In this document: positions 1 to 64,000 of the stretch, piece after piece
Position numbering within the stretch: the stretch's first letter is position 1
Layout: the number at the start of each line of letters is the position of its first letter
Origin: Gluconobacter potus
GTDB lineage: Bacteria; Pseudomonadota; Alphaproteobacteria; Acetobacterales; Acetobacteraceae
Assembly: GCF_015244705.1 (NCBI RefSeq)
Contig: NZ_JABCQF010000002.1
Location: forward strand, 124,001-188,000
Direction: 5' to 3'
Length of the DNA: 64,000 nucleotides
Notes under the pieces: generated by a model
The model's database searches: none
Told to the model about the DNA's origin: nothing
What the model saw: the letters and a program-made list of their open reading frames with translations, nothing else
Made by a program: the position numbers and the translations under genes

Positions 1-60
1 CCTCATTGGTAAGGGCGGATTGGATCAATCACTCTGTTTCCGGGCGAATTGCATACCGAT

Positions 61-147
61 CCCAGGAAAGCACCGTTTTAGATCCCGTGAGATCCCGCAA
101 CGTCCCGGACAATCCTACTTCCTAATTCTCCCATACTGACTGTCCCC
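61..147 (-). repeat. left copy of an inverted 87-base repeat with phased GGGA motifs
   Basis: Read on the minus strand, this stretch matches the plus strand at 26169-26256 at roughly four bases in five. Both copies contain GACAGTCAGTATGG, AGAATTAGGAAGT and then four units spaced exactly ten bases apart, each beginning GGGA or AGGA, ending in AAACG. The match stops outside these limits. The ten-base spacing places the motifs on one face of the helix, as expected for a protein-binding array. The copy at 26169 lies near an integrase gene, so a recombinase site or element end is the likeliest reading, but this is inference. Confidence 0.6.
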
Positions 148-390
148 CTCCATCGTAGGCCTGTGAATCACAATAACTCTCTCTCTCATCTCAATGAGTT
201 AATAGGTCCTAAGCCTAAAAAAGCATGGTGTGAGGATTTCGACTGCCTCTCACTTCCTTCACCTCGGCAGGGGATGAAAGGCGGTTATTTTATCAAACCA
301 GACCCAGGCGTCGAACTGATTGAAAAGATCGGCATCCAGATAGCCGTCTTCTCCTTCGGTGATGGAAAGCTCCAGAGATGTCACACAACA
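148..390. other. intergenic stretch without a recognisable gene
   Basis: This stretch separates the left repeat from the promoter region of the polyol cluster. A GTG-initiated frame of 81 codons runs on the plus strand from 163, and a short frame of about 41 codons on the minus strand. Neither has a recognisable motif, and neither resembles a family I know. They may be fragments of genes cut by the rearrangement that brought the repeat here. I would not annotate a protein. Confidence 0.4.
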
Positions 391-445
391 TATCACATTT
401 ATCTATGATAAATCACATATAAATGTGTTAAACATATCATTTATT
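391..445 (+). promoter_or_regulatory. palindrome-rich regulatory region upstream of the polyol cluster
   Basis: An A+T-rich stretch directly upstream of the kinase gene carries a perfect palindrome, ATTTATC-TAT-GATAAAT (397-413), followed by CACAT-N4-ATGTG (414-427). The heptamer ATCACAT is repeated on both sides of the first palindrome (392-398 and 412-418). Such an arrangement is typical of an operator for a dimeric sugar-responsive repressor or activator. No regulator gene lies in the cluster, so the cognate protein must be encoded elsewhere. No clear -35/-10 pair stands out. Confidence 0.45.
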
Positions 446-508
446 GTGTTATGAGGGCTCATCGTTCTTATCGCTCGATGAGCTGCCACGCTGTCTGGAG
501 GGTGTTCA

Positions 509-2113
509 ATGCGCCAGGATTTCACCATCGGAATCGACAGTGGTTCCACGACGACCAAAGCTGTCGTGTTTTCGCCGACTGGTGCGATCACAGGGACGGG
601 GCGTCGTCGTGTTCCACAGCATATGGACCGGCCGCACCATGTTGAGCGGGATATGCATGAGGCCTGGGAGGCCGTCATCGGTTCGGTTCAGGACGCACTG
701 GCGGATGCAGGGATCGATGGTTCGGCGGTTGCCGCCGTCGGGCTGACTGCACATGGGGACGGTGTTTTTCTGCTTGACCGCTCAAGTAGCCCGTTGGGGC
801 GGGGGATCATGTCGCTCGACAGCCGTGCTACGGCGCTCCATGAGCGCTGGCAGCGCGACGGCCTGTCCGATCTGGTGCTTCCGGTGGCCGGCCAGCGTCC
901 TTATGCCTATTCGGCCAACACGCTTCTGGCCTGGATCCGGGAAAACGAACCGGAACGTTATGCGGCGATCGGGTCCGTCATCTTCGCCAAGGACTGGATC
1001 CGGTACTGCCTGACGGGCGAGATTGCGACGGATCTGACGGAAGCCAGCACGTCTTTCACGGATCTGCATACACAGAACTACAGCGATGAACTGCTGGAAA
1101 TCCTGGGATTGCAGGGCATCCGAAAGGCGCTGCCGGAGATGCGCCTGTCCTGTGAAAGCGGTGGCGTCCTGACGCCTGAGGCTGCTTCCCGGACCGGCCT
1201 GAGGGCTGGAACGCCTGTTTCGGTCGGGCTGCATGATGTCACGGCCGCTGCGGTCGGTGTGGGTCATACGCAGGCCGGGGATCTTTCGATTACGGCGGGT
1301 ACGTTCTCAATCAATGAAGTGTTCCGGGACCGGCCGGTCATCGGGGAGGGCTGGGCCTGTCGCGCCGGATATCGGCGGGGCCTGTGGAACTGCATGGCCA
1401 TTTCGCCAGCATCTTCCAGTAATCTTGACTGGCTGGCCAAGCTTCTGAAGCCCGACGAACAGGACGCGGCCCGGCAGCTCTCAGCGGAAATGGAAAGCCG
1501 CCTGTCAAAGCCGGGCGGACGTCATCAGGTTCCGCTGTACCATCCCTTCCTGTTCGGCTCGCCCTATGAAGCGCCGGCCAGTGCTTCGCTATTCGGGGTC
1601 CAGTCCTGGCACGACCGGGCTGACCTGTTCCAGGCCATGGTGGAAGGAACGATCTTCAATCATCGCGAGCATGTCGATGCCCTGCGCCAGACAGGCCCGG
1701 TCCGCAGGATCGGCGTATCGGGCGGCGGGAGTGGCCAGCCGGTGATTGCACAGATGTTCGCCGATATTCTGGGAGCAGACGTTGAAATACCCGAAGTGCG
1801 TGAAGCAGGCGCGCTGGGAGCTGCGCTGACAGCCAGTGTCTCTATCGGACGATACGCCGATCTGGAAGAAGCCGTATTCTCCCAGATCATTCCGATGCAG
1901 ACATACAGGCCCCAGACCGAACGGCGTCGCGTCTATGAAGGGATTTACCGGCGTTATGTCGCTCTGACCCAGGCCATGCGGCCTTTCTGGTCGGATCTTT
2001 ATGATGGTGGCCCGGCTCAGGCAGAGCCCGTTGCAGAGCCGGCCGACGTGGAGACAGGCGCTGTCCTGAATTATGCCGCAATGGGCTTCATGCCGCAGGA
2101 GGCCAGACCATGA
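509..2113 (+). CDS. eryA: FGGY-family carbohydrate kinase, probable erythritol kinase EryA
   Basis: A 534-residue member of the FGGY sugar kinase family, which phosphorylates polyols and sugars with ATP in the cytoplasm. The phosphate-binding start IGIDSGSTTTK lies at residues 7-17, a TAHGDGV segment near residue 82, and the adenosine-site GGGSGQ loop near residue 405. The ATG follows a GGAGG about eight bases upstream. The stop overlaps the next start. Assignment to erythritol kinase (erythritol to D-erythritol 1-phosphate) rests mainly on the company it keeps: a GlpD-like dehydrogenase and paralogues of TPI and RpiB, which is the Brucella/Rhizobium ery gene set. Another polyol such as threitol or ribitol as substrate cannot be excluded. 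Confidence 0.72.
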   Translation: MRQDFTIGIDSGSTTTKAVVFSPTGAITGTGRRRVPQHMDRPHHVERDMHEAWEAVIGSVQDALADAGIDGSAVAAVGLTAHGDGVFLLDRSSSPLGRGIMSLDSRATALHERWQRDGLSDLVLPVAGQRPYAYSANTLLAWIRENEPERYAAIGSVIFAKDWIRYCLTGEIATDLTEASTSFTDLHTQNYSDELLEILGLQGIRKALPEMRLSCESGGVLTPEAASRTGLRAGTPVSVGLHDVTAAAVGVGHTQAGDLSITAGTFSINEVFRDRPVIGEGWACRAGYRRGLWNCMAISPASSSNLDWLAKLLKPDEQDAARQLSAEMESRLSKPGGRHQVPLYHPFLFGSPYEAPASASLFGVQSWHDRADLFQAMVEGTIFNHREHVDALRQTGPVRRIGVSGGGSGQPVIAQMFADILGADVEIPEVREAGALGAALTASVSIGRYADLEEAVFSQIIPMQTYRPQTERRRVYEGIYRRYVALTQAMRPFWSDLYDGGPAQAEPVAEPADVETGAVLNYAAMGFMPQEARP

Positions 2114-3819
2114 AGGGGCTCGCCACCATACCGGACAATGCTACGTTCGATGTCGCGATCATCGGGGCCGGGATCAATGGGGCTGGCCTGTTCCGGGAAC
2201 TGTCGCTGCAGGGCCTGCGTGTCCTTCTGGTGGACCGGAGTGACTTCTGCTCCGGTGCGTCCTGCGCGCCCTCACGCCTGATCCACGGGGGCATTAAATA
2301 TCTCGAGACCGGCGAATTCCGGCTCGTGGCGCAGTCCACGCTGGAGCGCAACCTGCTGCTGCGGAATGCACCCCATGTGGTCAAGCCTCTGCCGACCGTC
2401 CTGCCGATCCGTTCCTGGTTTGGCGGCATCGTGCCGTCGTTCCGGAAATTTCTGAGGCTGGGCGGCAAAATGACGGATCGCGGTGCGCTCGTTCTGGAAG
2501 CCGGGCTGCAGATTTACGATTTCCTCGGGCGCCATGCCCGGGTGATGCCGCGTCACAGCCTTTTTCTCAGGCGCCAGACACGGCAGGAGTGGCCGCATAT
2601 AGCGGCGGATGTCATGGCGACGGCCCAATATTATGACGCCTCCATCACCCAGCCGGAACGTCTCGGTTATGAATGCGTGCGCGACGGCCTGGATGTCGGG
2701 ACGGGCTGCGCGGTTTCGACCTACACGGCGCCGGTGTCTTTTGCAGATGGGGTTCTGGAGCTGCGGGACGAAAAAAGCGGTGAGACGCGCCATGTCCGTC
2801 CGCGGCTCATCGTCAATGCGGGTGGAGCATGGATCGACCGGATCAACGCTGATCTGGGTCAGCAAACCCGTTATATCGGCGGAACGAAAGGCAGCCATCT
2901 GCTCCTGCGACATGAGGGGCTTCTGCAGGAGCTGCGTGGCCGCATGATGTATTTCGGAACGCCGGACGGACGCATCTGCCTGGCCTATCCGTTCTATGGC
3001 CATGTGCTCGTCGGTTCGACCGATCTGCGGATTGATGATCCTGACACCGCCGTCTGCACCGATGAAGAACAGGACTACATGCTGCGTATGCTCGGCGGCC
3101 TGTTCCCGGGCTTCCGGTTCAGCGCGGAGGATGTGATCTACCGCTACAGCGGTGTACGCCCGTTGCCTGCGACCAATGCCGCCGATCCAGGAGCCATCAG
3201 CCGCGATCATATCATCCATGAAGACGTTCTGGACGGCATACCGCTCCTGTCGCTGGTTGGCGGGAAATGGACGACGTTTCGTGGGCTGGCGGAAGAAACG
3301 GCAGACAGGGTGCTGGAAATGCTGGGAGCGGAACGGCACCTGTCCACCCGGGACTTCCCGATCGGTGGCGGCCGCGACTATCCCCCGCCGGAACGGTATT
3401 CCGCCTATCTGGACGAGTTCTTCGTCACGCACGGCCTGCCGAGAGCACGGGCGGCCCTGCTTCTGGAGCGTTATGGATCGCGGGCCCGGGCGTTTGCCGT
3501 GTTCTGTCAGGAAAAGCCGGATGCGCCGCTGCGCAGTCTGCCGTCCTACACGCGGCGTGAACTGGCCTTCATCGCCACCGATGAACTGGTGCGCACGCTG
3601 TCAGATGTGCTGTTCCGCCGCACGCCGATTGCGCTGAGCGGCCTTCTGACGCCGGACGTCGTCCGAGAAGCCGGGGCCATCGTGGGGGAGGCCCTTGAGT
3701 GGAGTGCTCAGGAAACAGAGCAGCAGTGTCTGCTGACCTGGCGGGAAGGGCAGGAGCGCCATCAGTTGAAAGGTGAGCTTCCTGCTGCATCGTTTTCACA
3801 TACAGCCCTGAGGGCATGA
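2110..3819 (+). CDS. eryB: GlpD-like FAD dehydrogenase, probable erythritol-phosphate dehydrogenase EryB
   Basis: A 569-residue flavoprotein of the glycerol-3-phosphate dehydrogenase (GlpD) family. The FAD-binding GAGINGAG is at residues 19-26, followed by the family signature SRLIHGGIKYLETGEF near residue 56 and GGTKGSHLLL near 257. It starts four bases inside the kinase gene, so the two are translationally coupled. GlpD proteins act on glycerol 3-phosphate. In erythritol operons the homologue EryB oxidises D-erythritol 1-phosphate to D-erythrulose 1-phosphate, and the gene order here favours that role. A plain GlpD acting on glycerol 3-phosphate is the main alternative, but no glpF or glpK-type neighbour is present. 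Confidence 0.72.
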   Translation: MKGLATIPDNATFDVAIIGAGINGAGLFRELSLQGLRVLLVDRSDFCSGASCAPSRLIHGGIKYLETGEFRLVAQSTLERNLLLRNAPHVVKPLPTVLPIRSWFGGIVPSFRKFLRLGGKMTDRGALVLEAGLQIYDFLGRHARVMPRHSLFLRRQTRQEWPHIAADVMATAQYYDASITQPERLGYECVRDGLDVGTGCAVSTYTAPVSFADGVLELRDEKSGETRHVRPRLIVNAGGAWIDRINADLGQQTRYIGGTKGSHLLLRHEGLLQELRGRMMYFGTPDGRICLAYPFYGHVLVGSTDLRIDDPDTAVCTDEEQDYMLRMLGGLFPGFRFSAEDVIYRYSGVRPLPATNAADPGAISRDHIIHEDVLDGIPLLSLVGGKWTTFRGLAEETADRVLEMLGAERHLSTRDFPIGGGRDYPPPERYSAYLDEFFVTHGLPRARAALLLERYGSRARAFAVFCQEKPDAPLRSLPSYTRRELAFIATDELVRTLSDVLFRRTPIALSGLLTPDVVREAGAIVGEALEWSAQETEQQCLLTWREGQERHQLKGELPAASFSHTALRA

Positions 3820-3822
3820 ACC

Positions 3823-4815
3823 ATGAACCGTTACGAAGAAAAGATTGCCCGCATGGTAGCGGGTCAGGACAGCCGGACCGATTTCATCCTCGCGGATGCC
3901 AAGGATTCCGATATGGCGGCCGGAATCAGCGCCACGGGTCTGCATCGCCATCCGGTCTCCATGCAGGAAAAGCGCTCGCGCTTCCGCACCCGGCGCGACT
4001 ATGTCGATGTGATCAGGACGATCCTCGATCAGGACGTCGTGGACATCATGCTGACTTCGGCTTCGATCCTGGAGACCCTGCTTCAGGAAGATGCCTTCGC
4101 CGGGACGCGCATCCAGTCGGCCATCCGCGCCAATGACACCACGGACCTGTGGCGGGGCCGGGGAAGCAGCTATCAGAGCCAGAAATCGGTTCCGTTCCGT
4201 TCGGCGTCCCTGATGAAAGCGCAGACCAATCTCGGCCTGTATTCCATGACCTTCAATGGCGATGCCGAGCAGGATAGTCTGGCGCTGGAAGAATTCGCCC
4301 GGTTTCGCGAAGAAGCGGCGGAGCGGCGTTTTTCGTATTTCCTGGAAGTGTTCAATCCCAATGAAGGGCGCATTTCCCGGGCGGATCACGGTTTCTTCCT
4401 CAATGACATGATTGTCCGCTGTCTGGCCGGTTTGCGACGCGAAGAGCGGCCGGTTTTCCTCAAGGTGCCGTTCAATGGCGCAGAGGCGCTGACGGAACTC
4501 TGCGAGTTCGACCCGTCTGTGATCGTCGGCATCATGGGCGGCGGAAGCGGTACGACCCGCGACTGTCTGGAACTTCTGCATCAGGCCCAGTGCTGCGGCG
4601 CCCGTGCTGCCCTGTTCGGCCGCAAGATCGTGGACGCGGACGATCCCGTCCTGCTGATCGAAGCCATGCGCAGTGTCACGGACGGCGCACTCTCGCCCAT
4701 GGAAGCCACCCATCTCTATCATGAAAAAATGGGCAAACGCGGACTGGTCGCCGGGCGCGATCTGGAGATCGACAGTGTGGTGACGGAAACTGTCCTGCTG
4801 GAGCGGGCGGCGTGA
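3823..4815 (+). CDS. TIM-barrel protein of unknown function in the eryC position; possible D-erythrulose-1-phosphate epimerase or aldolase
   Basis: A 330-residue protein three bases behind the dehydrogenase gene. It does not look like EryC, which belongs to the xylose-isomerase-like epimerases. Its C-terminal half instead resembles class I aldolases of the LacD/DhnA type: FLKVPFNG places a lysine (residue 214) where those enzymes form a Schiff base, and MGGGSGTTRD (238-247) looks like a glycine-rich phosphate-binding loop. The position between dehydrogenase and TPI paralogue is where the erythritol pathway needs conversion of D- to L-erythrulose 1-phosphate. I infer it may supply that step or cleave a tetrulose phosphate. 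The function is unproven and the family link is by eye. Confidence 0.6.
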   Translation: MNRYEEKIARMVAGQDSRTDFILADAKDSDMAAGISATGLHRHPVSMQEKRSRFRTRRDYVDVIRTILDQDVVDIMLTSASILETLLQEDAFAGTRIQSAIRANDTTDLWRGRGSSYQSQKSVPFRSASLMKAQTNLGLYSMTFNGDAEQDSLALEEFARFREEAAERRFSYFLEVFNPNEGRISRADHGFFLNDMIVRCLAGLRREERPVFLKVPFNGAEALTELCEFDPSVIVGIMGGGSGTTRDCLELLHQAQCCGARAALFGRKIVDADDPVLLIEAMRSVTDGALSPMEATHLYHEKMGKRGLVAGRDLEIDSVVTETVLLERAA

Positions 4816-4859
4816 CGTTTGCGTGAAGGGTGGGGAACCTTTCGGATGTATCGTTATTT

Positions 4860-4928
4860 TTGATGATAATAACAGTTTTAATGTTATAATTTAGCGATAA
4901 AGTGGTTTAGATATCATTGGGGTGGGAG
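4860..4928 (+). promoter_or_regulatory. putative internal promoter and ribosome-binding site before the TPI paralogue
   Basis: After the stop of the TIM-barrel gene the sequence turns markedly A+T-rich. TTGATG (4860-4865) and TATAAT (4885-4890) make a sigma-70-like pair, though the 19-base spacer is longer than ideal. ATATCATT at 4911-4918 also occurs in the regulatory region before the kinase gene, which hints at a shared regulator. GGGAG at 4924-4928 serves the ATG at 4936. This suggests the second half of the cluster can be transcribed independently. Confidence 0.4.
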
Positions 4929-4935
4929 AATCGTC

Positions 4936-5763
4936 ATGAGCATTCAGCCAGTTGGTCAGTCTTTCGGGAGGTTGGTTGTGGATCAGAAGAGCGTCTGGAT
5001 CGGGACGAGCTGGAAGATGAACAAGGGACCGGCCGAAGCGATTGCGGCGGCGCGGGCACTTGAATCCTTCCAGCCGCCGGAAGGGATCCGGTCGTTCGTG
5101 ATCCCGCCTTTCACGTCCCTGCGGGATGTGTGCTCGGTGCTGGAAGACAGCGCGCTGCTGGTGGGCGCGCAGAACATGCACTGGGAGGACAGTGGCGCCT
5201 GGACCGGGGAGGTTTCCGCGCCGATGATCGCCGAGTGCGGAGCGTCCATCGTGGAAATCGGCCATTCGGAGCGCCGACAGCATTTCGGCGAGACGGACTG
5301 GACGGTGAACCTCAAGGTGAGGGCTGCGCTGCGGCACGGTCTGCGTCCGCTGATCTGCATTGGCGATACGTCGGATGAATTCGAGTTCGGGGTTTCGCAG
5401 GAGACGCTGGCACGGCAGGTGAAAATTGCGCTGCATGGGGTGTCCAGAAAGGATCTGGGGCAGGTCATGGTTGCGTATGAGCCGGTCTGGGCCATCGGAT
5501 CGGCGGGACGTCCGGCCGAGGCGTCCTTCGTGTCCGGGATCCATACCAGGTTGCGTGCTGTCGTGCGTGAACTGGCGGGGGACAGTGGCGTGCGCATCCC
5601 GCTGCTTTATGGCGGCAGCGTCTCGCAGGCCAATATCCGCGACTACGTCGCATTGCCGGATGTGGACGGTGTGTTTGTCGGGCGTGCGGCCTGGGAGCCT
5701 GCGGATTTCATGATGCTGGTGGAAAGTGTGAGCGGGGTTGTGTCCCGCAAAATTGCCGCGTGA
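4936..5763 (+). CDS. eryH: triose-phosphate-isomerase paralogue, probable L-erythrulose-1-phosphate isomerase
   Basis: A 275-residue TIM-barrel isomerase. The catalytic histidine is in EIGHSERRQHFGE (H110) and the glutamate in VAYEPVWAIG (E182), with lysine in TSWKMNK (K27). In housekeeping TPI that motif reads GNWKMN; here the asparagine is serine, which I associate with the EryH/LerI branch that turns L-erythrulose 1-phosphate into D-erythrulose 4-phosphate. Two starts are possible: ATG 4936 with GGGAG upstream, or GTG 4978 with GGGAGG upstream. The latter removes an N-terminal extension of 14 residues that TPIs usually lack. A duplicate glycolytic TPI is the alternative function. Confidence 0.7.
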   Translation: MSIQPVGQSFGRLVVDQKSVWIGTSWKMNKGPAEAIAAARALESFQPPEGIRSFVIPPFTSLRDVCSVLEDSALLVGAQNMHWEDSGAWTGEVSAPMIAECGASIVEIGHSERRQHFGETDWTVNLKVRAALRHGLRPLICIGDTSDEFEFGVSQETLARQVKIALHGVSRKDLGQVMVAYEPVWAIGSAGRPAEASFVSGIHTRLRAVVRELAGDSGVRIPLLYGGSVSQANIRDYVALPDVDGVFVGRAAWEPADFMMLVESVSGVVSRKIAA

Positions 5764-5841
5764 TGACGGTCATCACGGGATCACGTCCTGTTTCCGGCAG
5801 CGGAACAGTCTGACTGAACGTCAAAGAAACGGAGAACAGTC

Positions 5842-6324
5842 ATGCGTATTGCGATTGGTGGAGACAGTGCAGGCGAAGGCCTGGCACGGCTTCTGGTGGA
5901 ACATCTCTCGACACTGGGACGGCATGTCGTCGTTGACATGTCCCATCCCGAGGACGAGCGGGCCGAACTGTATTCGGAACTGAGTGAGCGTGTGGCGCTG
6001 GCTGTTCTGCATGGAGAATTCGACCGGGGCATCCTGTGCTGCGGGACGGGGATCGGGGTGTGCATTTCCGCCAACAAGATCCCGGGCATCCGGGCCGCGC
6101 TGACCCACGACACGTATTCCGCAGAGCGTGCGGCGCTCTCGAACAACGCGCATATCATCACGATGGGATCGCGCGTCATCGGGCCGGAAGTGGCGAAATC
6201 CATTGCCGAAGCCTGGCTGGCCTGCACGTTTGATCCGCGCAGTGCCTCGGCACGGAATGTGGCTGGCATTGATGCGCTCGGAAAGAAATACCGCCAGCAG
6301 GCTCCTGTCGGCGCAAGTTGCTGA
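5842..6324 (+). CDS. eryI: RpiB/LacAB-family isomerase, probable D-erythrulose-4-phosphate isomerase
   Basis: A 160-residue sugar-phosphate isomerase of the RpiB family. The reactive cysteine lies in CCGTGIGV (C67), followed by the typical [10 protein letters not shown] and [13 protein letters not shown] segments. RpiB interconverts ribulose and ribose 5-phosphates. In erythritol clusters its paralogue EryI converts D-erythrulose 4-phosphate to D-erythrose 4-phosphate, the entry to the pentose phosphate pathway. The gene sits 78 bases after the TPI paralogue and before the transporter, which supports the erythritol role. An ordinary ribose-5-phosphate isomerase B remains possible. Confidence 0.72.
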
Positions 6325-6378
6325 AGTAAAACTCCCGGTCCGGAACTGATCCGGCTGGTTCTTTGAAAGAATACACTT

Positions 6379-7320
6379 ATGAAAACGGCATTTGCTTTTG
6401 CCGCAATGCTGACGGCTGCGCCATTTCTGGCGCCGCTTGCAGCAGGTCAGGCCCATGCAGCGGATAACAGCGCACCCCTGCGCTTCGTGCTGATCCCCAA
6501 GACCGTGCATCCCTGGTTCGACAAGGCGAATAATGGGGCACAGGCGGCTGCGGCGATGATCTCGCAGGCGACGGGGCGGAAGGTCGAGATCGAATACCGC
6601 GCGCCGCAGACGGCGGATGTGTCGTCCCAGAACGACATTATCGAGCGTGCCATCGCGACCCATCCGGACGGGCTGATCCTCGATCTGCTGGATGAGAAGG
6701 GCAACCGCGCCACCATGGACGAGGCGGTGGACGAGAAGATCCCCATGACGGTGTTTGATTCCCTGCCGCCTGAAGGCATGGATATCACGGCTGTGGGCGC
6801 GGATTTCTGCGAGCAGGGCACGATGGCGGCCGAGCGGCTGGCGAACCTGGTCGGCAAGAAGGGCGAAGTGGCGATCATGATGGGGGTGCCGACGGCGCCG
6901 AACCACACCCTGCGGGCCGAGTGCGAAAAGAAGGTCTTTGCGAAATACCCGGACATGAAGGTTGTCGCGACCGGCGTGGACAATGACAGCATCGAGACCG
7001 CGCAGAAGCAGGCCTCTGCTATCATGCAGGCGCATCCGGATCTGGTCGGATGGGTCGAGTGCGATGCCTCCGGACCGGTGGGCGTCGGCCAGGCCATCCG
7101 CGAGAGCGGCAAGACGGGCAAGGTCAAGGAAGTGGGGCTCGATAACCTCAATGACATGATCCAGCTCATCAAGGATGGGGTTGCTGAGTCCTCTGCGTCG
7201 AGCCGGCCGGAAATGCAGGGTTACTGGGCCGTCGTGTCTGCCTGGCAGCGGGCGATGGGGCAGAAGACGCCCAAATACATCGATACCGGCATCGATCTTC
7301 TGACGAGCAAGAACCTCTGA
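6379..7320 (+). CDS. sugar ABC transporter substrate-binding protein
   Basis: A 313-residue periplasmic binding protein of the RbsB/LacI-like fold (Peripla_BP_4). A cleavable signal peptide ends with AHA at about residue 27. The mature protein starts with LRFVLIPKTVHPWFDKANNG, the usual first strand and ligand loop of the family, and contains SQNDIIERAIATHPDG and the late GWVECDASGPVGVGQAI stretch. ATPase and permease genes follow at once, so it is the ligand-binding part of a CUT2-type importer. Given the pathway next to it, the ligand is probably erythritol, L-erythrulose or another tetritol or tetrulose. This is inference from context. Confidence 0.8.
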   Translation: MKTAFAFAAMLTAAPFLAPLAAGQAHAADNSAPLRFVLIPKTVHPWFDKANNGAQAAAAMISQATGRKVEIEYRAPQTADVSSQNDIIERAIATHPDGLILDLLDEKGNRATMDEAVDEKIPMTVFDSLPPEGMDITAVGADFCEQGTMAAERLANLVGKKGEVAIMMGVPTAPNHTLRAECEKKVFAKYPDMKVVATGVDNDSIETAQKQASAIMQAHPDLVGWVECDASGPVGVGQAIRESGKTGKVKEVGLDNLNDMIQLIKDGVAESSASSRPEMQGYWAVVSAWQRAMGQKTPKYIDTGIDLLTSKNL

Positions 7321-7350
7321 CGCAGCAGGACAGGAAGGGGAGTGACGGTC

Positions 7351-8856
7351 ATGACAGTTCTTCAGATTGAAGGCGTCCGGAAGACCTATCCCGGTGTGGT
7401 GGCGCTCGATCATGTCGATCTGACGCTGGAGCCCGGGAAGATCCATATTCTTGCCGGGGAGAACGGCGCCGGGAAGTCCACGCTCATCAAGACGCTGACC
7501 GGGCTGGTCGTGCCGGATGAGGGAACCATCCTGATCGAAGGACAGGATGCGCTGCATGACCGGACACTGTTCGAGAAGGTCGCCTATGTCCCGCAGGAGC
7601 TGAACCTGTTCGGGCCGATGACCGTAGCCGAGAACATGTTCATGCCGTTCAACCGTTCCGGGTTCGGGCATCTGACAGTGTCGCGCGGAGCAATGGAGAA
7701 GGCGGCGGCGGAACTGATCGAGCGGTTCGGCATTCATGCGAAGCCGGGGCAGCTCGTAAACCGCATCAGCGTACCGGACCAGCAGCTCCTTCAGATTGCG
7801 CGCGCGGCATGCCGTGAAGAATTCAAGGTTCTGATCCTTGATGAGCCGACGTCTTCGCTGACGGCCAATGAGACGGAGCATTTGTTCCGCATCATTCACC
7901 GGCTGCGCGATGAAGGCTGCGCGATCGTGTTCGTGTCGCACAAGATGGAAGAAATTTTTGCGCTTGGGGACACGGTGACGGTGTTGCGCAATGGCCGCAG
8001 CGTGGGAACCTATCCGATGGCGGAGATGACGGAGGTGCACCTGATCCGGCTGATGTCGGGCAGTTCGGTCTCGCTTGAGGAGAAGTTCCAGCCGCGTATG
8101 GCGGCGTCTGAATCCGACGTCATCTTGAGCGTTAAAGATATGTCGGGGCCGGGGTTCTCGGATGCATCCTTTGTTCTGCGGCGGGGGGAAATCCTCGGGT
8201 TTGCGGGGCTTGTAGGCGCCGGGCGCTCGGAGCTGATGCAGACGATCTTCGGATATCTGCGTTCGACGGGGGGGCATGCGTTTCTTGAGGGTGAGGAGAT
8301 CCCGAAGGGCCGCACTGACCGGGCCGTGGCTCTGGGGATGGTTTACCTGTCCGAGGAGCGCAAGCATCACGGCATTTTCCCGCTTCTGAGTGTGCGGGAA
8401 AACATCAGCCTCTCGGTTCTGGACCGCATGAAGCGCGGCGGGATTATTTCTCCGGCGCGTGAGAACGAGGTCGTGGCCGATACGATCCGCCAGTTCGATG
8501 TGCGGACGTCCTCGGCCGGCAAGAAGATCGCGCATCTGTCGGGTGGGAACCAGCAGAAGGCCATCATTGGTCGGGCGATGGCGCGGCGGCCGCGTGTGCT
8601 GATTTTCGACGAGCCGACCAAGGGCATCGATATCGGCACGAAGTTCCAGATCTACCGCATCATGCAGCAGCTCGCGGAAGAGGGCGTGGGGATCATTCTC
8701 GTCTCGTCCGAAATGACCGAGCTCCAGCGCTGCGCCTCGCGGATCATCACCATGTATTCCGGCCGGATCACGGGATCGTTCGATCAGGCCACTACTGACG
8801 TCAACACGCTTGTCGGCGCGATCATCGGCGCCCCGGAGACCCGTCATGTCGCTTGA
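7351..8856 (+). CDS. sugar ABC transporter ATP-binding protein, RbsA type
   Basis: A 501-residue protein with two ABC ATPase modules in tandem, as in RbsA, AraG and XylG. Module one has Walker A GENGAGKST (36-44), a weak signature (ISVPDQQLLQIARA) and Walker B LILDEPTSSL. Module two has a degenerate Walker A (AGLVGAGRSE), the signature LSGGNQQKAIIGRA and Walker B LIFDEPTKGID. I chose ATG 7351 because AGGGGAG lies nine bases upstream; the GTG at 7342 directly follows that motif and is unlikely. The 3' end overlaps the permease gene by 11 bases. Confidence 0.85.
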   Translation: MTVLQIEGVRKTYPGVVALDHVDLTLEPGKIHILAGENGAGKSTLIKTLTGLVVPDEGTILIEGQDALHDRTLFEKVAYVPQELNLFGPMTVAENMFMPFNRSGFGHLTVSRGAMEKAAAELIERFGIHAKPGQLVNRISVPDQQLLQIARAACREEFKVLILDEPTSSLTANETEHLFRIIHRLRDEGCAIVFVSHKMEEIFALGDTVTVLRNGRSVGTYPMAEMTEVHLIRLMSGSSVSLEEKFQPRMAASESDVILSVKDMSGPGFSDASFVLRRGEILGFAGLVGAGRSELMQTIFGYLRSTGGHAFLEGEEIPKGRTDRAVALGMVYLSEERKHHGIFPLLSVRENISLSVLDRMKRGGIISPARENEVVADTIRQFDVRTSSAGKKIAHLSGGNQQKAIIGRAMARRPRVLIFDEPTKGIDIGTKFQIYRIMQQLAEEGVGIILVSSEMTELQRCASRIITMYSGRITGSFDQATTDVNTLVGAIIGAPETRHVA

Positions 8857-9868
8857 AACCACTGTTCCGGCAGCCCCTTCGCAACAGCCGCCGAAGCTCC
8901 CGCCACTCAAGGCGCTCGTCTCCCGTCTGGCAGGAAATCCGCTGGGGGGCGTGATTGCGGCGCTCGTCATTATCTTCGGGGCGTCCTGTGCGCTTTCGCC
9001 GCACTTCCTGACGACGTTCAACATGATGATCATTGCCCGTGCGCTGGCCTTTATCGGGCTGGTGACGATCGGGCAGTCCGTCCTGATGATCCTCGGCGAG
9101 CTTGATCTGTCCGTGGGTGCGATTGGTGGGCTTGCAGGCGTGGTTGGTGGCATCCTGATGGTTCAGCTCGGGCTCAATCCCTGGCTGTCGCTGGGTCTGT
9201 GCCTGCTGATGGGTGGGGGGTGCGGATTGCTGAACGGGGCGCTGATCACGCAGCTCCGCCTGCATTCCCTGGTGCTAACGATTGGTATGGCCGGCGTATA
9301 TGGCGGCGCCAACCTCGTTGCGACCAAGGGTGTTGCGATCACGGGTGTGCCGCGGGACATCACGTTTCTGGGGCGAGGGCTCGTGATGGGCGTGCCGGTG
9401 CCGTTCCTGGTGCTGCTGGTCTGTCTGGCGATCGTGGCATTCATCATGCTGCGCACACCGGTCGGGCGTTACATCTATGCCATTGGCAGCAATCCCGATG
9501 CAGCGCGGATGCTGGGCATCCGGGTCAATGCGATCCGCATGGGTGCATTCGCGCTGGCCGGGTTCCTTTCGGCGCTGGCGGGCATTCTGATGGTGGCGCG
9601 TCTGGGCACGGCCCAGCCTTCCATCGGTGACACCTGGGTGCTCGGGCCGATTGCCGCGGCCGTCATTGGTGGCGTGGCGACAACGGGTGGCATTGGCAGC
9701 CCGATTGGTGCGGTTCTGGGCGCCGTCATCATCGGCATCATCGAAGACATCATCGTTCTGTTTGGCATCTCGCCTTACTGGCAGTCGGTCGTCAGTGGGG
9801 GGATCGTCGTACTGGCGATTTCCTTCGATGCGCTGGCCCGCCGTTACCTCAACCGTGATGCCGTCTGA
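8846..9868 (+). CDS. sugar ABC transporter permease, RbsC type
   Basis: A 340-residue inner-membrane protein with a soluble N-terminus of about 35 residues followed by some nine or ten hydrophobic segments, matching the BPD_transp_2 permeases of CUT2 importers. LSVGAIGGLAGVVGG near residue 92 and the glycine-rich GPIAAAVIGGVATTGGIGSP near 268 are typical of RbsC-like proteins. ATG 8846 lies inside the end of the ATPase gene and is preceded by CGGAGA, which implies translational coupling. It completes the importer begun at 6379. Only one permease gene is present, so a homodimeric pore is expected. Confidence 0.83.
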   Translation: MSLETTVPAAPSQQPPKLPPLKALVSRLAGNPLGGVIAALVIIFGASCALSPHFLTTFNMMIIARALAFIGLVTIGQSVLMILGELDLSVGAIGGLAGVVGGILMVQLGLNPWLSLGLCLLMGGGCGLLNGALITQLRLHSLVLTIGMAGVYGGANLVATKGVAITGVPRDITFLGRGLVMGVPVPFLVLLVCLAIVAFIMLRTPVGRYIYAIGSNPDAARMLGIRVNAIRMGAFALAGFLSALAGILMVARLGTAQPSIGDTWVLGPIAAAVIGGVATTGGIGSPIGAVLGAVIIGIIEDIIVLFGISPYWQSVVSGGIVVLAISFDALARRYLNRDAV

Positions 9869-9890
9869 AATCTGAAAAGGGAGACGTTCC

Positions 9891-11666
9891 ATGACCAAGA
9901 TCTGCGGTGACGCATCGACTTTCGCAGCGTCCGCCCTCCGGGGCTTCAGCCTGCTTCATCCCGATCTCGTGCGGCATGTGCGCGGCGGTGTGCTTCGGGC
10001 CACGCCGGGTCGTCGCGGCAAGGTTGCCGTCGTCCTCGGCGGGGGGTCGGGGCATTATCCGGCCTTTGCGGGCTATGTTGGACCGGGCTTCGGCGATGCA
10101 GCAGTGGCGGGGGATATCTTCGCATCGCCGTCCACGCAGGCCATCAAAAGCATTGCGCGCCAGGCCGATCTGGGAGGCGGGATTATTCTCGGTTACGGCA
10201 ACTACGCCGGGGATGTGCTGAATTTCGGGATCGCAGCGGACCGGCTGCGCGAAGAGGGCTATGACGTTCGCGTTCTGGCCACGGCGGATGATGTGGCCAG
10301 CTCGGATGCCTCTACACGGGAGAAGCGGCGCGGAATTGCCGGGGATCTGGTAATCTTCCGCATCGTAGGCGCCGCAGCCGAAGCGGGACTGACACTCGAT
10401 GAAGTCGAGGAAGTCGCGCAACGGGTGAACCGTCAGACCTGCACATTTGGTGTGGCATTCGATGGTTGTACGCTGCCGGGCGAGAAGGAAAAGCTGTTCG
10501 AGGTTCCGAAGAACCGCATGGCGCTCGGACTGGGCGTGCATGGGGAGCCGGGCATTGACGAGAAGGATATCCCGGACCCGGAGCATCTGGCGCATATCCT
10601 GTTCGATCGCCTGCTGGCAGAGCTTCCGGAAGGGGCTTCGCGCCGGGTGGCAGTTCTGCTGAACGGTCTGGGCAGTACCAAGCAGGAAGAGCTGTTCGTT
10701 CTGTGGGACCGGCTGGTGCCAATGTTCGAAAAAGCAGGTCTGACGCTCGTGGCGCCGCTGGTGGGCGAGTATGTCACAAGCCTTGATATGGCAGGCTGTT
10801 CGTTGACGCTGACCTGGCTCGATGAGGATCTTGAGCGGTACTGGCGTTCGCCTGTGGAATCTGCCGCGCTTAGCCATGGCCAGCTGAGCGGGGACGGGAC
10901 TACGCGGCTTGAAGTGCCTGAGGAAACCGAGATCCTCTACATGCGCTCCGGAACGGCGCAGGGCCGTCGTGGCGGGGCGTGTGTGGCGGCGGTGATGGAT
11001 CATCTGGCCCGGACACTGGCTGAAGCGGAGTCTGACCTCGGGCATATTGATGCCGTGGCGGGTGATGGCGATCATGGTCAGGGCATGGCCCGTGGCTCGG
11101 CGGCGGCGGCGAAGGTCGCGCGGGCGGCGGCAGATGCCGGCGCTGGTCCTGCGACGGTTCTGGCCTCGGCGGCGGACGCCTGGGCGGACAGGGCTGGTGG
11201 CACGTCTGGCGCTCTCTGGGGCGAGGGACTGCGGGCCTTCAGTCTGGCGCTCGATGACAACAGTCTGCCCGATGCGCGACAGCTTTCAGGGGGCGCGCGG
11301 AACAGCATGGAGCGCATCATGGAGCTTGGCCGTGCGAAACCTGGCGACAAGACACTCGTGGATGCGCTGGTGCCGTTTGTCGAAACGCTGGAGCAGGCGC
11401 TGGCTGCGGGGCATGGACTTGTGGATGCTTGGCGCATGGGAGCGGAAGCGTCTCACGAGGCTGCGCAGGCCACGCGTGATCTGTCGCCCCGGATGGGACG
11501 CGCTAAAATGCACGGCGAACGCAGTAAGGGGCATCCCGATGCAGGAGCACTCTCGCTGGCACTTTGTGCGCGGATTGTAGGTGAGGATCTGGGCAACGGT
11601 CTGGCTCCTGCGGGTGGAGACAAAGACCGGATAGAGGCGATTCGTCTTGTGAAGGCCGGACGGTAA
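9891..11666 (+). CDS. dihydroxyacetone-kinase family protein (DhaK-DhaL fusion), probable erythrulose kinase
   Basis: A 591-residue ATP-dependent Dak-type kinase with both domains in one chain. The DhaK half carries GGGSGHYPAF (~50) and GVHGEPG, whose His217 corresponds to the histidine that binds the ketone covalently. The DhaL half carries AGDGDHGQG with metal-binding aspartates near 392 and 394 and AGGTSGALWG. No dhaM (phosphotransferase) gene is nearby, consistent with ATP use. Dak-family enzymes LerK and DerK of Mycobacterium phosphorylate L- and D-erythrulose. With TPI and RpiB paralogues upstream, an L-erythrulose 1-kinase is the attractive reading; simple dihydroxyacetone kinase is the conservative one. 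Confidence 0.75.
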   Translation: MTKICGDASTFAASALRGFSLLHPDLVRHVRGGVLRATPGRRGKVAVVLGGGSGHYPAFAGYVGPGFGDAAVAGDIFASPSTQAIKSIARQADLGGGIILGYGNYAGDVLNFGIAADRLREEGYDVRVLATADDVASSDASTREKRRGIAGDLVIFRIVGAAAEAGLTLDEVEEVAQRVNRQTCTFGVAFDGCTLPGEKEKLFEVPKNRMALGLGVHGEPGIDEKDIPDPEHLAHILFDRLLAELPEGASRRVAVLLNGLGSTKQEELFVLWDRLVPMFEKAGLTLVAPLVGEYVTSLDMAGCSLTLTWLDEDLERYWRSPVESAALSHGQLSGDGTTRLEVPEETEILYMRSGTAQGRRGGACVAAVMDHLARTLAEAESDLGHIDAVAGDGDHGQGMARGSAAAAKVARAAADAGAGPATVLASAADAWADRAGGTSGALWGEGLRAFSLALDDNSLPDARQLSGGARNSMERIMELGRAKPGDKTLVDALVPFVETLEQALAAGHGLVDAWRMGAEASHEAAQATRDLSPRMGRAKMHGERSKGHPDAGALSLALCARIVGEDLGNGLAPAGGDKDRIEAIRLVKAGR

Positions 11667-11720
11667 TCTGCACCCTGTCCTGATAAAGGACGGACTTTAC
11701 AGGTTGCCACCAGAACTTGG

Positions 11721-11748
11721 AAAAGGCCGCTCCTGCGAGCGGCCTTTT
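11721..11748 (+). terminator. intrinsic terminator after the polyol cluster
   Basis: A perfect stem, AAAAGGCCGCTC-CTGC-GAGCGGCCTTTT, begins 54 bases after the kinase stop and ends in a run of T. It closes the operon that began at 509 or at the internal promoter near 4860. Confidence 0.85.
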
Positions 11749-11781
11749 CTGTTGTTCGGACCCATGACGGATTTCAGAAGT

Positions 11782-11883
11782 TCACTCCATGCCTACAGGA
11801 AAAACGTAATGCCCCATGTGGAAATGGCCATATAGCGCCACCTTCACAGGCTCGAAACTGCCTTTCAGCGTAATGCGCACCAT
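11782..11883 (-). CDS. possible 33-residue peptide or gene fragment
   Basis: A short frame of 33 codons on the minus strand beginning ATG 11883, with GAGAAGGGA about eight bases upstream as a good ribosome-binding site. The peptide runs MVRITLKGSF to FPVGME and has no signal peptide or known motif. It lies between the cluster terminator and the insertion sequence. It could be a small genuine gene, or the remnant of a gene removed when the neighbouring element inserted. I do not recognise it. Confidence 0.25.
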   Translation of the reverse strand: MVRITLKGSFEPVKVALYGHFHMGHYVFPVGME

Positions 11884-11978
11884 GCTTGCAATCCCTTCTC
11901 ATACGTCACTAGAATTCTTCTCATGGCATGTGGTGACACGGTGATATTCTGGCCGCCGCAGCACCGCATCGTGAGGTG

Positions 11979-13224
11979 GAGGGTTCGAAAAACCCGTTGG
12001 TTTTGTGGGCGTCTCTGTAATTCTATTTTCCCTGCGTGGATTAGGGATAGATGGCATGAAGCAGCCGGGTTTCTTTGATGTTGAAGAGCGGCTTGCTCGG
12101 TTGAGTGGGCCTGGTGATCAGCTCGAAGCCTTTTCCCGGACTGTGGATTTTGAGATGTTTCGACCTGATCAGGAGAAGGCTCTTGCCTATTCGGATGGAC
12201 GCAAAGGTAGAGAGCGCCGTTTGATCCGGTGTTGATGTTCAAAATCCTGGTGATCCAGACACTGAACAAGCTCTCCGACGAGCGGATGGAAGACCTGATC
12301 AATGACCGTCTATCTTTTATGGGCTTCCTTGGTCTGGGCGTGTCGGATCAGGTACCCGACGCCAAAACGATCTGGCTGTTTCGTGAGCGGCTGACGCAGG
12401 CCGGTGCGATTGAAAGACTGTTCAACCGCTTCAATACCACATTACGGAACGCCGCTTATCTGCCGATGTCGGGCCAGATCCTGGACGCAACGTTGGCGGC
12501 GCCAAAGCAGCGCAATACAAACGCTGAGAAGACGGATCTCCGGGAAGGACGGATCCCACAAGACTGGCAGGACAAACCCTCAAAGCTGTCTCATAAGGAC
12601 AGGCATGCGCGCGGGACGCTGAAGTTCATCAAAGCAAAGCGACAGGATGATGGAACATTTCCGGCAACGGATCTTGCCCTCTCGTCCTTTGGCTATAAAT
12701 CCCATGTCTCCATCGACCGAAAGTTCAGGCTGATCCTTCAATGGAAGGCAACTGATGCCGCCTCTAATAATGGTGCGAGATTGAGAGAAGGGTTGCTTGA
12801 CCGCAGCAATACCGCGTCTGATATCTGGGCAGACACAGCCTACTGCTCAAAAGCCAATGAAGCCTTCATGGAAAAGCACGGCTTTGTCTCAAAAGTTCAC
12901 AGGGAGAAGCCTCATCTCAAGCCCATGCCGCGGCATATCCAGCGGTCCAATGCCGGAAAATCCGTCGTTCGGTCCCGTGTCGAGCATGTCTTTGCCGATC
13001 AGAAAGCACAGACGGGACTGTTTGTCCGGACAGTGGGTATCACCCGTGTCACCATGAGGATTGGGATGGCAAATATCGTCTACAACATGCGCCGCTTTCT
13101 GTTTCTGGAGTGGATCAGTACGACCGCATAGCAACTCAGCGGGGCAATATCCCCACACGGATCAAAACGCCATAACTCTGAAATCAGGAAACATGAGTTC
13201 AAAAAAAGATTCTTCGATCCCCCC
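11979..13224 (+). mobile_element. IS5-family insertion sequence, resembling Gluconobacter IS5-type elements
   Basis: The element encloses a frameshifted IS5-type transposase gene. Its ends are imperfect inverted repeats: GAGGGTTCGAAAAACC at 11979-11994 against GGGGGATCGAAGAATC read inward from 13223 on the other strand, matching at 12 of 16 positions. No clear target duplication is visible, so the exact ends are uncertain by a few bases. The element separates the polyol cluster from the DUF3313 gene and adds to the mobile character of the region. Confidence 0.7.
12056..13131 (+). pseudogene. IS5-family transposase, frameshifted
   Basis: The first frame (12056-12235) begins MKQPGFFDVEERLARLSG and carries the N-terminal transposase domain. 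It runs out at LIRC. A second frame picks up in the -1 register near 12211 and continues with PFDPVLMFKILVIQTLNKLSD through the DDE domain (QILDATLAAPKQR, DIWADTAYCSKANE, SRVEHVFADQK) to 13131. Together they make about 358 residues, a normal length for an IS5-group transposase. Some IS elements use programmed frameshifting, but no clear slippery run lies at the junction, so a disabling one-base change is likelier. Confidence 0.8.
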
Positions 13225-13455
13225 ACTTTGCGGCACATGACAAGACTTGTATTGTAAATTACGAGCAGGAAGACGCTGGGAAATGACTATGCCCTACGAC
13301 TGCCGTGGTTTGTAATAAGACTAATCGCGAGTGGGAGATAGGCTTCAAGAGCGTTCAGGAACGAACGGTTCACGACAAGCCCCAGAAGAGGCCAGTTTTT
13401 GCGAATTTGGGTTCTTAGCCGGCCCATTGATCGATACTCCTGCTTCCTGGAAGAG

Positions 13456-14211
13456 TTATGACGGTTTCCGGGAGGCGAGCTGTGTTGGGTCGTTCTTTTT
13501 GATTTTGTGGAATTCTTCGTCCATCAGTTCAGATGCGAGGCGGAAGGCCCGCTTTGCGTGAGCGTAGGGAAGCCACTGACCCAGTGCGTTCCACGGCATC
13601 CCGTTGTTATAAGTCGCGACTGCCATCAGCGTTTCCCCCGTTACCGCATCCGTGGCGACAAGTTCTTCGCTGGCGCCACCCGGGAACGGCGGTGGGATCG
13701 GGGGCATCCCGCCCCCTGCTGCGCCTGCGGCAAATCCGGCGATGACGGGAATAGCATTATAATACCACTTGCTGCGGCGGATATTGGTAATGGCCGCGCG
13801 GACCCGGATCGTGTTGTCGCAGGCCGTGCCGCATTCTTCTGGCGTCACAACCTGGAAGTCGTGCGCCAGTGCCTTGGCAAGTGAGTCGTGGAACGCCGTG
13901 GTCATCCGGGCTTCCGCCTTCGGGTTCAGCTTCGGGGCCTTTGCCACCGGATGCCAGACGACGGGATCGATGACGATGAAGCGGTATTTCGTGATGCCGA
14001 TCTTGGGGGAGACATAGACCAGATCATCCGTATGGTCCTTCTGATGGGTCATCTGTCCATAGGTCTCTTTGGGGATGAAACCCGTCTGGGTGGTTTTCTG
14101 GCCAGCGCAACCTGTCAGCGAGAAGATGAAAGCGCAGGAAATCAGCATCGGTGCGACGGGCAGGATACGGGAAGGTCTGTATGGCTGGGCGTGGGGCGGC
14201 GAAGGGGTCAT
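13456..14211 (-). CDS. DUF3313-like lipoprotein
   Basis: A 251-residue secreted protein. The N-terminus has basic residues, a hydrophobic stretch and a lipobox (SLTGC) at about residue 34, so it is probably anchored in the outer membrane by a lipidated cysteine. The rest (YRFIVIDPVVWHPVAK, a conserved VRAAITNIRRS and a glycine/proline-rich loop near 170) fits the DUF3313 family. The molecular function is unknown. It stands alone between the insertion sequence and the sensor kinase operon, all on the minus strand. Confidence 0.65.
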   Translation of the reverse strand: MTPSPPHAQPYRPSRILPVAPMLISCAFIFSLTGCAGQKTTQTGFIPKETYGQMTHQKDHTDDLVYVSPKIGITKYRFIVIDPVVWHPVAKAPKLNPKAEARMTTAFHDSLAKALAHDFQVVTPEECGTACDNTIRVRAAITNIRRSKWYYNAIPVIAGFAAGAAGGGMPPIPPPFPGGASEELVATDAVTGETLMAVATYNNGMPWNALGQWLPYAHAKRAFRLASELMDEEFHKIKKNDPTQLASRKPS

Positions 14212-14359
14212 GCGTGTGGCTCTTTTCCGAAAAAAGAGGATTGGTCCGGACAGTGCGTCGCCTTTGTTTATGAGGGAGCGCTGCGTCTTGGAGCCACTTT
14301 AGGGGTCGTCTTTTTCCAGCATGTGTCTCAAATATGCCGGTTCTGAAACATGCGGATTT

Positions 14360-15739
14360 TTACCGGATTTTCGGCAGACGAATCCGGGCTTCGAGACCAC
14401 CTTCGGGGCGATTAAGCATGGTGATGTCGCCGCCATTGGACCGGATGATGGTCTGCGCTGATGTCAATCCCAGACCGACCCCGCCTGTCTGGCGATTCCG
14501 GGACTTGTCGAGCCGGAAATAGGGTTCGAAGACTTCGGACAAGGAATTTTCAGGAATACCGGGGCCGTTGTCGCGGATGAAGATCATGTAACTGCCATCG
14601 TCCTGTGGCTTTAGGGTGATGGTCGGCGGCGTTGCGTATTTAATGGCGTTTTCAACCAGATTGGAAAAAACGCGCTTCATGGCATAAAGCTGGCCGAAAT
14701 AACCCGCTTTTACCGGGCCATCATATTCCACGGGAAAGCCCTGATCGCAGTAGTCGTTCGCGATGGTCTGCAGAAGGCCCGGCAGATCGAACATGATGCT
14801 GTCTTCACGCGAGGCATCGTTGCGGAAAAAGAACAGGGCACCATCGATCATGGCCTGCATTTCGTCCACGTCCCGGAACAGGTTTTTCTGCTGTTCGGGG
14901 CAGTCGATGAATTCACCGCGCAGACGGATGCGCGTCAGGGGCGTGCGCAGGTCATGCGAAATGGCAGCCAGCATGGTCGTGCGATATTCGATGAACTGCT
15001 GGATCTGGGCCTGCATGCCGTTGATGGTTTCCGCGACCAGCCGGATCTCGCGCGGGCCGTCCTGTTCCAGCCGTGCGGAGCGGGGCTGGAGCCCGAGACT
15101 GCGCACGCCATCTGCCAGATGTTCGATCGGACGGGAAAGCTGGCGGGACGCGATAAGGGAGACGGCAATGACCCACAGGCTGAACATCAGGAACTGGAGG
15201 CAGAACCGCTCGAACGCATACATGCCCCAGAACCGGTGTAGCGCTACGCACAGGATCCAGCTGCCATCATCCAGCTGAAGCCCGGCAAAATAGGCGTCGT
15301 CGTACCGGGTTCTGTCGTAGGGAAGGCCGGCAGCACGGGAGACGGGGTTGTTTTCCTGGAAAACAACCATCCGGTCGGGATGTTGCCGCAGATAAGGCTG
15401 AAGGAAACGCCAACCTTCGGAGATCTCGTGAGGGCTGTAATGGCCGTTCTGGAGAATCAGTGCCTGTGGGGAATTGGGAGCGTACCAGGCGAAATGGATT
15501 TCATCAGTATTGGCGGCCTGCGCCAAAAGCTCCCGGTCAGCAGCGGGGGCAGCCCCGACGATCCGGATGACAGCGCCGACTTGACTGACCACGCCGGCTT
15601 CCTGAATGTCCGGCTTGGCCCATTTTCCGCCAAAGGTGAAAAACAGTTCCAGAAGAATGAGTGTGACGGCTGCCGAGAGTGTGACAGTGACAACGAGACG
15701 TCTTGCAATCGTGTCTTCCATAAAAAACGGACGTTTCAC
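14360..15739 (-). CDS. sensor histidine kinase, EnvZ-like
   Basis: A 459-residue membrane sensor. Transmembrane helices lie at about 13-34 and 162-185 and flank a periplasmic domain of about 125 residues. A HAMP linker follows. The phosphoaccepting histidine is in AAISHDLRTPL (about residue 262). ATP-binding boxes are NLVENAIKYA, DNGPGIPE and GVGLGLTSAQ. The domain order is that of EnvZ-type kinases. Its start overlaps the end of the response regulator gene by four bases, so the two form a coupled pair. The stimulus is unknown, and no obvious target gene is adjacent. Confidence 0.9.
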   Translation of the reverse strand: MKRPFFMEDTIARRLVVTVTLSAAVTLILLELFFTFGGKWAKPDIQEAGVVSQVGAVIRIVGAAPAADRELLAQAANTDEIHFAWYAPNSPQALILQNGHYSPHEISEGWRFLQPYLRQHPDRMVVFQENNPVSRAAGLPYDRTRYDDAYFAGLQLDDGSWILCVALHRFWGMYAFERFCLQFLMFSLWVIAVSLIASRQLSRPIEHLADGVRSLGLQPRSARLEQDGPREIRLVAETINGMQAQIQQFIEYRTTMLAAISHDLRTPLTRIRLRGEFIDCPEQQKNLFRDVDEMQAMIDGALFFFRNDASREDSIMFDLPGLLQTIANDYCDQGFPVEYDGPVKAGYFGQLYAMKRVFSNLVENAIKYATPPTITLKPQDDGSYMIFIRDNGPGIPENSLSEVFEPYFRLDKSRNRQTGGVGLGLTSAQTIIRSNGGDITMLNRPEGGLEARIRLPKIR

Positions 15740-16458
15740 AGGCGGGTCACCGTCGTTTCGAAAATATATCCCCCATTGCGGACCGTGCGGATCAGGGCGG
15801 GATTTTTGGGATCGTTTTCCAGCTTGTGCCGCAGGCGGCTGACCTGGACATCGATGCTGCGATCGAACGCTGCATGGTCCGGGCCGCGGGCCATGTCCAT
15901 GAGCTGGTCGCGCGTCAGGACGCGTCCTGGGTGTTCGACGAAAGACAGTAGCAGATCGAATTCGCCACTGGAGAGCAGAACCAGAGAGTCGTCAGCCGAG
16001 CGGAGTTCGCGGCGCGCGACGTCGAGCTGCCAGTCTCCGAACTTCAGCACGGGACGCGTCGTGGTGCTGCACGTCACCGGGGCAGATTCCGCGGTTCGTC
16101 TGAGGACGGCCTTGACGCGGGCCAGAAGCTCGCGCTGGTCGAAGGGTTTGGTCAGATAGTCATCGGCGCCGATTTCCAGCCCCACTACGCGATCGGTATG
16201 GTCGGCCATGGCGGACAGCATGATGACCGGAATTTTCGAGGAAGCCCGCAGTCGGCCGCACAGGCTGAAGCCATCCTCGTTCCGGAGCATGATGTCGAGA
16301 ATGACGAGATCAATGTTCTGCGCCCGGAGAATCCCGAACATTGCTTCGCCGTCTTCGGCCACGGAAACGCGATAGTTGTGTCTCTGCAGAAAGCTGGTCA
16401 GAAGCGTCAGGATGTCCTGATCGTCATCGACAATGAGGAGATGGGGCATGGGGGTCAT
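15736..16458 (-). CDS. OmpR-family response regulator
   Basis: A 240-residue two-component regulator. The receiver domain has the acidic pocket DDD at 11-13, the phosphorylated aspartate in VILDIMLRNEDG (D55) and a lysine in LTKPFDQ. A winged-helix DNA-binding domain follows (LLSSGEFDLLLSFVEHPGRVLTRDQL, with RTVRNGGYIFE at the wing). It is the first gene of a two-gene operon with the sensor kinase. ATG 16458 or 16449 are both possible starts. Confidence 0.92.
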   Translation of the reverse strand: MTPMPHLLIVDDDQDILTLLTSFLQRHNYRVSVAEDGEAMFGILRAQNIDLVILDIMLRNEDGFSLCGRLRASSKIPVIMLSAMADHTDRVVGLEIGADDYLTKPFDQRELLARVKAVLRRTAESAPVTCSTTTRPVLKFGDWQLDVARRELRSADDSLVLLSSGEFDLLLSFVEHPGRVLTRDQLMDMARGPDHAAFDRSIDVQVSRLRHKLENDPKNPALIRTVRNGGYIFETTVTRL

Positions 16459-16941
16459 TCCCTGATCCTAGCATGAAGGCCCCCGGCTTTTGATGTCTAG
16501 GCAAGACACCATGTTTCAACCTGGAAACATACCCTCCCAACTGACCCGAGCTGAGCCGAGAGGTCCTGTTCGAGCGGGCAGGGGGCAGTGCTGCGGTCGG
16601 CCGCACGGGCATCGCTTTCAGGTCTTGCCGGGTGGCCGATGGAAGCATCCGGAAACAGGATACTGGTTCAATGGTCGGGGCAGGCCGGTTTCGCCTCCGG
16701 ACCTGATCGAGTATCTGCATGTGCGACAGACGAAGGTGGTTCTGCCAGCGGCCCATCTGAATTATGATCCCACTATGACCCGGCAAACGGTAAGGCCTGA
16801 AAGGCTGCAGCGCATCGAGTTTCTCCCGGTGCGCCATCCAGCACTTTTGCTCTCCGTTGAAAGTGGCACCGCCCCGGGCTGCTTCCTTACGGCGCTCAAA
16901 CGGGACGCAAAGCGGGCACCTGTCCTGTGCAGGTCCTGGAT
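16459..16941. other. stretch with no recognisable gene
   Basis: About 480 bases between the response regulator start and the transposase remnant. Open frames exist on both strands (for example 16490-16960 on the plus strand) but none has motifs, a signal peptide or family resemblance that I can identify. The upstream part must contain the promoter of the regulator/kinase pair, though no clear -35/-10 pair is evident. The remainder is probably debris of the adjacent mobile element. Confidence 0.4.
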
Positions 16942-17575
16942 GTTTAGCCCCAAGATTTGATGAGTTGGATTGAGGATGAATTTTTCTGGCTCTGAAGTCC
17001 AGATTTTGCAGATATATTCGTAAGGTGTGAGGCTGCTCAGGGTCTTGAATCTTCGCCCGAGGTTATAGGCCGCCATGGAATCGTTTTGACGGTTGCCTCT
17101 TTGATTGTCCGGTTCATCCGTTCCATTTAACCATTCGTCCAGGGATGACTGGGTTTTGTCAGACGGTGTTCAATCCCGTGAGCTTCACAGATCATCTCGA
17201 AGCGCATAGGACGTGACCAGGCCGTCTTCCGGTCGGCTTTCCCGCCCAGTTGTGTGACAGCGAATTTGCTTGTCCGATCGATGGCAACGAAGAGGTACAG
17301 CCTACCCTCAGCGGTCTGGACCTCCGCAATATCGATGTGAAAGAACCCAATCGGGTAGCGTTTGAAACGCTGTCGTTGGGGCTTGTCTCCCTCGATGTCC
17401 GGCAACCGTTTTTCTGATCTTTTACAGTCTGACGTCTCTGCCACTTTGCCACGGTTTTCGGGTTAATCCCGAACTCCCTTCTCGCTCAGCGCCGAGAGCG
17501 AAGCCTGCGATCGCTGTAGTGCTGCTCGCACGGCGGGCGTGGTCGTGGCGCTCCCATGACGTACCTGTCCCATAA
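16942..17575 (-). pseudogene. IS481-family transposase remnant
   Basis: Pieces of an integrase-core transposase appear in order on the minus strand. The start MGQVRHGSATTTP lies at 17575 and NPKTVAKWQRRQT near 17450. DIEGDKPQRQRFKRYPIGFF and VAIDRTSKFA of the catalytic core follow, and TLSSLTPYEYICKIWTSEP near 17030 forms the end. Segments between these pieces are missing and the reading frame changes at least twice, so the gene is dead. It lies between the two-component genes and the thiamin operon. Confidence 0.75.
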
Positions 17576-17647
17576 GGCTGCCTTCCACCCACGTGAAAAT
17601 ATCACACCATTAAATCCCGGGACTAAACAGAAAATCATTTTGCCCTG

Positions 17648-17677
17648 TTGACTTTTTTTTCGTTTCTCCATCATGCT
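17648..17677 (+). promoter_or_regulatory. putative promoter of the thiamin operon
   Basis: TTGACT at 17648-17653 is a near-consensus -35 box. CATGCT at 17672-17677, eighteen bases later, is a weaker -10 candidate. A transcript from here would start just in front of the TPP riboswitch, which supports the assignment. Confidence 0.45.
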
Positions 17678-17684
17678 TGAGCCT

Positions 17685-20665
<2,981 letters not shown>

Positions 20666-20676
<11 letters not shown>

Positions 20677-20863
20677 TCTGAACGGCCAGACCATCGAAAC
20701 GCAGGCCCGGACACTGGCGGATCTGCTGACGGAGCAGGGCTTTGAATCCCCCTGTGTGGCCACAGCCGTGGATGGTGATTTCATTGCCCGTCCCCTTCGT
20801 TCCGGAACACCGTTGAGTGATGGCGTGAAGGTGGAAGTCCTGTCGCCGATGCAGGGAGGCTGA
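20666..20863 (+). CDS. thiS: sulfur carrier protein ThiS
   Basis: A 65-residue ubiquitin-fold protein ending in the essential Gly-Gly (SPMQGG), to which sulfur is attached as a thiocarboxylate after adenylation by ThiF. I chose ATG 20666, giving [11 protein letters not shown], the usual length and start of ThiS. The upstream GTG at 20648 would add six extra residues. The gene begins eleven bases before the thiO stop and ends two bases before thiG. Confidence 0.92.
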
Positions 20864-20865
20864 CC

Positions 20866-21624
20866 ATGTTCTATGGTGTTGATCTGACGTCCCGTCTGAT
20901 GCTCGGGACTGCGCAATATCCGTCGCCGCAGGTTTTGCTGGAGGCCATCGAGGCATCCGGTGCGGAGGTCATTACCGTCTCGCTGAGGCGCGAAGGGGCG
21001 GCCGGGGGGGCATTTCGTGACCTTCTGGCGAAAAGCCGGTGCCGCCTGCTTCCCAACACAGCCGGCTGTCATACCGTTCGGGAAGCCGTGACCACTGCCC
21101 GGATGGCGCGCGAGGTGTTTGGAACTTCGTGGATCAAGCTGGAAGTGATCGGTCATGCCGACACGCTGCAACCCGACCCGTTTGCGCTCGTCGAGGCCGC
21201 GCGTGTGCTGTGTGCGGAGGGGTTTGATGTCTTTCCCTATACGACCGAAGACCTGATCGTGGGAGAAAAACTGCTTGAGGCCGGTTGCAAAGTCCTGATG
21301 CCCTGGGGTGCACCCATCGGGTCGGGGCAGGGGCTGCGAAATCTGGCGGGATTGCGGACCATGAGAGCACACTTCCCGGACGTGCCGCTGGTCGTGGATG
21401 CAGGGATCGGTGCGCCCAGTCAGGCCGCGCAGGCCATGGAACTGGGGTTTGATGCTGTGCTGCTCAATACTGCCGTGGCGAAGGCGATCGATCCTGTGGG
21501 GATGGCACGGGCTTTTGGCCGCGCCATACAGGCGGGACGGGAAGGCCATCAGGCCGGTCTTATGCCTGAACGGGACATGGCCAGTGCTTCGACGCCCGTT
21601 TTCGGTCTGGCGGAGCTGGCGTGA
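20866..21624 (+). CDS. thiG: thiazole synthase ThiG
   Basis: A 252-residue TIM-barrel enzyme that condenses 1-deoxy-D-xylulose 5-phosphate, dehydroglycine and ThiS thiocarboxylate into the thiazole moiety. The Schiff-base lysine is in WIKLEVIG (K91), and the phosphate-binding end [15 protein letters not shown] and [10 protein letters not shown] are present. Length is normal. It follows thiS by two bases and overlaps thiE by four, as part of one translationally coupled operon. Confidence 0.95.
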
Positions 21625-22229
21625 TGACGCTCGATCCGTTTTATCTGCTTGTCGGCGACGTGGGGCTTCTTGAGACGATGCTGCCCTGTGGTGTGCGGCT
21701 GGTGCAGCTTCGTCTCAAGGACAAACCGGAAGCGGAAATCCGTCGCCAGATCCGTCATGCCCGTGATCTGTGTGAGCAGCATGGTGCCCAGCTTGTCATC
21801 AACGACTACTGGCGCCTTGCGCGGGAACTGGGATGCGATTTCGTCCATCTCGGGCAGGAAGACATGGAAACGGCGGATTTTGCCGCGCTCCGGAAAGCCG
21901 GAATCCGGTTCGGACTGTCCACTCATGATCCGGCGGAACTCGAACGGGCTTTGGCTTATGAACCGGCTTATGTTGCTCTTGGTCCCGTTTACCCGACCCT
22001 TCTGAAGAAAATGAAATGGGGACCTCAGGGGCTGGAGCGGGTGGCTGACTGGAAGAAGCGGGCCGGTCAGACACCGCTTGTCGCCATTGGTGGACTGACG
22101 CCCGAGCGCCTCCCCAGGGTCTTTGCCGCAGGGGCAGACAGCGCAGCTGTGGTAACGGATATCCAGATGGCGGAGGACCCGGTTGCCCGCTGCCGGGAAT
22201 GGGTTGCTGCGACGCGGGCTTATGTATGA
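21621..22229 (+). CDS. thiE: thiamin-phosphate synthase ThiE
   Basis: A 202-residue TIM-barrel transferase that joins the pyrimidine diphosphate and thiazole phosphate to give thiamin phosphate. VQLRLKDK near residue 31, [28 protein letters not shown] and VAIGGLTPE are the conserved family blocks. It starts in the thiG stop (ATGATG) and its stop overlaps thiF. Length is normal for the short bacterial form. Confidence 0.93.
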
Positions 22230-23191
22230 TGAGCCGGTACTTGCGGCAGGTCGGCCTCTTCCCGCAGGGTGAGGCCGACCAGAAACGTCTTCTGGATGCC
22301 CATGTTCTGGTTGTCGGTGCCGGTGGGCTGGGGGCGACCGTGCTGCCAGCACTCGTTGGAGCCGGGTGCGGCAGGATCACGGTGGTGGATCATGACCGCG
22401 TGGATGAAGGCAATCTTCATCGGCAGACCCTGTTCCGCATGGAAGACATCGGCAGACTGAAAGTCTCCTGCGTGGCAGAACGACTGGAAGGGCTGAATCC
22501 GGATTGCCAGATCATACCTGTCGCCCGGCGTCTGGAACCGGCTTCTGCACGCCGTTTTCTGCCGGGTATTTCCGTTGTGGTTGATGCAGCAGACAGTGTG
22601 GCCGTGACCTATATGCTGTCTGACCTCTGCCTTGAGGCAAGTGTGCCTTTCGTCAGCGCCTCAGTATTGGGGCAGTCCGGTTATGTCGGAGGCTTTTGTG
22701 GTGGTGCTCCCGGTTATCGCGCCGTTTTTCCTGATATTCCTGCCAGCTTTCCTACCTGCTCGGAGGCCGGAGTGCTGGGGCCGGCCGTGGCGGCGCTGGG
22801 TGCCATACAGGCGCAGATGACATTGTCGATCCTGCTGGAAATGCAGCCTTCCCCACTGGGTCAGATGATCAGTCTGGATCTGGAGCACTGGCGGAGTTCT
22901 TCTTTCCGTTTTGATGACGCACCTTCGCCGGAAGAGGAGGGACCCTTCATTCTCGGGCTTAAAGAGATCACTGAAGCCGATCGTGTGTTCGATCTGCGGG
23001 AGCGGGACGAGACGGGCCCACCTTCCGTGGAATGGGCCGCTCGCGGGCCGGTTGAGAATCCGGAAATGCTGGATATCAAGGCGGCCCGGACCGTGTTCGT
23101 CTGTACCAGTGGCTTGCGGGCCTGGCGGGCTGCTAAACGCTTTTCCGGGCGGAGTGGTGCAACTGCGTTTATTGCGACAACAGGGCGATGA
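22226..23191 (+). CDS. thiF: ThiF adenylyltransferase fused to a rhodanese-like domain
   Basis: A 321-residue E1-like protein. The N-terminal half carries the ATP-binding GAGGLGATVL and VVDHDRVDEGNLHRQ and activates the C-terminus of ThiS. The segment that normally holds the first zinc CxxC (CYRC) reads GYRA here, while the cysteine of FPTCSEAGVLGP is kept. The C-terminal 70 residues look like a rhodanese domain: VFDLRERDE, then CTSGLRAWRAA with a persulfide-type cysteine at 293. This would let one protein both adenylate ThiS and deliver sulfur. ATG 22226 overlaps the thiE stop; a start at 22199 would lie well inside thiE. Confidence 0.85.
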   Translation: MMSRYLRQVGLFPQGEADQKRLLDAHVLVVGAGGLGATVLPALVGAGCGRITVVDHDRVDEGNLHRQTLFRMEDIGRLKVSCVAERLEGLNPDCQIIPVARRLEPASARRFLPGISVVVDAADSVAVTYMLSDLCLEASVPFVSASVLGQSGYVGGFCGGAPGYRAVFPDIPASFPTCSEAGVLGPAVAALGAIQAQMTLSILLEMQPSPLGQMISLDLEHWRSSSFRFDDAPSPEEEGPFILGLKEITEADRVFDLRERDETGPPSVEWAARGPVENPEMLDIKAARTVFVCTSGLRAWRAAKRFSGRSGATAFIATTGR

Positions 23192-23946
23192 CCCGGCCCG
23201 TTCTTCTGATTGGTGGAATGGATTCCAGCGGAGGGGCCGGGCTTGGACGTGACCTGCTCGCTGTTCATGATGCAGGATTGACGGCACGCATCGCCGTAAC
23301 GGCTGTCACCGCCCAGACGGATCGCGAAGTTCTGGCTGTAGAGCCCGTCTCTCCGGAAATGCTTGCCGCCCAGATCGACGCTGCACTGGAAGGTGGGATC
23401 GGGGCCGTCAAGATTGGTGTTCTGTGCAACGCAGCTCTGATACGCTCTGTGGCGGGCCGCCTTCCTGATGTGCCGATCGTACTGGATCCGGTTGTCTGCT
23501 CCAGCTCTGGTCATGCTCTTCTGGAACCAGAAGCTATTATAACACTTATTGATCTGCTTCTGCCTCGCGCCACTGTCCTGACGCCCAATCTGCCTGAACT
23601 GGCAGCATTGAAGTCGGCCTTACAAATGAATTCTGCCTCTGAGCATATTGATATCGTGAAAGCAATTTTGGAGCGCGGTTGCCAAAGCGTTCTTGTGAAA
23701 GGCGGTCATGACGGTCATCCTGAGCTATCGACGGATATTCTTTATCAGGAGGCCCTCCCTTCATTGTCTTTCTGCTCTCCGCGTTATCAGTTTGATCTCA
23801 GGGGAACAGGATGTCATCTGGCCAGCGGCCTCGCCGCCGCGCTGGCAGAGGGAAAGACTCTCCCAGAGGCTATCAAGGTCGCTCGACACGGACTAGCTGA
23901 ACGTTTTCGAATAGAATTTGAACGTAAAGCGGAGCTGGTGCGGTAG
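23188..23946 (+). CDS. thiD: hydroxymethylpyrimidine/phosphomethylpyrimidine kinase ThiD
   Basis: A 252-residue ribokinase-fold enzyme that phosphorylates hydroxymethylpyrimidine (phosphate) to the diphosphate used by ThiE. Substrate-site residues lie in GGMDSSGGAGLGRDL (9-23), DPVVCSSSGHALL and the ATP-site VLVKGGHDG. The anion hole and catalytic cysteine are in LRGTGCHLASGLAA. It is the last gene of the operon, overlaps thiF by four bases and ends five bases before the convergent tetR gene, with no obvious terminator between them. Confidence 0.92.
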   Translation: MTRPVLLIGGMDSSGGAGLGRDLLAVHDAGLTARIAVTAVTAQTDREVLAVEPVSPEMLAAQIDAALEGGIGAVKIGVLCNAALIRSVAGRLPDVPIVLDPVVCSSSGHALLEPEAIITLIDLLLPRATVLTPNLPELAALKSALQMNSASEHIDIVKAILERGCQSVLVKGGHDGHPELSTDILYQEALPSLSFCSPRYQFDLRGTGCHLASGLAAALAEGKTLPEAIKVARHGLAERFRIEFERKAELVR

Positions 23947-23951
23947 CTCAA

Positions 23952-24560
23952 TCAATCGGTGCAACACATGCCATCCAGCAACATGTCCAGCGCGGCCGGA
24001 ACTGGCGCTGACCCGACTTTCTCTTCAAGCAATTGATGACTGATCGCCAGCATGGCCAGGCCGTGCACCTGGGCCCAGCTTGCTGCCGCCAGGGCACTGA
24101 CGGCAACCGGTCGGAAGCTTCCGTCGCGTTGTCCTTTTTCCAGAAGCCCCAGAAGAATCCCGAAAGTGCTCATGGCCGCGTCATGCAGTTGCGGGTCTAT
24201 CGTCTTGTCGGCATCGGAACTGAACATCAGGCGATAAAGACCGGGATTTTGATACGCAAACCCGATACAGGCCTGCGCTGCTGCCACGAATTGCGCGCGC
24301 GTGGAAGGCATGGCCGGGGACATAGCCTCTGTCATGGTCTCCCCAAGCCTGACGAAGCCGATTGAGGCCAGTTCCCGCAACAGCATCTCGCGATCACGGA
24401 AATGCTTGTAGGGCGCCGCGTGACTGACACCTGTACGCCGCGCCACTTCTCGCAGGGTGAAGGTCCAGTTCTGGTCTACGGCCAGCATGGCAAGCGCCGT
24501 GTCGATCAGGGCGCGGCGCAGATCACCGTGATGATAGGGGCGGTCCTTGATTTCACTCAT
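23952..24560 (-). CDS. TetR-family transcriptional regulator
   Basis: A 202-residue repressor-type protein. The helix-turn-helix is at about residues 33-57 (FTLREVARRTGVSHAAPYKHF), followed by an all-helical ligand-binding domain with a TetR_C-like WAQVHGLAMLA segment near 165. It is divergent from the aldehyde dehydrogenase gene, and the 100-base gap between the starts holds a long inverted repeat. It therefore probably controls both itself and the dehydrogenase. The inducer may be an aldehyde, which is inference. Confidence 0.88.
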   Translation of the reverse strand: MSEIKDRPYHHGDLRRALIDTALAMLAVDQNWTFTLREVARRTGVSHAAPYKHFRDREMLLRELASIGFVRLGETMTEAMSPAMPSTRAQFVAAAQACIGFAYQNPGLYRLMFSSDADKTIDPQLHDAAMSTFGILLGLLEKGQRDGSFRPVAVSALAAASWAQVHGLAMLAISHQLLEEKVGSAPVPAALDMLLDGMCCTD

Positions 24561-24572
24561 TCGTGAGGCTCA

Positions 24573-24649
24573 TGTTTACAGAAGAAACTTTCATTGACAC
24601 CAGATCGTCGTGCTCCATATTCTGCCTGCAAAAGTTTCTCCTGTAAACA
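24573..24649. promoter_or_regulatory. divergent operator region: 19-base inverted repeat between tetR and aldehyde dehydrogenase
   Basis: TGTTTACAGAAGAAACTTT (24573-24591) and AAAGTTTCTCCTGTAAACA (24631-24649) are reverse complements of each other at 18 of 19 positions. Each arm itself contains a quasi-palindrome of the form GTTT-N7-AAAC. One arm lies just before each start codon. This is what is expected of two operator sites for the TetR protein encoded beside them. Confidence 0.7.
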
Positions 24650-24660
24650 TGGAGGACGTG

Positions 24661-26067
24661 ATGTCCGATGTTACGCCTGCTGACCTGCACCGTATTCTCG
24701 ACCGCCAGCGTGCCGCGTTCCTGAATGTCGGGCCACCTGACCTGAAACAGCGCCGGACCGATCTGCGGCGTCTGAAAGCCGAAATCCTGAAGCAGCGGGG
24801 TGACATCGTGCGTGCCCTGAAAACGGATTTCGGCCAGCGATCCGAGCGTGAAAGCGCCATCGTGGAACTCATCCCACTGGTGCAGTCGATCAATTACATG
24901 ATTTCGCATCTGGGACGCTGGATGAAACCGGAACGCCGCCACGTCTCGGCCTATTTCCAGTGCGGTCGCGCCTGGGTGGTCCGTCAGCCGATTGGTGTCG
25001 TGGGCATTATCGCGCCGTGGAATTATCCGGTCTCCCTCGCTCTTGTTCCGCTGGCGACGGCGATTGCCGCCGGCAACCGCGTCATGCTCAAACCATCGGA
25101 ATTTACATCGGTCACATCGGCGGTGATTGGCGAGATCGTGCGGACAGTCTTTCCGCCGGAGCAGGTTTCCGTCGTCACGGGAGATGGCGATGTGGGGGCC
25201 GCGTTCTCTTCTCTGCCCTTCGATCATATCTTGTTCACCGGCAGCACGGCAGTTGGCAAGAAGGTAGCGGAGGCTGCTGCGCGCAATCTCACCCCCGTCA
25301 CGCTCGAACTGGGTGGCAAGTCTCCGGTGGTGGTTGAGCCCGGTTTTTCCATGGGGCGGGTGGCGGACCGCGTGGCGTTCGGCAAGCTGACCAATGCCGG
25401 CCAGACCTGCGTCGCGCCGGATTATGTATTGGTTCCTGAAAACGACAAAGACGCTTTTGCCAAAGCCTGGCAGGAGGCCGTGAAAAAACTGCATCCGGGC
25501 GGTTATGTAGGATCACCCGATTATACGGCCATTCTCAACCAGCATCACTATGAGCGGCTGAGCGGTTTAATCCGTGATGCTGAGGAGCATGGCGCCCAGA
25601 TTATCCGGATGGGGAGCGATTCAGCCGCCAGCCATGTCCTTGCGCCGGTTCTCATACTGAACGTCAAACCTGAAATGGCGGTCATGCAGGAAGAAATTTT
25701 CGGGCCCGTCCTGCCTGTGTTGACCTACAGGAACCTTGATGAAGCAATTGCTTTCATCAACGCGCGTCCCCGCCCTCTGGCCCTGTATTATTTTGGAGAC
25801 AACCGCGTTGATCGCGACAGACTTCTGAAGCGCACGGTTTCAGGAAACGTGACGATCAACGGCACATTGATGCATTATGTGCAGGACGATCTGCCGTTTG
25901 GTGGCGTGGGGGACAGTGGCATCGGGGCGTATCATGGAAAGGAAGGCTTCATCGCGCTCACCCATGCCCGTGGCGTGTACCGGCAGGGGCGTTTCAATGC
26001 GGCAATGCTGCTTAAGCCGCCATTCGGCAAGCTCACCGATGCCATTACAAATCTGATACTGCGATGA
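24661..26067 (+). CDS. coniferyl-aldehyde-dehydrogenase-like NAD(P) aldehyde dehydrogenase
   Basis: A 468-residue aldehyde dehydrogenase. The catalytic glutamate is in LELGGKSPVVV (E216) and the nucleophilic cysteine in NAGQTCVAPDYV (C250). FTGSTAVGKKV is the coenzyme-binding turn. The short length, the start DLHRILDRQRAAF, and GIIAPWNYPVSLALVPLA resemble the class 3 and coniferyl aldehyde dehydrogenases, which oxidise fatty or aromatic aldehydes. ATG 24661 has GGAGGA six bases upstream. The gene is divergent from tetR, and its stop overlaps the start of a truncated gene, so it once headed a longer operon. Confidence 0.85.
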   Translation: MSDVTPADLHRILDRQRAAFLNVGPPDLKQRRTDLRRLKAEILKQRGDIVRALKTDFGQRSERESAIVELIPLVQSINYMISHLGRWMKPERRHVSAYFQCGRAWVVRQPIGVVGIIAPWNYPVSLALVPLATAIAAGNRVMLKPSEFTSVTSAVIGEIVRTVFPPEQVSVVTGDGDVGAAFSSLPFDHILFTGSTAVGKKVAEAAARNLTPVTLELGGKSPVVVEPGFSMGRVADRVAFGKLTNAGQTCVAPDYVLVPENDKDAFAKAWQEAVKKLHPGGYVGSPDYTAILNQHHYERLSGLIRDAEEHGAQIIRMGSDSAASHVLAPVLILNVKPEMAVMQEEIFGPVLPVLTYRNLDEAIAFINARPRPLALYYFGDNRVDRDRLLKRTVSGNVTINGTLMHYVQDDLPFGGVGDSGIGAYHGKEGFIALTHARGVYRQGRFNAAMLLKPPFGKLTDAITNLILR

Positions 26068-26195
26068 CAACGCGCGTTCTGCTTGTCGGGCCCCCCGGCC
26101 TTATCGGGCGTCTCGTCGATGCGGAGTTTATCACGCGGCCCGATACCGTCGTCACTAGGCTCAGTGAAGGGAGACAGTCAGTATGGAAGAATTAG
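26064..26195 (+). pseudogene. truncated NAD(P)-binding (Rossmann-type) gene
   Basis: An ATG overlaps the dehydrogenase stop (ATGA). The first residues, MTTRVLLVGPPGLIGRLV, look like the nucleotide-binding strand and loop of an NAD(P)H-binding epimerase or reductase. After about 30 residues the frame runs into the 87-base repeat that begins at 26169 and stops at 26195. The gene has therefore lost nearly all its length where the repeat or element was joined. The original was probably a partner enzyme or sensor of the aldehyde dehydrogenase. Confidence 0.6.
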
Positions 26196-26256
26196 GAAGT
26201 GGGATTAACCGGGAAGTTACGGGATTTGGTGGGATGTGAAACGACAGTTTTCCCAG
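26169..26256 (+). repeat. right copy of the inverted 87-base repeat with phased GGGA motifs
   Basis: Plus-strand copy matching 61-147 in inverted orientation. Four units begin GGGATTAACC, GGGAAGTTAC, GGGATTTGGT and GGGATGTGAA, spaced exactly ten bases. Differences from the left copy are mostly single substitutions, and the ten-base phase is kept in both. Its left edge cuts the gene at 26064. The decayed transposase and the integrase lie to its right. It may be an end or an arm-site array of an integrative element. Confidence 0.6.
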
Positions 26257-26365
26257 ACCTTCATGTTGGTTGAGTGCCAGGCACCTGTTTCAGTAATATC
26301 TGTCTCCGCCGAGGAAGTTTTATCGACAGAGGCAAACAATTTGAAACTAACTAGCAACTGTGTTT

Positions 26366-27300
26366 AAGCGGCTGGGCTCATACGCCACGACAGGCCTGTT
26401 TTGAGGGCAGCATTTGCGATTGTGACGAGACGCCGCGCAATCGCGATGATGACCAGTTTATGTGGCTTACCCCGCTGTTTCATGCGCTGTGCCACAGCTT
26501 TCAAAACCGGATCATGACATGAAGCTGCCAATTCGGCTTGAAACAGGACATGGCGGAGAGATCCGTCCTCCTGAAATGACACGTTTCCCGCGCATCGCGC
26601 CGCTATCGTGAGACATTGGTGCAAGTCCGGTCATGGCAGCGGCTTCGGTCGCTGTCATGCGACCGAGTTCTGGCATTTCTGCGAGAAGCATGGCGACTGA
26701 TACCGGGCCGATACCAGGAATGGAATGGAGAAGTTCTGCTTTGACAGAAAGTTCTGTTGCCTCTGCGATGACGCTTTCAATCCGTTGTTCAAGCTCGTCG
26801 AGCTGGCTCTCAAGAAAAGCTTTGAGACTGCTGTCTATATCCTCCAGTTCAGCGCTTACACTCTGCTTGCGACGCGCCGAAATCTGGGCAGAAAGCGCGT
26901 TTGCGCGCGTCTACCATCTGCGTTCTGCGAACTGTTAATGCCCGGAGAAGCTGAAGTTTTTCATCGGGAAGTGTTCGGCCGGCCTCCGGGCGAAACGCCA
27001 TGAAGCGCGCAATCCGTTTCGCGTCGATCTGGTCGGTCTTCGCTCTCTTCCCCGTGGAGAATGCGAAAGCCTTGATTTGTGCTGGTGGCAACTGGACGGC
27101 ATTGATTCCCACATGCCGTCGAATGGCTCGACGTCCTGCCGTTCCGTAGCGACGATAACGATGCGGTCGCGATGATTATGTACAGCGCCAGCGGTAATCA
27201 ACTCCACCATCATTGCAGGAAAGGCTTGAGACGATGAACGCAGTGACAACGACGCAGGGGCATGAGCCTGCAAACAGTTATCGTCTGCGAAGGTGAGAAG
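26366..27300 (-). pseudogene. IS110-family transposase remnant
   Basis: Fragments in three frames on the minus strand together give an IS110-type transposase. The N-terminal DEDD part includes RRHVGINAVQL, FSTGKRAKTDQIDAKRIARF and ALTVRRTQMVDARKR. The central part has SIPGIGPVSVAMLLAEMPEL, and the C-terminal transposase_20 part has LAASCHDPVLKAVAQRMK and KPHKLVIIAIARRL. Frame changes near 27150, 26900 and 26620 make it inactive. Its 5' end adjoins, and perhaps replaced, the N-terminal codons of the integrase gene. Confidence 0.75.
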
Positions 27301-28318
27301 GCCACCGACGCCGCGCAAGTCATGTTCCCTCGCCCCCTTTGCATTACATGGATGGTGGGAAGAAGAAAAGCGGAAGCGACTTTCGAGAGGCACTGAGGGC
27401 GAGAAGAGCGCTCGCCAGGCGCTAGCCGATTTCGAGGGAGAGCTTGAAAAAGCTCCCCTCAAGATGACCTTCGCCGATTGCTTGAAGCGCCACGTGGACA
27501 GTCGGCGCGGCAAGGTGTCAGCGCTCAAGCGCTTGGAGGAAGCGATCATTCCTTTGCATGAGGGGCTGGGCCATCTCCGCATAGACCAGATCAACCAACG
27601 GGAATGGGACCGGTATGCTGCAACTCGCTTCAAAAAGAAGGGCGGCAAGCTGACGGCTAACCTAGTATTGCCTGGCACCCTCCGGCGTGAGTTCAATGTG
27701 CTACGGGCCACCTTTCGCCGCGCATGGAAGGACGAGTTCCTAGTCAGGCCGCCAGAGATCGAGCCCCCACGCGATAGCGCCCCGCGAGATCGGTTCCTGA
27801 CGAAGGCAGAAGCAAAGAAGCTGCTCGACGCCTGCGAAACGCCACATGTCCGGACCTTTATGGCCTTTGCCATTTATACTGGCGCACGCAAGGGATCGAT
27901 CCTTGCCCTGACATGGGATCGCGTGCACTGGCAGACGGGACTGATCGACTTTCAGGAACCAAGGCGCACACTGACCGGTAAGCGCCGTGCCATCGTGCCT
28001 ATGACCAAGGCGCTTCAGAAGGAGATGGAAGAGACGTTCAAGTTGAGCAATGGCGACTATGTGGTCCACTGGCACGGTAAGCCGATTTCCAATGGGTTGC
28101 GATGGTCGTTCAACAAGGCCTGTGAACGTGCCGGACTGACATGGCGGCCAACACCTCACCACCTGAAGCATAGCGTTGCGTCATGGTTCGCCATGGACAA
28201 GGTGCCGATCGATCAGGCGGCGGACTGGCTGGCCACAGATCCGGACACGTTGCGGAGGGTTTATCGCAAATTCGACCTGTCATATCTGCGCTCGATCGCA
28301 GACGATTTCGAACTGTAG
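27293..28318 (+). CDS. tyrosine recombinase (phage-type integrase), probably N-terminally truncated
   Basis: A 341-codon frame from GTG 27293. From about residue 20 on it aligns by eye with phage-type integrases: a core-binding domain (TFADCLKRHVDSRRGK), then the catalytic domain with the first arginine in TGARKGSILALTW, HHLKHSVASW (box II, lysine where arginine is usual) and the tyrosine in RRVYRKFDLSYL. The stop is 56 bases from the 3' end of tRNA-Glu, the classic place for the integrase of a tRNA-targeting island. The first residues are probably not native, because an IS110 remnant abuts here. Activity is doubtful. Confidence 0.75.
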   Translation: MRRPPTPRKSCSLAPFALHGWWEEEKRKRLSRGTEGEKSARQALADFEGELEKAPLKMTFADCLKRHVDSRRGKVSALKRLEEAIIPLHEGLGHLRIDQINQREWDRYAATRFKKKGGKLTANLVLPGTLRREFNVLRATFRRAWKDEFLVRPPEIEPPRDSAPRDRFLTKAEAKKLLDACETPHVRTFMAFAIYTGARKGSILALTWDRVHWQTGLIDFQEPRRTLTGKRRAIVPMTKALQKEMEETFKLSNGDYVVHWHGKPISNGLRWSFNKACERAGLTWRPTPHHLKHSVASWFAMDKVPIDQAADWLATDPDTLRRVYRKFDLSYLRSIADDFEL

Positions 28319-28374
28319 TGGTCCAAGTGGACCATTACGCCGCATGTGGATAATTCAATTTTGGCTGAAAGCCG

Positions 28375-28450
28375 TGGCGTCCCGTACGGGATTCGAACCC
28401 GTGTTGCCGCCGTGAAAGGGCGGTGTCCTAGGCCTCTAGACGAACGGGAC
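28375..28450 (-). tRNA. tRNA-Glu (anticodon TTC)
   Basis: Read on the minus strand the sequence GTCCCGTTCGTCTAGAGG begins a complete cloverleaf with anticodon TTC in the CCTTTCACG loop, a GGTTCGAATC T-loop and an encoded CCA at 28375-28377. Its 3' end faces the integrase gene, so it is the likely integration target of the neighbouring island. No second copy of the tRNA 3' end is visible elsewhere in the window. Confidence 0.96.
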
Positions 28451-28491
28451 TGGAGGCGTGAGCGGGTGTATAGGGGCGGCTCCTGCGTCCG

Positions 28492-30291
28492 TCAAGCGGG
28501 GGCAGCGTCAGAAATGAAAAAAGACAGATTTTTTCTCTCCTGCCATGTCTCGGCCCGCAATGTGCCTGCGACATGGACCAGCGGCATGGAGCGGTCTTCC
28601 AGCAGGGCGGCGAAGGGTTTGTCGGCTGCACGGAAGACGAGGCCGCGCAGGCGTGTACCTCCGTCCTCGCCTTGCAGGATGACGCGCAGGGTGTTGCCAT
28701 CCTTGCCGATACGCTCGCTTTTGACGCAACGGACATTGCTGATGGCGAGGACCGGCTCCTCGTTGCCGGGGCCGAAGGGTTCCAGCCGGGCAAGCTGGTC
28801 CGCGACAGCGATGGAGGCGCCGGCCAGCGTCATGATGCCGTCGAGCTTCAGGGCATCCTGTTTCGGGAGGGCAAGCGCGCCGGAAAGCTGTGTGTCGAGC
28901 CAGCTGTGGAACTCGTCGGCACGATCGGCAGAAAGTGAGAAGCCGGCTGCCATAGCGTGGCCGCCGCCGCTGAGCAGCAGGCCGTTCTGGCGGGCTGCGA
29001 TAATGGCGGTTCCGAGATCCAGGCCCGAGACGGAGCGGGCCGAGCCCTTGATGACGCCATCTGTCAGGGCAGCGACGAGGGCAGGGCGGTTGTAGCGCTC
29101 TTTCAGGCGGCCTGCGACGATGCCGACGACGCCGGGGTGCCATGTTTCACCGTGCAGGAAGATGACGGCGTGGCCCGCATCGAGCTGCTGCTGCGCCTGT
29201 TCCATGGCGGAATCGAGGATTGTGGATTCGACGGTCTGACGCTGTCGGTTGACGCGGTCGAGTTGTTCGGCAAGGGCGCGGGCTTCCACGACATCGTCAG
29301 ATAGCAGGAGTTTCAGGCCCAGATCGGCCTGTGCGATGCGGCCGCCAGCGTTGATGCGTGGTCCGAGGGCGAAGCCGCAGGCCATGGCGCTGGCCTCTTC
29401 CTTCACACCCGCGACAGAGGACAGCGTGGCCAGTCCCAGACGCTCGCCGCGGGACATAACGCGCAGGCCCTGCATGACCAGAGCGCGGTTCAGGCCGGTC
29501 AAGGGCATGACGTCGCAGATGGTGGCCAGCGCGGTGAGGTCGAGGCGTTTGAGCAGGTCGGGAATGGCCTGGCCTTCATCGAACCAGTTGGTGCGGCGCA
29601 GGTGGCGGATTGTGGCGACCATCGTGAGAAAGGCGACGGCTGTGGCGCAGATGCTGCCCAGCCCGGAGGTGCAGTCCAGACGGTTCGGGTTGACCACGAT
29701 GCCTTTCGGCAAGGCCGCGCCGTCGGGTTTGTGGTGGTCGAGCACGATAATGTCGGCGCGGTCCGACAGGCCATTGAGGATGTCGATCGCCGCTGTGCCG
29801 CAGTCGATGCAGACCAGAAGGGTGGCGCCCTGGGAGAGCAGGTTCTCAAGGGCTGCGGCATTGGGGCCGTAGCCTTCGGTCAGGCGGTCCGGAATGTGGG
29901 TGCTGACGGTGCAGCCGAGTTCGCGCAGCGTGTCGCAGACGAGGGTGGTGCCACAGGCGCCATCCACGTCGTAGTCGCCGAACAGGCCGACATGCTCGTG
30001 GTTGCGCACGGCCTGTGCGAGGCGTTCGGCGGCCCGGTCCATGTCCTGCAGGCAGGACGGGTCGGGCATGGCATCGCGCAGACGGGGATTGAGAAACGAA
30101 GAGGCGTCGTGGGGAGCGACGCCGCGGGCCGAGAGGATACGGGCCAGAAGTTCGGGAATACCGGCCTGCTGGGCCAGGGCGAGAGCCAGGCGGTTGTCTG
30201 CTTCCGCCAGGCGGGGATCGCGCCAGATCCAGCGGCGGTGTCCTGCACTTCGGGTTACGCCGAGGACGGCACCCGTATCATCTGCGAGCAT
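28492..30291 (-). CDS. recJ: single-stranded-DNA-specific exonuclease RecJ
   Basis: A 599-residue DHH-family 5'-3' exonuclease for recombination and mismatch repair. Metal-binding motifs are GLFGDYDVDGACG (~105), VCIDCGTAA and IVLDHHKPDG (the DHH motif, ~180). A DHHA1 domain follows with GSARSVSGLDLG and GGGHAMAAGFSL, then a C-terminal OB-fold. Length is normal. It is downstream of glpX on the same strand with a gap of ten bases, so the two are probably cotranscribed. Confidence 0.95.
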   Translation of the reverse strand: MLADDTGAVLGVTRSAGHRRWIWRDPRLAEADNRLALALAQQAGIPELLARILSARGVAPHDASSFLNPRLRDAMPDPSCLQDMDRAAERLAQAVRNHEHVGLFGDYDVDGACGTTLVCDTLRELGCTVSTHIPDRLTEGYGPNAAALENLLSQGATLLVCIDCGTAAIDILNGLSDRADIIVLDHHKPDGAALPKGIVVNPNRLDCTSGLGSICATAVAFLTMVATIRHLRRTNWFDEGQAIPDLLKRLDLTALATICDVMPLTGLNRALVMQGLRVMSRGERLGLATLSSVAGVKEEASAMACGFALGPRINAGGRIAQADLGLKLLLSDDVVEARALAEQLDRVNRQRQTVESTILDSAMEQAQQQLDAGHAVIFLHGETWHPGVVGIVAGRLKERYNRPALVAALTDGVIKGSARSVSGLDLGTAIIAARQNGLLLSGGGHAMAAGFSLSADRADEFHSWLDTQLSGALALPKQDALKLDGIMTLAGASIAVADQLARLEPFGPGNEEPVLAISNVRCVKSERIGKDGNTLRVILQGEDGGTRLRGLVFRAADKPFAALLEDRSMPLVHVAGTLRAETWQERKNLSFFISDAAPA

Positions 30292-30301
30292 GGTTCTCCG
30301 T

Positions 30302-31303
30302 TCAGGAAGCGGCTTGTGCCTTCGGTTTGAAGGTATGGTGGCTTTCTATATAGCGCACCGTGCCGGATTTTGAACGCATGACGATGGAATGTGTGCGGGC
30401 CTTGGTCGGGCTCGGACGCTCCACGCCCTTCAGCAGCGGGCCGGATGTGACGCCCGTTGCGGAGAACAGGACGTGGCCGGAAGCCATGTCGTGCAGGAAG
30501 AGCTTGCGGGCCGGATCGAGCCCGTTGGCCATTTCACGTGCACGTTCCCGCTGGGTATCGTCCTCGAACAGGAGGCGTCCCTGCATCTGGCCTTCCATGC
30601 AGCGGATGGCCGCTGCGGCCAGCACGCCCTCGGGAGCGCCACCGGAACCGGCATAGAGATCCACACCACCGCCGTCGATACAGGTGGCGATGGCGGCCGC
30701 CACGTCACCGTCGCTCAGCAGCATGACGCGGGCACCGGCTTCGCGGGCATGGGCGATCATCTCTTCATGTCTTTCGCGGTCAAGTGCGCAGAGGACCATG
30801 TCCGAGACGTCGCGCTTCTTGGCCTTGGCCAGCGAGCGGAGGTTGTTGCCGATCGAGGCATCCAGATCCACCACCCCGTCCGGAAGGTCCGGTCCGACGA
30901 CGATCTTTTCCATGTAGATGTCAGGCGCATGGAGGAACTTGCCGCGCTCGGCGAGGGCCACGACGGTCAGGGCGTTGGGCAGGCTCTTGGCGCAGAGATT
31001 CGTGCCTTCGAGCGGATCGACCGCGATATCCATGGCCGGGCCGCCAGAGCCGACTTTCTCACCGATGTAGAGCATCGGTGCTTCGTCCATCTCGCCTTCA
31101 CCGATGGTGACGACGCCATCGATGGCGACTGTGTCGAAAGCGGCGCGCATGGCCTGTACGGCAGCGCCGTCCGCTTCGTTCTTCTGGCCGCGACCGGTCC
31201 AGTGCGCGGAAGCGATTGCGGCGGCTTCCGTTACACGGACAAGCTCGAGAGCAAGATTGCGGTCAGTGACGCGGTACGGGAGAACATTCTGAGGGTCGAT
31301 CAC
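30302..31303 (-). CDS. glpX: class II fructose-1,6-bisphosphatase
   Basis: A 333-residue phosphatase of the GlpX family that hydrolyses fructose 1,6-bisphosphate (and sometimes sedoheptulose 1,7-bisphosphate) in gluconeogenesis and the pentose phosphate cycle. Metal and substrate motifs GEGEMDEAP (~69) and AVDPLEGTNLCA (~94) are intact, as are SDGDVAAAI and YAGSGGAPEG. It overlaps the hom stop by four bases and is followed closely by recJ. Confidence 0.95.
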   Translation of the reverse strand: MIDPQNVLPYRVTDRNLALELVRVTEAAAIASAHWTGRGQKNEADGAAVQAMRAAFDTVAIDGVVTIGEGEMDEAPMLYIGEKVGSGGPAMDIAVDPLEGTNLCAKSLPNALTVVALAERGKFLHAPDIYMEKIVVGPDLPDGVVDLDASIGNNLRSLAKAKKRDVSDMVLCALDRERHEEMIAHAREAGARVMLLSDGDVAAAIATCIDGGGVDLYAGSGGAPEGVLAAAAIRCMEGQMQGRLLFEDDTQRERAREMANGLDPARKLFLHDMASGHVLFSATGVTSGPLLKGVERPSPTKARTHSIVMRSKSGTVRYIESHHTFKPKAQAAS

Positions 31304-32589
31304 GCAAGGGGATCCTCGATTTTGAGCGCAAGCGGCTTTCCTGTCACGACAGGAAGGACGGCGAGCGCTGTGGCAGCTGCGTGGATGGCCTTTTCAGGAA
31401 CCTGATGGGTTACGATCGCCAGGTCGGCACATCCTGTTGCAGCATCGTGCTGGGAAACAAAGTGGACAGAGACATTGTGGTCCCGAAGAACCGATGTCAG
31501 GTCAGCCATTACGCCCGGACGGTCCTGAACGTTCAGACGTAAATAGAATGCGCTGTTCAAATCAGCGAGATCGGCACAGTCGATGGCTGCCGGAACGGTG
31601 CTCCTGCCCCAGACAGGAATGGCGGTTCCCCGCGCCAGATCGATGAGATCGGCGACGACCGCGCTGGCTGTCGGGCCTTCTCCGGCACCGCGACCGGAAA
31701 TGGTCATCGGGCCGCTGAACACACCCTGCGTGGAAACAGCGTTGAAGACGCCTTCAACGCTCGCAATGGGCGCGCCGGTGGGGACGAGGCACGGACGCAC
31801 CCAGGCGGCGACGGTGCCGTTTTCAGCCTGCCGGGCCATGCCGAGCAGTTTGATGCGGTATCCGAGCTGATCGGCGAATTTCAGGTCGGTCGCGGTGATG
31901 TCGCGGATACCCTGCACGGACAGGGTGTCGAACGCGACGGGCTGGAAAGCCAGACCGGCGAGGATGGCCAGCTTGTGGGCCGTGTCCCAGCCGTCCACGT
32001 CCGTTGACGGTTCGGCTTCGGCATAGCCCTTGGCCTGCGCTTCGGTCAGGACTTCGGTGAAGTCCCGGCCCGTGGCGCGCATTTCGGTCAGGATGTAGTT
32101 GCAGGTCCCGTTCAGGATGCCGCCCACGCTGAGCAGACGGTCGGCTGCGAGCCCTTCGCGGACGAGCTTGATGGCGGGGATGCCACCCGCCACGGCCGCC
32201 TCGAACAGGAGGGGAGCGTTCTTGTCGGAGGACAGGCGGCTGAGGCGGTCGCCATGCAGGGCCACGAGTGCCTTGTTGGCGGTCACAACCGGCAGTCCGC
32301 GTTCAAGCGCAGTGCGCACCATGTCGCGCGCCGGGCCTTCGGAACCGCCAATGAGTTCGACGGCGACGTCGATCTCCGGGTCCTGCGCCACGGCGGTGGC
32401 GCTGTCGTGCCAGCGCATGGCGGACAGGTCCACGCCGCGGTCGCGGGTACGGTCCCGGGCCGTGATGGCCACGACTTCGATCGGCCGGCCGGCCCGGGCG
32501 GTAATCATGTCAGCGTTCTCACGCAGGAGACGAATGACACCGATCCCGACAGTCCCGAGTCCAGCCAGTCCGATCCGCAGTGGTTTCAC
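31300..32589 (-). CDS. hom: homoserine dehydrogenase
   Basis: A 429-residue enzyme reducing aspartate semialdehyde to homoserine for threonine and methionine synthesis. The N-terminal NAD(P)-binding loop is GLAGLGTVGIGVI (9-21), catalytic-domain blocks are GILNGTCNYILTEM and AEPSTDVDGWDTAHKLAIL, and a C-terminal ACT domain (RLNVQDRPGVMADLTSVL) suggests feedback inhibition by an amino acid. It overlaps the upstream aminotransferase gene by four bases and glpX by four, which makes a tight operon. Confidence 0.95.
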   Translation of the reverse strand: MKPLRIGLAGLGTVGIGVIRLLRENADMITARAGRPIEVVAITARDRTRDRGVDLSAMRWHDSATAVAQDPEIDVAVELIGGSEGPARDMVRTALERGLPVVTANKALVALHGDRLSRLSSDKNAPLLFEAAVAGGIPAIKLVREGLAADRLLSVGGILNGTCNYILTEMRATGRDFTEVLTEAQAKGYAEAEPSTDVDGWDTAHKLAILAGLAFQPVAFDTLSVQGIRDITATDLKFADQLGYRIKLLGMARQAENGTVAAWVRPCLVPTGAPIASVEGVFNAVSTQGVFSGPMTISGRGAGEGPTASAVVADLIDLARGTAIPVWGRSTVPAAIDCADLADLNSAFYLRLNVQDRPGVMADLTSVLRDHNVSVHFVSQHDAATGCADLAIVTHQVPEKAIHAAATALAVLPVVTGKPLALKIEDPLA

Positions 32590-33812
32590 GATGATGCAGC
32601 TCCAAGAAGATCAGCGGTTCCGGCCCCGGCGCCGTGCCGGGTCATGAAGCCCTTGATGGCCCGCGTCGCCTGACGCAGCCGCTGGGTGTTTTCGACAAGT
32701 CCGATCCGGACAAAGCCCTCGCCGTATTCCCCGAATCCGAGGCCCGGCGCAACCGCCACGCCTGCTTCCTTGAGAAGCAGCTTGGAGAAGGCGACGCTGC
32801 CCATCTCGGCGAAAGCGGGCGGGATGGGTGCCCAGGCGAACATCGAGCCTGCCGGTGCGGGGACGTCCCATCCTGCGCTCTGAAGGCCGCGCAGCAGCAC
32901 GTCGCGGCGGTCCTTGTACATGGCGCGGATTTCGGAAACGTAGTCCTGCGGGCCGTTCAGGGCGGCGACGGACGCGACCTGGATGGGAGTGAAGGCGCCA
33001 TAGTCCAGATAGGACTTGATGCGCGTGAGGGCCTGGATCAGACGCGGATTGCCGACCGCAAAGCCCATGCGCCAGCCTGCCATGGAATAGGTCTTGGACA
33101 TGGACGTGAACTCGACGGCCACATCCTTTGCGCCCGGAACGGCGAGGAGGGACGGGGGCGGTTCGTTCTCGTTAAAATAGATTTCCGCATAGGCCAGATC
33201 GGACAGGATCCAGATCTCTTCCCGGCGCGCGAAGGCCACGAGTTCCTTGTAGAAATCAAGGTTCGCGACAAAGGCTGTCGGGTTGGACGGGAAGTTGACG
33301 ATCAGGGCCGTCGGCTTGGGGACCGAGTGCCGGACGGCACGTTCGAGCGCGCGGAGCATGTCCTCATCCGGCGTGGCCGGGATCGAACGGACGGAGGCAC
33401 CGGCGATGATGAAGCCGAACTGGTGGATCGGGTAGGACGGGTTCGGGACCAGGATCGTGTCGCCGGGGCTCGTGATGGCGGCGGCCAGATTGGCCAGGCC
33501 TTCCTTGGAGCCAAGGGTCGCGATGACCTCGGTTTCCGGGTCCAGCGAGACGTTGAACCGGCGCTCGTAATAGTTCGCCATGGCCTTGCGCAGGCCCGGG
33601 ATGCCGCGGCTGACGGAATAGCCATGCGCACGCGGATTGCCGACCGTCTCGATCAGTTTCTGTACGACGTGAGCCGGGGGCGCGCTGTCGGGATTGCCCA
33701 TGCCCAGATCGATGATGTCGTCACCGGCGGCTCGCGCGGCGGCCTTGGCCTTGTTCACTTCAGCGAACACATAGGGCGGCAGGCGGCGGATGCGGTGGAA
33801 CTCTTCGGTCAT
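32586..33812 (-). CDS. alaC: class I/II aminotransferase, AlaC-like
   Basis: A 408-residue pyridoxal-phosphate enzyme. The cofactor lysine is in EFTSMSKTYSMAGWRMGFAVG, and NFPSNPTAFV and DLAYAEIYF form the cofactor pocket. The opening RIRRLPPYVFAEVNKAK and overall sequence are those of the alanine/LL-diaminopimelate type transaminases found directly upstream of hom in many Proteobacteria. It is probably a glutamate-pyruvate or related transaminase. It is the first gene of the alaC-hom-glpX-recJ operon; the symbol is by resemblance. Confidence 0.85.
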   Translation of the reverse strand: MTEEFHRIRRLPPYVFAEVNKAKAAARAAGDDIIDLGMGNPDSAPPAHVVQKLIETVGNPRAHGYSVSRGIPGLRKAMANYYERRFNVSLDPETEVIATLGSKEGLANLAAAITSPGDTILVPNPSYPIHQFGFIIAGASVRSIPATPDEDMLRALERAVRHSVPKPTALIVNFPSNPTAFVANLDFYKELVAFARREEIWILSDLAYAEIYFNENEPPPSLLAVPGAKDVAVEFTSMSKTYSMAGWRMGFAVGNPRLIQALTRIKSYLDYGAFTPIQVASVAALNGPQDYVSEIRAMYKDRRDVLLRGLQSAGWDVPAPAGSMFAWAPIPPAFAEMGSVAFSKLLLKEAGVAVAPGLGFGEYGEGFVRIGLVENTQRLRQATRAIKGFMTRHGAGAGTADLLGAASS

Positions 33813-33943
33813 GACCAGCTCTGGGACAGAGGGTGAAAGGGAGCAGCGACGATAGACAGGTTTTTTCAGGAGTGGAACAGCCTGACTGCGCCTGATTTCA
33901 CAATGTCGTCTTCCAGGGGATCTCTTCCGGGCTGCTCGCAGTG

Positions 33944-34927
33944 TCAGTGGTTGATCGTAACCCGGACGCCATCGCCAATGGCTTCGGCTTTGAGAATGAT
34001 TGCGGATGCGGGCACGCCGCGCGCGATCAGAGCGCGGGCGACCACGCGGGCGCGCAGCAGGCCCAGCGCGATTTCCCGGTTCTGGTCCGCGGGCGCAAGG
34101 GCTGCATCCGCGCTCATGAAGGCCCCGAAGCCAAGGATGGTCAGGCGCTTGTTCCCGCGCAGGGAAACGATGTGCTGGTAATCACCCTGCGGATCACCCG
34201 TGACGTGGTCCGTTGCGGGCTGGAAGCGGATCAGGGTGCCTTGGGGCGTGGATGTGTCGATATCCGGGCGGACGGGATCACTGACCATTGCATCACGCGG
34301 CAGGTCGAACCCCGGAAACTGCGGCGGAGGTGGAGGCAGATCGCCGATTTTCGGGAACTGGCCCGGCGGGGTCGGGGGGATGGATTTCGCAACGACGGCG
34401 GGAAGTTCCGCTTCCGCCGCCGGGGCGGAGGGAGCCGTCTTTTTTGCTGGTGCGGAAGCATTGGGGACCGATGTCGTCGTCAGATCGGGAGCCGGATTGA
34501 TGGCGGAAGGGCTCTCCGGTTCCGGCTGTCCGACTGTCGTCATGGTCATGCCGCTCTGTTCCGTATTGGCTGTCGTGGCGGCCGGGGCAGGTTTGGGCGG
34601 CGGGGGAATGGTCGGCAGGGCACCCTGGGCCGCACTTTCGCGCTGGGCCAGGTTCCGCTGGGCTTCAAGCTGTGTCGTCAGTGACAGACGTGCCTCGGGC
34701 GTCGGAAGGTCGGGGGCCTGCGTCGGGGTACGGCCGACATGCGGATAGCGCAGGTTCTCGCCCGGCGGTGGGGCGCGCAGCTTGGCAATCTCGCCGCCTT
34801 CAAAGTTGTGCCACCAGCCGGTTACGGTATCCGTTGCGTCCTGATGCTGGCAGGCCGCCAGCAGCGGCGCGGTCATCAGCAGGAGAAACGGGATTTTTCT
34901 CGCAGTCCTGCGTGTCGCCGCTGTCAT
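33944..34927 (-). CDS. OmpA-like lipoprotein with proline-rich linker
   Basis: A 327-residue envelope protein. The start at 34927 gives a signal peptide with lipobox (PLLAAC, cysteine ~ residue 22); earlier in-frame codons lie inside clpP on the other strand and are not real. A long linker rich in proline and alanine (about 100-220) follows, then a C-terminal domain (TILGFGAFMSADAALAPADQN, ARVVARALIARGVPASAI) that resembles the OmpA peptidoglycan-binding fold. It may tether the outer membrane to the cell wall. It stands alone, divergent from clpP. Confidence 0.65.
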   Translation of the reverse strand: MTAATRRTARKIPFLLLMTAPLLAACQHQDATDTVTGWWHNFEGGEIAKLRAPPPGENLRYPHVGRTPTQAPDLPTPEARLSLTTQLEAQRNLAQRESAAQGALPTIPPPPKPAPAATTANTEQSGMTMTTVGQPEPESPSAINPAPDLTTTSVPNASAPAKKTAPSAPAAEAELPAVVAKSIPPTPPGQFPKIGDLPPPPPQFPGFDLPRDAMVSDPVRPDIDTSTPQGTLIRFQPATDHVTGDPQGDYQHIVSLRGNKRLTILGFGAFMSADAALAPADQNREIALGLLRARVVARALIARGVPASAIILKAEAIGDGVRVTINH

Positions 34928-35104
34928 GGGCTGCCTGCTGTTCCCTGGGACCACTGTGCCGTTCCTGCCGTCTGTAGAATGTCCAAATGCGGCGGAGACT
35001 AGCGGTTCGTGGCAGGGATGGCGAGAGTTCCTGTCGGTCCGGATCGGAAGCCCGATCCGAAGGAGGACTTGGCACCGACGAAAACGAAGCGCAGGATAGG
35101 GAGT

Positions 35105-35797
35105 ATGAAGATGCATGCTGGATCTGGAAACGATATGGATATCACCAGAATGACCCCGACCCGCCTGGACCCGATCCATCTGGACGACGAGCCGGATGCT
35201 CCGGAGCCCGAAACCAAAGAAGACGACAACAAGACGCTGAACAGCCCGATCAGCGAGCTTGAGGGCCGTCTGTTCGATCAGCGGAAAGTCCTGATCTTCG
35301 GCGGTATCAACGACAAGATCGCCCGTGATGTCACCGGTCGCCTTCTGGCGCTGGCCGGGACGTCCGACAAGCCGATCGACGTGTATGTGAACTCCCCGGG
35401 CGGTCATGTGGAGAGTGGTGACACCATCCATGACATGATCCGTTTCGTGGATTCGATTGCGCCGATCAACATGATCGGGACCGGCTGGGTCGCCTCCGCT
35501 GGTGCGCTGATCTACGCTGCCGGCCGTCCGGAACGACGGGTCTGCCTGCCGAACACGCGCTTTCTGCTGCACCAGCCGATGGGTGGCGTGCGTGGTCCGG
35601 CAACGGATATCGACATCGAGGCCCGCGAGATCATCAAGATGCGCGAGCGCCTGAACCGGATATTTGCGAAGGAAACCGGGCAGACCTACGAAAAGGTCGC
35701 CAAGGATACGGACCGCAACTACTGGATGTCGGCCCATGAAGCCATTGCCTATGGCCTCGTGAACCGCATCATCCACTCGGCAACCGAACTCAAGTAA
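35105..35797 (+). CDS. clpP: ClpP-like serine protease
   Basis: A 230-residue ClpP-family peptidase. The catalytic serine lies in WVASAGALI (S131), the histidine in FLLHQPMGG and the aspartate in [13 protein letters not shown], so the triad is complete. The region before the serine reads GTGW instead of the usual GQAA, and there is an acidic N-terminal extension of about 40 residues. It is therefore probably a second, divergent ClpP rather than the main one. No clpX or tig gene is adjacent. ATG 35105 follows AGGGAG; 35111 is an alternative. Confidence 0.8.
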
Positions 35798-35853
35798 AAA
35801 CTACAAGCTCCAAGGGGCACGGCGTGCCTTTCCGGCATGCCGCGAACACAGTT

Positions 35854-36828
35854 ATGAAAAGTCTGGCCGAAATCTATTCCCATCTTCCCGACGCACCGTC
35901 GGAGAAGACGCTCGAGCGCGTTGATTACGAAGCGCGCCACTGGAGCAGCCCGATCCAGGGGCCGCTCAAGCCGGGTACGGAAGAGCACAAACGGGCCGTC
36001 GCCGCGATGTTCCGTGATACGTTCAATCCGTACAAGCCGTCCGTGATCGACTGGCCGAAGCTGGATCCGGAGACGCTGCATCGCATCACGTCGCTGCCGA
36101 TCTGGGATATTGCGGTCCAGACCGAGGGTAAGGCCCGCCTGCGCATGGCCGCCTATGCGGACATGATCACCGACCCGGACATGAAGGATGCGCTGTCGCG
36201 TAATGCCTGGGAAGAGAACCGGCACAAGGAAGTCCTGACCAAGCTGGTCGAGGCCTACAACATTCCGATGGCGCCGGAGCCTCCGTATGTGACGCCGAAG
36301 GATACGGAATGGGCGTATCTGGTCACGGGTTTCTCGGAATGTGTGGACAGCTTCTTCGCGTTTGGTCTGTTCGCGCTTGCCGAGCGGGCCGGGCTGTTCC
36401 CGCAGGAACTGATCGAGACGTTCGAGCCGGTGATGCAGGAAGAGTGCCGCCATATCCTGCTGTTCGCGAACTGGCTGGCCTGGCACCGGGCGACCATGCC
36501 GTTCTGGAAGCGGCCCTGGTTCGAGCTGCGTGTGATCGCAGTGTGGCTGTTCCTGGCCTATGAGCGCATGGGTCTGGCCCGTTCGATCGACGAGAACGGT
36601 GAAGAACACACGCAGGACAACAATTTCACGGTCACGGGTGCCAAGGACATGACGACGATGGACATCAGTCTTCCAGACCTGATGCAGCTCTGTCTGGACG
36701 AGGATGACCGCCGGTTCTCCGGTTATGATCCACGTCTGCTACGGCCGACGACGACGCCGGCGATAGCGCGTGCGATCATCAAGGGTGCAAAGCTCTGGGA
36801 TCGGGTCCGGAGCAAGATCGCCGCCTGA
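35854..36828 (+). CDS. ferritin-like-fold protein of unknown function
   Basis: A 324-residue soluble protein, mostly helical. Paired motifs EENRHKEVL and EECRHILLFANW have the E-x-x-H pattern of di-iron carboxylate (ferritin-like) proteins, so a metal-dependent redox role is possible, but I do not know a characterised relative. ATG 35854 has a poor ribosome-binding site. The GTG at 35824 has AAGGGG upstream and would add ten residues. A strong terminator follows, shared with the convergent recA gene. Confidence 0.6.
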   Translation: MKSLAEIYSHLPDAPSEKTLERVDYEARHWSSPIQGPLKPGTEEHKRAVAAMFRDTFNPYKPSVIDWPKLDPETLHRITSLPIWDIAVQTEGKARLRMAAYADMITDPDMKDALSRNAWEENRHKEVLTKLVEAYNIPMAPEPPYVTPKDTEWAYLVTGFSECVDSFFAFGLFALAERAGLFPQELIETFEPVMQEECRHILLFANWLAWHRATMPFWKRPWFELRVIAVWLFLAYERMGLARSIDENGEEHTQDNNFTVTGAKDMTTMDISLPDLMQLCLDEDDRRFSGYDPRLLRPTTTPAIARAIIKGAKLWDRVRSKIAA

Positions 36829-36860
36829 GCGATCCTCTTCTCGATAGTCAAACGGCATAA

Positions 36861-36889
36861 AAAAGGGCTCCGGAAGGAGCCCTTTTTTT
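36861..36889. terminator. bidirectional intrinsic terminator
   Basis: The stem GGGCTCC-GGAA-GGAGCCC (36865-36882) is flanked by A-run and T-run, so it can stop transcription from both the ferritin-like gene on the plus strand and recA on the minus strand. Confidence 0.88.
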
Positions 36890-36892
36890 GTT

Positions 36893-37930
36893 TCAGTCTT
36901 CCGGGGTGCCTTCGGCGTCGGGCTCCGGATCCGTCATCAGGGCGTCGGAGAGGACGCCGGCTTCTGCGCGGATGCGGCGCTCGATTTCGGAGGCCATCTC
37001 CGGATGCTCGCGCAGGAACTGCTTGGCGTTTTCACGACCCTGTCCGATGCGCTGGCTGTCAAAGGAGAACCATGCGCCGGACTTCTCGACGATGTTGCCC
37101 TTCACGCCCAGATCGAGCAGTTCGCCCATCTTGCTGATGCCTTCGCCATACATGATGTCGAACTCGACCTGGCGGAACGGGGGCGCCATCTTGTTTTTCA
37201 CGACCTTGACTCGGGTCTGGTTGCCGACGACCTCGTCCTTGTCCTTGATGGAGCCGATGCGGCGGATGTCGAGACGGATGGAAGAGTAGAACTTCAGCGC
37301 GTTACCGCCGGTCGTCGTTTCCGGATTGCCGAACATCACGCCGATCTTCATGCGGATCTGGTTCAGGAAGATGACGAGCGTGTTGGAGCGCGAGACCGTT
37401 CCAGTCAGCTTGCGCAGGGCTTGGCTCATGAGACGGGCGTGTAGGCCGACATGGCTATCGCCCATATCGCCTTCGAGTTCGGCGCGGGGCACAAGTGCGG
37501 CGACAGAGTCCACGACCAGCACGTCAACGGCGCCGGAGCGGACCAGCGTGTCAGCAATTTCCAGTGCCTGTTCGCCGGCATCCGGCTGGCTCAGGAGAAG
37601 ATCGTCGATGTTGACGCCGAGTTTGCGGGCATAGCCCGGGTCGAGCGCATGTTCGGCATCGATGAAGGCCACGGTGCCGCCCTTTTTCTGGGCTTCGGCA
37701 AGCACATGCAGGGCGAGAGTGGTCTTGCCCGAGCTTTCCGGTCCGTAGATTTCGACGATACGGCCGCGGGGCATGCCACCGATCCCGAGAGCGATGTCCA
37801 GCCCGATGGATCCCGTGGAAATCACATTGGCTTCCACTTTCGGGCGCTGGCCCATGCGCATGATCGAGCCTTTGCCGAAGGCGCGCTCAATCTGGCTGAG
37901 TGCGCCTTCAAGCGCCTTGGTCTTGTCCAT
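36893..37930 (-). CDS. recA: recombinase RecA
   Basis: A 345-residue DNA-dependent ATPase for strand exchange and SOS induction. Walker A is GPESSGKTT (about 65-73), with [13 protein letters not shown], the L2 region [18 protein letters not shown] and a C-terminal acidic tail. Length and sequence are typical of Alphaproteobacteria. ATG 37930 follows GAGGA about five bases upstream. A LexA-type box lies about 110 bases in front. Confidence 0.98.
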
Positions 37931-38040
37931 TCAATCCTCGCAATAGGTTGGGGCTGGCGTTTCCAGGATACGATAGACCGGGCGGCCACTCTCGCAAAGA
38001 GCCGCGATTTCCGCGATTGCCGGCTTCCTGTGCTTCCTGT

Positions 38041-38055
38041 GTTCGCAAAATGTTC
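38041..38055 (-). promoter_or_regulatory. LexA-binding (SOS) box of recA
   Basis: GTTCGCAAAATGTTC on the plus strand is the direct repeat GTTC-N7-GTTC, the LexA site of Alphaproteobacteria. It is about 110 bases before the recA start, in the gap between recA and flhB. Confidence 0.75.
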
Positions 38056-38142
38056 TCGTGCAGACATATCATGCCTGACCCCCCTTTCGCCAAGGGGGCT
38101 GGTCGCTTCCAGGAAAGATTTTTTCAGGACCGGCGGCTGTGT

Positions 38143-39219
38143 CTATCGCAGGGGAGCAGAACGGCTGGCAGGGCGTTTGAGTTTCCAGACATAGGCAATG
38201 ATGGCCGCGACGACCTTGAAATGTTCAGCAGGGATTTCGCTTTCGAGAGGAAGGGTGAAAAGTGTGCGGGCCAGCGGCGGGTTGGCCACAATCGGGATGC
38301 GGTTGTCCTGTGCGATTTCCCTGATGCGGGCCGCCACTTCGTCCATGCCCTTTGCGACGATTTTTGGCGCGCCACCGCTGCCCTTCTCGTAAACAAGTGC
38401 GACGGCGTAATGCGTCGGATTGGTGACGACAACGGTCGCTGTCTTGACGGCCGCCATCATGCGCTGCCTGGCCGCTTTTGCGCGCAGGGCTTTCTGGCGG
38501 CCTTTGACGTGCGGATCGCCTTCCGTGTTCTTGTATTCGTCCTTGAGGTCTTCGCGGCTCATCTTCAGTTTGGAGATATGCCGGAAACGCATCCAGAAAA
38601 TATCAAAGCCGGCGATGACCAGTTGCGCCAGAATCATGGCGGATGCGGCCCTGAAGCCGAGATCCGTCATCATTTTCAGGAGGGGGCCGGGTTCCATCCC
38701 GACCATTCGCGGTGCGCTCGGGATGGCACCTTTGGAGATATTCCAAAGGACCACGGCAAAAATCGCAAATTTCGCGAGGGCCTTGAACGTATCGGGAAGC
38801 GTTCCGCCACCGGCGATGCGCTTGAAACCCGCCAGAGGAGAGATCCGTTCGAATTTCGGAAGCAGGGATTCAGGATGGATGAGGAACCCTGTCTGCAGGA
38901 ACCCGCTCCCAAGGCAGAGCACGGCGACGGTCGCTGCCATTGGCACGGCCAGCTTCAGCCCGGCTTCAATGGCGTGGTCCGTACTGTTGAGCAGGCCCCC
39001 CTGTGCCATGGGGACCGTGCCGGCATTGGCCATAAGGACCAGCATGACGTGTACAAAGTCCGTCACCAGATACGGCAGAACCATGAAAATTCCTGCAAAT
39101 CCGCCCAGAAGAACCACAAAATTCATGGCCTCGCGTGACATGACGATCTGCCCGTCCTCACGCGCCTTCTGAAGGCGTTGTGAGGACGGGGCTTCTGTCT
39201 TGTCGTCGGAATCAGACAT
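38143..39219 (-). CDS. flhB: flagellar export-gate protein FlhB
   Basis: A 358-residue inner-membrane protein of the flagellar type III exporter that controls the switch from hook to filament substrates. Four transmembrane segments lie between about 30 and 210. The cytoplasmic domain contains the autocleavage motif NPTH in VVVTNPTHYAVALVYE. It follows fliR by three bases. The start MSDSDDKTEAPSSQRLQKARE is the standard FlhB N-terminus. Confidence 0.95.
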   Translation of the reverse strand: MSDSDDKTEAPSSQRLQKAREDGQIVMSREAMNFVVLLGGFAGIFMVLPYLVTDFVHVMLVLMANAGTVPMAQGGLLNSTDHAIEAGLKLAVPMAATVAVLCLGSGFLQTGFLIHPESLLPKFERISPLAGFKRIAGGGTLPDTFKALAKFAIFAVVLWNISKGAIPSAPRMVGMEPGPLLKMMTDLGFRAASAMILAQLVIAGFDIFWMRFRHISKLKMSREDLKDEYKNTEGDPHVKGRQKALRAKAARQRMMAAVKTATVVVTNPTHYAVALVYEKGSGGAPKIVAKGMDEVAARIREIAQDNRIPIVANPPLARTLFTLPLESEIPAEHFKVVAAIIAYVWKLKRPASRSAPLR

Positions 39220-39222
39220 GCT

Positions 39223-40077
39223 TCAAAGTCCTGGAAGAGCGCGGAGGACGTCGAAAGCCTGTCCCTGCCAGATGGTGACCATGGTGCTCAGCGTGAGGCC
39301 CAGAAGAGCGATGCCGCCGAGAAGCTGAAGGGGACTGGCGGCATTATAGATCTGCAGGGTGGGGAGCAGGCGCGTCATGATGCCGAGCATGCCCTGCCAG
39401 ACAAGCGACAGGATCAGAAATGGCGCACTGAGCTCCAGTCCGAGGGCGAAGCTGCGTTCCGTGAGTTGGATGATGCCTTGGGTGGAATCGCCCAGCAGGT
39501 TCCAGTGTGCGTGAGAAGCAGCGGCAAGCAGGGCTCCTCCCGGCGGAATGATGCTGTAACTGCCGAGGATCGCGCGGACGGGCAGGATATATGCGCCGGT
39601 CACGAGAAGCACGAGAGGCGCCAGCAGGTTCAGGAAGCGGGCAGGCGCGGAACTGCCCGAACCCAGATCCGGGTCCGGTTGAAGAACGCTCGAAATCCCC
39701 ATGCAGACCGCGATGATCTGCCCAGCAATCGGCAGGGCCATGCAGATCAGACGCGCCATCCAGCCGACCAGGATTCCGGCAAAGAGCTCGACGGCGATCA
39801 TGCCGCAGAGCCCCAGCGGGGCCAATGCATCCAGGTGGTCCTGCATCAGCAGGGGGGCGACGAGTGGAAGGAGGAGAACCGTGAGGGTGATGGCGCATCC
39901 CGCACGGATCATCATGGGCATGGACTGTTCGCCAAGACCCGGCATGACCATGACGACCGCCCCGGTGCGGGAAAGGACCAGAACAAAGGCGAGGGCCCAG
40001 ACGCTCAGGGCCGGTCCACTGAGATCCAGCCCCTGTAACGCGCTTGCTCCGCCCGGACCGGCAAGACCAGCATTCAC
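39223..40077 (-). CDS. fliR: flagellar export-gate protein FliR
   Basis: A 284-residue membrane protein with about six hydrophobic segments, part of the FliPQR export pore. RTGAVVMVMPGLGEQSMP near residue 37 and LDLGLELSAPF-like FALGLELSAPFLILSLVWQ near 212 match FliR. The frame begins with GTG 40077 and lacks a strong ribosome-binding site, so the start is uncertain. It lies between fliQ and flhB on the minus strand. Confidence 0.9.
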   Translation of the reverse strand: MNAGLAGPGGASALQGLDLSGPALSVWALAFVLVLSRTGAVVMVMPGLGEQSMPMMIRAGCAITLTVLLLPLVAPLLMQDHLDALAPLGLCGMIAVELFAGILVGWMARLICMALPIAGQIIAVCMGISSVLQPDPDLGSGSSAPARFLNLLAPLVLLVTGAYILPVRAILGSYSIIPPGGALLAAASHAHWNLLGDSTQGIIQLTERSFALGLELSAPFLILSLVWQGMLGIMTRLLPTLQIYNAASPLQLLGGIALLGLTLSTMVTIWQGQAFDVLRALPGL

Positions 40078-40150
40078 AGCAGAGCGTCTTTCAGACCGGA
40101 AAATCCGGACACAGGCATGTCAGTCAACTCCGAATCCGGAAGGGGAGGGC

Positions 40151-40423
40151 TCAGGTGGTACCGACGAGGATGAGCTGGTCGAAGAGATGTCGGGTAAAGC
40201 TGATGAGCGTTGCGGTCATGAAGGAGCCGGCCATGACCATGACGGCCCCGATCGCCAGCACCTTGGGGACGAAGGACAGTGTGGCCTCGTTGAGCTGGGT
40301 GACCGCCTGCACCAGCGAGACCAGAAGGCCGACCCCGAGGGCAGTCAGGAGGGCGGGGGCACTCAGCTTGAGAGCGACGAGAAAGGTCTGTTCCAGAATG
40401 GCGCCGAGATCGATGGCCTGCAT
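40151..40423 (-). CDS. fliQ: flagellar export-gate protein FliQ
   Basis: A 90-residue protein with two transmembrane helices, matching FliQ in length and in SLVQAVTQLNEATLSFVPK. It forms the helical FliPQR pore with FliR, encoded downstream, and FliP, encoded at 43105 on the opposite strand. Its start is two bases behind the fliE stop. Confidence 0.93.
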   Translation of the reverse strand: MQAIDLGAILEQTFLVALKLSAPALLTALGVGLLVSLVQAVTQLNEATLSFVPKVLAIGAVMVMAGSFMTATLISFTRHLFDQLILVGTT

Positions 40424-40425
40424 GG

Positions 40426-40773
40426 TCAGATCGTCATTTTCATCACGTCCTGATACGCCTGTACCATGCGGTCGCGGATCACGGTCGTGGTCTGGAGAGC
40501 GAGCTGCGCGTTGGACACCGCGGTGACGATCTGCGTCATGTCTTCGCCGCCTGTCAGGCCCTGTGCGGCCTTGGCTTCGGCATCATGACCGCTGTCGATG
40601 ACGCTGCTGACGGACTGGGAGAGGATGGAGCCGAAATCCGTACCGGAACTGCTGCTGGCGGTCGCTGCGGACGACTGTATCCCGTCATCGACATTGTCCG
40701 TAAGCCCCTGCAGGCGGCTCTGGAGACTCTGGACGGCGTAGGCATTATGGGCCTGGGTGAGGGATGTGAGCAT
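40426..40773 (-). CDS. fliE: flagellar hook-basal body protein FliE
   Basis: A 115-residue protein that joins the MS ring to the rod. The C-terminal half (EDMTQIVTAVSNAQLALQTT and RDRMVQAYQDVMKMTI) is the conserved FliE region. The N-terminal half is serine-rich and variable. The gene is five bases after flgC and two before fliQ within the minus-strand operon flgB-flgC-fliE-fliQ-fliR-flhB. Confidence 0.92.
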   Translation of the reverse strand: MLTSLTQAHNAYAVQSLQSRLQGLTDNVDDGIQSSAATASSSSGTDFGSILSQSVSSVIDSGHDAEAKAAQGLTGGEDMTQIVTAVSNAQLALQTTTVIRDRMVQAYQDVMKMTI

Positions 40774-40778
40774 CTGGA

Positions 40779-41186
40779 TTACTTCAGCAGGTCGAGTGTA
40801 CGGGACAGCATGGTCCGGGTGCTCGACAGGGCATTAAGGTTGGCTTCGTAGGAACGTTCGGCTTCACGCATGTCCATCATCTCGGTCATGGAATCCACGT
40901 TGGAAACCTTGACGTAGCCGCGTTCATCAGCGGCGGGATGGGATGGGTCGTAGCGGGTGTCGAAGTCCGACATGTCCTGTCCGACATTCTGGACATCCAC
41001 GGTCGAGGCACCCGTTTCGTCGTCTACATGTTCGGCGAAGGTGATGGTCTTGCGACGATAGGGATCTGCGCCGGGCTGGGAGCCGGTCGTATCCTGATTG
41101 GCGAGGTTTTCCGCGACGATGCGCAGGCGCTGGGCCTGTGCGTCCATGCCGCTTGCGGAAATGCCGATGGTGGTGGACAGGTTCAT
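40779..41186 (-). CDS. flgC: flagellar basal-body rod protein FlgC
   Basis: A 135-residue proximal rod protein. The N-terminal GISASGMDAQAQRLRIVAENLAN and C-terminal MTEMMDMREAERSYEANLN are the coiled-coil ends common to rod and hook proteins. VKVSNVDS just before the C-terminal helix is typical of FlgC. It follows flgB by 12 bases. Confidence 0.95.
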   Translation of the reverse strand: MNLSTTIGISASGMDAQAQRLRIVAENLANQDTTGSQPGADPYRRKTITFAEHVDDETGASTVDVQNVGQDMSDFDTRYDPSHPAADERGYVKVSNVDSMTEMMDMREAERSYEANLNALSSTRTMLSRTLDLLK

Positions 41187-41198
41187 CCGTCAGGCTCC

Positions 41199-41591
41199 TT
41201 ACTTGCCGAGTGCCGTCTGGAACATGCTCAGGTATTTCGAATAGACGTTCACGGCGAGATGCTGCTGGTCGTTCACGTCTGCGACCTGTTCCATCTGCTG
41301 GTCCAGAGAAACCTGATTACCATCCAGGGACTGTTCGGATGTGGTCTCGATGGTGTGGGTGCCTGAGGCGTTGTAACCGATATGATCGGGCTGGGTGACG
41401 GTGGGCGTAATGTCGAATTCGCCCATCGCCGCCTCGAAAGGGGAGACGTCCTTGGCCTGGTAGTCCGGTGTATCGGAGTTGGCGATGTTGCCGGCCAGCA
41501 CCTGCTGGCGCGCCTGAAGCCAGTTCATGCGGTCACGGCCCAGAGAAAAAAGGTCGGTGCCGCCTGCGCTGGTTGGGTCGATGTTACGCAT
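41199..41591 (-). CDS. flgB: flagellar basal-body rod protein FlgB
   Basis: A 130-residue proximal rod protein. The motif VLAGNIANSDTPDYQAKDV is the FlgB/FlgC rod signature. I chose ATG 41591 (MRNIDPTSAGG), which has GGAGA upstream, over ATG 41609, which lacks one. It is the first gene of the flagellar operon on this strand; about 110 bases separate it from the nuclease gene upstream. Confidence 0.92.
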   Translation of the reverse strand: MRNIDPTSAGGTDLFSLGRDRMNWLQARQQVLAGNIANSDTPDYQAKDVSPFEAAMGEFDITPTVTQPDHIGYNASGTHTIETTSEQSLDGNQVSLDQQMEQVADVNDQQHLAVNVYSKYLSMFQTALGK

Positions 41592-41717
41592 CGAGACAGT
41601 CTCCATCATGCAGGTGCCGGAAAAATCCCGGTGAAGCGCATGATGGCGTGAAATCTTTAATAAATGGTTGCCTGAGCCGTCGATTCTGCTGTGGGAGAGG
41701 GGTGTGAGGGGACTTTG

Positions 41718-42632
41718 TCAGGCTTCGCAGTCGTTACCGGGCGTAGAGCGATCCATAGCCTCTTCTAAAGTCTTTCCGGTGCTGTCTTTCCACTTCGCCC
41801 AGCCGTTGACAGAATGTCCCAGCAGGACGGTGGCCGCGGGGCTTGGGGCTTTGAACAGTACGTCGCGGGTGAAATAAATGCGGTCGCCTTCAATACGTAA
41901 CAGACCTTGCTCCAGCATGGCCTGTCGCTTCTGAGCATAATTAAAACTGCTAGAAACTTCAGCGCGGCCATAAGAGCCTGCCAGTACCACCAGTCCTTCT
42001 TGCGTATACTGGGCACGTCCGTCCACGCCGGATGCACGGCAATAAAATTCGGTTGGGATGGACTGTTTCTGTAAATCCAGAACAGGTTCAGTTGTCTGAG
42101 TAACAGGATTCCGGTTGCGGATGAGGGGTTCGAAAATCGGGTATCCCAGGGTCGTCAGCAGGATGTCGATTGTTTCGAAAATTTCACGACATTCTGCTTC
42201 CAGCGCGGGCAGGGTGTGGGGTTTTGTGCCGCCTGTGCCGTTGTCCATTTCAAAGCGCTGGGCCTGTGCGGCATGGCTGAGGGCGAGCCATTCCAGATAG
42301 TGCGCGTGTGTGACGGTCAGGCTTTGGGTGAGCGAGAAGGCGACGACGGCCCGGTTCCACCAGAGGCCCTTCTTCTCGTTGTGCTGCTTCAGGCGGTTTC
42401 CGAAATTTCCGGTCTGTCCGACATAGGCTTTCGGCCGTTCCGTTTCGTCGTTTTCACCGAACAGGATGTAAATGCCGACCGAGTTGGCTTCGGGCCGCTT
42501 CAGAAATTCCTCCAGTCGCAGGCGGGGAATTTCGACAACCTGCACGATCCGGGTGGTGATGGAGGCAGTACGGATTCCCTGTGGATCGCCGGAGGGAAGG
42601 AAAATCTGGATCGTCTGGGGATGGGCGTTCAC
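41718..42632 (-). CDS. GIY-YIG nuclease family protein with DUF4357-like C-terminus
   Basis: A 304-residue protein. The GIY-YIG core lies at about residues 52-85: GIYILFGEN, then KAYVGQTGNFGNRLKQHN with the catalytic arginine. A C-terminal region (FYCRASGVDGRAQYTQEGLVVLAGS and ATVLLGHSVNGWAKWKD) fits DUF4357, which often accompanies GIY-YIG domains. The role is unknown; DNA repair or defence has been suggested for such proteins in general. It is oddly placed between the two flagellar gene groups and is not part of the flagellar machinery. Confidence 0.8.
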   Translation of the reverse strand: MNAHPQTIQIFLPSGDPQGIRTASITTRIVQVVEIPRLRLEEFLKRPEANSVGIYILFGENDETERPKAYVGQTGNFGNRLKQHNEKKGLWWNRAVVAFSLTQSLTVTHAHYLEWLALSHAAQAQRFEMDNGTGGTKPHTLPALEAECREIFETIDILLTTLGYPIFEPLIRNRNPVTQTTEPVLDLQKQSIPTEFYCRASGVDGRAQYTQEGLVVLAGSYGRAEVSSSFNYAQKRQAMLEQGLLRIEGDRIYFTRDVLFKAPSPAATVLLGHSVNGWAKWKDSTGKTLEEAMDRSTPGNDCEA

Positions 42633-42802
42633 GACGTCTGGTCCTGCGCAGAAACATTCAGAAAAATATTTCTGACAGGGACAGCATGCTCAGGACAGGG
42701 GTTTTCTGCTTTTTGGACAGCATCTTTGGCAAAACCGAGGGGCAATTAAGCGGTCGTTAATCGGTCTTGGGCATCATGTAGGGGAATGAGGATGACTGAC
42801 CT

Positions 42803-43108
42803 ATGACCCTGCATGAGTGCGTGAACGCGATTGCCGCTCTGATTTTTATTATCGTGCTGATTTTCTGTGCCCGACCCCTGCTGCGTTTTCTGGAACAGAA
42901 AAGGGGCGGTGCTCGGGAGGGGCAGGCGGGACTTTCGCTGGTGGGGCAGATGGCGCTGGACCGGACACGGCGTCTTTCGGTTGTGCGTTATGGCGCACGG
43001 GAGGTTTTGATCCTGACGGGTGGGAATCAGGACATCCTGATGGACTGGACAGAGCGAGACACGTTTGCTTCGGCGCTCGACGCTTCTGGCGCGGAGGACG
43101 TGGCATGA
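42803..43108 (+). CDS. fliO: FliO-like flagellar biosynthesis protein
   Basis: A 101-residue protein with one N-terminal transmembrane helix (ALIFIIVLIFCARPLL) and a small cytoplasmic domain (GQMALDRTRRLSVVRYGARE, VLILTGGNQDIL). This pattern and the position directly before fliP, with an ATGA overlap, identify FliO, which helps assemble FliP rings. The sequence itself is weakly conserved, as usual for FliO. Confidence 0.8.
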   Translation: MTLHECVNAIAALIFIIVLIFCARPLLRFLEQKRGGAREGQAGLSLVGQMALDRTRRLSVVRYGAREVLILTGGNQDILMDWTERDTFASALDASGAEDVA

Positions 43109-43872
43109 GGAAGGGTCTGTCCGTACTTCGGGGGCTGGTCCCGGTTTTCGTATTGCTGGCCTGTCTGGCTTTTCCGCATCTGGCGCATGCTCAGGCCGTA
43201 AGCATCGATCTGGGGCAGAATGGTGCTTCTGGTGGCGCGGGGACGACTAGTCGGCTGGTGCAGCTGACGGCTCTGATCACTGTTCTGTCTCTGGCGCCGA
43301 GCCTGCTGGTAATGATCACGGCGTTTACGCGGATCGTGATCGTCCTGTCCCTGTTGCGCAGTGCGCTGGGGGCGCAGGGAACACCCCCCAATACGGTTCT
43401 GATCGGGCTGGCTCTGTTTCTGACGCTGTTTGTGATGCAGCCGACGCTTCAGAAATCCTGGGATGCGGGGATCGAGCCGATGATGGCCGGGCGTGTCGGC
43501 GAAATGGAAGGTCTTACGGCCGCGGCCCAGCCGTTCCATGATTTTATGGCGGTGACGGCACGTCCTGCGGATGTGGCGACGTTCCTGAACATCGCGCATG
43601 AGAAGCCACCCGCGAAGATCGGGGATACGCCGTGGCGCGTGTTGGTTCCGGCCTTCATGATCGGGGAACTGCGTCGCGGTTTTGAGATGGGATTTCTGCT
43701 CTATCTGCCGTTTCTGGTCATCGATCTGGTGGTGTCCAGCGTGTTGATGAGCCTTGGCATGATGATGCTGCCCCCCAGTACTGTATCCCTGCCGTTCAAG
43801 CTGATCTTTTTCGTCGTGGTGGACGGCTGGTCGCTGGTGGCGGGAAGTCTGGTGCGAAGTTTTACCGGGTAG
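43105..43872 (+). CDS. fliP: flagellar export-gate protein FliP
   Basis: A 255-residue membrane protein with a cleavable signal peptide (ending LAHAQA) and four transmembrane helices. MITAFTRIVIVLSLLRSALG, LFLTLFVMQPT, GFLLYLPFLVIDLVVSSVLM and MMMLPP are FliP hallmarks. It overlaps fliO by four bases, is transcribed away from the other flagellar genes, and ends before a strong terminator. Confidence 0.96.
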   Translation: MRKGLSVLRGLVPVFVLLACLAFPHLAHAQAVSIDLGQNGASGGAGTTSRLVQLTALITVLSLAPSLLVMITAFTRIVIVLSLLRSALGAQGTPPNTVLIGLALFLTLFVMQPTLQKSWDAGIEPMMAGRVGEMEGLTAAAQPFHDFMAVTARPADVATFLNIAHEKPPAKIGDTPWRVLVPAFMIGELRRGFEMGFLLYLPFLVIDLVVSSVLMSLGMMMLPPSTVSLPFKLIFFVVVDGWSLVAGSLVRSFTG

Positions 43873-43885
43873 AGCCCCGGTCAGG

Positions 43886-43924
43886 AAAAAGCCCCGCCGG
43901 TCAGAAGATCGGCGGGGCTTTTTT
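43886..43924. terminator. bidirectional intrinsic terminator
   Basis: The stem GCCCCGCCG / CGGCGGGGC (43891-43899 with 43910-43918) has an A-run before and a T-run after it. It lies between convergent fliP and the gamma-glutamyltransferase-like gene and can serve both. Confidence 0.88.
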
Positions 43925-43926
43925 CG

Positions 43927-45345
43927 TCAGTTCCTGCTGTCGTTCGTCGTGCCCGCGGCGAGGCCAGCGGCACGGGGGTCCGTGGAGCCGCGGCACGAAT
44001 CGTTGCCCTGGCAAAGGATGGCGTTGATGCGGCCAGCGCCCTCATGCGGAATCGGGGTTTCATGTGCGGCAGCGCGGGCAGCGTCTCCGACGGCATCGGC
44101 GGCTTCGTTCTGGCCGGAGGCCGCGATGACAGCGCGCAGGTTGCGCTGGTCACGCAGGACGGCGGCGGAGAGCAGCGGCTGGGGTGTACGGGCGGGAGAT
44201 GCGCCGAGCACGACGCCGGTGCTGCCCGCAATACGGCCGGTTCCGAACAGGTTGTTGTCACTCAGGACGCAGGCCACGGCCATGCCGGAATGGTCGGTCA
44301 CGACAAAGGACGTCGAAGCCGGAAGGGCCGGAAGGGAGCCACCACCGGAACGGCCGCTGTTGAGAGCCGCCTGGGCGGCGGCGAGCGATGTGTTGCCGGA
44401 GGCGCGCCATGCCGCGACGGTGCCCTGAGCGGAGGCGCCGGTCGTGTAGCGGACGGCTGCTCCAAGGCCACCATCGGCTGGCGGGGCCAGGAACGAGGCT
44501 TCCACACCGCCCTGTCGCGTCGTCAGGGCTTCTGTCTGGAGGGGAAGGGTCTGGCGCATGTCGTCATCGTTCAGGCCACCCCCGGCTTTCTGGGCTGCGG
44601 TCACGTAGACGTCAGCCAGAGCCCCGTTATAGAGGTCGCCGACGCCGGCAACCCGGATGCGCTCCAGGAAGCCTGCGAGGCGCGGCTGGGCCAGGCTGTC
44701 ACCGGCCACGAGAGTGGAGGCGTCGCCGCGGCCGAAGATGGCGCGGGCACCGTCATCGGCCAGAAGGGCCGGACGCACGGCGGCCAGATCGGCTGCCAGC
44801 GTGCGGCTGACAGTGATGCCCGTGCTGGCGAGATTGAGGGCCGGGGCGATCAGATCATTGAAATCGACCGTGCCGTAATGGAGCTGCATCAGATACAGGC
44901 CACGGAAGTCGGCCGGTGTGGCAGCCGGACGATCGGCGCCCTTGCTGGTGCCGGCGCGGGTCTGGAACGTGATGGACTGTGCCACTTCGCCGGGACGGCT
45001 GACGAGGCAGGCGCCGCCGCCGCCGAAAGATGCACGGGACGGCAGGGTGACGCCGAGCGCCAGGGCCGTCGCGGTGGCGGCATCGGCTGCGTTGCCGCCA
45101 CGGGCCAGCACGTCATGGCCGACCAGGGCAGCCTGCGGTTCGTCAGCGACGACCGTGCCGATGCTGCCGCCTGCAGGAGCGGATGTTTCGCTGATGCCGA
45201 CGAGATGGGAGCCCGGGATCCACGAGCAGGCGCTCAGCAGAAGGCCCGAGGCGACCGACGCCATCAGTGAGGCGGGCAGGCGGGAAGAGACGCGACGGGC
45301 CTGTGTGGCGTCCGGGGTGGAAATCTGGTGCTGTCGATGCGCCAC
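43927..45345 (-). CDS. gamma-glutamyltransferase-like lipoprotein
   Basis: A 472-residue Ntn-hydrolase-fold protein of the gamma-glutamyltransferase family. I chose GTG 45345, which has GGAG nine bases upstream and yields a lipoprotein signal peptide (lipobox LLLSAC). AALVGHDVLARGGNAADAA and LPSRASFGGGGACLV correspond to the family N-terminus. The expected nucleophile motif TTH(x)S reads STSFVVTD here, and the serine/asparagine substrate loop (SDNNLFGTGRI) is changed, so transpeptidase activity is uncertain. It is shorter than typical enzymes of about 550-580 residues. Confidence 0.75.
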   Translation of the reverse strand: MAHRQHQISTPDATQARRVSSRLPASLMASVASGLLLSACSWIPGSHLVGISETSAPAGGSIGTVVADEPQAALVGHDVLARGGNAADAATATALALGVTLPSRASFGGGGACLVSRPGEVAQSITFQTRAGTSKGADRPAATPADFRGLYLMQLHYGTVDFNDLIAPALNLASTGITVSRTLAADLAAVRPALLADDGARAIFGRGDASTLVAGDSLAQPRLAGFLERIRVAGVGDLYNGALADVYVTAAQKAGGGLNDDDMRQTLPLQTEALTTRQGGVEASFLAPPADGGLGAAVRYTTGASAQGTVAAWRASGNTSLAAAQAALNSGRSGGGSLPALPASTSFVVTDHSGMAVACVLSDNNLFGTGRIAGSTGVVLGASPARTPQPLLSAAVLRDQRNLRAVIAASGQNEAADAVGDAARAAAHETPIPHEGAGRINAILCQGNDSCRGSTDPRAAGLAAGTTNDSRN

Positions 45346-45577
45346 CTGGCGTTTCTCCAATGTCTGGTCACGACTGTCCGGCCTCGTGGCCTTCGCGGAT
45401 GGCGGGCGCGGGCAGACGGGTCTGCGCCGTGGGTCCTGGTCCGGTTGTTGTTCCCTCATAACGGGAATCTGTTGTTTGTGGGAGAGGCGAGTTGGTGTCT
45501 TCTCTTTGCCACAGACCTTCTTTATGCCGTATGGACCTGATGTCCTGTCTTTCCTTCAGCTGATCCGGAGCTTTCCG

Positions 45578-46336
45578 TTGAGATACCCTCTGCTTGCCAC
45601 AGCGTCTGCCGTTGTTGCCGGAATGGCCTTTCTTGTGGGCGGTCAGGCTCTGGCAGCTCCGGCGACATCCTTCACACCTGCCCAGCGGGCCGAGATCGTC
45701 GGCATCATGCGTGATGCGCTGCAGAACGATCCGAGCATCCTGACGGACGCCATCCGCGCGATCCGTGAAAAGGCCGAGGAGCAGAAGCAGGATTCGACGC
45801 TTGCTGCCGTGAAGGCGCATCAGTCCGAGCTTCAGACTGCGCCCGATTTCGCCATTCGGGGCAACCCGCATGGCAGGATCACGGTGGTGGAATTCTATGA
45901 TCCGCGCTGTTCGTACTGCCGGTCCATGATGGGCGAGGTGGACAGTTTCCTCAGCCGTCATCCGGATGTCCGGCTGGTCGAAAAGGTCGTGCCGGTTCTG
46001 GGTAACAACAGCGTTCTCGATACGCGGGCGATTTTCGCTGCGAGCGCACAGGGCAAGTATGAGGCCATGCGTCGGGCGCTGATGGCAGACACCACCAAGC
46101 CGAGCATGGAGCGGATCGTCGAACTGGCTCAGGCCAATGGCATCGACGTGAAGAAGCTGACGGCCGACATGAGTTCTCCCCAGACCGTGGCGCTGATCAA
46201 CACCAATCTGGATCAGGGGCGCGCCGTTGGTCTGGACGGAACGCCGACGTTCATTTTCGGTACGGCGGCCGTGGCTCCGGGTGCGCTCGAAGCGGACCAG
46301 ATGGATGCGTTTCTGGAGCGTGCCCGAAAGGCGTGA
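45578..46336 (+). CDS. DsbA-family thiol oxidoreductase
   Basis: A 252-residue periplasmic thioredoxin-fold protein. The active site CSYC lies in FYDPRCSYCRSMMGEV, and the cis-proline in GLDGTPTFIFG. I favour TTG 45578 because GGAG lies seven bases upstream and a clean signal peptide (ending QALA) results; ATG 45524 in the same frame would add 18 residues and has no ribosome-binding site. A helical N-terminal segment before the thioredoxin fold resembles Com1/BdbD-like proteins. It probably forms or shuffles disulfides in exported proteins. Confidence 0.85.
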   Translation: MRYPLLATASAVVAGMAFLVGGQALAAPATSFTPAQRAEIVGIMRDALQNDPSILTDAIRAIREKAEEQKQDSTLAAVKAHQSELQTAPDFAIRGNPHGRITVVEFYDPRCSYCRSMMGEVDSFLSRHPDVRLVEKVVPVLGNNSVLDTRAIFAASAQGKYEAMRRALMADTTKPSMERIVELAQANGIDVKKLTADMSSPQTVALINTNLDQGRAVGLDGTPTFIFGTAAVAPGALEADQMDAFLERARKA

Positions 46337-46371
46337 GCCTCCGGACACTTTGATCGGGGCACTTTAAGGGG

Positions 46372-46728
46372 TCAGCGTTTCTCGCTGTCTGCGCCTGAGC
46401 CATCCGCGTCCCCGTTGCCGTCAAGGATACCGGCGCGGGACGGAGCATCCGAACCCGGCTGAACCGTGCGGGTGATCGCGGCGACTTCGTCATCGGATGC
46501 GGCAGGAGGCGTTCTGTGGTTTGGGGACCGGCTGTTGGGGCTGTCAATGTCGCGCTGCAGCACATTGGCCAGCGCTTCGGGATCCGTGCGTTCGGCAGCG
46601 TCCAGAAGGCGTTCGGCCAAGGCGTCGTCCCCGATCTGCCGGGCGCGGAGAGCAGCCTCGGCCTGTTCGGTCGCGACCTGGTATTTGCGGTCTTCGCCTT
46701 CGAAGGGAGTGTCATCGATGATGGACAT
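46372..46728 (-). CDS. hypothetical protein
   Basis: A 118-residue, acidic, hydrophilic protein. ATG 46728 has GAAGG upstream; the longer upstream frame is the shadow of folP. The N-terminal half (KYQVATEQAEAALRARQIGD, LLDAAERTDPEALANVLQRD) is helical, and the rest is rich in serine, aspartate and glycine and is probably disordered. No signal peptide or known domain is seen. It is convergent with the DsbA-like gene and divergent from folP. Confidence 0.55.
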   Translation of the reverse strand: MSIIDDTPFEGEDRKYQVATEQAEAALRARQIGDDALAERLLDAAERTDPEALANVLQRDIDSPNSRSPNHRTPPAASDDEVAAITRTVQPGSDAPSRAGILDGNGDADGSGADSEKR

Positions 46729-46827
46729 GAAGCGTACCTTCTTTCTGGGGGCGCGATTGGGTTGGGGCAGAACTGAAAACACGATCATGCTGCCGCAGTT
46801 CCCGAAAGGGATGTTGAGGCTCTCCGT

Positions 46828-47655
46828 ATGATAACGGCACGGATGAAGGAAAGTCGGATGAAGCTGGCTGGAAACGGGCCGGTGGCAGTGATGGGGATCG
46901 TGAACGTCACGCCGGATTCCTTTTCCGATGGTGGCCGTTTTCTGCGCCCTGAAGCGGCTCTGGCCCATGGACGCGCGTTGCTGGCAGATGGGGCCGACCT
47001 GCTGGACGTCGGAGCTGAATCCACGCGACCGGGATTTGAGCCTGTCCCGGCGGAAGAGGAATGGGCGCGGCTTTCGCCTGTGGTGGGGACGCTTGTGGCG
47101 GAAGGGGCCGTCATTTCGGTCGATACCACCAAGGCGTTCGTGGCCCGGCGGGCGCTTGAGGCCGGGGCTGACGTTATCAATGATGTGTGGGGGCTGCAGG
47201 CCGATCCGGAAATGGCATTCGTGGTGGCGGATTCGGATGCCGTGGCCGTGCTGATGCATAACCGGCATGAGGTGGATGCGGCGCTCGACCTGCGCGCGGA
47301 CTGGCGGCGGTTTTTTGACCGCTCGCTGGAGCTGGCGGAGCGGGCCGGGTTGGAGCAAGAGCGGATCGTGCTCGATCCCGGTGTCGGATTTGGCAAGACG
47401 CAGACGCAGAATGTTGAAGCCGTGGCACGGCTTGGGGAGTTGCGGTCCGAATATGGGCTGCCGGTTCTGCTGGGGGTGTCGCGCAAGTCGATGTTCGGGC
47501 ATTTTCTGGGGCGCGCGTCGTCCGAGCGGCTGGCGGGAACGCTGGCGACCAATCTCTATGGGGTAGAGCAGGGGGCCGCGATCCTGCGGGTGCATGATGT
47601 GCGCGAGCATGTGGATGCGTTGAAAATGCGCCAGATTCTGAAGGATGTCCGATGA
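46828..47655 (+). CDS. folP: dihydropteroate synthase
   Basis: A 275-residue TIM-barrel enzyme joining hydroxymethyl-dihydropterin pyrophosphate to p-aminobenzoate, the sulfonamide target. GIVNVTPDSFSDGG near residue 24, DVGAESTRPG, LDPGVGFGKT and LLGVSRKS are the substrate-binding motifs. ATG 46828 (GAGG upstream) and ATG 46858 (AAGGAAAG upstream) are both credible starts. It overlaps folB-folK by four bases and heads the folate operon. Confidence 0.95.
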   Translation: MITARMKESRMKLAGNGPVAVMGIVNVTPDSFSDGGRFLRPEAALAHGRALLADGADLLDVGAESTRPGFEPVPAEEEWARLSPVVGTLVAEGAVISVDTTKAFVARRALEAGADVINDVWGLQADPEMAFVVADSDAVAVLMHNRHEVDAALDLRADWRRFFDRSLELAERAGLEQERIVLDPGVGFGKTQTQNVEAVARLGELRSEYGLPVLLGVSRKSMFGHFLGRASSERLAGTLATNLYGVEQGAAILRVHDVREHVDALKMRQILKDVR

Positions 47656-48551
47656 TCGTTCCTGTCCTGACTTCCGTTTTCGTGCGGGATCTGTGCCTGT
47701 TTGGCTATCACGGCGTGCTGCCGGAGGAGACGCGGATCGGGCAGCGCTTTGTGGTCGATATCGAGATCCGGGCCGATCTGTCAGGCGCGATTGCGGGCGA
47801 TGATTACGAGCAGGCCGTCTGTTACGGAACGCTGTGCGATATCGCTTCGGATATTGTGACGGGGCCGCCTCTGCAGCTGATCGAGACAGTGGCGGGGCGC
47901 ATTGCTGAGACCGTGTTGGCGAAGCTGGAGCGTGTGGAGTGGGTGCGGGTCGAGGTGCGCAAGCCCTCTGCGCCGGTGCCTTATGCGGTTTCAGGGACGG
48001 CGGTGTCCGTGGAGCAGGCCCGGGTTCATGAGGTTGCGTTCTCGCTGGGGAGCAATCTTGGGGAGCGCGAGGCTGTTCTGGCGGCGGCGGTGGATCGGCT
48101 GTCGCTGGTGGATGGACTTGAGATCGCGGATGTGTCGTCACTGTATAACAGCGCGCCCTGGGGCGGGGTGGAGCAGCCGGCATTTGTGAATATCTGCGCT
48201 ACCGGGCGGACAACGCTGGAGCCTCACGCGCTTCTGCGGGTCTGCAAGGCGATCGAGGCCGATCTGGGTCGTGTGCCCGGTGTGCGCTGGGGGGCGCGGG
48301 CTGTCGATATCGACATTCTTTATTATGGAGCGCGGGAAATCCGGGACCGGGTGCTGACGCTGCCGCATGTGTGTCTGTTCGAGCGGGCTTTTGTGCTCGA
48401 GCCTCTTGCAGAAATTGATCCAGATCACGTCATTGGTGGACGTCGCGTGCGGGACGCGCTAGCAGTCCTGCCGCGGAGCCCGGGGGATGTGACCCGGCGC
48501 GCACCTGACGGCACCGGCCGTTGGGGCATCAAGGAGCCTGAACCCGCATGA
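47652..48551 (+). CDS. bifunctional dihydroneopterin aldolase / hydroxymethyl-dihydropterin pyrophosphokinase
   Basis: A 299-residue fusion of two folate enzymes. Residues 1-118 are FolB-like ([33 protein letters not shown]). Residues about 125-270 are FolK-like ([57 protein letters not shown]). Together they cleave dihydroneopterin and add pyrophosphate to the product, the substrate for FolP encoded just upstream. It overlaps folP and folE by four bases each. Separate genes are the more common arrangement in bacteria. Confidence 0.93.
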
Positions 48552-49222
48552 CCAACCTGAACGCCACGATCATGACCGCCGCTTCGGCACGTCTGTCGGA
48601 CAGTCAGGACAGCCTTTCTTCCGAAGAACTGCGCCCCATGGGAGCATTGCCGCTGCCTGCGGATGCGGAAGTACGGATTGCGGGTGCCGTGCGGGAGATC
48701 CTTGAGGCACTGGGCGAAAATCCGGAGCGTGAAGGCCTGCTTGATACGCCGCAGCGCGTGGCGAAGATGTATCTCGAAGTGTTCAGCGGTCTGCATCAGG
48801 ACCCACGGGATCATCTGAAGACGCAGTTCTCGGCGGACCGGCATCATGGTGCGGTCATCGTCAAGGACATCCGCTTCCATTCCATGTGTGAGCATCATCT
48901 GCTCCCGGTCTATGGCAAAGCGCATGTGGCCTACCTGCCGGCAGGTGGCCGTCTGACTGGACTGAGCAAGATTGCGCGGCTGGTCGAAGGCTTTGCCCGT
49001 CGTCCGCAGCTTCAGGAACGCCTGACGGACCAGATCGCGCAGGGCATGGAAGATGTTTTGGCGCCGGAAGCCGTGCTGGTTGTGATCGAAGCCGAGCATA
49101 TGTGCATGAGCATGCGCGGTGTGCGTTCGCCAGGCTCGACGACCGTGACGTCCATCGCACGCGGCACCTGGCTGAGGGACAGCGCTGCGCGGATGGAGAT
49201 CATGTCGCTCCTGCGCGGCTGA
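48548..49222 (+). CDS. folE: GTP cyclohydrolase I
   Basis: A 224-residue enzyme opening GTP to dihydroneopterin triphosphate, the first step of folate and also the source of the pterin for queuosine. Zinc ligands are in [14 protein letters not shown] and in [27 protein letters not shown] and [19 protein letters not shown] are conserved. The gene completes folP-folBK-folE. The product dihydroneopterin triphosphate also feeds QueD, encoded at 52201. Confidence 0.95.
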
Positions 49223-49417
49223 TCCGTATCGCCTGGCCGGGCGCCCGGATATTTGTAAAAACAGGGCCTGACATCAAGAGCTTGGCAGTAAAAATCGAGT
49301 GTACCAAAAAATATTGCGACAGATAAGTATTGTTTGTTACAAATATTAAATTGATATGGTATTGATTATATAAATAATTCATATTACTGATTTTTCTAGA
49401 GAAATATATGGATTATT

Positions 49418-50449
49418 ATGACGCCTGTCAGGGAAAACCAGCTGCAAGCGTCAGGATATTCCGATGAAACAGCACGGTCAGTCCGCAAATATCAGGGCTC
49501 GTATTTCTGGACCAGCCTGTTTCAGGTTGTCTCGACCGTCAGCCTGCTTCTGCTCTGCTACATCCTGATTTACGCCGGTCTGGTAAAGGGCTGGTGGTGG
49601 TCTCTGGCGCTCACCCCGCTGGCGTCGGGCCTGTCCATCCGGACCTTTGTTCTTCAGCATGACTGCGGACATGGCTCGCTTTTCCGACGGCGATGGGCCA
49701 ATGACGTGACAGGATGGCTCTGCTCGCTGCTGACGCTGACCCCGTATGATCACTGGAAGAAGCATCACGCCCTGCACCACGGGTCCTGGAATAATATGGA
49801 CACGCGGGGGCGTCTGTCTGACCTGTATTCGGACTGTATGACTGTCGCCGAATACCGTAAAATGACACGGCTGAAGAAGTTCCTGTACCGGATGAGCAAG
49901 AAGCCGGTCCTGACGGTCTTTTTGATGCCGCCAGTCATCTTCTTCATCGTCTACCGCTTCGCTTTTGATACACCGCGGCACTGGATCCGAGAGCGGGTGG
50001 GCGTTTACGGAACCAATCTCTGTCTGGCGGCAATGTTTGTCGCTCTCTCCTGGCTTGTCGGGTGGAAGCTTGTGCTGCTGGTGAGCTTCATGGTGATTTA
50101 TCCAGCTGCCGTGACCGGTGTCTGGCTTTTTCTGGTCCAGCACAGGTTTGAAGGCGTGCAATGGGCCGGAAATCCTCAGTGGAACAGTTTCGATGCGGCT
50201 GTGACCGGCTGTTCGTTTCTCCGTTTCTCGCGGGTGATGCGCTGGTTTACGGGTGATATCGGAACGCATCATGTCCACCACATGGCCCCTGGCATTCCGA
50301 ATTACAGGCTGCTGGCCTGTCACGAGGCCCATCCGGCATTTCAGGACGTGAAAATCCTGACCTGGCGGGATGGTATCCGTGAGGCCCGGAGCAACGTGCT
50401 ATGGGACGAGGAAATGCAGACTATGGTTGATCTCCACTCGGTGACATGA
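49418..50449 (+). CDS. membrane fatty-acid desaturase
   Basis: A 343-residue integral membrane di-iron desaturase. The three histidine boxes are HDCGHGS (~87), KKHHALHHGSW (~118) and THHVHHMAP (~287), set between about four to six hydrophobic helices. The sequence resembles the acyl-lipid omega-type desaturases. The 195 bases in front are strikingly A+T-rich and end in a weak ribosome-binding site, so the promoter differs in composition from neighbouring genes. A GC-content outlier of this kind may reflect transfer or regulation. Confidence 0.88.
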   Translation: MTPVRENQLQASGYSDETARSVRKYQGSYFWTSLFQVVSTVSLLLLCYILIYAGLVKGWWWSLALTPLASGLSIRTFVLQHDCGHGSLFRRRWANDVTGWLCSLLTLTPYDHWKKHHALHHGSWNNMDTRGRLSDLYSDCMTVAEYRKMTRLKKFLYRMSKKPVLTVFLMPPVIFFIVYRFAFDTPRHWIRERVGVYGTNLCLAAMFVALSWLVGWKLVLLVSFMVIYPAAVTGVWLFLVQHRFEGVQWAGNPQWNSFDAAVTGCSFLRFSRVMRWFTGDIGTHHVHHMAPGIPNYRLLACHEAHPAFQDVKILTWRDGIREARSNVLWDEEMQTMVDLHSVT

Positions 50450-50480
50450 TGCATCATGTCACGATGAAGGAGTGGCCCTC

Positions 50481-51092
50481 ATGGCATTTGGAGAGCGTGC
50501 GTTTCAGGCCCTGACGCGTTATGCGCTGGCCTATCAGATCGATGAATGGGGCTGGCAGATCGGTCCGCATACCTACGGCGCCCCGGTCATCCTCGAAGCG
50601 GGAGAGGCTGGTCTGACGATCGGTGATTACTGCTCGATCGGGCCCGGTGTCACGATCATCCTGGGTAACCATCGCGCCGATCTGGTCAGCACCTATCCTT
50701 TCAAAACCCTTTCGCATTTCTGGCCCCCTGCCGAAGAGGGGGAGGACGATCACTCCTCCAAAGGCGACGTCATCATTGGCAATGATGTCTGGATCGGGGC
50801 GCATGCCACGATCATGTCCGGGGTGACGATTGGGGATGGCGCCGTTATTGCCGCGCAGGCTCTCGTCACGAAATCGGTGCCGCCTTATGCGATTGTCGGC
50901 GGTAATCCGGCAAAAGTGATCCGCTACCGTTTTTCCGAAACGGTCATTGCGCGTCTGCTGGCGCTGGCATGGTGGAAATGGCCGGAAACGCTGGTGGAAG
51001 AACGCTCCGGGCGTCTGATGAGTGACGATATCGAAGCGTTTCTGGCGCTTTATGAAAATGCTCCGTACGGGTCCGGGGACGGTTCATCCTGA
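50481..51092 (+). CDS. hexapeptide-repeat O-acetyltransferase, CatB-related
   Basis: A 203-residue left-handed beta-helix acyltransferase. Hexapeptide repeats (GLTIGDYCSIGPGVTIILGNH; GDVIIGNDVWIGAHATIMSG; VTIGDGAVIAAQALVTK) and the catalytic histidine in NHRADLVS place it near the CatB/VatD xenobiotic and sugar acetyltransferases. ATG 50481 has AAGGAG nine bases upstream. The acceptor is unknown. It follows the desaturase by 31 bases on the same strand and may be cotranscribed. Confidence 0.85.
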   Translation: MAFGERAFQALTRYALAYQIDEWGWQIGPHTYGAPVILEAGEAGLTIGDYCSIGPGVTIILGNHRADLVSTYPFKTLSHFWPPAEEGEDDHSSKGDVIIGNDVWIGAHATIMSGVTIGDGAVIAAQALVTKSVPPYAIVGGNPAKVIRYRFSETVIARLLALAWWKWPETLVEERSGRLMSDDIEAFLALYENAPYGSGDGSS

Positions 51093-51278
51093 TTTGGTGA
51101 GTGGTGTTGCGCCTTCATGAGGGGGCAGGCTTGCGGTACGGTTTCTTGAAACCGTCGTACCGGAACTCCCCGGGTATCCGTGCGATTGGGCTGTGTCGGG
51201 AAACGTGCCGCGACAGGGGGTGATCCGTGGGGTCCTTCGGGAGTGGTGACGGTTTTCCCTGTATCGAAGGGGATCTTG

Positions 51279-52178
51279 ATGAGTACCGCGGAAACAATGA
51301 TGTCACAGATGGCGGAAAAAGGCGGATTTATCGCTGCTCTGGATCAGAGCGGCGGCTCCACGCCTGGTGCGCTGAAACAGTATGGCATCCCTGAAAGCGA
51401 TTACTCGGGCGAGAGCGAGATGTTCGCGCGGATGCACGAGATGCGGGTGCGGATCATCACGGCGCCGTCTTTCACGGGAGACAAAGTGATCGGGGCGATC
51501 CTGTTCGAGCGAACCATGGATGGAGACGTGAAAGGCGAACCGGTCCCGGCCTATCTCTGGCGCGAGCGGGGGGTTGTTCCGTTCGTAAAGATCGACAAGG
51601 GCCTGGAGGCGGAAGCAGACGGTGTCCAGCTTATGAAGCCGATGCCGGGGCTGGATGAGCTGCTGGCGCGGGCCGTGAAGTTGGGTGTCTATGGGACGAA
51701 GGAACGCTCCACGATCCGTCTGCCGTCCGAGAGCGGGATTCGCGCTATCGTGCAGCAGCAGTTCGCGGTGGCAGAGCAGGTTCGCAGGCATGGGCTGGTC
51801 CCCATCCTGGAGCCGGAAGTGCTGATCAAGAGCCCGGACAAGAAGGCCTGTGAGCAGCTTCTGCATGATTATGTTCTGGAGGAGCTTCAGAAGCTTCCCG
51901 AAGACGCGCGGATCATGCTGAAGGTGACGATCCCGGAAGTGCCTGATCTGTATGACGATATCGCGCGTGATCCGCGCATGGTCCGTGTCGTTGCCTTGTC
52001 CGGTGGCTATCCGTTGGATCAGGCCTGCGAAAAACTGCGGCACAATCATCGGATGATCGCGAGTTTCTCCCGGGCCCTGATCGGGGATCTGCGGCATCAG
52101 ATGGATGATGCGCAGTTCGACGCGACGCTGGGCGAGACGATCGATCAGATCTACGACGCCTCGGTCCATAAGGTCTGA
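51279..52178 (+). CDS. class I fructose-bisphosphate aldolase
   Basis: A 299-residue aldolase of the bacterial class I type, using a Schiff-base lysine (MLKVTIPEVPDLY) rather than zinc. LDQSGGSTPGALKQYGIP near the N-terminus, PFVKIDKGLEAEADG and ILEPEVLIK are conserved. ATG 51279 has AAGGGG upstream; earlier codons in the frame lack support. It splits fructose 1,6-bisphosphate to triose phosphates. It lies alone, convergent with queD. Confidence 0.93.
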   Translation: MSTAETMMSQMAEKGGFIAALDQSGGSTPGALKQYGIPESDYSGESEMFARMHEMRVRIITAPSFTGDKVIGAILFERTMDGDVKGEPVPAYLWRERGVVPFVKIDKGLEAEADGVQLMKPMPGLDELLARAVKLGVYGTKERSTIRLPSESGIRAIVQQQFAVAEQVRRHGLVPILEPEVLIKSPDKKACEQLLHDYVLEELQKLPEDARIMLKVTIPEVPDLYDDIARDPRMVRVVALSGGYPLDQACEKLRHNHRMIASFSRALIGDLRHQMDDAQFDATLGETIDQIYDASVHKV

Positions 52179-52200
52179 GACCAAGGCTCCGGACCGGGCG

Positions 52201-52728
52201 TCAGGCGATACTGGCGTCCGGCCTGTTCCACCAGCACTGTTCCGGTGGCCGCGAAACGGTGGGCAGGTAATGCTGCGGATTGCCGCCAAGACGGACGGTG
52301 TTGGTGGGCGTTTCTTCCAGTTCGATCTCATGGACACGCAGGATGTCGCCCTGATCCGCGAGGATGGCGGTCAGTTTGGCGAGCATGAGAGCGGCCATAA
52401 GTTCGGTCGTCGGGTCACCAGGCGTGACGACGATGCGCTGGGCGCGTTCGGGTTCGTTCTCGCGGAACCATGCAAGCAGCGGATCGGTTTCCGAGAGCTG
52501 AAGCGCGTGATCGAGGCTGTTATCCACGAAATGGTGCCAGCGCGTCTTGGCCTCGGCGAAGGGCAGGATCATGTTCGCATGGCCATCCAGCCGGGCTTGC
52601 TTCGCCGGACGCAGCGTCACGCGGACATATTCATTATGACCGTGCGGAATGGCGCAGCGTTCGCTGGCTCCCGTGATAAGCCGGTGTCCCATACAGAAAC
52701 GACGGGTGAAGACGAGTTCAGCAGTCAT
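52201..52728 (-). CDS. queD: 6-carboxy-tetrahydropterin synthase QueD-like
   Basis: A 175-residue member of the 6-pyruvoyl-tetrahydropterin synthase family. Zinc-binding histidines are in RFCMGHRLI and [10 protein letters not shown], with a catalytic cysteine in the latter, and a glutamate near [10 protein letters not shown]. It converts dihydroneopterin triphosphate to carboxy-tetrahydropterin in queuosine synthesis. It overlaps queC by four bases and is the last gene of queE-queC-queD. At 175 residues it is longer than the usual QueD of about 120. Confidence 0.88.
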
Positions 52729-53453
52729 GCGGCGCCTCCGTGCGAACGGCGGCTCTGCTGGTAACGCCGCCAGCCATCGGCACGCAGGTTGCAGGCCGGA
52801 CAGGTGCCACAGCCATAACCCCAGTCATGCTGATGCGTGCGGTCGCCCATGTAACAGGAATGGCTGTCCCGATTGATGAGGTTCACGAGCTTCTGGCCGC
52901 CGAGTTCTTCCGTCAGATCCCAGGTCTGGGCCTTGTCGATCCACATCAGGGGCGTGTGCAGAACGAAGCGCTGGTCCATGCCGAGGTTCAGGGCAACCTG
53001 AAGGGCCTTGATCGTATCGTCCCGACAGTCCGGATAGCCGGAATAGTCGGTTTCGCAGACGCCCGTGACGATGTGCCGTGCATTGCGGCGGACGGCGAGA
53101 GCCGCTGCGAAGGTCAGGAAGATGATGTTGCGGCCGGGTACGAACGTATTGGGGAGGCCGTTCTCGCTCAGTCCGATCTCGGCCTCGCGGGTCAGGGCCG
53201 TTTCAGACAGGGCGCCGAGGGAAGCGAGGTCGATCGTGTGGTCATCGCCGAGGCGTGCTTTCCAGTCCGGTGAGAAGGCAGCCATCTCGTTCCGCAAAGT
53301 CTCGCGGCATTCGAGTTCGATGGCGTGGCGCTGTCCGTAGGCGTAGCCAACGGTCTCGACACGGTCGAAGCGGGAGAGGGCCCAGGCGAGGCAGGTCGCG
53401 GAATCCTGACCGCCAGAGAACAGGACAAGAGCAGTGTTGCTGCTGATGGTCAT
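52725..53453 (-). CDS. queC: 7-cyano-7-deazaguanine synthase QueC
   Basis: A 242-residue ATP-dependent enzyme that turns carboxy-deazaguanine into preQ0. The PP-loop is [17 protein letters not shown] (10-26). The zinc-binding cysteines are in [19 protein letters not shown] and [10 protein letters not shown] near the C-terminus. The order queE-queC-queD with gaps of two bases or overlaps shows one operon. Confidence 0.95.
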
Positions 53454-53455
53454 GG

Positions 53456-54097
53456 TCAGGGGATTCCGATCAGCTTGTGGGTCTGGAGCGACAGGCGCCA
53501 GCGCGGATGGCTCAGGCAGTAAGCCACGGCGGCCTGTGTGTTGGCGATGCGGTCGGGGCCGTCCATCGGCTGAAGCCAGAAATGGCGGAACGCGAACTGC
53601 TCGAAGAGTTCGGGCGGCAGTTCGGGCTGGGGATAGACCAGCTTGAGTTCTGCACCTTCAGTCTGCACGAGTGCACCGCCTGGTTTGGGGCTGACGCAGA
53701 TCCAGTCGATTCCTGCGGGACCTGCGATGGTGCCGTTGGTTTCCACCGCAATTTCGAAGTCGCGGGCCTTTACGGCGGCAATCAGGGCGTCATCAAGCTG
53801 GAGCAGGGGTTCGCCGCCCGTGAAGACGACATAGCGCCGGCCGCTGTCATCGGCCGTACCGGTCCAGCAGGCCTCGATGGTGGAGGCCAGGGCCTCAGCC
53901 GTCTCGAAACGGCCGCCGCCTTCACCATCCGTGCCGATGAAATCGGTATCACAGAACGTGCAGGCGGCCGTGGCGCGATCCTGCTCGCGGCCCGACCACA
54001 GGTTGCAGCCGGCGAAGCGGCAGAACACCGATGCGCGGCCTGTCTGTGCACCCTCGCCCTGGAGGGTCACGAACATTTCCTTCACAGCATATGACAT
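53456..54097 (-). CDS. queE: 7-carboxy-7-deazaguanine synthase QueE
   Basis: A 213-residue radical-SAM enzyme contracting the pterin ring to carboxy-deazaguanine. The cluster cysteines are in CRFAGCNLW and [13 protein letters not shown], the spaced arrangement found in proteobacterial Que[13 protein letters not shown] and VETNGTI follow as SAM-binding segments. It is the first gene of the queuosine operon, divergent from the exporter genes. Confidence 0.94.
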
Positions 54098-54231
54098 GAC
54101 CGCAGCATGTCGGCGAGGTTGGCGCAGGATGCAAGGGAAATCATCACGCCATCCTGTTGCGAGGGCGGCAGAGGGTGGTTTCGGCCGTCAGGGGGGATGG
54201 GCAGGACACGCTTTCATGGTAGGGAGAGCGC

Positions 54232-55071
54232 ATGGAAGACATGAATGCCCGTTCTCCTGTTCTGGTTCTTGAACCCCAGCGTGGATGGGGGCTTGTCCGC
54301 TCTGCCGCAGCCGATCTGAGGGCAGGTCTGCGGCTGTTTCCGCTCGCCGCGGCGCTTGGCTGGCTGGACATCAAGATGCGGTATCGCGGCTCCATTCTGG
54401 GGCCGCTGTGGCTGACGCTCTCCACCGCCGTGATGATTGGCGCAACGGGTGTGGTGTACGGCTACCTCTTCCACATGGACCTGAGAACCTATCTGCCCTT
54501 CCTGTCGCTTTCGATCGTGCTGTGGGGATATATCGGCACGGTGGTCAATGATGCAGGAACGGTCTTCACACAGAACACCCCCTTGTTCCATTCGATGCGG
54601 ATTCCGGCCAGCCTCCCCGTCATGCAGGTGATCGTCCGGAACCTGTTGATCCTGCTTCATAATATGGTGGTAGTCGCCGTCGTATTTGCGGTCTTCCGGA
54701 TCTGGCCACACCAGATCTGGAGCCTGCTTCTCAGCCTTCCGGTCTGGATCGTGGACAGCTTCTGCGTCATCCTGCTCATCGGGATGCTGGGCGCGCGGTT
54801 TCGCGATATCGCACCGATCGTGGCGTCCCTGCTGCAGATCTTCTTCTTTGTGACGCCGGTCATCTGGAAGCCCGAGCTGATCACGACCGGGCGTCAGTAT
54901 CTGCTGCTCGACCCGTTCTATTCGCTTCTTGAAATCGTGCGCGCGCCTCTTCTGGGGCGGACGGTTGATGCGGTTGTCTGGGGAGCGGCCATTGGGCACA
55001 GCGTGCTCCTGTGGCTTCTGGCGGCCATCCTGTTCTGCCGGATGCGGTCGCGCATTCCTTACTGGATCTGA
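54232..55071 (+). CDS. ABC-2 type polysaccharide export permease (Wzm/KpsM-like)
   Basis: A 279-residue inner-membrane permease with about six hydrophobic helices after a cytoplasmic N-terminus. WLDIKMRYRGSILGPLW near residue 45 is the typical amphipathic start of Wzm/KpsM permeases, and QIFFFVTPVIWKPE near 205 is typical of the last helices. ATG 54232 has GGGAGAG upstream. It pairs with the ATPase that starts four bases after its stop. The cargo is probably a capsule or O-antigen polysaccharide; no glycosyltransferase genes are adjacent. Confidence 0.88.
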   Translation: MEDMNARSPVLVLEPQRGWGLVRSAAADLRAGLRLFPLAAALGWLDIKMRYRGSILGPLWLTLSTAVMIGATGVVYGYLFHMDLRTYLPFLSLSIVLWGYIGTVVNDAGTVFTQNTPLFHSMRIPASLPVMQVIVRNLLILLHNMVVVAVVFAVFRIWPHQIWSLLLSLPVWIVDSFCVILLIGMLGARFRDIAPIVASLLQIFFFVTPVIWKPELITTGRQYLLLDPFYSLLEIVRAPLLGRTVDAVVWGAAIGHSVLLWLLAAILFCRMRSRIPYWI

Positions 55072-55075
55072 TCTG

Positions 55076-55846
55076 ATGCCCGGTATCGTTGTTGACCGTC
55101 TCTGTATCGATTTTCCACTGTATCATGGCCAGAGCCGCTCCCTGAAACGGCAGGTCGGCAAGACCCTGACCCGCTTTGCACCGTCCTCGCCATCGGCGCA
55201 TCTGATGCATGACCAGCGGGAACGCACGATTGTCAGCGTACTGCGGGAAATCAGTTTCACGCTGCGCTCCGGCGAGCGGCTGGGGCTGATTGGCAGTAAC
55301 GGCGCTGGCAAGACCACCCTCCTGCGGGCGCTGGCCGGCATCTATGAGCCTGTTGCCGGGCGAGTCCGGCTTGAGGGGACGATGCGGACCCTGCTGGATA
55401 GCAGTCTGGGTATGAATCCCGATCTGACCGGTCGTGAGAACATCCGTCTCAAAGGCCGGTATGAAGGACTGTCACGCCAGCAGATCGACCGGATCGAACA
55501 GGACGTACAGGACTTCGCGGAGCTCGGGCCTTACATGGACATGCCGGTGAAAGCCTACAGTGCGGGCATGAGTGTCCGCCTGGCGTTCGGTCTGGCGACG
55601 GCGTCTGCCCCGGAGATCCTGCTGATGGATGAATGGTTCCTGGCAGGCGACGGCATTTTCATGAACAAGGCCCGCACCCGGCTTGAGGAACTCGTCCAGA
55701 AGGCGGAGATCCTGGTGCTCTCGACCCATCAGCCCGAAATCATGCGTCAGTGGTGCACGCGTGTCCTGTGGCTGGAGAACGGCCATGTCCGGATGGATGG
55801 CTCACCCGACGAGGTTCTGGACGTTTATCTGGCACACACGGGTTGA
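55076..55846 (+). CDS. ABC polysaccharide export ATPase (Wzt/KpsT-like)
   Basis: A 256-residue ATPase. Walker A is GSNGAGKTTLLRAL (~75), the signature YSAGMSVRLAF and Walker B EILLMDEWFLAGD. The sequence ends soon after the ABC domain, so it lacks the C-terminal carbohydrate-binding domain of long Wzt proteins and resembles KpsT. I chose ATG 55076; the earlier in-frame ATG lies within the permease gene. It forms an exporter with the gene upstream. Confidence 0.9.
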   Translation: MPGIVVDRLCIDFPLYHGQSRSLKRQVGKTLTRFAPSSPSAHLMHDQRERTIVSVLREISFTLRSGERLGLIGSNGAGKTTLLRALAGIYEPVAGRVRLEGTMRTLLDSSLGMNPDLTGRENIRLKGRYEGLSRQQIDRIEQDVQDFAELGPYMDMPVKAYSAGMSVRLAFGLATASAPEILLMDEWFLAGDGIFMNKARTRLEELVQKAEILVLSTHQPEIMRQWCTRVLWLENGHVRMDGSPDEVLDVYLAHTG

Positions 55847-55853
55847 GACGTCC

Positions 55854-56204
55854 TCAGCTCCCTGAACCAAACCGTGCAAGCGCCCAAATCGTCCCGAGAT
55901 ACAGGATGATCGTAAGGGCACACCCTGCCATCAGAGCCACCCAGAACGGCACTCCCACTCTCAGCAGCCGCGGGATGAGCAGAAACATCGGCAGGGACGG
56001 AAGTACATACCAGAACGTCGCTTCCGCATGGCGGCTCATGACGATGCGGTCAGGTTTTTCCACCCAGAGCCAGATCATGCCCAGAACCGATACCAGCGGC
56101 AGGGACGCAATCAGGGCACCCGCTCCCGGATAACGTCGCGCGACGCCTGAGGCCGCCGCGATCAGAACACCCGAGATCAGACATTTCAGAATGAAGAAAA
56201 CCAT
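55854..56204 (-). CDS. DUF3147-like small membrane protein
   Basis: A 116-residue protein with about four hydrophobic helices. ATG 56204 has AAGG in front; the frame upstream of it is not supported. The pattern GVARRYPGAGALIASLPLVSVL and WVEKPDRIVMSRHAEATFWYVLPS fits the DUF3147 family of unknown function. It is convergent with the exporter ATPase, with seven bases between the stops. Confidence 0.7.
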   Translation of the reverse strand: MVFFILKCLISGVLIAAASGVARRYPGAGALIASLPLVSVLGMIWLWVEKPDRIVMSRHAEATFWYVLPSLPMFLLIPRLLRVGVPFWVALMAGCALTIILYLGTIWALARFGSGS

Positions 56205-56278
56205 ATCCTTACCTAGAGGTAAGCGATCGTTTTCGGAATTTGTTTTTTCTGGGAATGTGGCCAACTCCAGAAGAGGAG

Positions 56279-56355
<77 letters not shown>

Positions 56356-56558
56356 AAAGCTGCTTTCCAGCATCTTGGGACCTTCCGTTCGGGAAGCTGT
56401 TTGGCTTCCTCTCGGTCGGTGGCGGTGATTTATCAGCCTGCCCTGGGGGTGGCAATAGGGTTTTCTGAAAAAAAAGCTCACCCGGGCAAAAAAACTGCCT
56501 TGCCCGGTCCGGATGGGACGTGTCCTTTGTAACGGATCGATACAGATGCGGGGATGTC

Positions 56559-57488
56559 ATGACGCTGGGCCGACTGGGTGCGCTTCTGCTGATGGGGACT
56601 GTTCTTGCCGGGTGCGAGAGTGGTCCGCGTCAGTGCAAACTGTTCATAAGCGGTGACATGCCGGTTCTGAATGACTGGGGAAGTCCCATCGTTCGTGCCG
56701 CGATCAATGGGCATCCGGTTGCACTGATTGTTGATACGGGGGCTTTCTCCACCACGATCGGGAAGAATTTCGTGGAGCCGCTCGGTCTGGACGATACAGG
56801 TGGGACCGTGTTCGTCCGTGGCGTCGGGGGAGACGAGTATGCGCGTGTCATGACAATCCGCACGCTGGACATGGGAAGTTCCAAGGCTCTGAACATCGCT
56901 GTGGCCGGGGCCGGGAAGTTTACCGGAAAGATCGCCGGCCTCCCGATTGTGGGATTGTTCGGGCGTGATTTTCTGGGACGCTACGATACGGTCGTGGACA
57001 TGCCGTCTCATCGGGTGCGCCTGGTTGAAACTGAAGACTGTGAAACGCCGACGCCCGGATGGACGGGTCGTATTCACACGGTTCCCATCAGCCATCCCTA
57101 TAACGGCGGCCAGAAAACTACGCTGGATATCCGCCTGAATGGCCACGCGACCGATGCTGTTCTTGATACGGGAGCAGCCAGCAGCCTGATTAGCATGGAT
57201 GGCGCAAGAGCTGCGGGTGTGACGCGTGCCATGCTGGAAAAGGATCCGGTCACGACCGGTTATGGCCTCACGCGGGATCCGGTGAAAAATTATCGCCATC
57301 ATTTCGATACCCTCCAGATGGGCGATATCGTTTTTCGCGATGTCGTCCTGAGGGTCGGGGGTGATCTTCCCGATACGGATGCCCTGCTGGGAGCGGATGT
57401 TCTCCGGCATTACCGGATCTGGATTCCCCGCTGGGGCCACTGGATGTTCGTCCAGCACGATGTCGATATTCCAGTATCAGCCAACTGA
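56559..57488 (+). CDS. retropepsin-like aspartyl protease lipoprotein
   Basis: A 309-residue secreted protein. ATG 56559 gives a signal peptide with lipobox (VLAGC). Two DTGA motifs, LIVDTGAFSTTIG (~70) and AVLDTGAASSLIS (~212), each begin a retropepsin-like half-domain, so the protein carries two such folds in tandem. Each half ends with a glycine-rich strand (GLFGRDFLG; ALLGADVL). Proteins of this kind are found across Proteobacteria without a settled role. It precedes the chemotaxis operon on the same strand, 116 bases away. Confidence 0.78.
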   Translation: MTLGRLGALLLMGTVLAGCESGPRQCKLFISGDMPVLNDWGSPIVRAAINGHPVALIVDTGAFSTTIGKNFVEPLGLDDTGGTVFVRGVGGDEYARVMTIRTLDMGSSKALNIAVAGAGKFTGKIAGLPIVGLFGRDFLGRYDTVVDMPSHRVRLVETEDCETPTPGWTGRIHTVPISHPYNGGQKTTLDIRLNGHATDAVLDTGAASSLISMDGARAAGVTRAMLEKDPVTTGYGLTRDPVKNYRHHFDTLQMGDIVFRDVVLRVGGDLPDTDALLGADVLRHYRIWIPRWGHWMFVQHDVDIPVSAN

Positions 57489-57603
57489 AGAAGTCTGAGA
57501 GGCATTAACGGAGTTTCAATCAACTGTTCTCTAGGAAGGGAAGCATCTGGTCGGCTGCATGCGGCTGTCGTGGTGTGATCTGTGTTTCTGGAGGCGGTCT
57601 GGC

Positions 57604-59079
57604 ATGTCCGACATGCGCTTTGTTCCCATGCAGCGGAGTTCCCTGTTGCGCAGGCGCCTGCTTCTGGCGTTTGCCATTCCTGTCGCTGTTTCTGTCTGTC
57701 TGGTGGGATGGCACCTGAAGACTGAGGGGAGCCATACTGCAGATATCTGGCAGTCCGTTTTCCCTGAACTGGCGCTTCTTGGTCTCTTTTGTGCTGCTGG
57801 AATCGTCGCCTTCTTTCAGGTCGCAGCCTACGGGGACGATCTGGCCGGAGGCGTGAGGCAACTTGCGTCGGAAGGAACGCTGCCACGGAACGTCCGTGAA
57901 GCCAGCCTGATCCGCTTGCAGGTCCTGCTCGGCGAAGCTCGGACGCATGCCGAGCGCAGCGACGCCATGACCGCACAGGCGCAGTCTGCCCTTGCCGCTG
58001 TGCGGGTTGAGGCTGAAGACGCCCGCCAGTCGGCAAGAGAAGAAGCATCCGAGCATGAGCGCGTCATTGCGGTTCTCGGGAATGCAATGGCCAGTCTGCG
58101 TGATGGCGAACTGGACTTTCGTCTCGAAGAAGCTCTGCCGGACCGGTACGACCGGCTGCGGCAGGATTTCAATGATACCGCATCGTCGCTTCAGAAGATG
58201 ATGGTGTCGCTGAATGACAGCATTTCAACGATCTCCTCCGGATCGGCGGAAATCGCCTCGGCGGCTGACGATCTGGCCCGTCGCACGGAACTTCAGGTCG
58301 CCCGGCTTGAAGAAACCACAGTCTCGGTGGGGAACGTCACGGAGACTGTCCGAAAGACGGCGGCAGCGTCTGTCCATGCCAGTGAAGTCGCAAGCCAGAC
58401 CCGTGACCGGGCCGAGCGATCGGGGGAAGTGATGGCTGCCGCCACCGCGGCCATGCAGGACATCCAGCAGTCTTCCATCCATATTGCGCAGATCCTTGGC
58501 CTGATTGATGACATCGCCTTTCAGACCAATCTCCTGGCATTGAACGCCGGCGTTGAAGCCGCCCGGGCGGGAGATGCAGGCAAGGGGTTTGCCGTCGTCG
58601 CCGCCGAAGTCCGGGCCCTGGCTCAGCGCTCGGCTGATGCCGCCAAGGAAATCAAGGGGCTCATCACTTCAAGCACGCAGCAGGTCAGCCGGGGCAGCTC
58701 CCTGGTCGAAGAGACAGGGGGCGCGATGAAATCCATCGTGGAAAATGTCAGTGAAATCAGCGTCCTGATCGGTGAAATCGCGACGGCTGCGCGCAGTCAG
58801 GCCAATGACCTTTCGGAAATCAGCGTTGCGGTCAGCCAGATGGATCAGAACACCCAGCAGAATGCTGCGATGGTCGAAGAGGCGACGGCCGCCAGTCATA
58901 ACCTGAGCGCGGAGGCCCGGGAACTCGTCGGAAGCCTTCAGCGGTTTCGTCTGAAAAGCCTGCATGACGCCGAAAAACCTCTTTTCGAGAGCGAAATGCC
59001 AGCCTCTGATCTTCCATCGTCGCAGTGGGGAAATGAGTCCTTTCAGACATCGGATGAAGGATGGGAGGAGTTCCGCTGA
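57604..59079 (+). CDS. methyl-accepting chemotaxis protein with minimal periplasmic loop
   Basis: A 491-residue receptor. Two hydrophobic helices (about 19-37 and 53-71) are separated by only some 15-20 residues, so there is no periplasmic sensor domain. A long coiled-coil region follows, ending in the signalling hairpin [28 protein letters not shown] contacts (positions about 315-345). The C-terminal tail is acidic and ends WEEFR, possibly a tether for CheR or CheB. ATG 57604 has GGAGG upstream. It heads the chemotaxis operon and overlaps the STAS gene by three bases. Confidence 0.9.
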
Positions 59080-59348
59080 TGAGCGTTCTGATGCTGCCTG
59101 AGCTACTGGACACCAAATACGCCGTTCCTTTTTCGGAACTCCTCAAAAAGGAAGAGAGGGAGTTTGTTCTGGATGGAAGTCAGGTTGGCCGGATCGGTGG
59201 CCTCTGTTTCCAGTTGCTTGTCTCCGCGTACCAAACGGCGCAGGTGCAGGATGCCGGTTTCGAGATCAGGAATATTTCTGATGCGATGAGAGAAAATCTT
59301 CAGCTGATGGGCGGAGATTTTCTTCTGGAGGCGCAGGGCGACGCATGA
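59079..59348 (+). CDS. STAS-domain chemotaxis protein (CheX of alphaproteobacterial type)
   Basis: An 89-residue single-domain STAS protein (GSQVGRIGGLCFQLLVSAYQ, DAGFEIRNISDAMRENLQL). A STAS-like gene at this place, between the receptor and cheY, is the Caulobacter-type arrangement, where it has been called cheX. It is not related to the CheX phosphatase of Bacillus and Thermotoga. Its task is unknown; it may contact the receptor or kinase. It overlaps genes on both sides. Confidence 0.8.
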   Translation: MSVLMLPELLDTKYAVPFSELLKKEEREFVLDGSQVGRIGGLCFQLLVSAYQTAQVQDAGFEIRNISDAMRENLQLMGGDFLLEAQGDA

Positions 59349-59704
59349 ATATTCTGGTCGTTGATGATTCCCGAACCATGCGGGACCTTGTCAGTCGAGA
59401 GCTGCGCAAAGACGGTTATGAGGTGGAAACATCAGAAGATGGCGTTGAAGCGCTGAAAAAAATTTCCGATTTTCTGCCGGCAGTCATCATAACGGATCTG
59501 AACATGCCGCGTATGGATGGCCTGCAACTGACCAGAGCCCTTCGCGCGCGGTCAGATACAAAATACGTCCCTATCATTTTTCTGACGACGGAATCCGGTG
59601 ACGATCTTCGTCGTGCCGCACGTGAAGCAGGTGCGACCGGGTGGATCGTCAAACCGTTCGATGGTCCCAAGCTGCTTGCCGCGGTGAGGCGTGTCAGCGC
59701 ATGA
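59345..59704 (+). CDS. cheY: chemotaxis response regulator CheY
   Basis: A 119-residue single receiver domain. Acidic residues D7 and D8, the phosphorylated D51 in IITDLNMPRMDG, a threonine in FLTTES and lysine in WIVKPFDGP are all in place. CheA would phosphorylate it, and the phosphorylated form would bind the flagellar switch. It overlaps cheX and cheA by four bases each. Confidence 0.95.
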   Translation: MNILVVDDSRTMRDLVSRELRKDGYEVETSEDGVEALKKISDFLPAVIITDLNMPRMDGLQLTRALRARSDTKYVPIIFLTTESGDDLRRAAREAGATGWIVKPFDGPKLLAAVRRVSA

Positions 59705-61749
59705 GCACTGAAGATTTCACCGATGATATGGACGCGATCCGGCTGATTTTTTTTGATGAATGCGACGAGCAACTCACGCTTCTGGAAGAAGAGCTGACGG
59801 CGCTTGAGGACGAGCCCGAGAGTGGAGAGAAGATTAATACGATCTTCCGGTGCGTTCACTCCATCAAGGGCGGAGCGGCCGCCTTTGGTATGGAAGATCT
59901 GGTAAGATTCTCCCATCTGTTCGAGAGCGTGCTTGACCGTTTCCGGTCAGGAGAACTGTCCGTAAATGCTGAGAGCATCAGGGTTTTTCTCAAGTGCAAG
60001 GATGCGTTGTCGGATATCGTTTCAGACTTTAAAAATGGAGCCAGCACTTATGATGTTGCTCCGGAGATAACTGCCGAACTGGAGCACTATCTCGGGTCTG
60101 ATGCTTCGGAACCGGAGCCGGCCTCTGAAAAGGTCGGAACAGAAGATATCTTCGGCATGTCTTTTGCGCCGGTGAAAATTGAAATTGATGCACCCAGTGA
60201 GCAGCAGTTTTCAATTGTCCTGATTGTATCCCCGGAGTTTTATGAGCGCGGAGATGACATCCGGAATATCCTGATGGCATTGGAAGGTCTGGGGCAGATT
60301 AAGGTACAGGTTGATAGTGATGCTGTGCCACTTCTTGCCGATATTTCACCGGGTCAGAGTTATCTGACGTGGCAAATTCTGCTGACAACAGAAAAATCAC
60401 GAGAGAGCATTGATGAGATTTTTGACTGGTGCGGCGATGATCTGCACGCGGTCATTACATCTGTGCCGGAAGAACCTGAACAAACCACAATACCATCTGC
60501 TCCGGTTGCAGAAGAGAAGACGGATCCACAGGTTCGGAAAGGAGCCGAGCGCAAGGATTCTGCTACCGTTCGGGTTGATATCCAGCGGATCGACAAACTG
60601 GTCGATCTGATTGGAGAGCTGGTGATCAACCAGGGGGCCATTCAATCCCAGATGCGTCGCAACAAGGTGCCGGGAGATTCATTTCTGGGAAACGTGGTCA
60701 CGGCGCAGGAGCAGCTTATCCACGAATTGCAGGAAAACGTCATTACGATGCGCGCCTATCCGATCAAGACGGTCTTCCAAAAGCTGGGGCGTGTTGTGCG
60801 GGAGACGGCCAGACTGACAGAAAAGCAGGTGCGGCTTGTTCTGGAAGGAGAGGACACGGAGGTTGATCGGTCCATTCTTGAAAAGCTCTCCGATCCTCTG
60901 ACCCACATGGTTCGCAATGCCATTGATCACGGCATTGAAAGTCCAGAGGTCAGGGCGCAGGCGGGAAAGGACCCCGAGGGTCTGCTTCGACTGCGCGCCT
61001 TTCAACGCTCGGGTCGGATCATCGTGGAAATTCAGGATGACGGGGCCGGTCTGGACCCGGACAGGATCTACGAAAAAGCTGTTGAAAAGAAGATTATTGA
61101 AAAGGGTCAAAGACTGGATCGGGAGGAAATCTACTCGCTGATTTTCGAGCCGGGGTTTTCGACTGTTGCAGAAGTGACCGATGTCTCAGGTCGGGGCGTG
61201 GGGATGGACGTTGTCAAACAGAGTCTCCAGCAGATCAACGGACGGATTTTCATCAGTTCATCAAAGGGAAAAGGAACGATATTTTCAATTTCTCTGCCTT
61301 TTACCCTCTCCGTTATCGAAGGCATTATCTTCAAATCGGAAGGTCAGGATTTTGTCGTTCCGATCAATAATGTTTCGGAGACAATAATATTCGATAACAG
61401 TAAGGCGTTTCATATTGGAGAAGGAAAATATGGATACCCTTATCGGGATGGTTATCTGTCCGTAATTTATGCCTCAGACCTGCTGGGCATTCCTTCTGAT
61501 AAGAAAAATCAGAAAATATGCTTCGTTATCGAAAATGAAAACGAAGAAAAAATGGCATTTATTGTGGATAAGATTATCGATCAATCGAGGTTCGTGGTGA
61601 AAAATCTCGAAGATAATTATCGAAAAATCGCCTGCTTCTCGACTGCGACCATTCTGGGCGATGGCAACGTAGCATTTATTCTGGATGTGGAATTTCTCTT
61701 TGGTGAGCTTTTGAAGAAAAGAGAAAGTTCATTGGAGGAAAGAGTATGA
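59701..61749 (+). CDS. cheA: chemotaxis histidine kinase CheA
   Basis: A 682-residue kinase. The phosphotransfer histidine is H53 in CVHSIKGGAAAFG. A P2-like region follows, then the dimerisation helices (RIDKLVDLIGELVINQGAI), the ATPase (LTHMVRNAIDHGIE, QDDGAGLDPD, DVSGRGVGMDVVKQ) and a C-terminal CheW-like regulatory domain. ATG 59701 overlaps the cheY stop. From about 61280 the DNA becomes noticeably richer in A and T than the neighbouring genes. Confidence 0.96.
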   Translation: MSTEDFTDDMDAIRLIFFDECDEQLTLLEEELTALEDEPESGEKINTIFRCVHSIKGGAAAFGMEDLVRFSHLFESVLDRFRSGELSVNAESIRVFLKCKDALSDIVSDFKNGASTYDVAPEITAELEHYLGSDASEPEPASEKVGTEDIFGMSFAPVKIEIDAPSEQQFSIVLIVSPEFYERGDDIRNILMALEGLGQIKVQVDSDAVPLLADISPGQSYLTWQILLTTEKSRESIDEIFDWCGDDLHAVITSVPEEPEQTTIPSAPVAEEKTDPQVRKGAERKDSATVRVDIQRIDKLVDLIGELVINQGAIQSQMRRNKVPGDSFLGNVVTAQEQLIHELQENVITMRAYPIKTVFQKLGRVVRETARLTEKQVRLVLEGEDTEVDRSILEKLSDPLTHMVRNAIDHGIESPEVRAQAGKDPEGLLRLRAFQRSGRIIVEIQDDGAGLDPDRIYEKAVEKKIIEKGQRLDREEIYSLIFEPGFSTVAEVTDVSGRGVGMDVVKQSLQQINGRIFISSSKGKGTIFSISLPFTLSVIEGIIFKSEGQDFVVPINNVSETIIFDNSKAFHIGEGKYGYPYRDGYLSVIYASDLLGIPSDKKNQKICFVIENENEEKMAFIVDKIIDQSRFVVKNLEDNYRKIACFSTATILGDGNVAFILDVEFLFGELLKKRESSLEERV

Positions 61750-62174
61750 TTGGGAAAAAATCGTTGGTCTTTTCTTTAGGAAAACAGGAATTTTCCATCC
61801 CGATTTCGGCTGTCAAGGAAATCAAGACCTGGTCAAAAGCAACGCCTTTCCCGGCGGCACCGGCGTTTGTTGAAGGAGTGGTGAATGTTCGGGGATCCGT
61901 AATTCCACTCGTGGATATGGCCCGGATGATGGGCGTTTCTGAGAACAGCAATGAGAAAAAAGCTATTATTTTCCTGAAAAACAAAGACAAGGTTATCGGG
62001 TTCTCGGTTTCAAATGTGACAGATATTTCGGATTTGGATGAGGAGGAATTCAAGCCTCTTCCCGAATTGTCCAGCGATGATCTCAAATATTTTCTGAATG
62101 GAATTCAGCCTGTAGCAGATCGTCTGATATTCTCTGTGAATGTAGATGCGTTGTTTGAGGGGAGTCTGCAATGA
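61746..62174 (+). CDS. cheW: chemotaxis coupling protein CheW
   Basis: A 142-residue adaptor linking receptors to CheA. FSLGKQEFSIPISAVKEIK at the start, PFPAAPAFVEGVVNVRGSVIPLVDM and IGFSVSNVTDISDL are the expected blocks. Its start overlaps the cheA stop by four bases and its stop the cheR start. Confidence 0.94.
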   Translation: MIGKKSLVFSLGKQEFSIPISAVKEIKTWSKATPFPAAPAFVEGVVNVRGSVIPLVDMARMMGVSENSNEKKAIIFLKNKDKVIGFSVSNVTDISDLDEEEFKPLPELSSDDLKYFLNGIQPVADRLIFSVNVDALFEGSLQ

Positions 62175-63028
62175 CAGCGATCCCTGTGCTGGAGACAGAC
62201 GAAATTTCTGATGGAAATTTCCGGATTATCGCTGGAATTGCCAAGAGTTACGCCGGGATTTCTCTGTCGGAAAAGAAAAAGGGCCTCGTCTATTCCAGAA
62301 TTTCCCGCCGTGTTCGGCAGGAAGGGTTTGGCTGTTTCGATGAGTATTGTGCTTTCCTGATGAGCGAAGCGGGTTCTGATGAACGCCAGCACCTCGTTTC
62401 GGCGCTGACAACAAATGTCACCAGTTTTTATCGGGAAAAACACCATTTTTCATACTTGGAATCCCTGCTTCGTCAGCAGTTATATGGCCGACTTGAACGT
62501 GGAGAAGAACTCAGGATCTGGTCTGCGGCCTGTTCGAGTGGTGAGGAAGCATATTCGATCGCCATGACAGTCATAAAATGTCTGTCCACTATCCCACATC
62601 TGAAAGCGAAAATTCTGGCGACAGATATAGATTCCGATATTCTGAAGCAAGGCCGCTTGGGAAGCTATGCTTCTGTAGAAGCTGAAGCTCTTTTTAACGA
62701 CGGAATACTGACGTCTTGTCGTCTTGAAGACGATCGGGTCATCATGTCCGAAAAAATTCGGGAGATGATCCGTTTCCGACGCCTCAATCTGGTTGAACCC
62801 TGGCCATTTTCATCCTGTTTCCATGCCATTTTCTGCCGGAATGTCGCGATCTATTTCGACCGCGAAACGCAGGACAGGTTATGGGGTAGTCTCTCGGGAC
62901 GCATTTTCCTGGGGGGAGAGCTTTATCTGGGGCACTCGGAGCGTATCGCTCATCCTGAGCGGTTTGGAATGGAAAGCTTCGGGCATAATGCCTATCGCAA
63001 GGTTTCGTCTGGCAGGAGGCGCTCTTGA
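62171..63028 (+). CDS. cheR: chemotaxis protein methyltransferase CheR
   Basis: A 285-residue S-adenosylmethionine-dependent methyltransferase that methylates receptor glutamates. An N-terminal helical domain ends near residue 80 (LTTNVTSFYREKHHF). The methyl-donor site includes IWSAACSSGEEAYSIAM, ILATDIDSDILKQ and IFCRNVAIYFD. It overlaps cheW and the next gene, cheB, by four bases. Confidence 0.95.
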   Translation: MTAIPVLETDEISDGNFRIIAGIAKSYAGISLSEKKKGLVYSRISRRVRQEGFGCFDEYCAFLMSEAGSDERQHLVSALTTNVTSFYREKHHFSYLESLLRQQLYGRLERGEELRIWSAACSSGEEAYSIAMTVIKCLSTIPHLKAKILATDIDSDILKQGRLGSYASVEAEALFNDGILTSCRLEDDRVIMSEKIREMIRFRRLNLVEPWPFSSCFHAIFCRNVAIYFDRETQDRLWGSLSGRIFLGGELYLGHSERIAHPERFGMESFGHNAYRKVSSGRRRS

Positions 63029-64000
63029 GTGGCGCAAGACCCCTGACCGTTGTCGTCGTTGATGATTCCCTGACGACCCGTGCCCTGATTGCGGCCGCAC
63101 TCCGGCGCGATTCCAGAGTAAAGATCGTGGGGACGGCCGGAACGCCGTTTGAAGCGCGTGATCTTATCGTGCAGCTGAATCCCGATGTGTTGACGCTCGA
63201 TTTCGAAATGCCGTCCATGAATGGTCTGCAGTTTCTTGAAAAGATCATGAGGTTGCGGCCGATGCCCGTCGTGATGGTGTCGGGTCATCTTTCCAGTCAT
63301 CGGGGACTGGTTGAGCAGTCGCTCCGGATGGGAGCAGCGGAGTGGTATTCGAAAACGACCGCGGCTAACGGCGAGGATCCGTTTGCGGGGCTGGGAGATG
63401 CGATTGTCCGGGCCGCGGCCATGAAGCGGCAGGCTCCCATGCCGGTTGCTACAGATTCTGCAAACAGGACTGTTCCGAAGAGAGGAACAGTCGTCGGGAT
63501 TGGTGCATCGACGGGGGGGGTGGAAGCGCTGACGGATGTTCTGGGGCATTTCCCCGTGGCCTGCCCGCCAACGGTTATCGTGCAGCACATGCCGCGGCAG
63601 TTTTCAGAAAGCTTCGCACGTCGTCTGGACCGGATCGTGAAGCCGGAAGTCAGGCTTGCGGAAGAAGGCGATATGCTGAAACCCGGCACGGTGTATGTCG
63701 CGTCTGGTGGAGAGCGCCATCTGCGCGTCCGCTGTGGTGCGCGATCTGGAGAATATGTCTGCCAGCTGGTTGCGGCTCCACCCGTCAACGGACACCGTCC
63801 CTCGGTGGATGAACTGTTTTATTCCCTCGCTACCACAGTCGGGAAAAATGCTGTGGGGGTCATTCTGACCGGCATGGAATGCGACGGGGCGCAGGGCCTG
63901 CTAGCCATGCGTCATGCGGGCGCCTCCACAATCGGTCAGGACCGGGCGAGTTCCGTCATCTATGGCATGCCCCGGGCCGCATCCGAACTGGGCGCTGTCG
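63025..64000 (+). CDS. cheB: chemotaxis methylesterase CheB (partial, runs off the window)
   Basis: A 325-codon frame open to the right edge. TTG 63025 is the probable start, with GGAGG five bases upstream and a four-base overlap with cheR. An N-terminal receiver domain (VVVDDSLTTRALIA, phosphorylation at D59 in LTLDFEMPSMNG) is joined to a methylesterase domain with the catalytic serine in GIGASTGGVEAL, the histidine in VQHMPRQFSESFA and aspartate in LTGMECDGAQG. It reverses CheR methylation for adaptation. Only the last residues are missing. Confidence 0.93.
   Translation, partial: MSGARPLTVVVVDDSLTTRALIAAALRRDSRVKIVGTAGTPFEARDLIVQLNPDVLTLDFEMPSMNGLQFLEKIMRLRPMPVVMVSGHLSSHRGLVEQSLRMGAAEWYSKTTAANGEDPFAGLGDAIVRAAAMKRQAPMPVATDSANRTVPKRGTVVGIGASTGGVEALTDVLGHFPVACPPTVIVQHMPRQFSESFARRLDRIVKPEVRLAEEGDMLKPGTVYVASGGERHLRVRCGARSGEYVCQLVAAPPVNGHRPSVDELFYSLATTVGKNAVGVILTGMECDGAQGLLAMRHAGASTIGQDRASSVIYGMPRAASELGAV

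Follow-up and report, generated by a model that had tools for sequence, protein, structure and literature searches.

Gene content and conservation of the operon

The window analysed here, a 64,000-nucleotide stretch of Gluconobacter potus DNA, contains between positions 509 and 11666 nine genes that all lie on the + strand and form one run. It starts with an FGGY kinase (A, 509..2113; Pfam FGGY_N/FGGY_C) and an FAD-dependent polyol-phosphate dehydrogenase of the GlpD family (B, 2110..3819; DAO, DAO_C), followed by X (3823..4815), which matches no Pfam family and is predicted to be a class I (Schiff-base) aldolase-type protein. Next come H (4936..5763), placed by its tree among EryH-clade isomerases of the TPI family, and I (5842..6324), probably an EryI/DerI-type isomerase of the RpiB family. 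A periplasmic substrate-binding protein (6379..7320; Peripla_BP_4), an ATPase with two ABC domains (7342..8856) and a permease (8846..9868; BPD_transp_2) make up a complete sugar ABC importer, and the run closes with DAK (9891..11666), a one-chain DhaK-DhaL kinase with Dak1 and Dak2 domains on a single protein; importer and kinase had both been predicted. The intergenic gaps in gene order are -4, 3, 120, 78, 54, 21, -47 and 22 bp. The ATPase-permease overlap of -47 bp is counted from TTG 8810, where the longest open reading frame of the permease begins; from the ATG at 8846, which we take as the start, it is about -11 bp. A formaldehyde-handling gene is not among the nine.

The nearest named relative that we met is Gluconobacter aidae AC10, with 96-99% identity over the nine proteins, in agreement with the acetic acid bacterium that had been supposed as host. 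In the 30 best-matching loci, our own counted, B adjoins X in 29 and H adjoins X in 28, a recurrence far beyond chance. The nine-gene operon is conserved in acetic acid bacteria, and it probably serves to retrieve and catabolise four-carbon sugar alcohols and ketoses. Among the papers listed by searches of the open-licence part of PMC, we met none on an operon for the assimilation of erythritol or L-erythrulose in Gluconobacter and its close relatives. The original prediction of an erythritol and L-erythrulose cluster held for the gene families and, strongly for H but more weakly for I, for the grouping of the isomerases with EryH and EryI; it was not supported for the identity of EryA and EryB or for a known epimerase. 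X, located between B and H, was left unnamed there, unless it was meant by “an epimerase”.

Relationship to known erythritol and erythrulose genes

H lies inside a 21-row EryH clade (support 100/100, branch length 2.77) with the housekeeping TPIs outside. The other TPI of the same genome (C8) lies next to genes that we took by eye for pyrG and eno; it belongs with the housekeeping TPIs, outside the EryH clade. I scores 239.2 bits against NF051858, just below the cut-off of 240, and groups with EryI at 91/81, while the other RpiB of the genome falls outside; one housekeeping-type row in this tree is a very long branch. The designation of the two proteins as EryH- and EryI-like is supported, strongly for H and more weakly for I, and a housekeeping TPI or RpiB identity, the outcome that the original prediction had named as its refutation, is rejected with the same gradation. 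By this grouping, H would convert L-erythrulose 1-phosphate to D-erythrulose 4-phosphate, and I would convert the latter to D-erythrose 4-phosphate. For the EryC, LerI/EryH-type and DerI/EryI-type reactions we follow the accessible part of PMC10733421 and general background.

The first two genes behave differently. A is 46-47% identical to the second FGGY kinase (FGGY2) of rhizobial and Paracoccus ery loci, but only 27-30% to EryA of the same loci. It falls in a clade with FGGY2 (100/98), apart from the EryA clade of three rows (100/100), in a tree where the program flags EryA and the outgroups for their long branches. Likewise, B is 47-49% identical to GlpD2, the second dehydrogenase of these loci, and 29-30% to EryB; it groups with GlpD2 at 86/85, and the three-row EryB clade (100/100) sits behind a long branch. 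In the reference loci, whose records carry only family names, the labels EryA, EryB, EryC, EryH and EryI are our own assignment from gene order and typical lengths. The order eryABCD that served for this labelling is that of PMC3599248, in the part available. With these labels, “EryA-, EryB-like” fails as a statement of orthology, and we reject A as EryA and B as EryB; both belong with the second pair. Both kinds of pair are present in the genome G051, in Rhizobium tumorigenes and in Paracoccus sp. TOH, and in the latter two the A/B relatives adjoin the ery loci. G051 carries an eryD-A-B-C-E-F-G locus and, separately, a full A-B-X-H-I-importer-DAK cluster, so that A, B and X are not simply its EryA, EryB and EryC. 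A might still phosphorylate erythritol. More generally, A and B suggest that a second, putative kinase/dehydrogenase pair for tetritols exists, in rhizobia as well.

The ery loci of Brucella and rhizobia (eryABCD, eryEFG and eryR-tpiB(eryH)-rpiB(eryI), as given in the accessible text of PMC3599248) share with the Gluconobacter operon the EryH- and EryI-type isomerases, a ribose-type importer, the order of kinase then FAD dehydrogenase and, in sister clusters of the operon, DeoR regulators. The Gluconobacter operon differs in its A/B pair, which groups apart from EryA/EryB, in the absence of EryC and EryD, and in the addition of X and the Dak kinase; moreover, its importer proteins are only 23-37% identical to their counterparts (35-37% for the ATPase against EryE-type ATPases). 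Ery-type loci that lack EryC and TpiB are already recorded in the available part of the same source for Acidiphilium, a member of the same family; Acetobacter, Gluconobacter and Gluconacetobacter are not mentioned there (PMC3599248).

No solved structure is near enough to the binding protein to name a ligand for the importer. DAK falls in a clade apart from the other Dak protein of the genome, to which it is 33% identical. Both score below the glycerone kinase cut-off, and the family models therefore do not tell whether either of them is the dihydroxyacetone kinase, or which. H-DeoR-I-SBP-ABC-PERM-DAK stands apart from A-B-X in two genomes of the genus (L214, L218), and I-SBP-ABC-PERM-DAK does so in another genome (L216); these are the three genomes with a separate ketose module that were retrieved. 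Such a unit of importer, Dak kinase and isomerases fits a route from L-erythrulose to erythrose 4-phosphate, for which DAK is the candidate L-erythrulose 1-kinase. LerK of Mycolicibacterium smegmatis belongs to the Dak family. There, LerK, LerI and DerI similarly lead from a kinase through L-erythrulose 1-phosphate and isomerases to erythrose 4-phosphate (PMC10733421, PMC12780249, in the parts available); the Gluconobacter operon adds a kinase-first polyol branch.

Predicted structure and genomic contexts of X

The predicted structure of X is an eight-stranded barrel with a mean pLDDT of 93.1. The best 50 of 197 Foldseek matches to this model (E up to 0.001) are aldolases, LsrF and one structural-genomics entry. 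The aldolases are of the archaeal FBP, MJ0400 ADH synthase, Slackia FBP and LacD-type tagatose-bisphosphate kinds, and these 50 matches reach a best E of 1.6e-10, TM-scores on the query of 0.52-0.64 and 10-16% identity. Lys-214 (K214), located on the sixth strand and identical in 47 of 47 X members, aligns in a weak match (E 0.035) with a lysine at position 184 of MJ0400, an enzyme whose entry titles describe it as DHAP-bound. From these titles we take K184 to be the catalytic residue of MJ0400. A TIM barrel with a lysine on strand 6, the mark of the class I aldolase superfamily, is present in the model, as are the glycine-rich and GRK/GRN motifs near strands 7 and 8 that X shares with LsrF, MJ0400 and LacD. 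X thus looks like an enzyme that cleaves carbon-carbon bonds, a class I (Schiff-base) aldolase-type protein with K214 as the predicted catalytic residue. None of the 47 members has a significant Pfam match, and NCBIfam matches, found in up to 45 of the 47, are far below the cut-offs for the member examined. A comparison with class I FBP aldolases of Acetobacteraceae by hhalign gave no signal (probability 0.57%), and the profile detects similarity to LsrF (E 1.5e-4) only over the final third of the sequence. LsrF itself now carries the name thiolase. A relationship of X to EryC was rejected for want of BLASTP similarity. A stop codon flagged in the X gene of G051 was likewise dismissed, as the 353 aa frame is open and holds the 325-residue match; we read the flag as a match extending beyond the gene's own stop.

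What might such a protein act on? The X family comprises at least 543 loci confirmed in one genome scan. Of the 80 named X loci among the matches listed, 72 have a sugar kinase belonging to any of four families near X, within distance limits set in this analysis, and 8 have no kinase within these limits; an EryH-type match lies within 6 kb in 9 and is missing there in 71, and an EryC match occurs in none. Five of 12 named X-bearing genomes have no RpiB-family match and one TPI each, so X must reach central metabolism there without EryH/EryI; some other X-bearing genomes carry EryH/EryI-type genes elsewhere. Because X mostly stands beside four kinase families without those isomerases, it most likely cleaves ketose 1-phosphates to dihydroxyacetone phosphate (DHAP) and an aldehyde. 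In the operon, this would most likely be the cleavage of erythrulose 1-phosphate (Eu1P) to DHAP and formaldehyde, or its epimerisation; X is a candidate Eu1P lyase/synthase or 3-epimerase. The arrangement varies: in G031 the operon reads A-B-H, with X about 8 kb past its end, so that X is dispensable inside the operon there, and in G137 A-B-X-H is present with no EryI-type match anywhere in the genome.

In Ameyamaea- and Asaia-type genomes (L048, L049, L087, L219), X and a Dak kinase lie beside a D-erythronate dehydrogenase (DenD) and a barrel that we labelled OtnI-like from AP_endonuc_2. X of these erythronate-type loci and X of the operons form one clade (100/99). The L-threonate/D-erythronate route employs LtnD or DenD, OtnI, OtnK and OtnC, with release of DHAP in the OtnC step (accessible part of PMC12540250); X and Dak of the erythronate-type loci would belong to such a route, in which OtnC would otherwise take that step. 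Like the proposed pathway of the operon, the threonate/erythronate route releases DHAP from a C4 3-keto 4-phosphate, but it uses other kinase and lyase families (same part of PMC12540250). Of the 34 genomes searched, 8 encode a DenD above its cut-off, none of them among the 17 of the genus Gluconobacter, and a DenD route for X was rejected there.

Proposed pathway and alternatives

From gene content, order and conservation, the tree grouping of A, B, H, I and DAK, and, for X, the predicted fold and the invariant lysine, all observed, we infer every substrate and reaction of the following pathway. That Gluconobacter and other acetic acid bacteria oxidise erythritol to L-erythrulose, as the original prediction had it, is in print (PMC11837542, PMC9171043, in the parts available). 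The L-erythrulose formed in this way outside the cytoplasm would be taken up by the ABC importer and phosphorylated by the Dak kinase to L-Eu1P, which the EryH- and EryI-type isomerases would pass through D-erythrulose 4-phosphate to D-erythrose 4-phosphate. A and B would convert a tetritol to Eu1P; this could be threitol, or else erythritol with the phosphate on the end opposite to the one that EryA uses. The stereochemistry of their products was derived by reasoning. X most likely would split Eu1P reversibly into DHAP and formaldehyde. In doing so it may also convert D- and L-Eu1P into each other, and the lack of EryC would then be accounted for. Such an operon for the assimilation of four-carbon polyols and ketoses, with two modules that meet at Eu1P and a class I aldolase acting on it, has in our estimate a probability of about 0.5. 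Formaldehyde in stoichiometric amounts would be toxic, and X, if it formed DHAP from Eu1P, would make H and I redundant in part; both points weigh against the lyase step. The arrangements in G031 and G137, the X loci with no kinase near by, the EryH/EryI-type genes elsewhere in some X-bearing genomes, the absent profile signal with class I FBP aldolases and the confined similarity to LsrF also count against the proposal. The operon would explain how acetic acid bacteria regain excreted L-erythrulose, and it would give a function to a widespread enzyme family that has no Pfam entry.

Could X instead be a pure D/L-Eu1P 3-epimerase? A Schiff base formed at C2 could in principle allow C3 to be epimerised as well, and the operon would then lead from erythritol and L-erythrulose to erythrose 4-phosphate with the enzyme of a single step exchanged. 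An epimerase had been predicted, and EryC is absent from this genome and from 33 of the 34 X-bearing genomes searched (of 49), while the aldolase-type X follows the dehydrogenase directly, the position of EryC in the ery loci that we read. However, its fold matches include no epimerase among the best 50 of 197, it has no detectable similarity to EryC, and the sole EryC-bearing genome of the 34 carries X as well. Since 71 of the 80 loci lack EryH within 6 kb (among the matches listed), and an epimerase alone would not give erythrose 4-phosphate by this route in the five genomes without an RpiB-family match, we regard this alternative as improbable, though the least so of those considered. Rather unlikely is a role of A-B-X in the use of five- or six-carbon polyols, with cleavage to DHAP and glycolaldehyde or glyceraldehyde, in which only the ketose module would handle four carbons. 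Outside acetic acid bacteria, X occurs with PfkB, ADP-dependent-type or another FGGY kinase and with various importers, contexts that give no pointer to four carbons, and the lack of EryI in G137 agrees with this reading. Against it, relatives of A and B adjoin the ery loci of R. tumorigenes and Paracoccus sp. TOH, operon X shares its clade with X of the erythronate-type loci, which are also C4, and EryH sits in the same operon.

The protein families would also permit the assimilation of glycerol and dihydroxyacetone, with A as glycerol kinase, B as GlpD, DAK as dihydroxyacetone kinase and H as an ordinary TPI. Acetic acid bacteria form dihydroxyacetone from glycerol (PMC9171043, accessible part), and the family models leave the assignment of dihydroxyacetone kinase between the two Dak proteins undecided. 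Yet A scores 154.8 against a GlpK cut-off of 590.35, and the genome encodes elsewhere a GlpK above this cut-off (651.2) as well as a separate pentulose kinase; H belongs to the EryH clade whereas the other TPI is of the housekeeping kind, and I would have no role in this route, which we consider very unlikely. Hardly tenable is the original model as written, in which EryA and EryB orthologues act together with an epimerase. Families and gene order are the same, but neither A nor B falls in the respective Ery clade (EryA 100/100 and EryB 100/100, with the long-branch warning), and both types of pair coexist in G051, R. tumorigenes and Paracoccus sp. TOH; given the gene-order labels of the reference genes, this model is contradicted at the level of orthology.

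Wu et al. 2023 suggest, in the accessible part of their paper, that looking further into where an Eu1P synthase co-occurs with these isomerases may show their synthetic formaldehyde cycle to exist already in nature (PMC10733421). If X makes or cleaves Eu1P, the operon would be the natural co-occurrence sought by the designers of this cycle, and it offers a concrete case for testing whether the cycle exists in nature. It is doubtful, although conceivable, that X is a dedicated Eu1P aldolase/synthase of an unnamed class I ketose 1-phosphate family; if so, acetic acid bacteria would hold, together with EryH/EryI, a natural erythrulose monophosphate (EuMP) cycle, so far designed on paper as a means of assimilating formaldehyde. 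Eu1P synthase activity is reported from Propionibacterium alongside the synthetic EuMP cycle (PMC10733421, accessible part). Like that cycle, the Gluconobacter operon pairs a predicted DHAP-type aldolase candidate with LerI/EryH- and DerI/EryI-type isomerases, and in the Gluconobacter cell the direction of X would be cleavage or salvage.

Operon make-up and isomerases

The host genome (3.42 Mb; closest named relative among the matches listed, Gluconobacter aidae AC10) carries at 509-11666, on the forward strand, nine genes that overlap or are separated by short gaps. They encode an FGGY kinase (A), a GlpD-like FAD dehydrogenase (B), an aldolase-type protein (X), the TPI-family and RpiB-family isomerases H and I, the binding protein, ATPase and permease of an importer, and a fused DhaK-DhaL kinase (DAK). 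The original prediction of an erythritol/L-erythrulose pathway had named eight of them and left X without a name. Because the operon lies between transposases of the IS5 and IS481 families (the two sites being window 12229-13131 and, just left of the window, C2:123043-123954, equal to L038 9043-9954), it may have moved. The interval between H and I is too small for a DeoR gene, which several sister clusters carry there.

There are three genes of the TPI family and two of the RpiB family in the genome. A 36-row tree places H within a 21-row clade of EryH-type proteins from ery loci (branch supports 100/100) and groups the TPI on contig C8, whose neighbours we took by eye to be pyrG and eno, with housekeeping TPIs. 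I groups with EryI (91/81), the other RpiB falling outside; I scores 239.2 with NF051858, just below the cut-off of 240, and rhizobial EryI scores 251.9. The outcome that the original prediction gave as its refutation, clustering of the isomerases with housekeeping TPI and RpiB, is therefore not seen, strongly for H and more weakly for I. Judged by tree position, the proposed convergence on erythrulose 1-phosphate with exit through EryH/EryI is well founded, and salvage of L-erythrulose by the operon is plausible.

A second EryH-clade gene (L149 8168-9789, contig C1; 78-79% identity to H) is accompanied by a DeoR regulator. At their starts, its neighbouring genes are similar to the genes that border the whole operon in Gluconobacter morbifer (L040), and the locus is perhaps an old operon site with a remnant.

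The polyol branch

Rhizobium tumorigenes and Paracoccus sp. TOH possess, besides an eryA-B-C set, a second pair of FGGY kinase and GlpD-type dehydrogenase adjoining an importer (L064 15057-19071 and L065 16577-19813, respectively). We assigned the Ery names in these loci from the order kinase-dehydrogenase-TIM barrel-regulator and from protein length, taking EryA and EryB to be the proteins of 522 and 503 residues; those of the second pair have 510 and 554. A is 46-47% identical to the second-pair kinase but 27-30% to EryA, and B is 47-49% identical to the second-pair dehydrogenase but 29-30% to EryB; the trees, to which long-branch warnings apply, likewise place both with the second pair. The glycerol kinase and the pentulose kinase of the genome are separate from A and were rejected as its identity.

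A rhizobial EryC query found no match in the window's own genome and one among the 34 X-bearing genomes searched (of 49). In that genome, G051, the 19.5 kb read at its eryD-A-B-C-E-F-G locus contain no match to H or I, and the full A-B-X cluster, H and I included, lies elsewhere. The polyol branch of the window's operon is not EryA/EryB, and the slot expected to hold the epimerase is occupied by X, an aldolase-type member of a family that has no name. By our own stereochemical reasoning, a kinase acting on L-threitol, or on the other end of erythritol, would yield L-erythrulose 1-phosphate and make EryC dispensable.

Fold and genomic company of X

None of 47 aligned X members has a significant Pfam match, and up to 45 of the 47 match DhnA-type aldolases of NCBIfam below cut-off. 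AlphaFold2 predicts eight strands (mean pLDDT 93.1), with Lys-214, invariant in 47/47 members, on strand six. The 50 Foldseek rows listed (TM-score on the query 0.52-0.64) comprise LsrF, archaeal FBP aldolase, MJ0400, Slackia FBP aldolase, LacD-type aldolases and one structural-genomics entry. In a weak profile match (E 0.035) Lys-214 aligns to Lys-184 of MJ0400, structures of which are titled as DHAP-bound (DHAP, dihydroxyacetone phosphate). Counting against aldolase kinship, hhalign gave no signal between X and the class I FBP aldolases of the Acetobacteraceae.

Neighbourhoods were compared in 80 named loci, the best 80 of at least 543 confirmed and so close kin of the query, with seed proteins and distance limits of our choosing. 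The kinase near X is PfkB in 49 (one match on the opposite strand), an ADP-dependent type in 7, another FGGY+GlpD pair in 4, the window type in 10 (DAK within reach in 7), DAK by itself in 2 and none of these in 8. EryC is near X in 0/80, and an EryH-type gene lies within 6 kb in 9/80, all Gluconobacter or Komagataeibacter. Among the plasmid records with X (6 of 46 read), the arrangements are GlpD-FGGY-importer-X-regulator (Agrobacterium, Martelella), X-DhaK-DhaL (Lichenicola), importer-X-PfkB (Shinella), alcohol dehydrogenase-X-PfkB (Rhizobium) and X with an ADP-dependent-type kinase (Sinorhizobium). Five of 12 named X-bearing genomes have a single TPI and no RpiB-family match; the other seven all have RpiB-family genes next to an EryH-type TPI, in some of them far from X. 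Since four kinase families serve as partners and the isomerases are dispensable, X is most plausibly a ketose 1-phosphate aldolase. Its reaction decides between a variant erythritol pathway and a natural erythrulose monophosphate route.

Modules and erythronate-type loci

Of 395 genomes of the order, 49 contain X. Among the 30 short loci that matched best, counting the window's own, 29 have B adjoining X and 28 have H adjoining it; the exceptions are one X with DAK only and one with DAK in the place of H. Longer stretches read A-B-X-H-(DeoR)-I-SBP-ABC-PERM-DAK (SBP, ABC and PERM being the importer) in Gluconobacter, Komagataeibacter and further genomes from this family. In G097 and G158, both of the window's genus, H-DeoR-I-SBP-ABC-PERM-DAK is separate from A-B-X-H, and I-SBP-ABC-PERM-DAK stands separately in G333; from gene content, such a set is what imported L-erythrulose would require. 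G137 has A-B-X-H and, over the whole genome, no EryI-type match. In G031 the operon order is A-B-H, and X lies some 8 kb past its end on that contig. Another genome of the window's genus (G107) has an Agrobacterium-type GlpD-FGGY-X-regulator set (L215), with no window-type A or B match seen in that stretch.

Asaia- and Ameyamaea-type genomes carry X and DAK beside a D-erythronate dehydrogenase (scoring above its curated cut-off in L048, in L049 and at the site of L219) and an OtnI-like barrel. All four genes occur together in L048, L049, L087 and L219; L049 adds a lactonase-like protein, and L049, L087 and L219 an Lra1-like dehydrogenase. This set resembles a C4 acid-sugar pathway whose kinase and lyase are unusual. 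As the known erythronate-type route ends with OtnC yielding DHAP (PMC12540250), the substrate of X there may be 3-oxo-tetronate 4-phosphate. X of the operon and of these loci share one 12-row clade (100/99).

On contig C10 of the window's own genome, a second, distant Dak kinase (L039 8708-11254) is divergent from the other RpiB gene, and the two may form a DerK/DerI-like pair.
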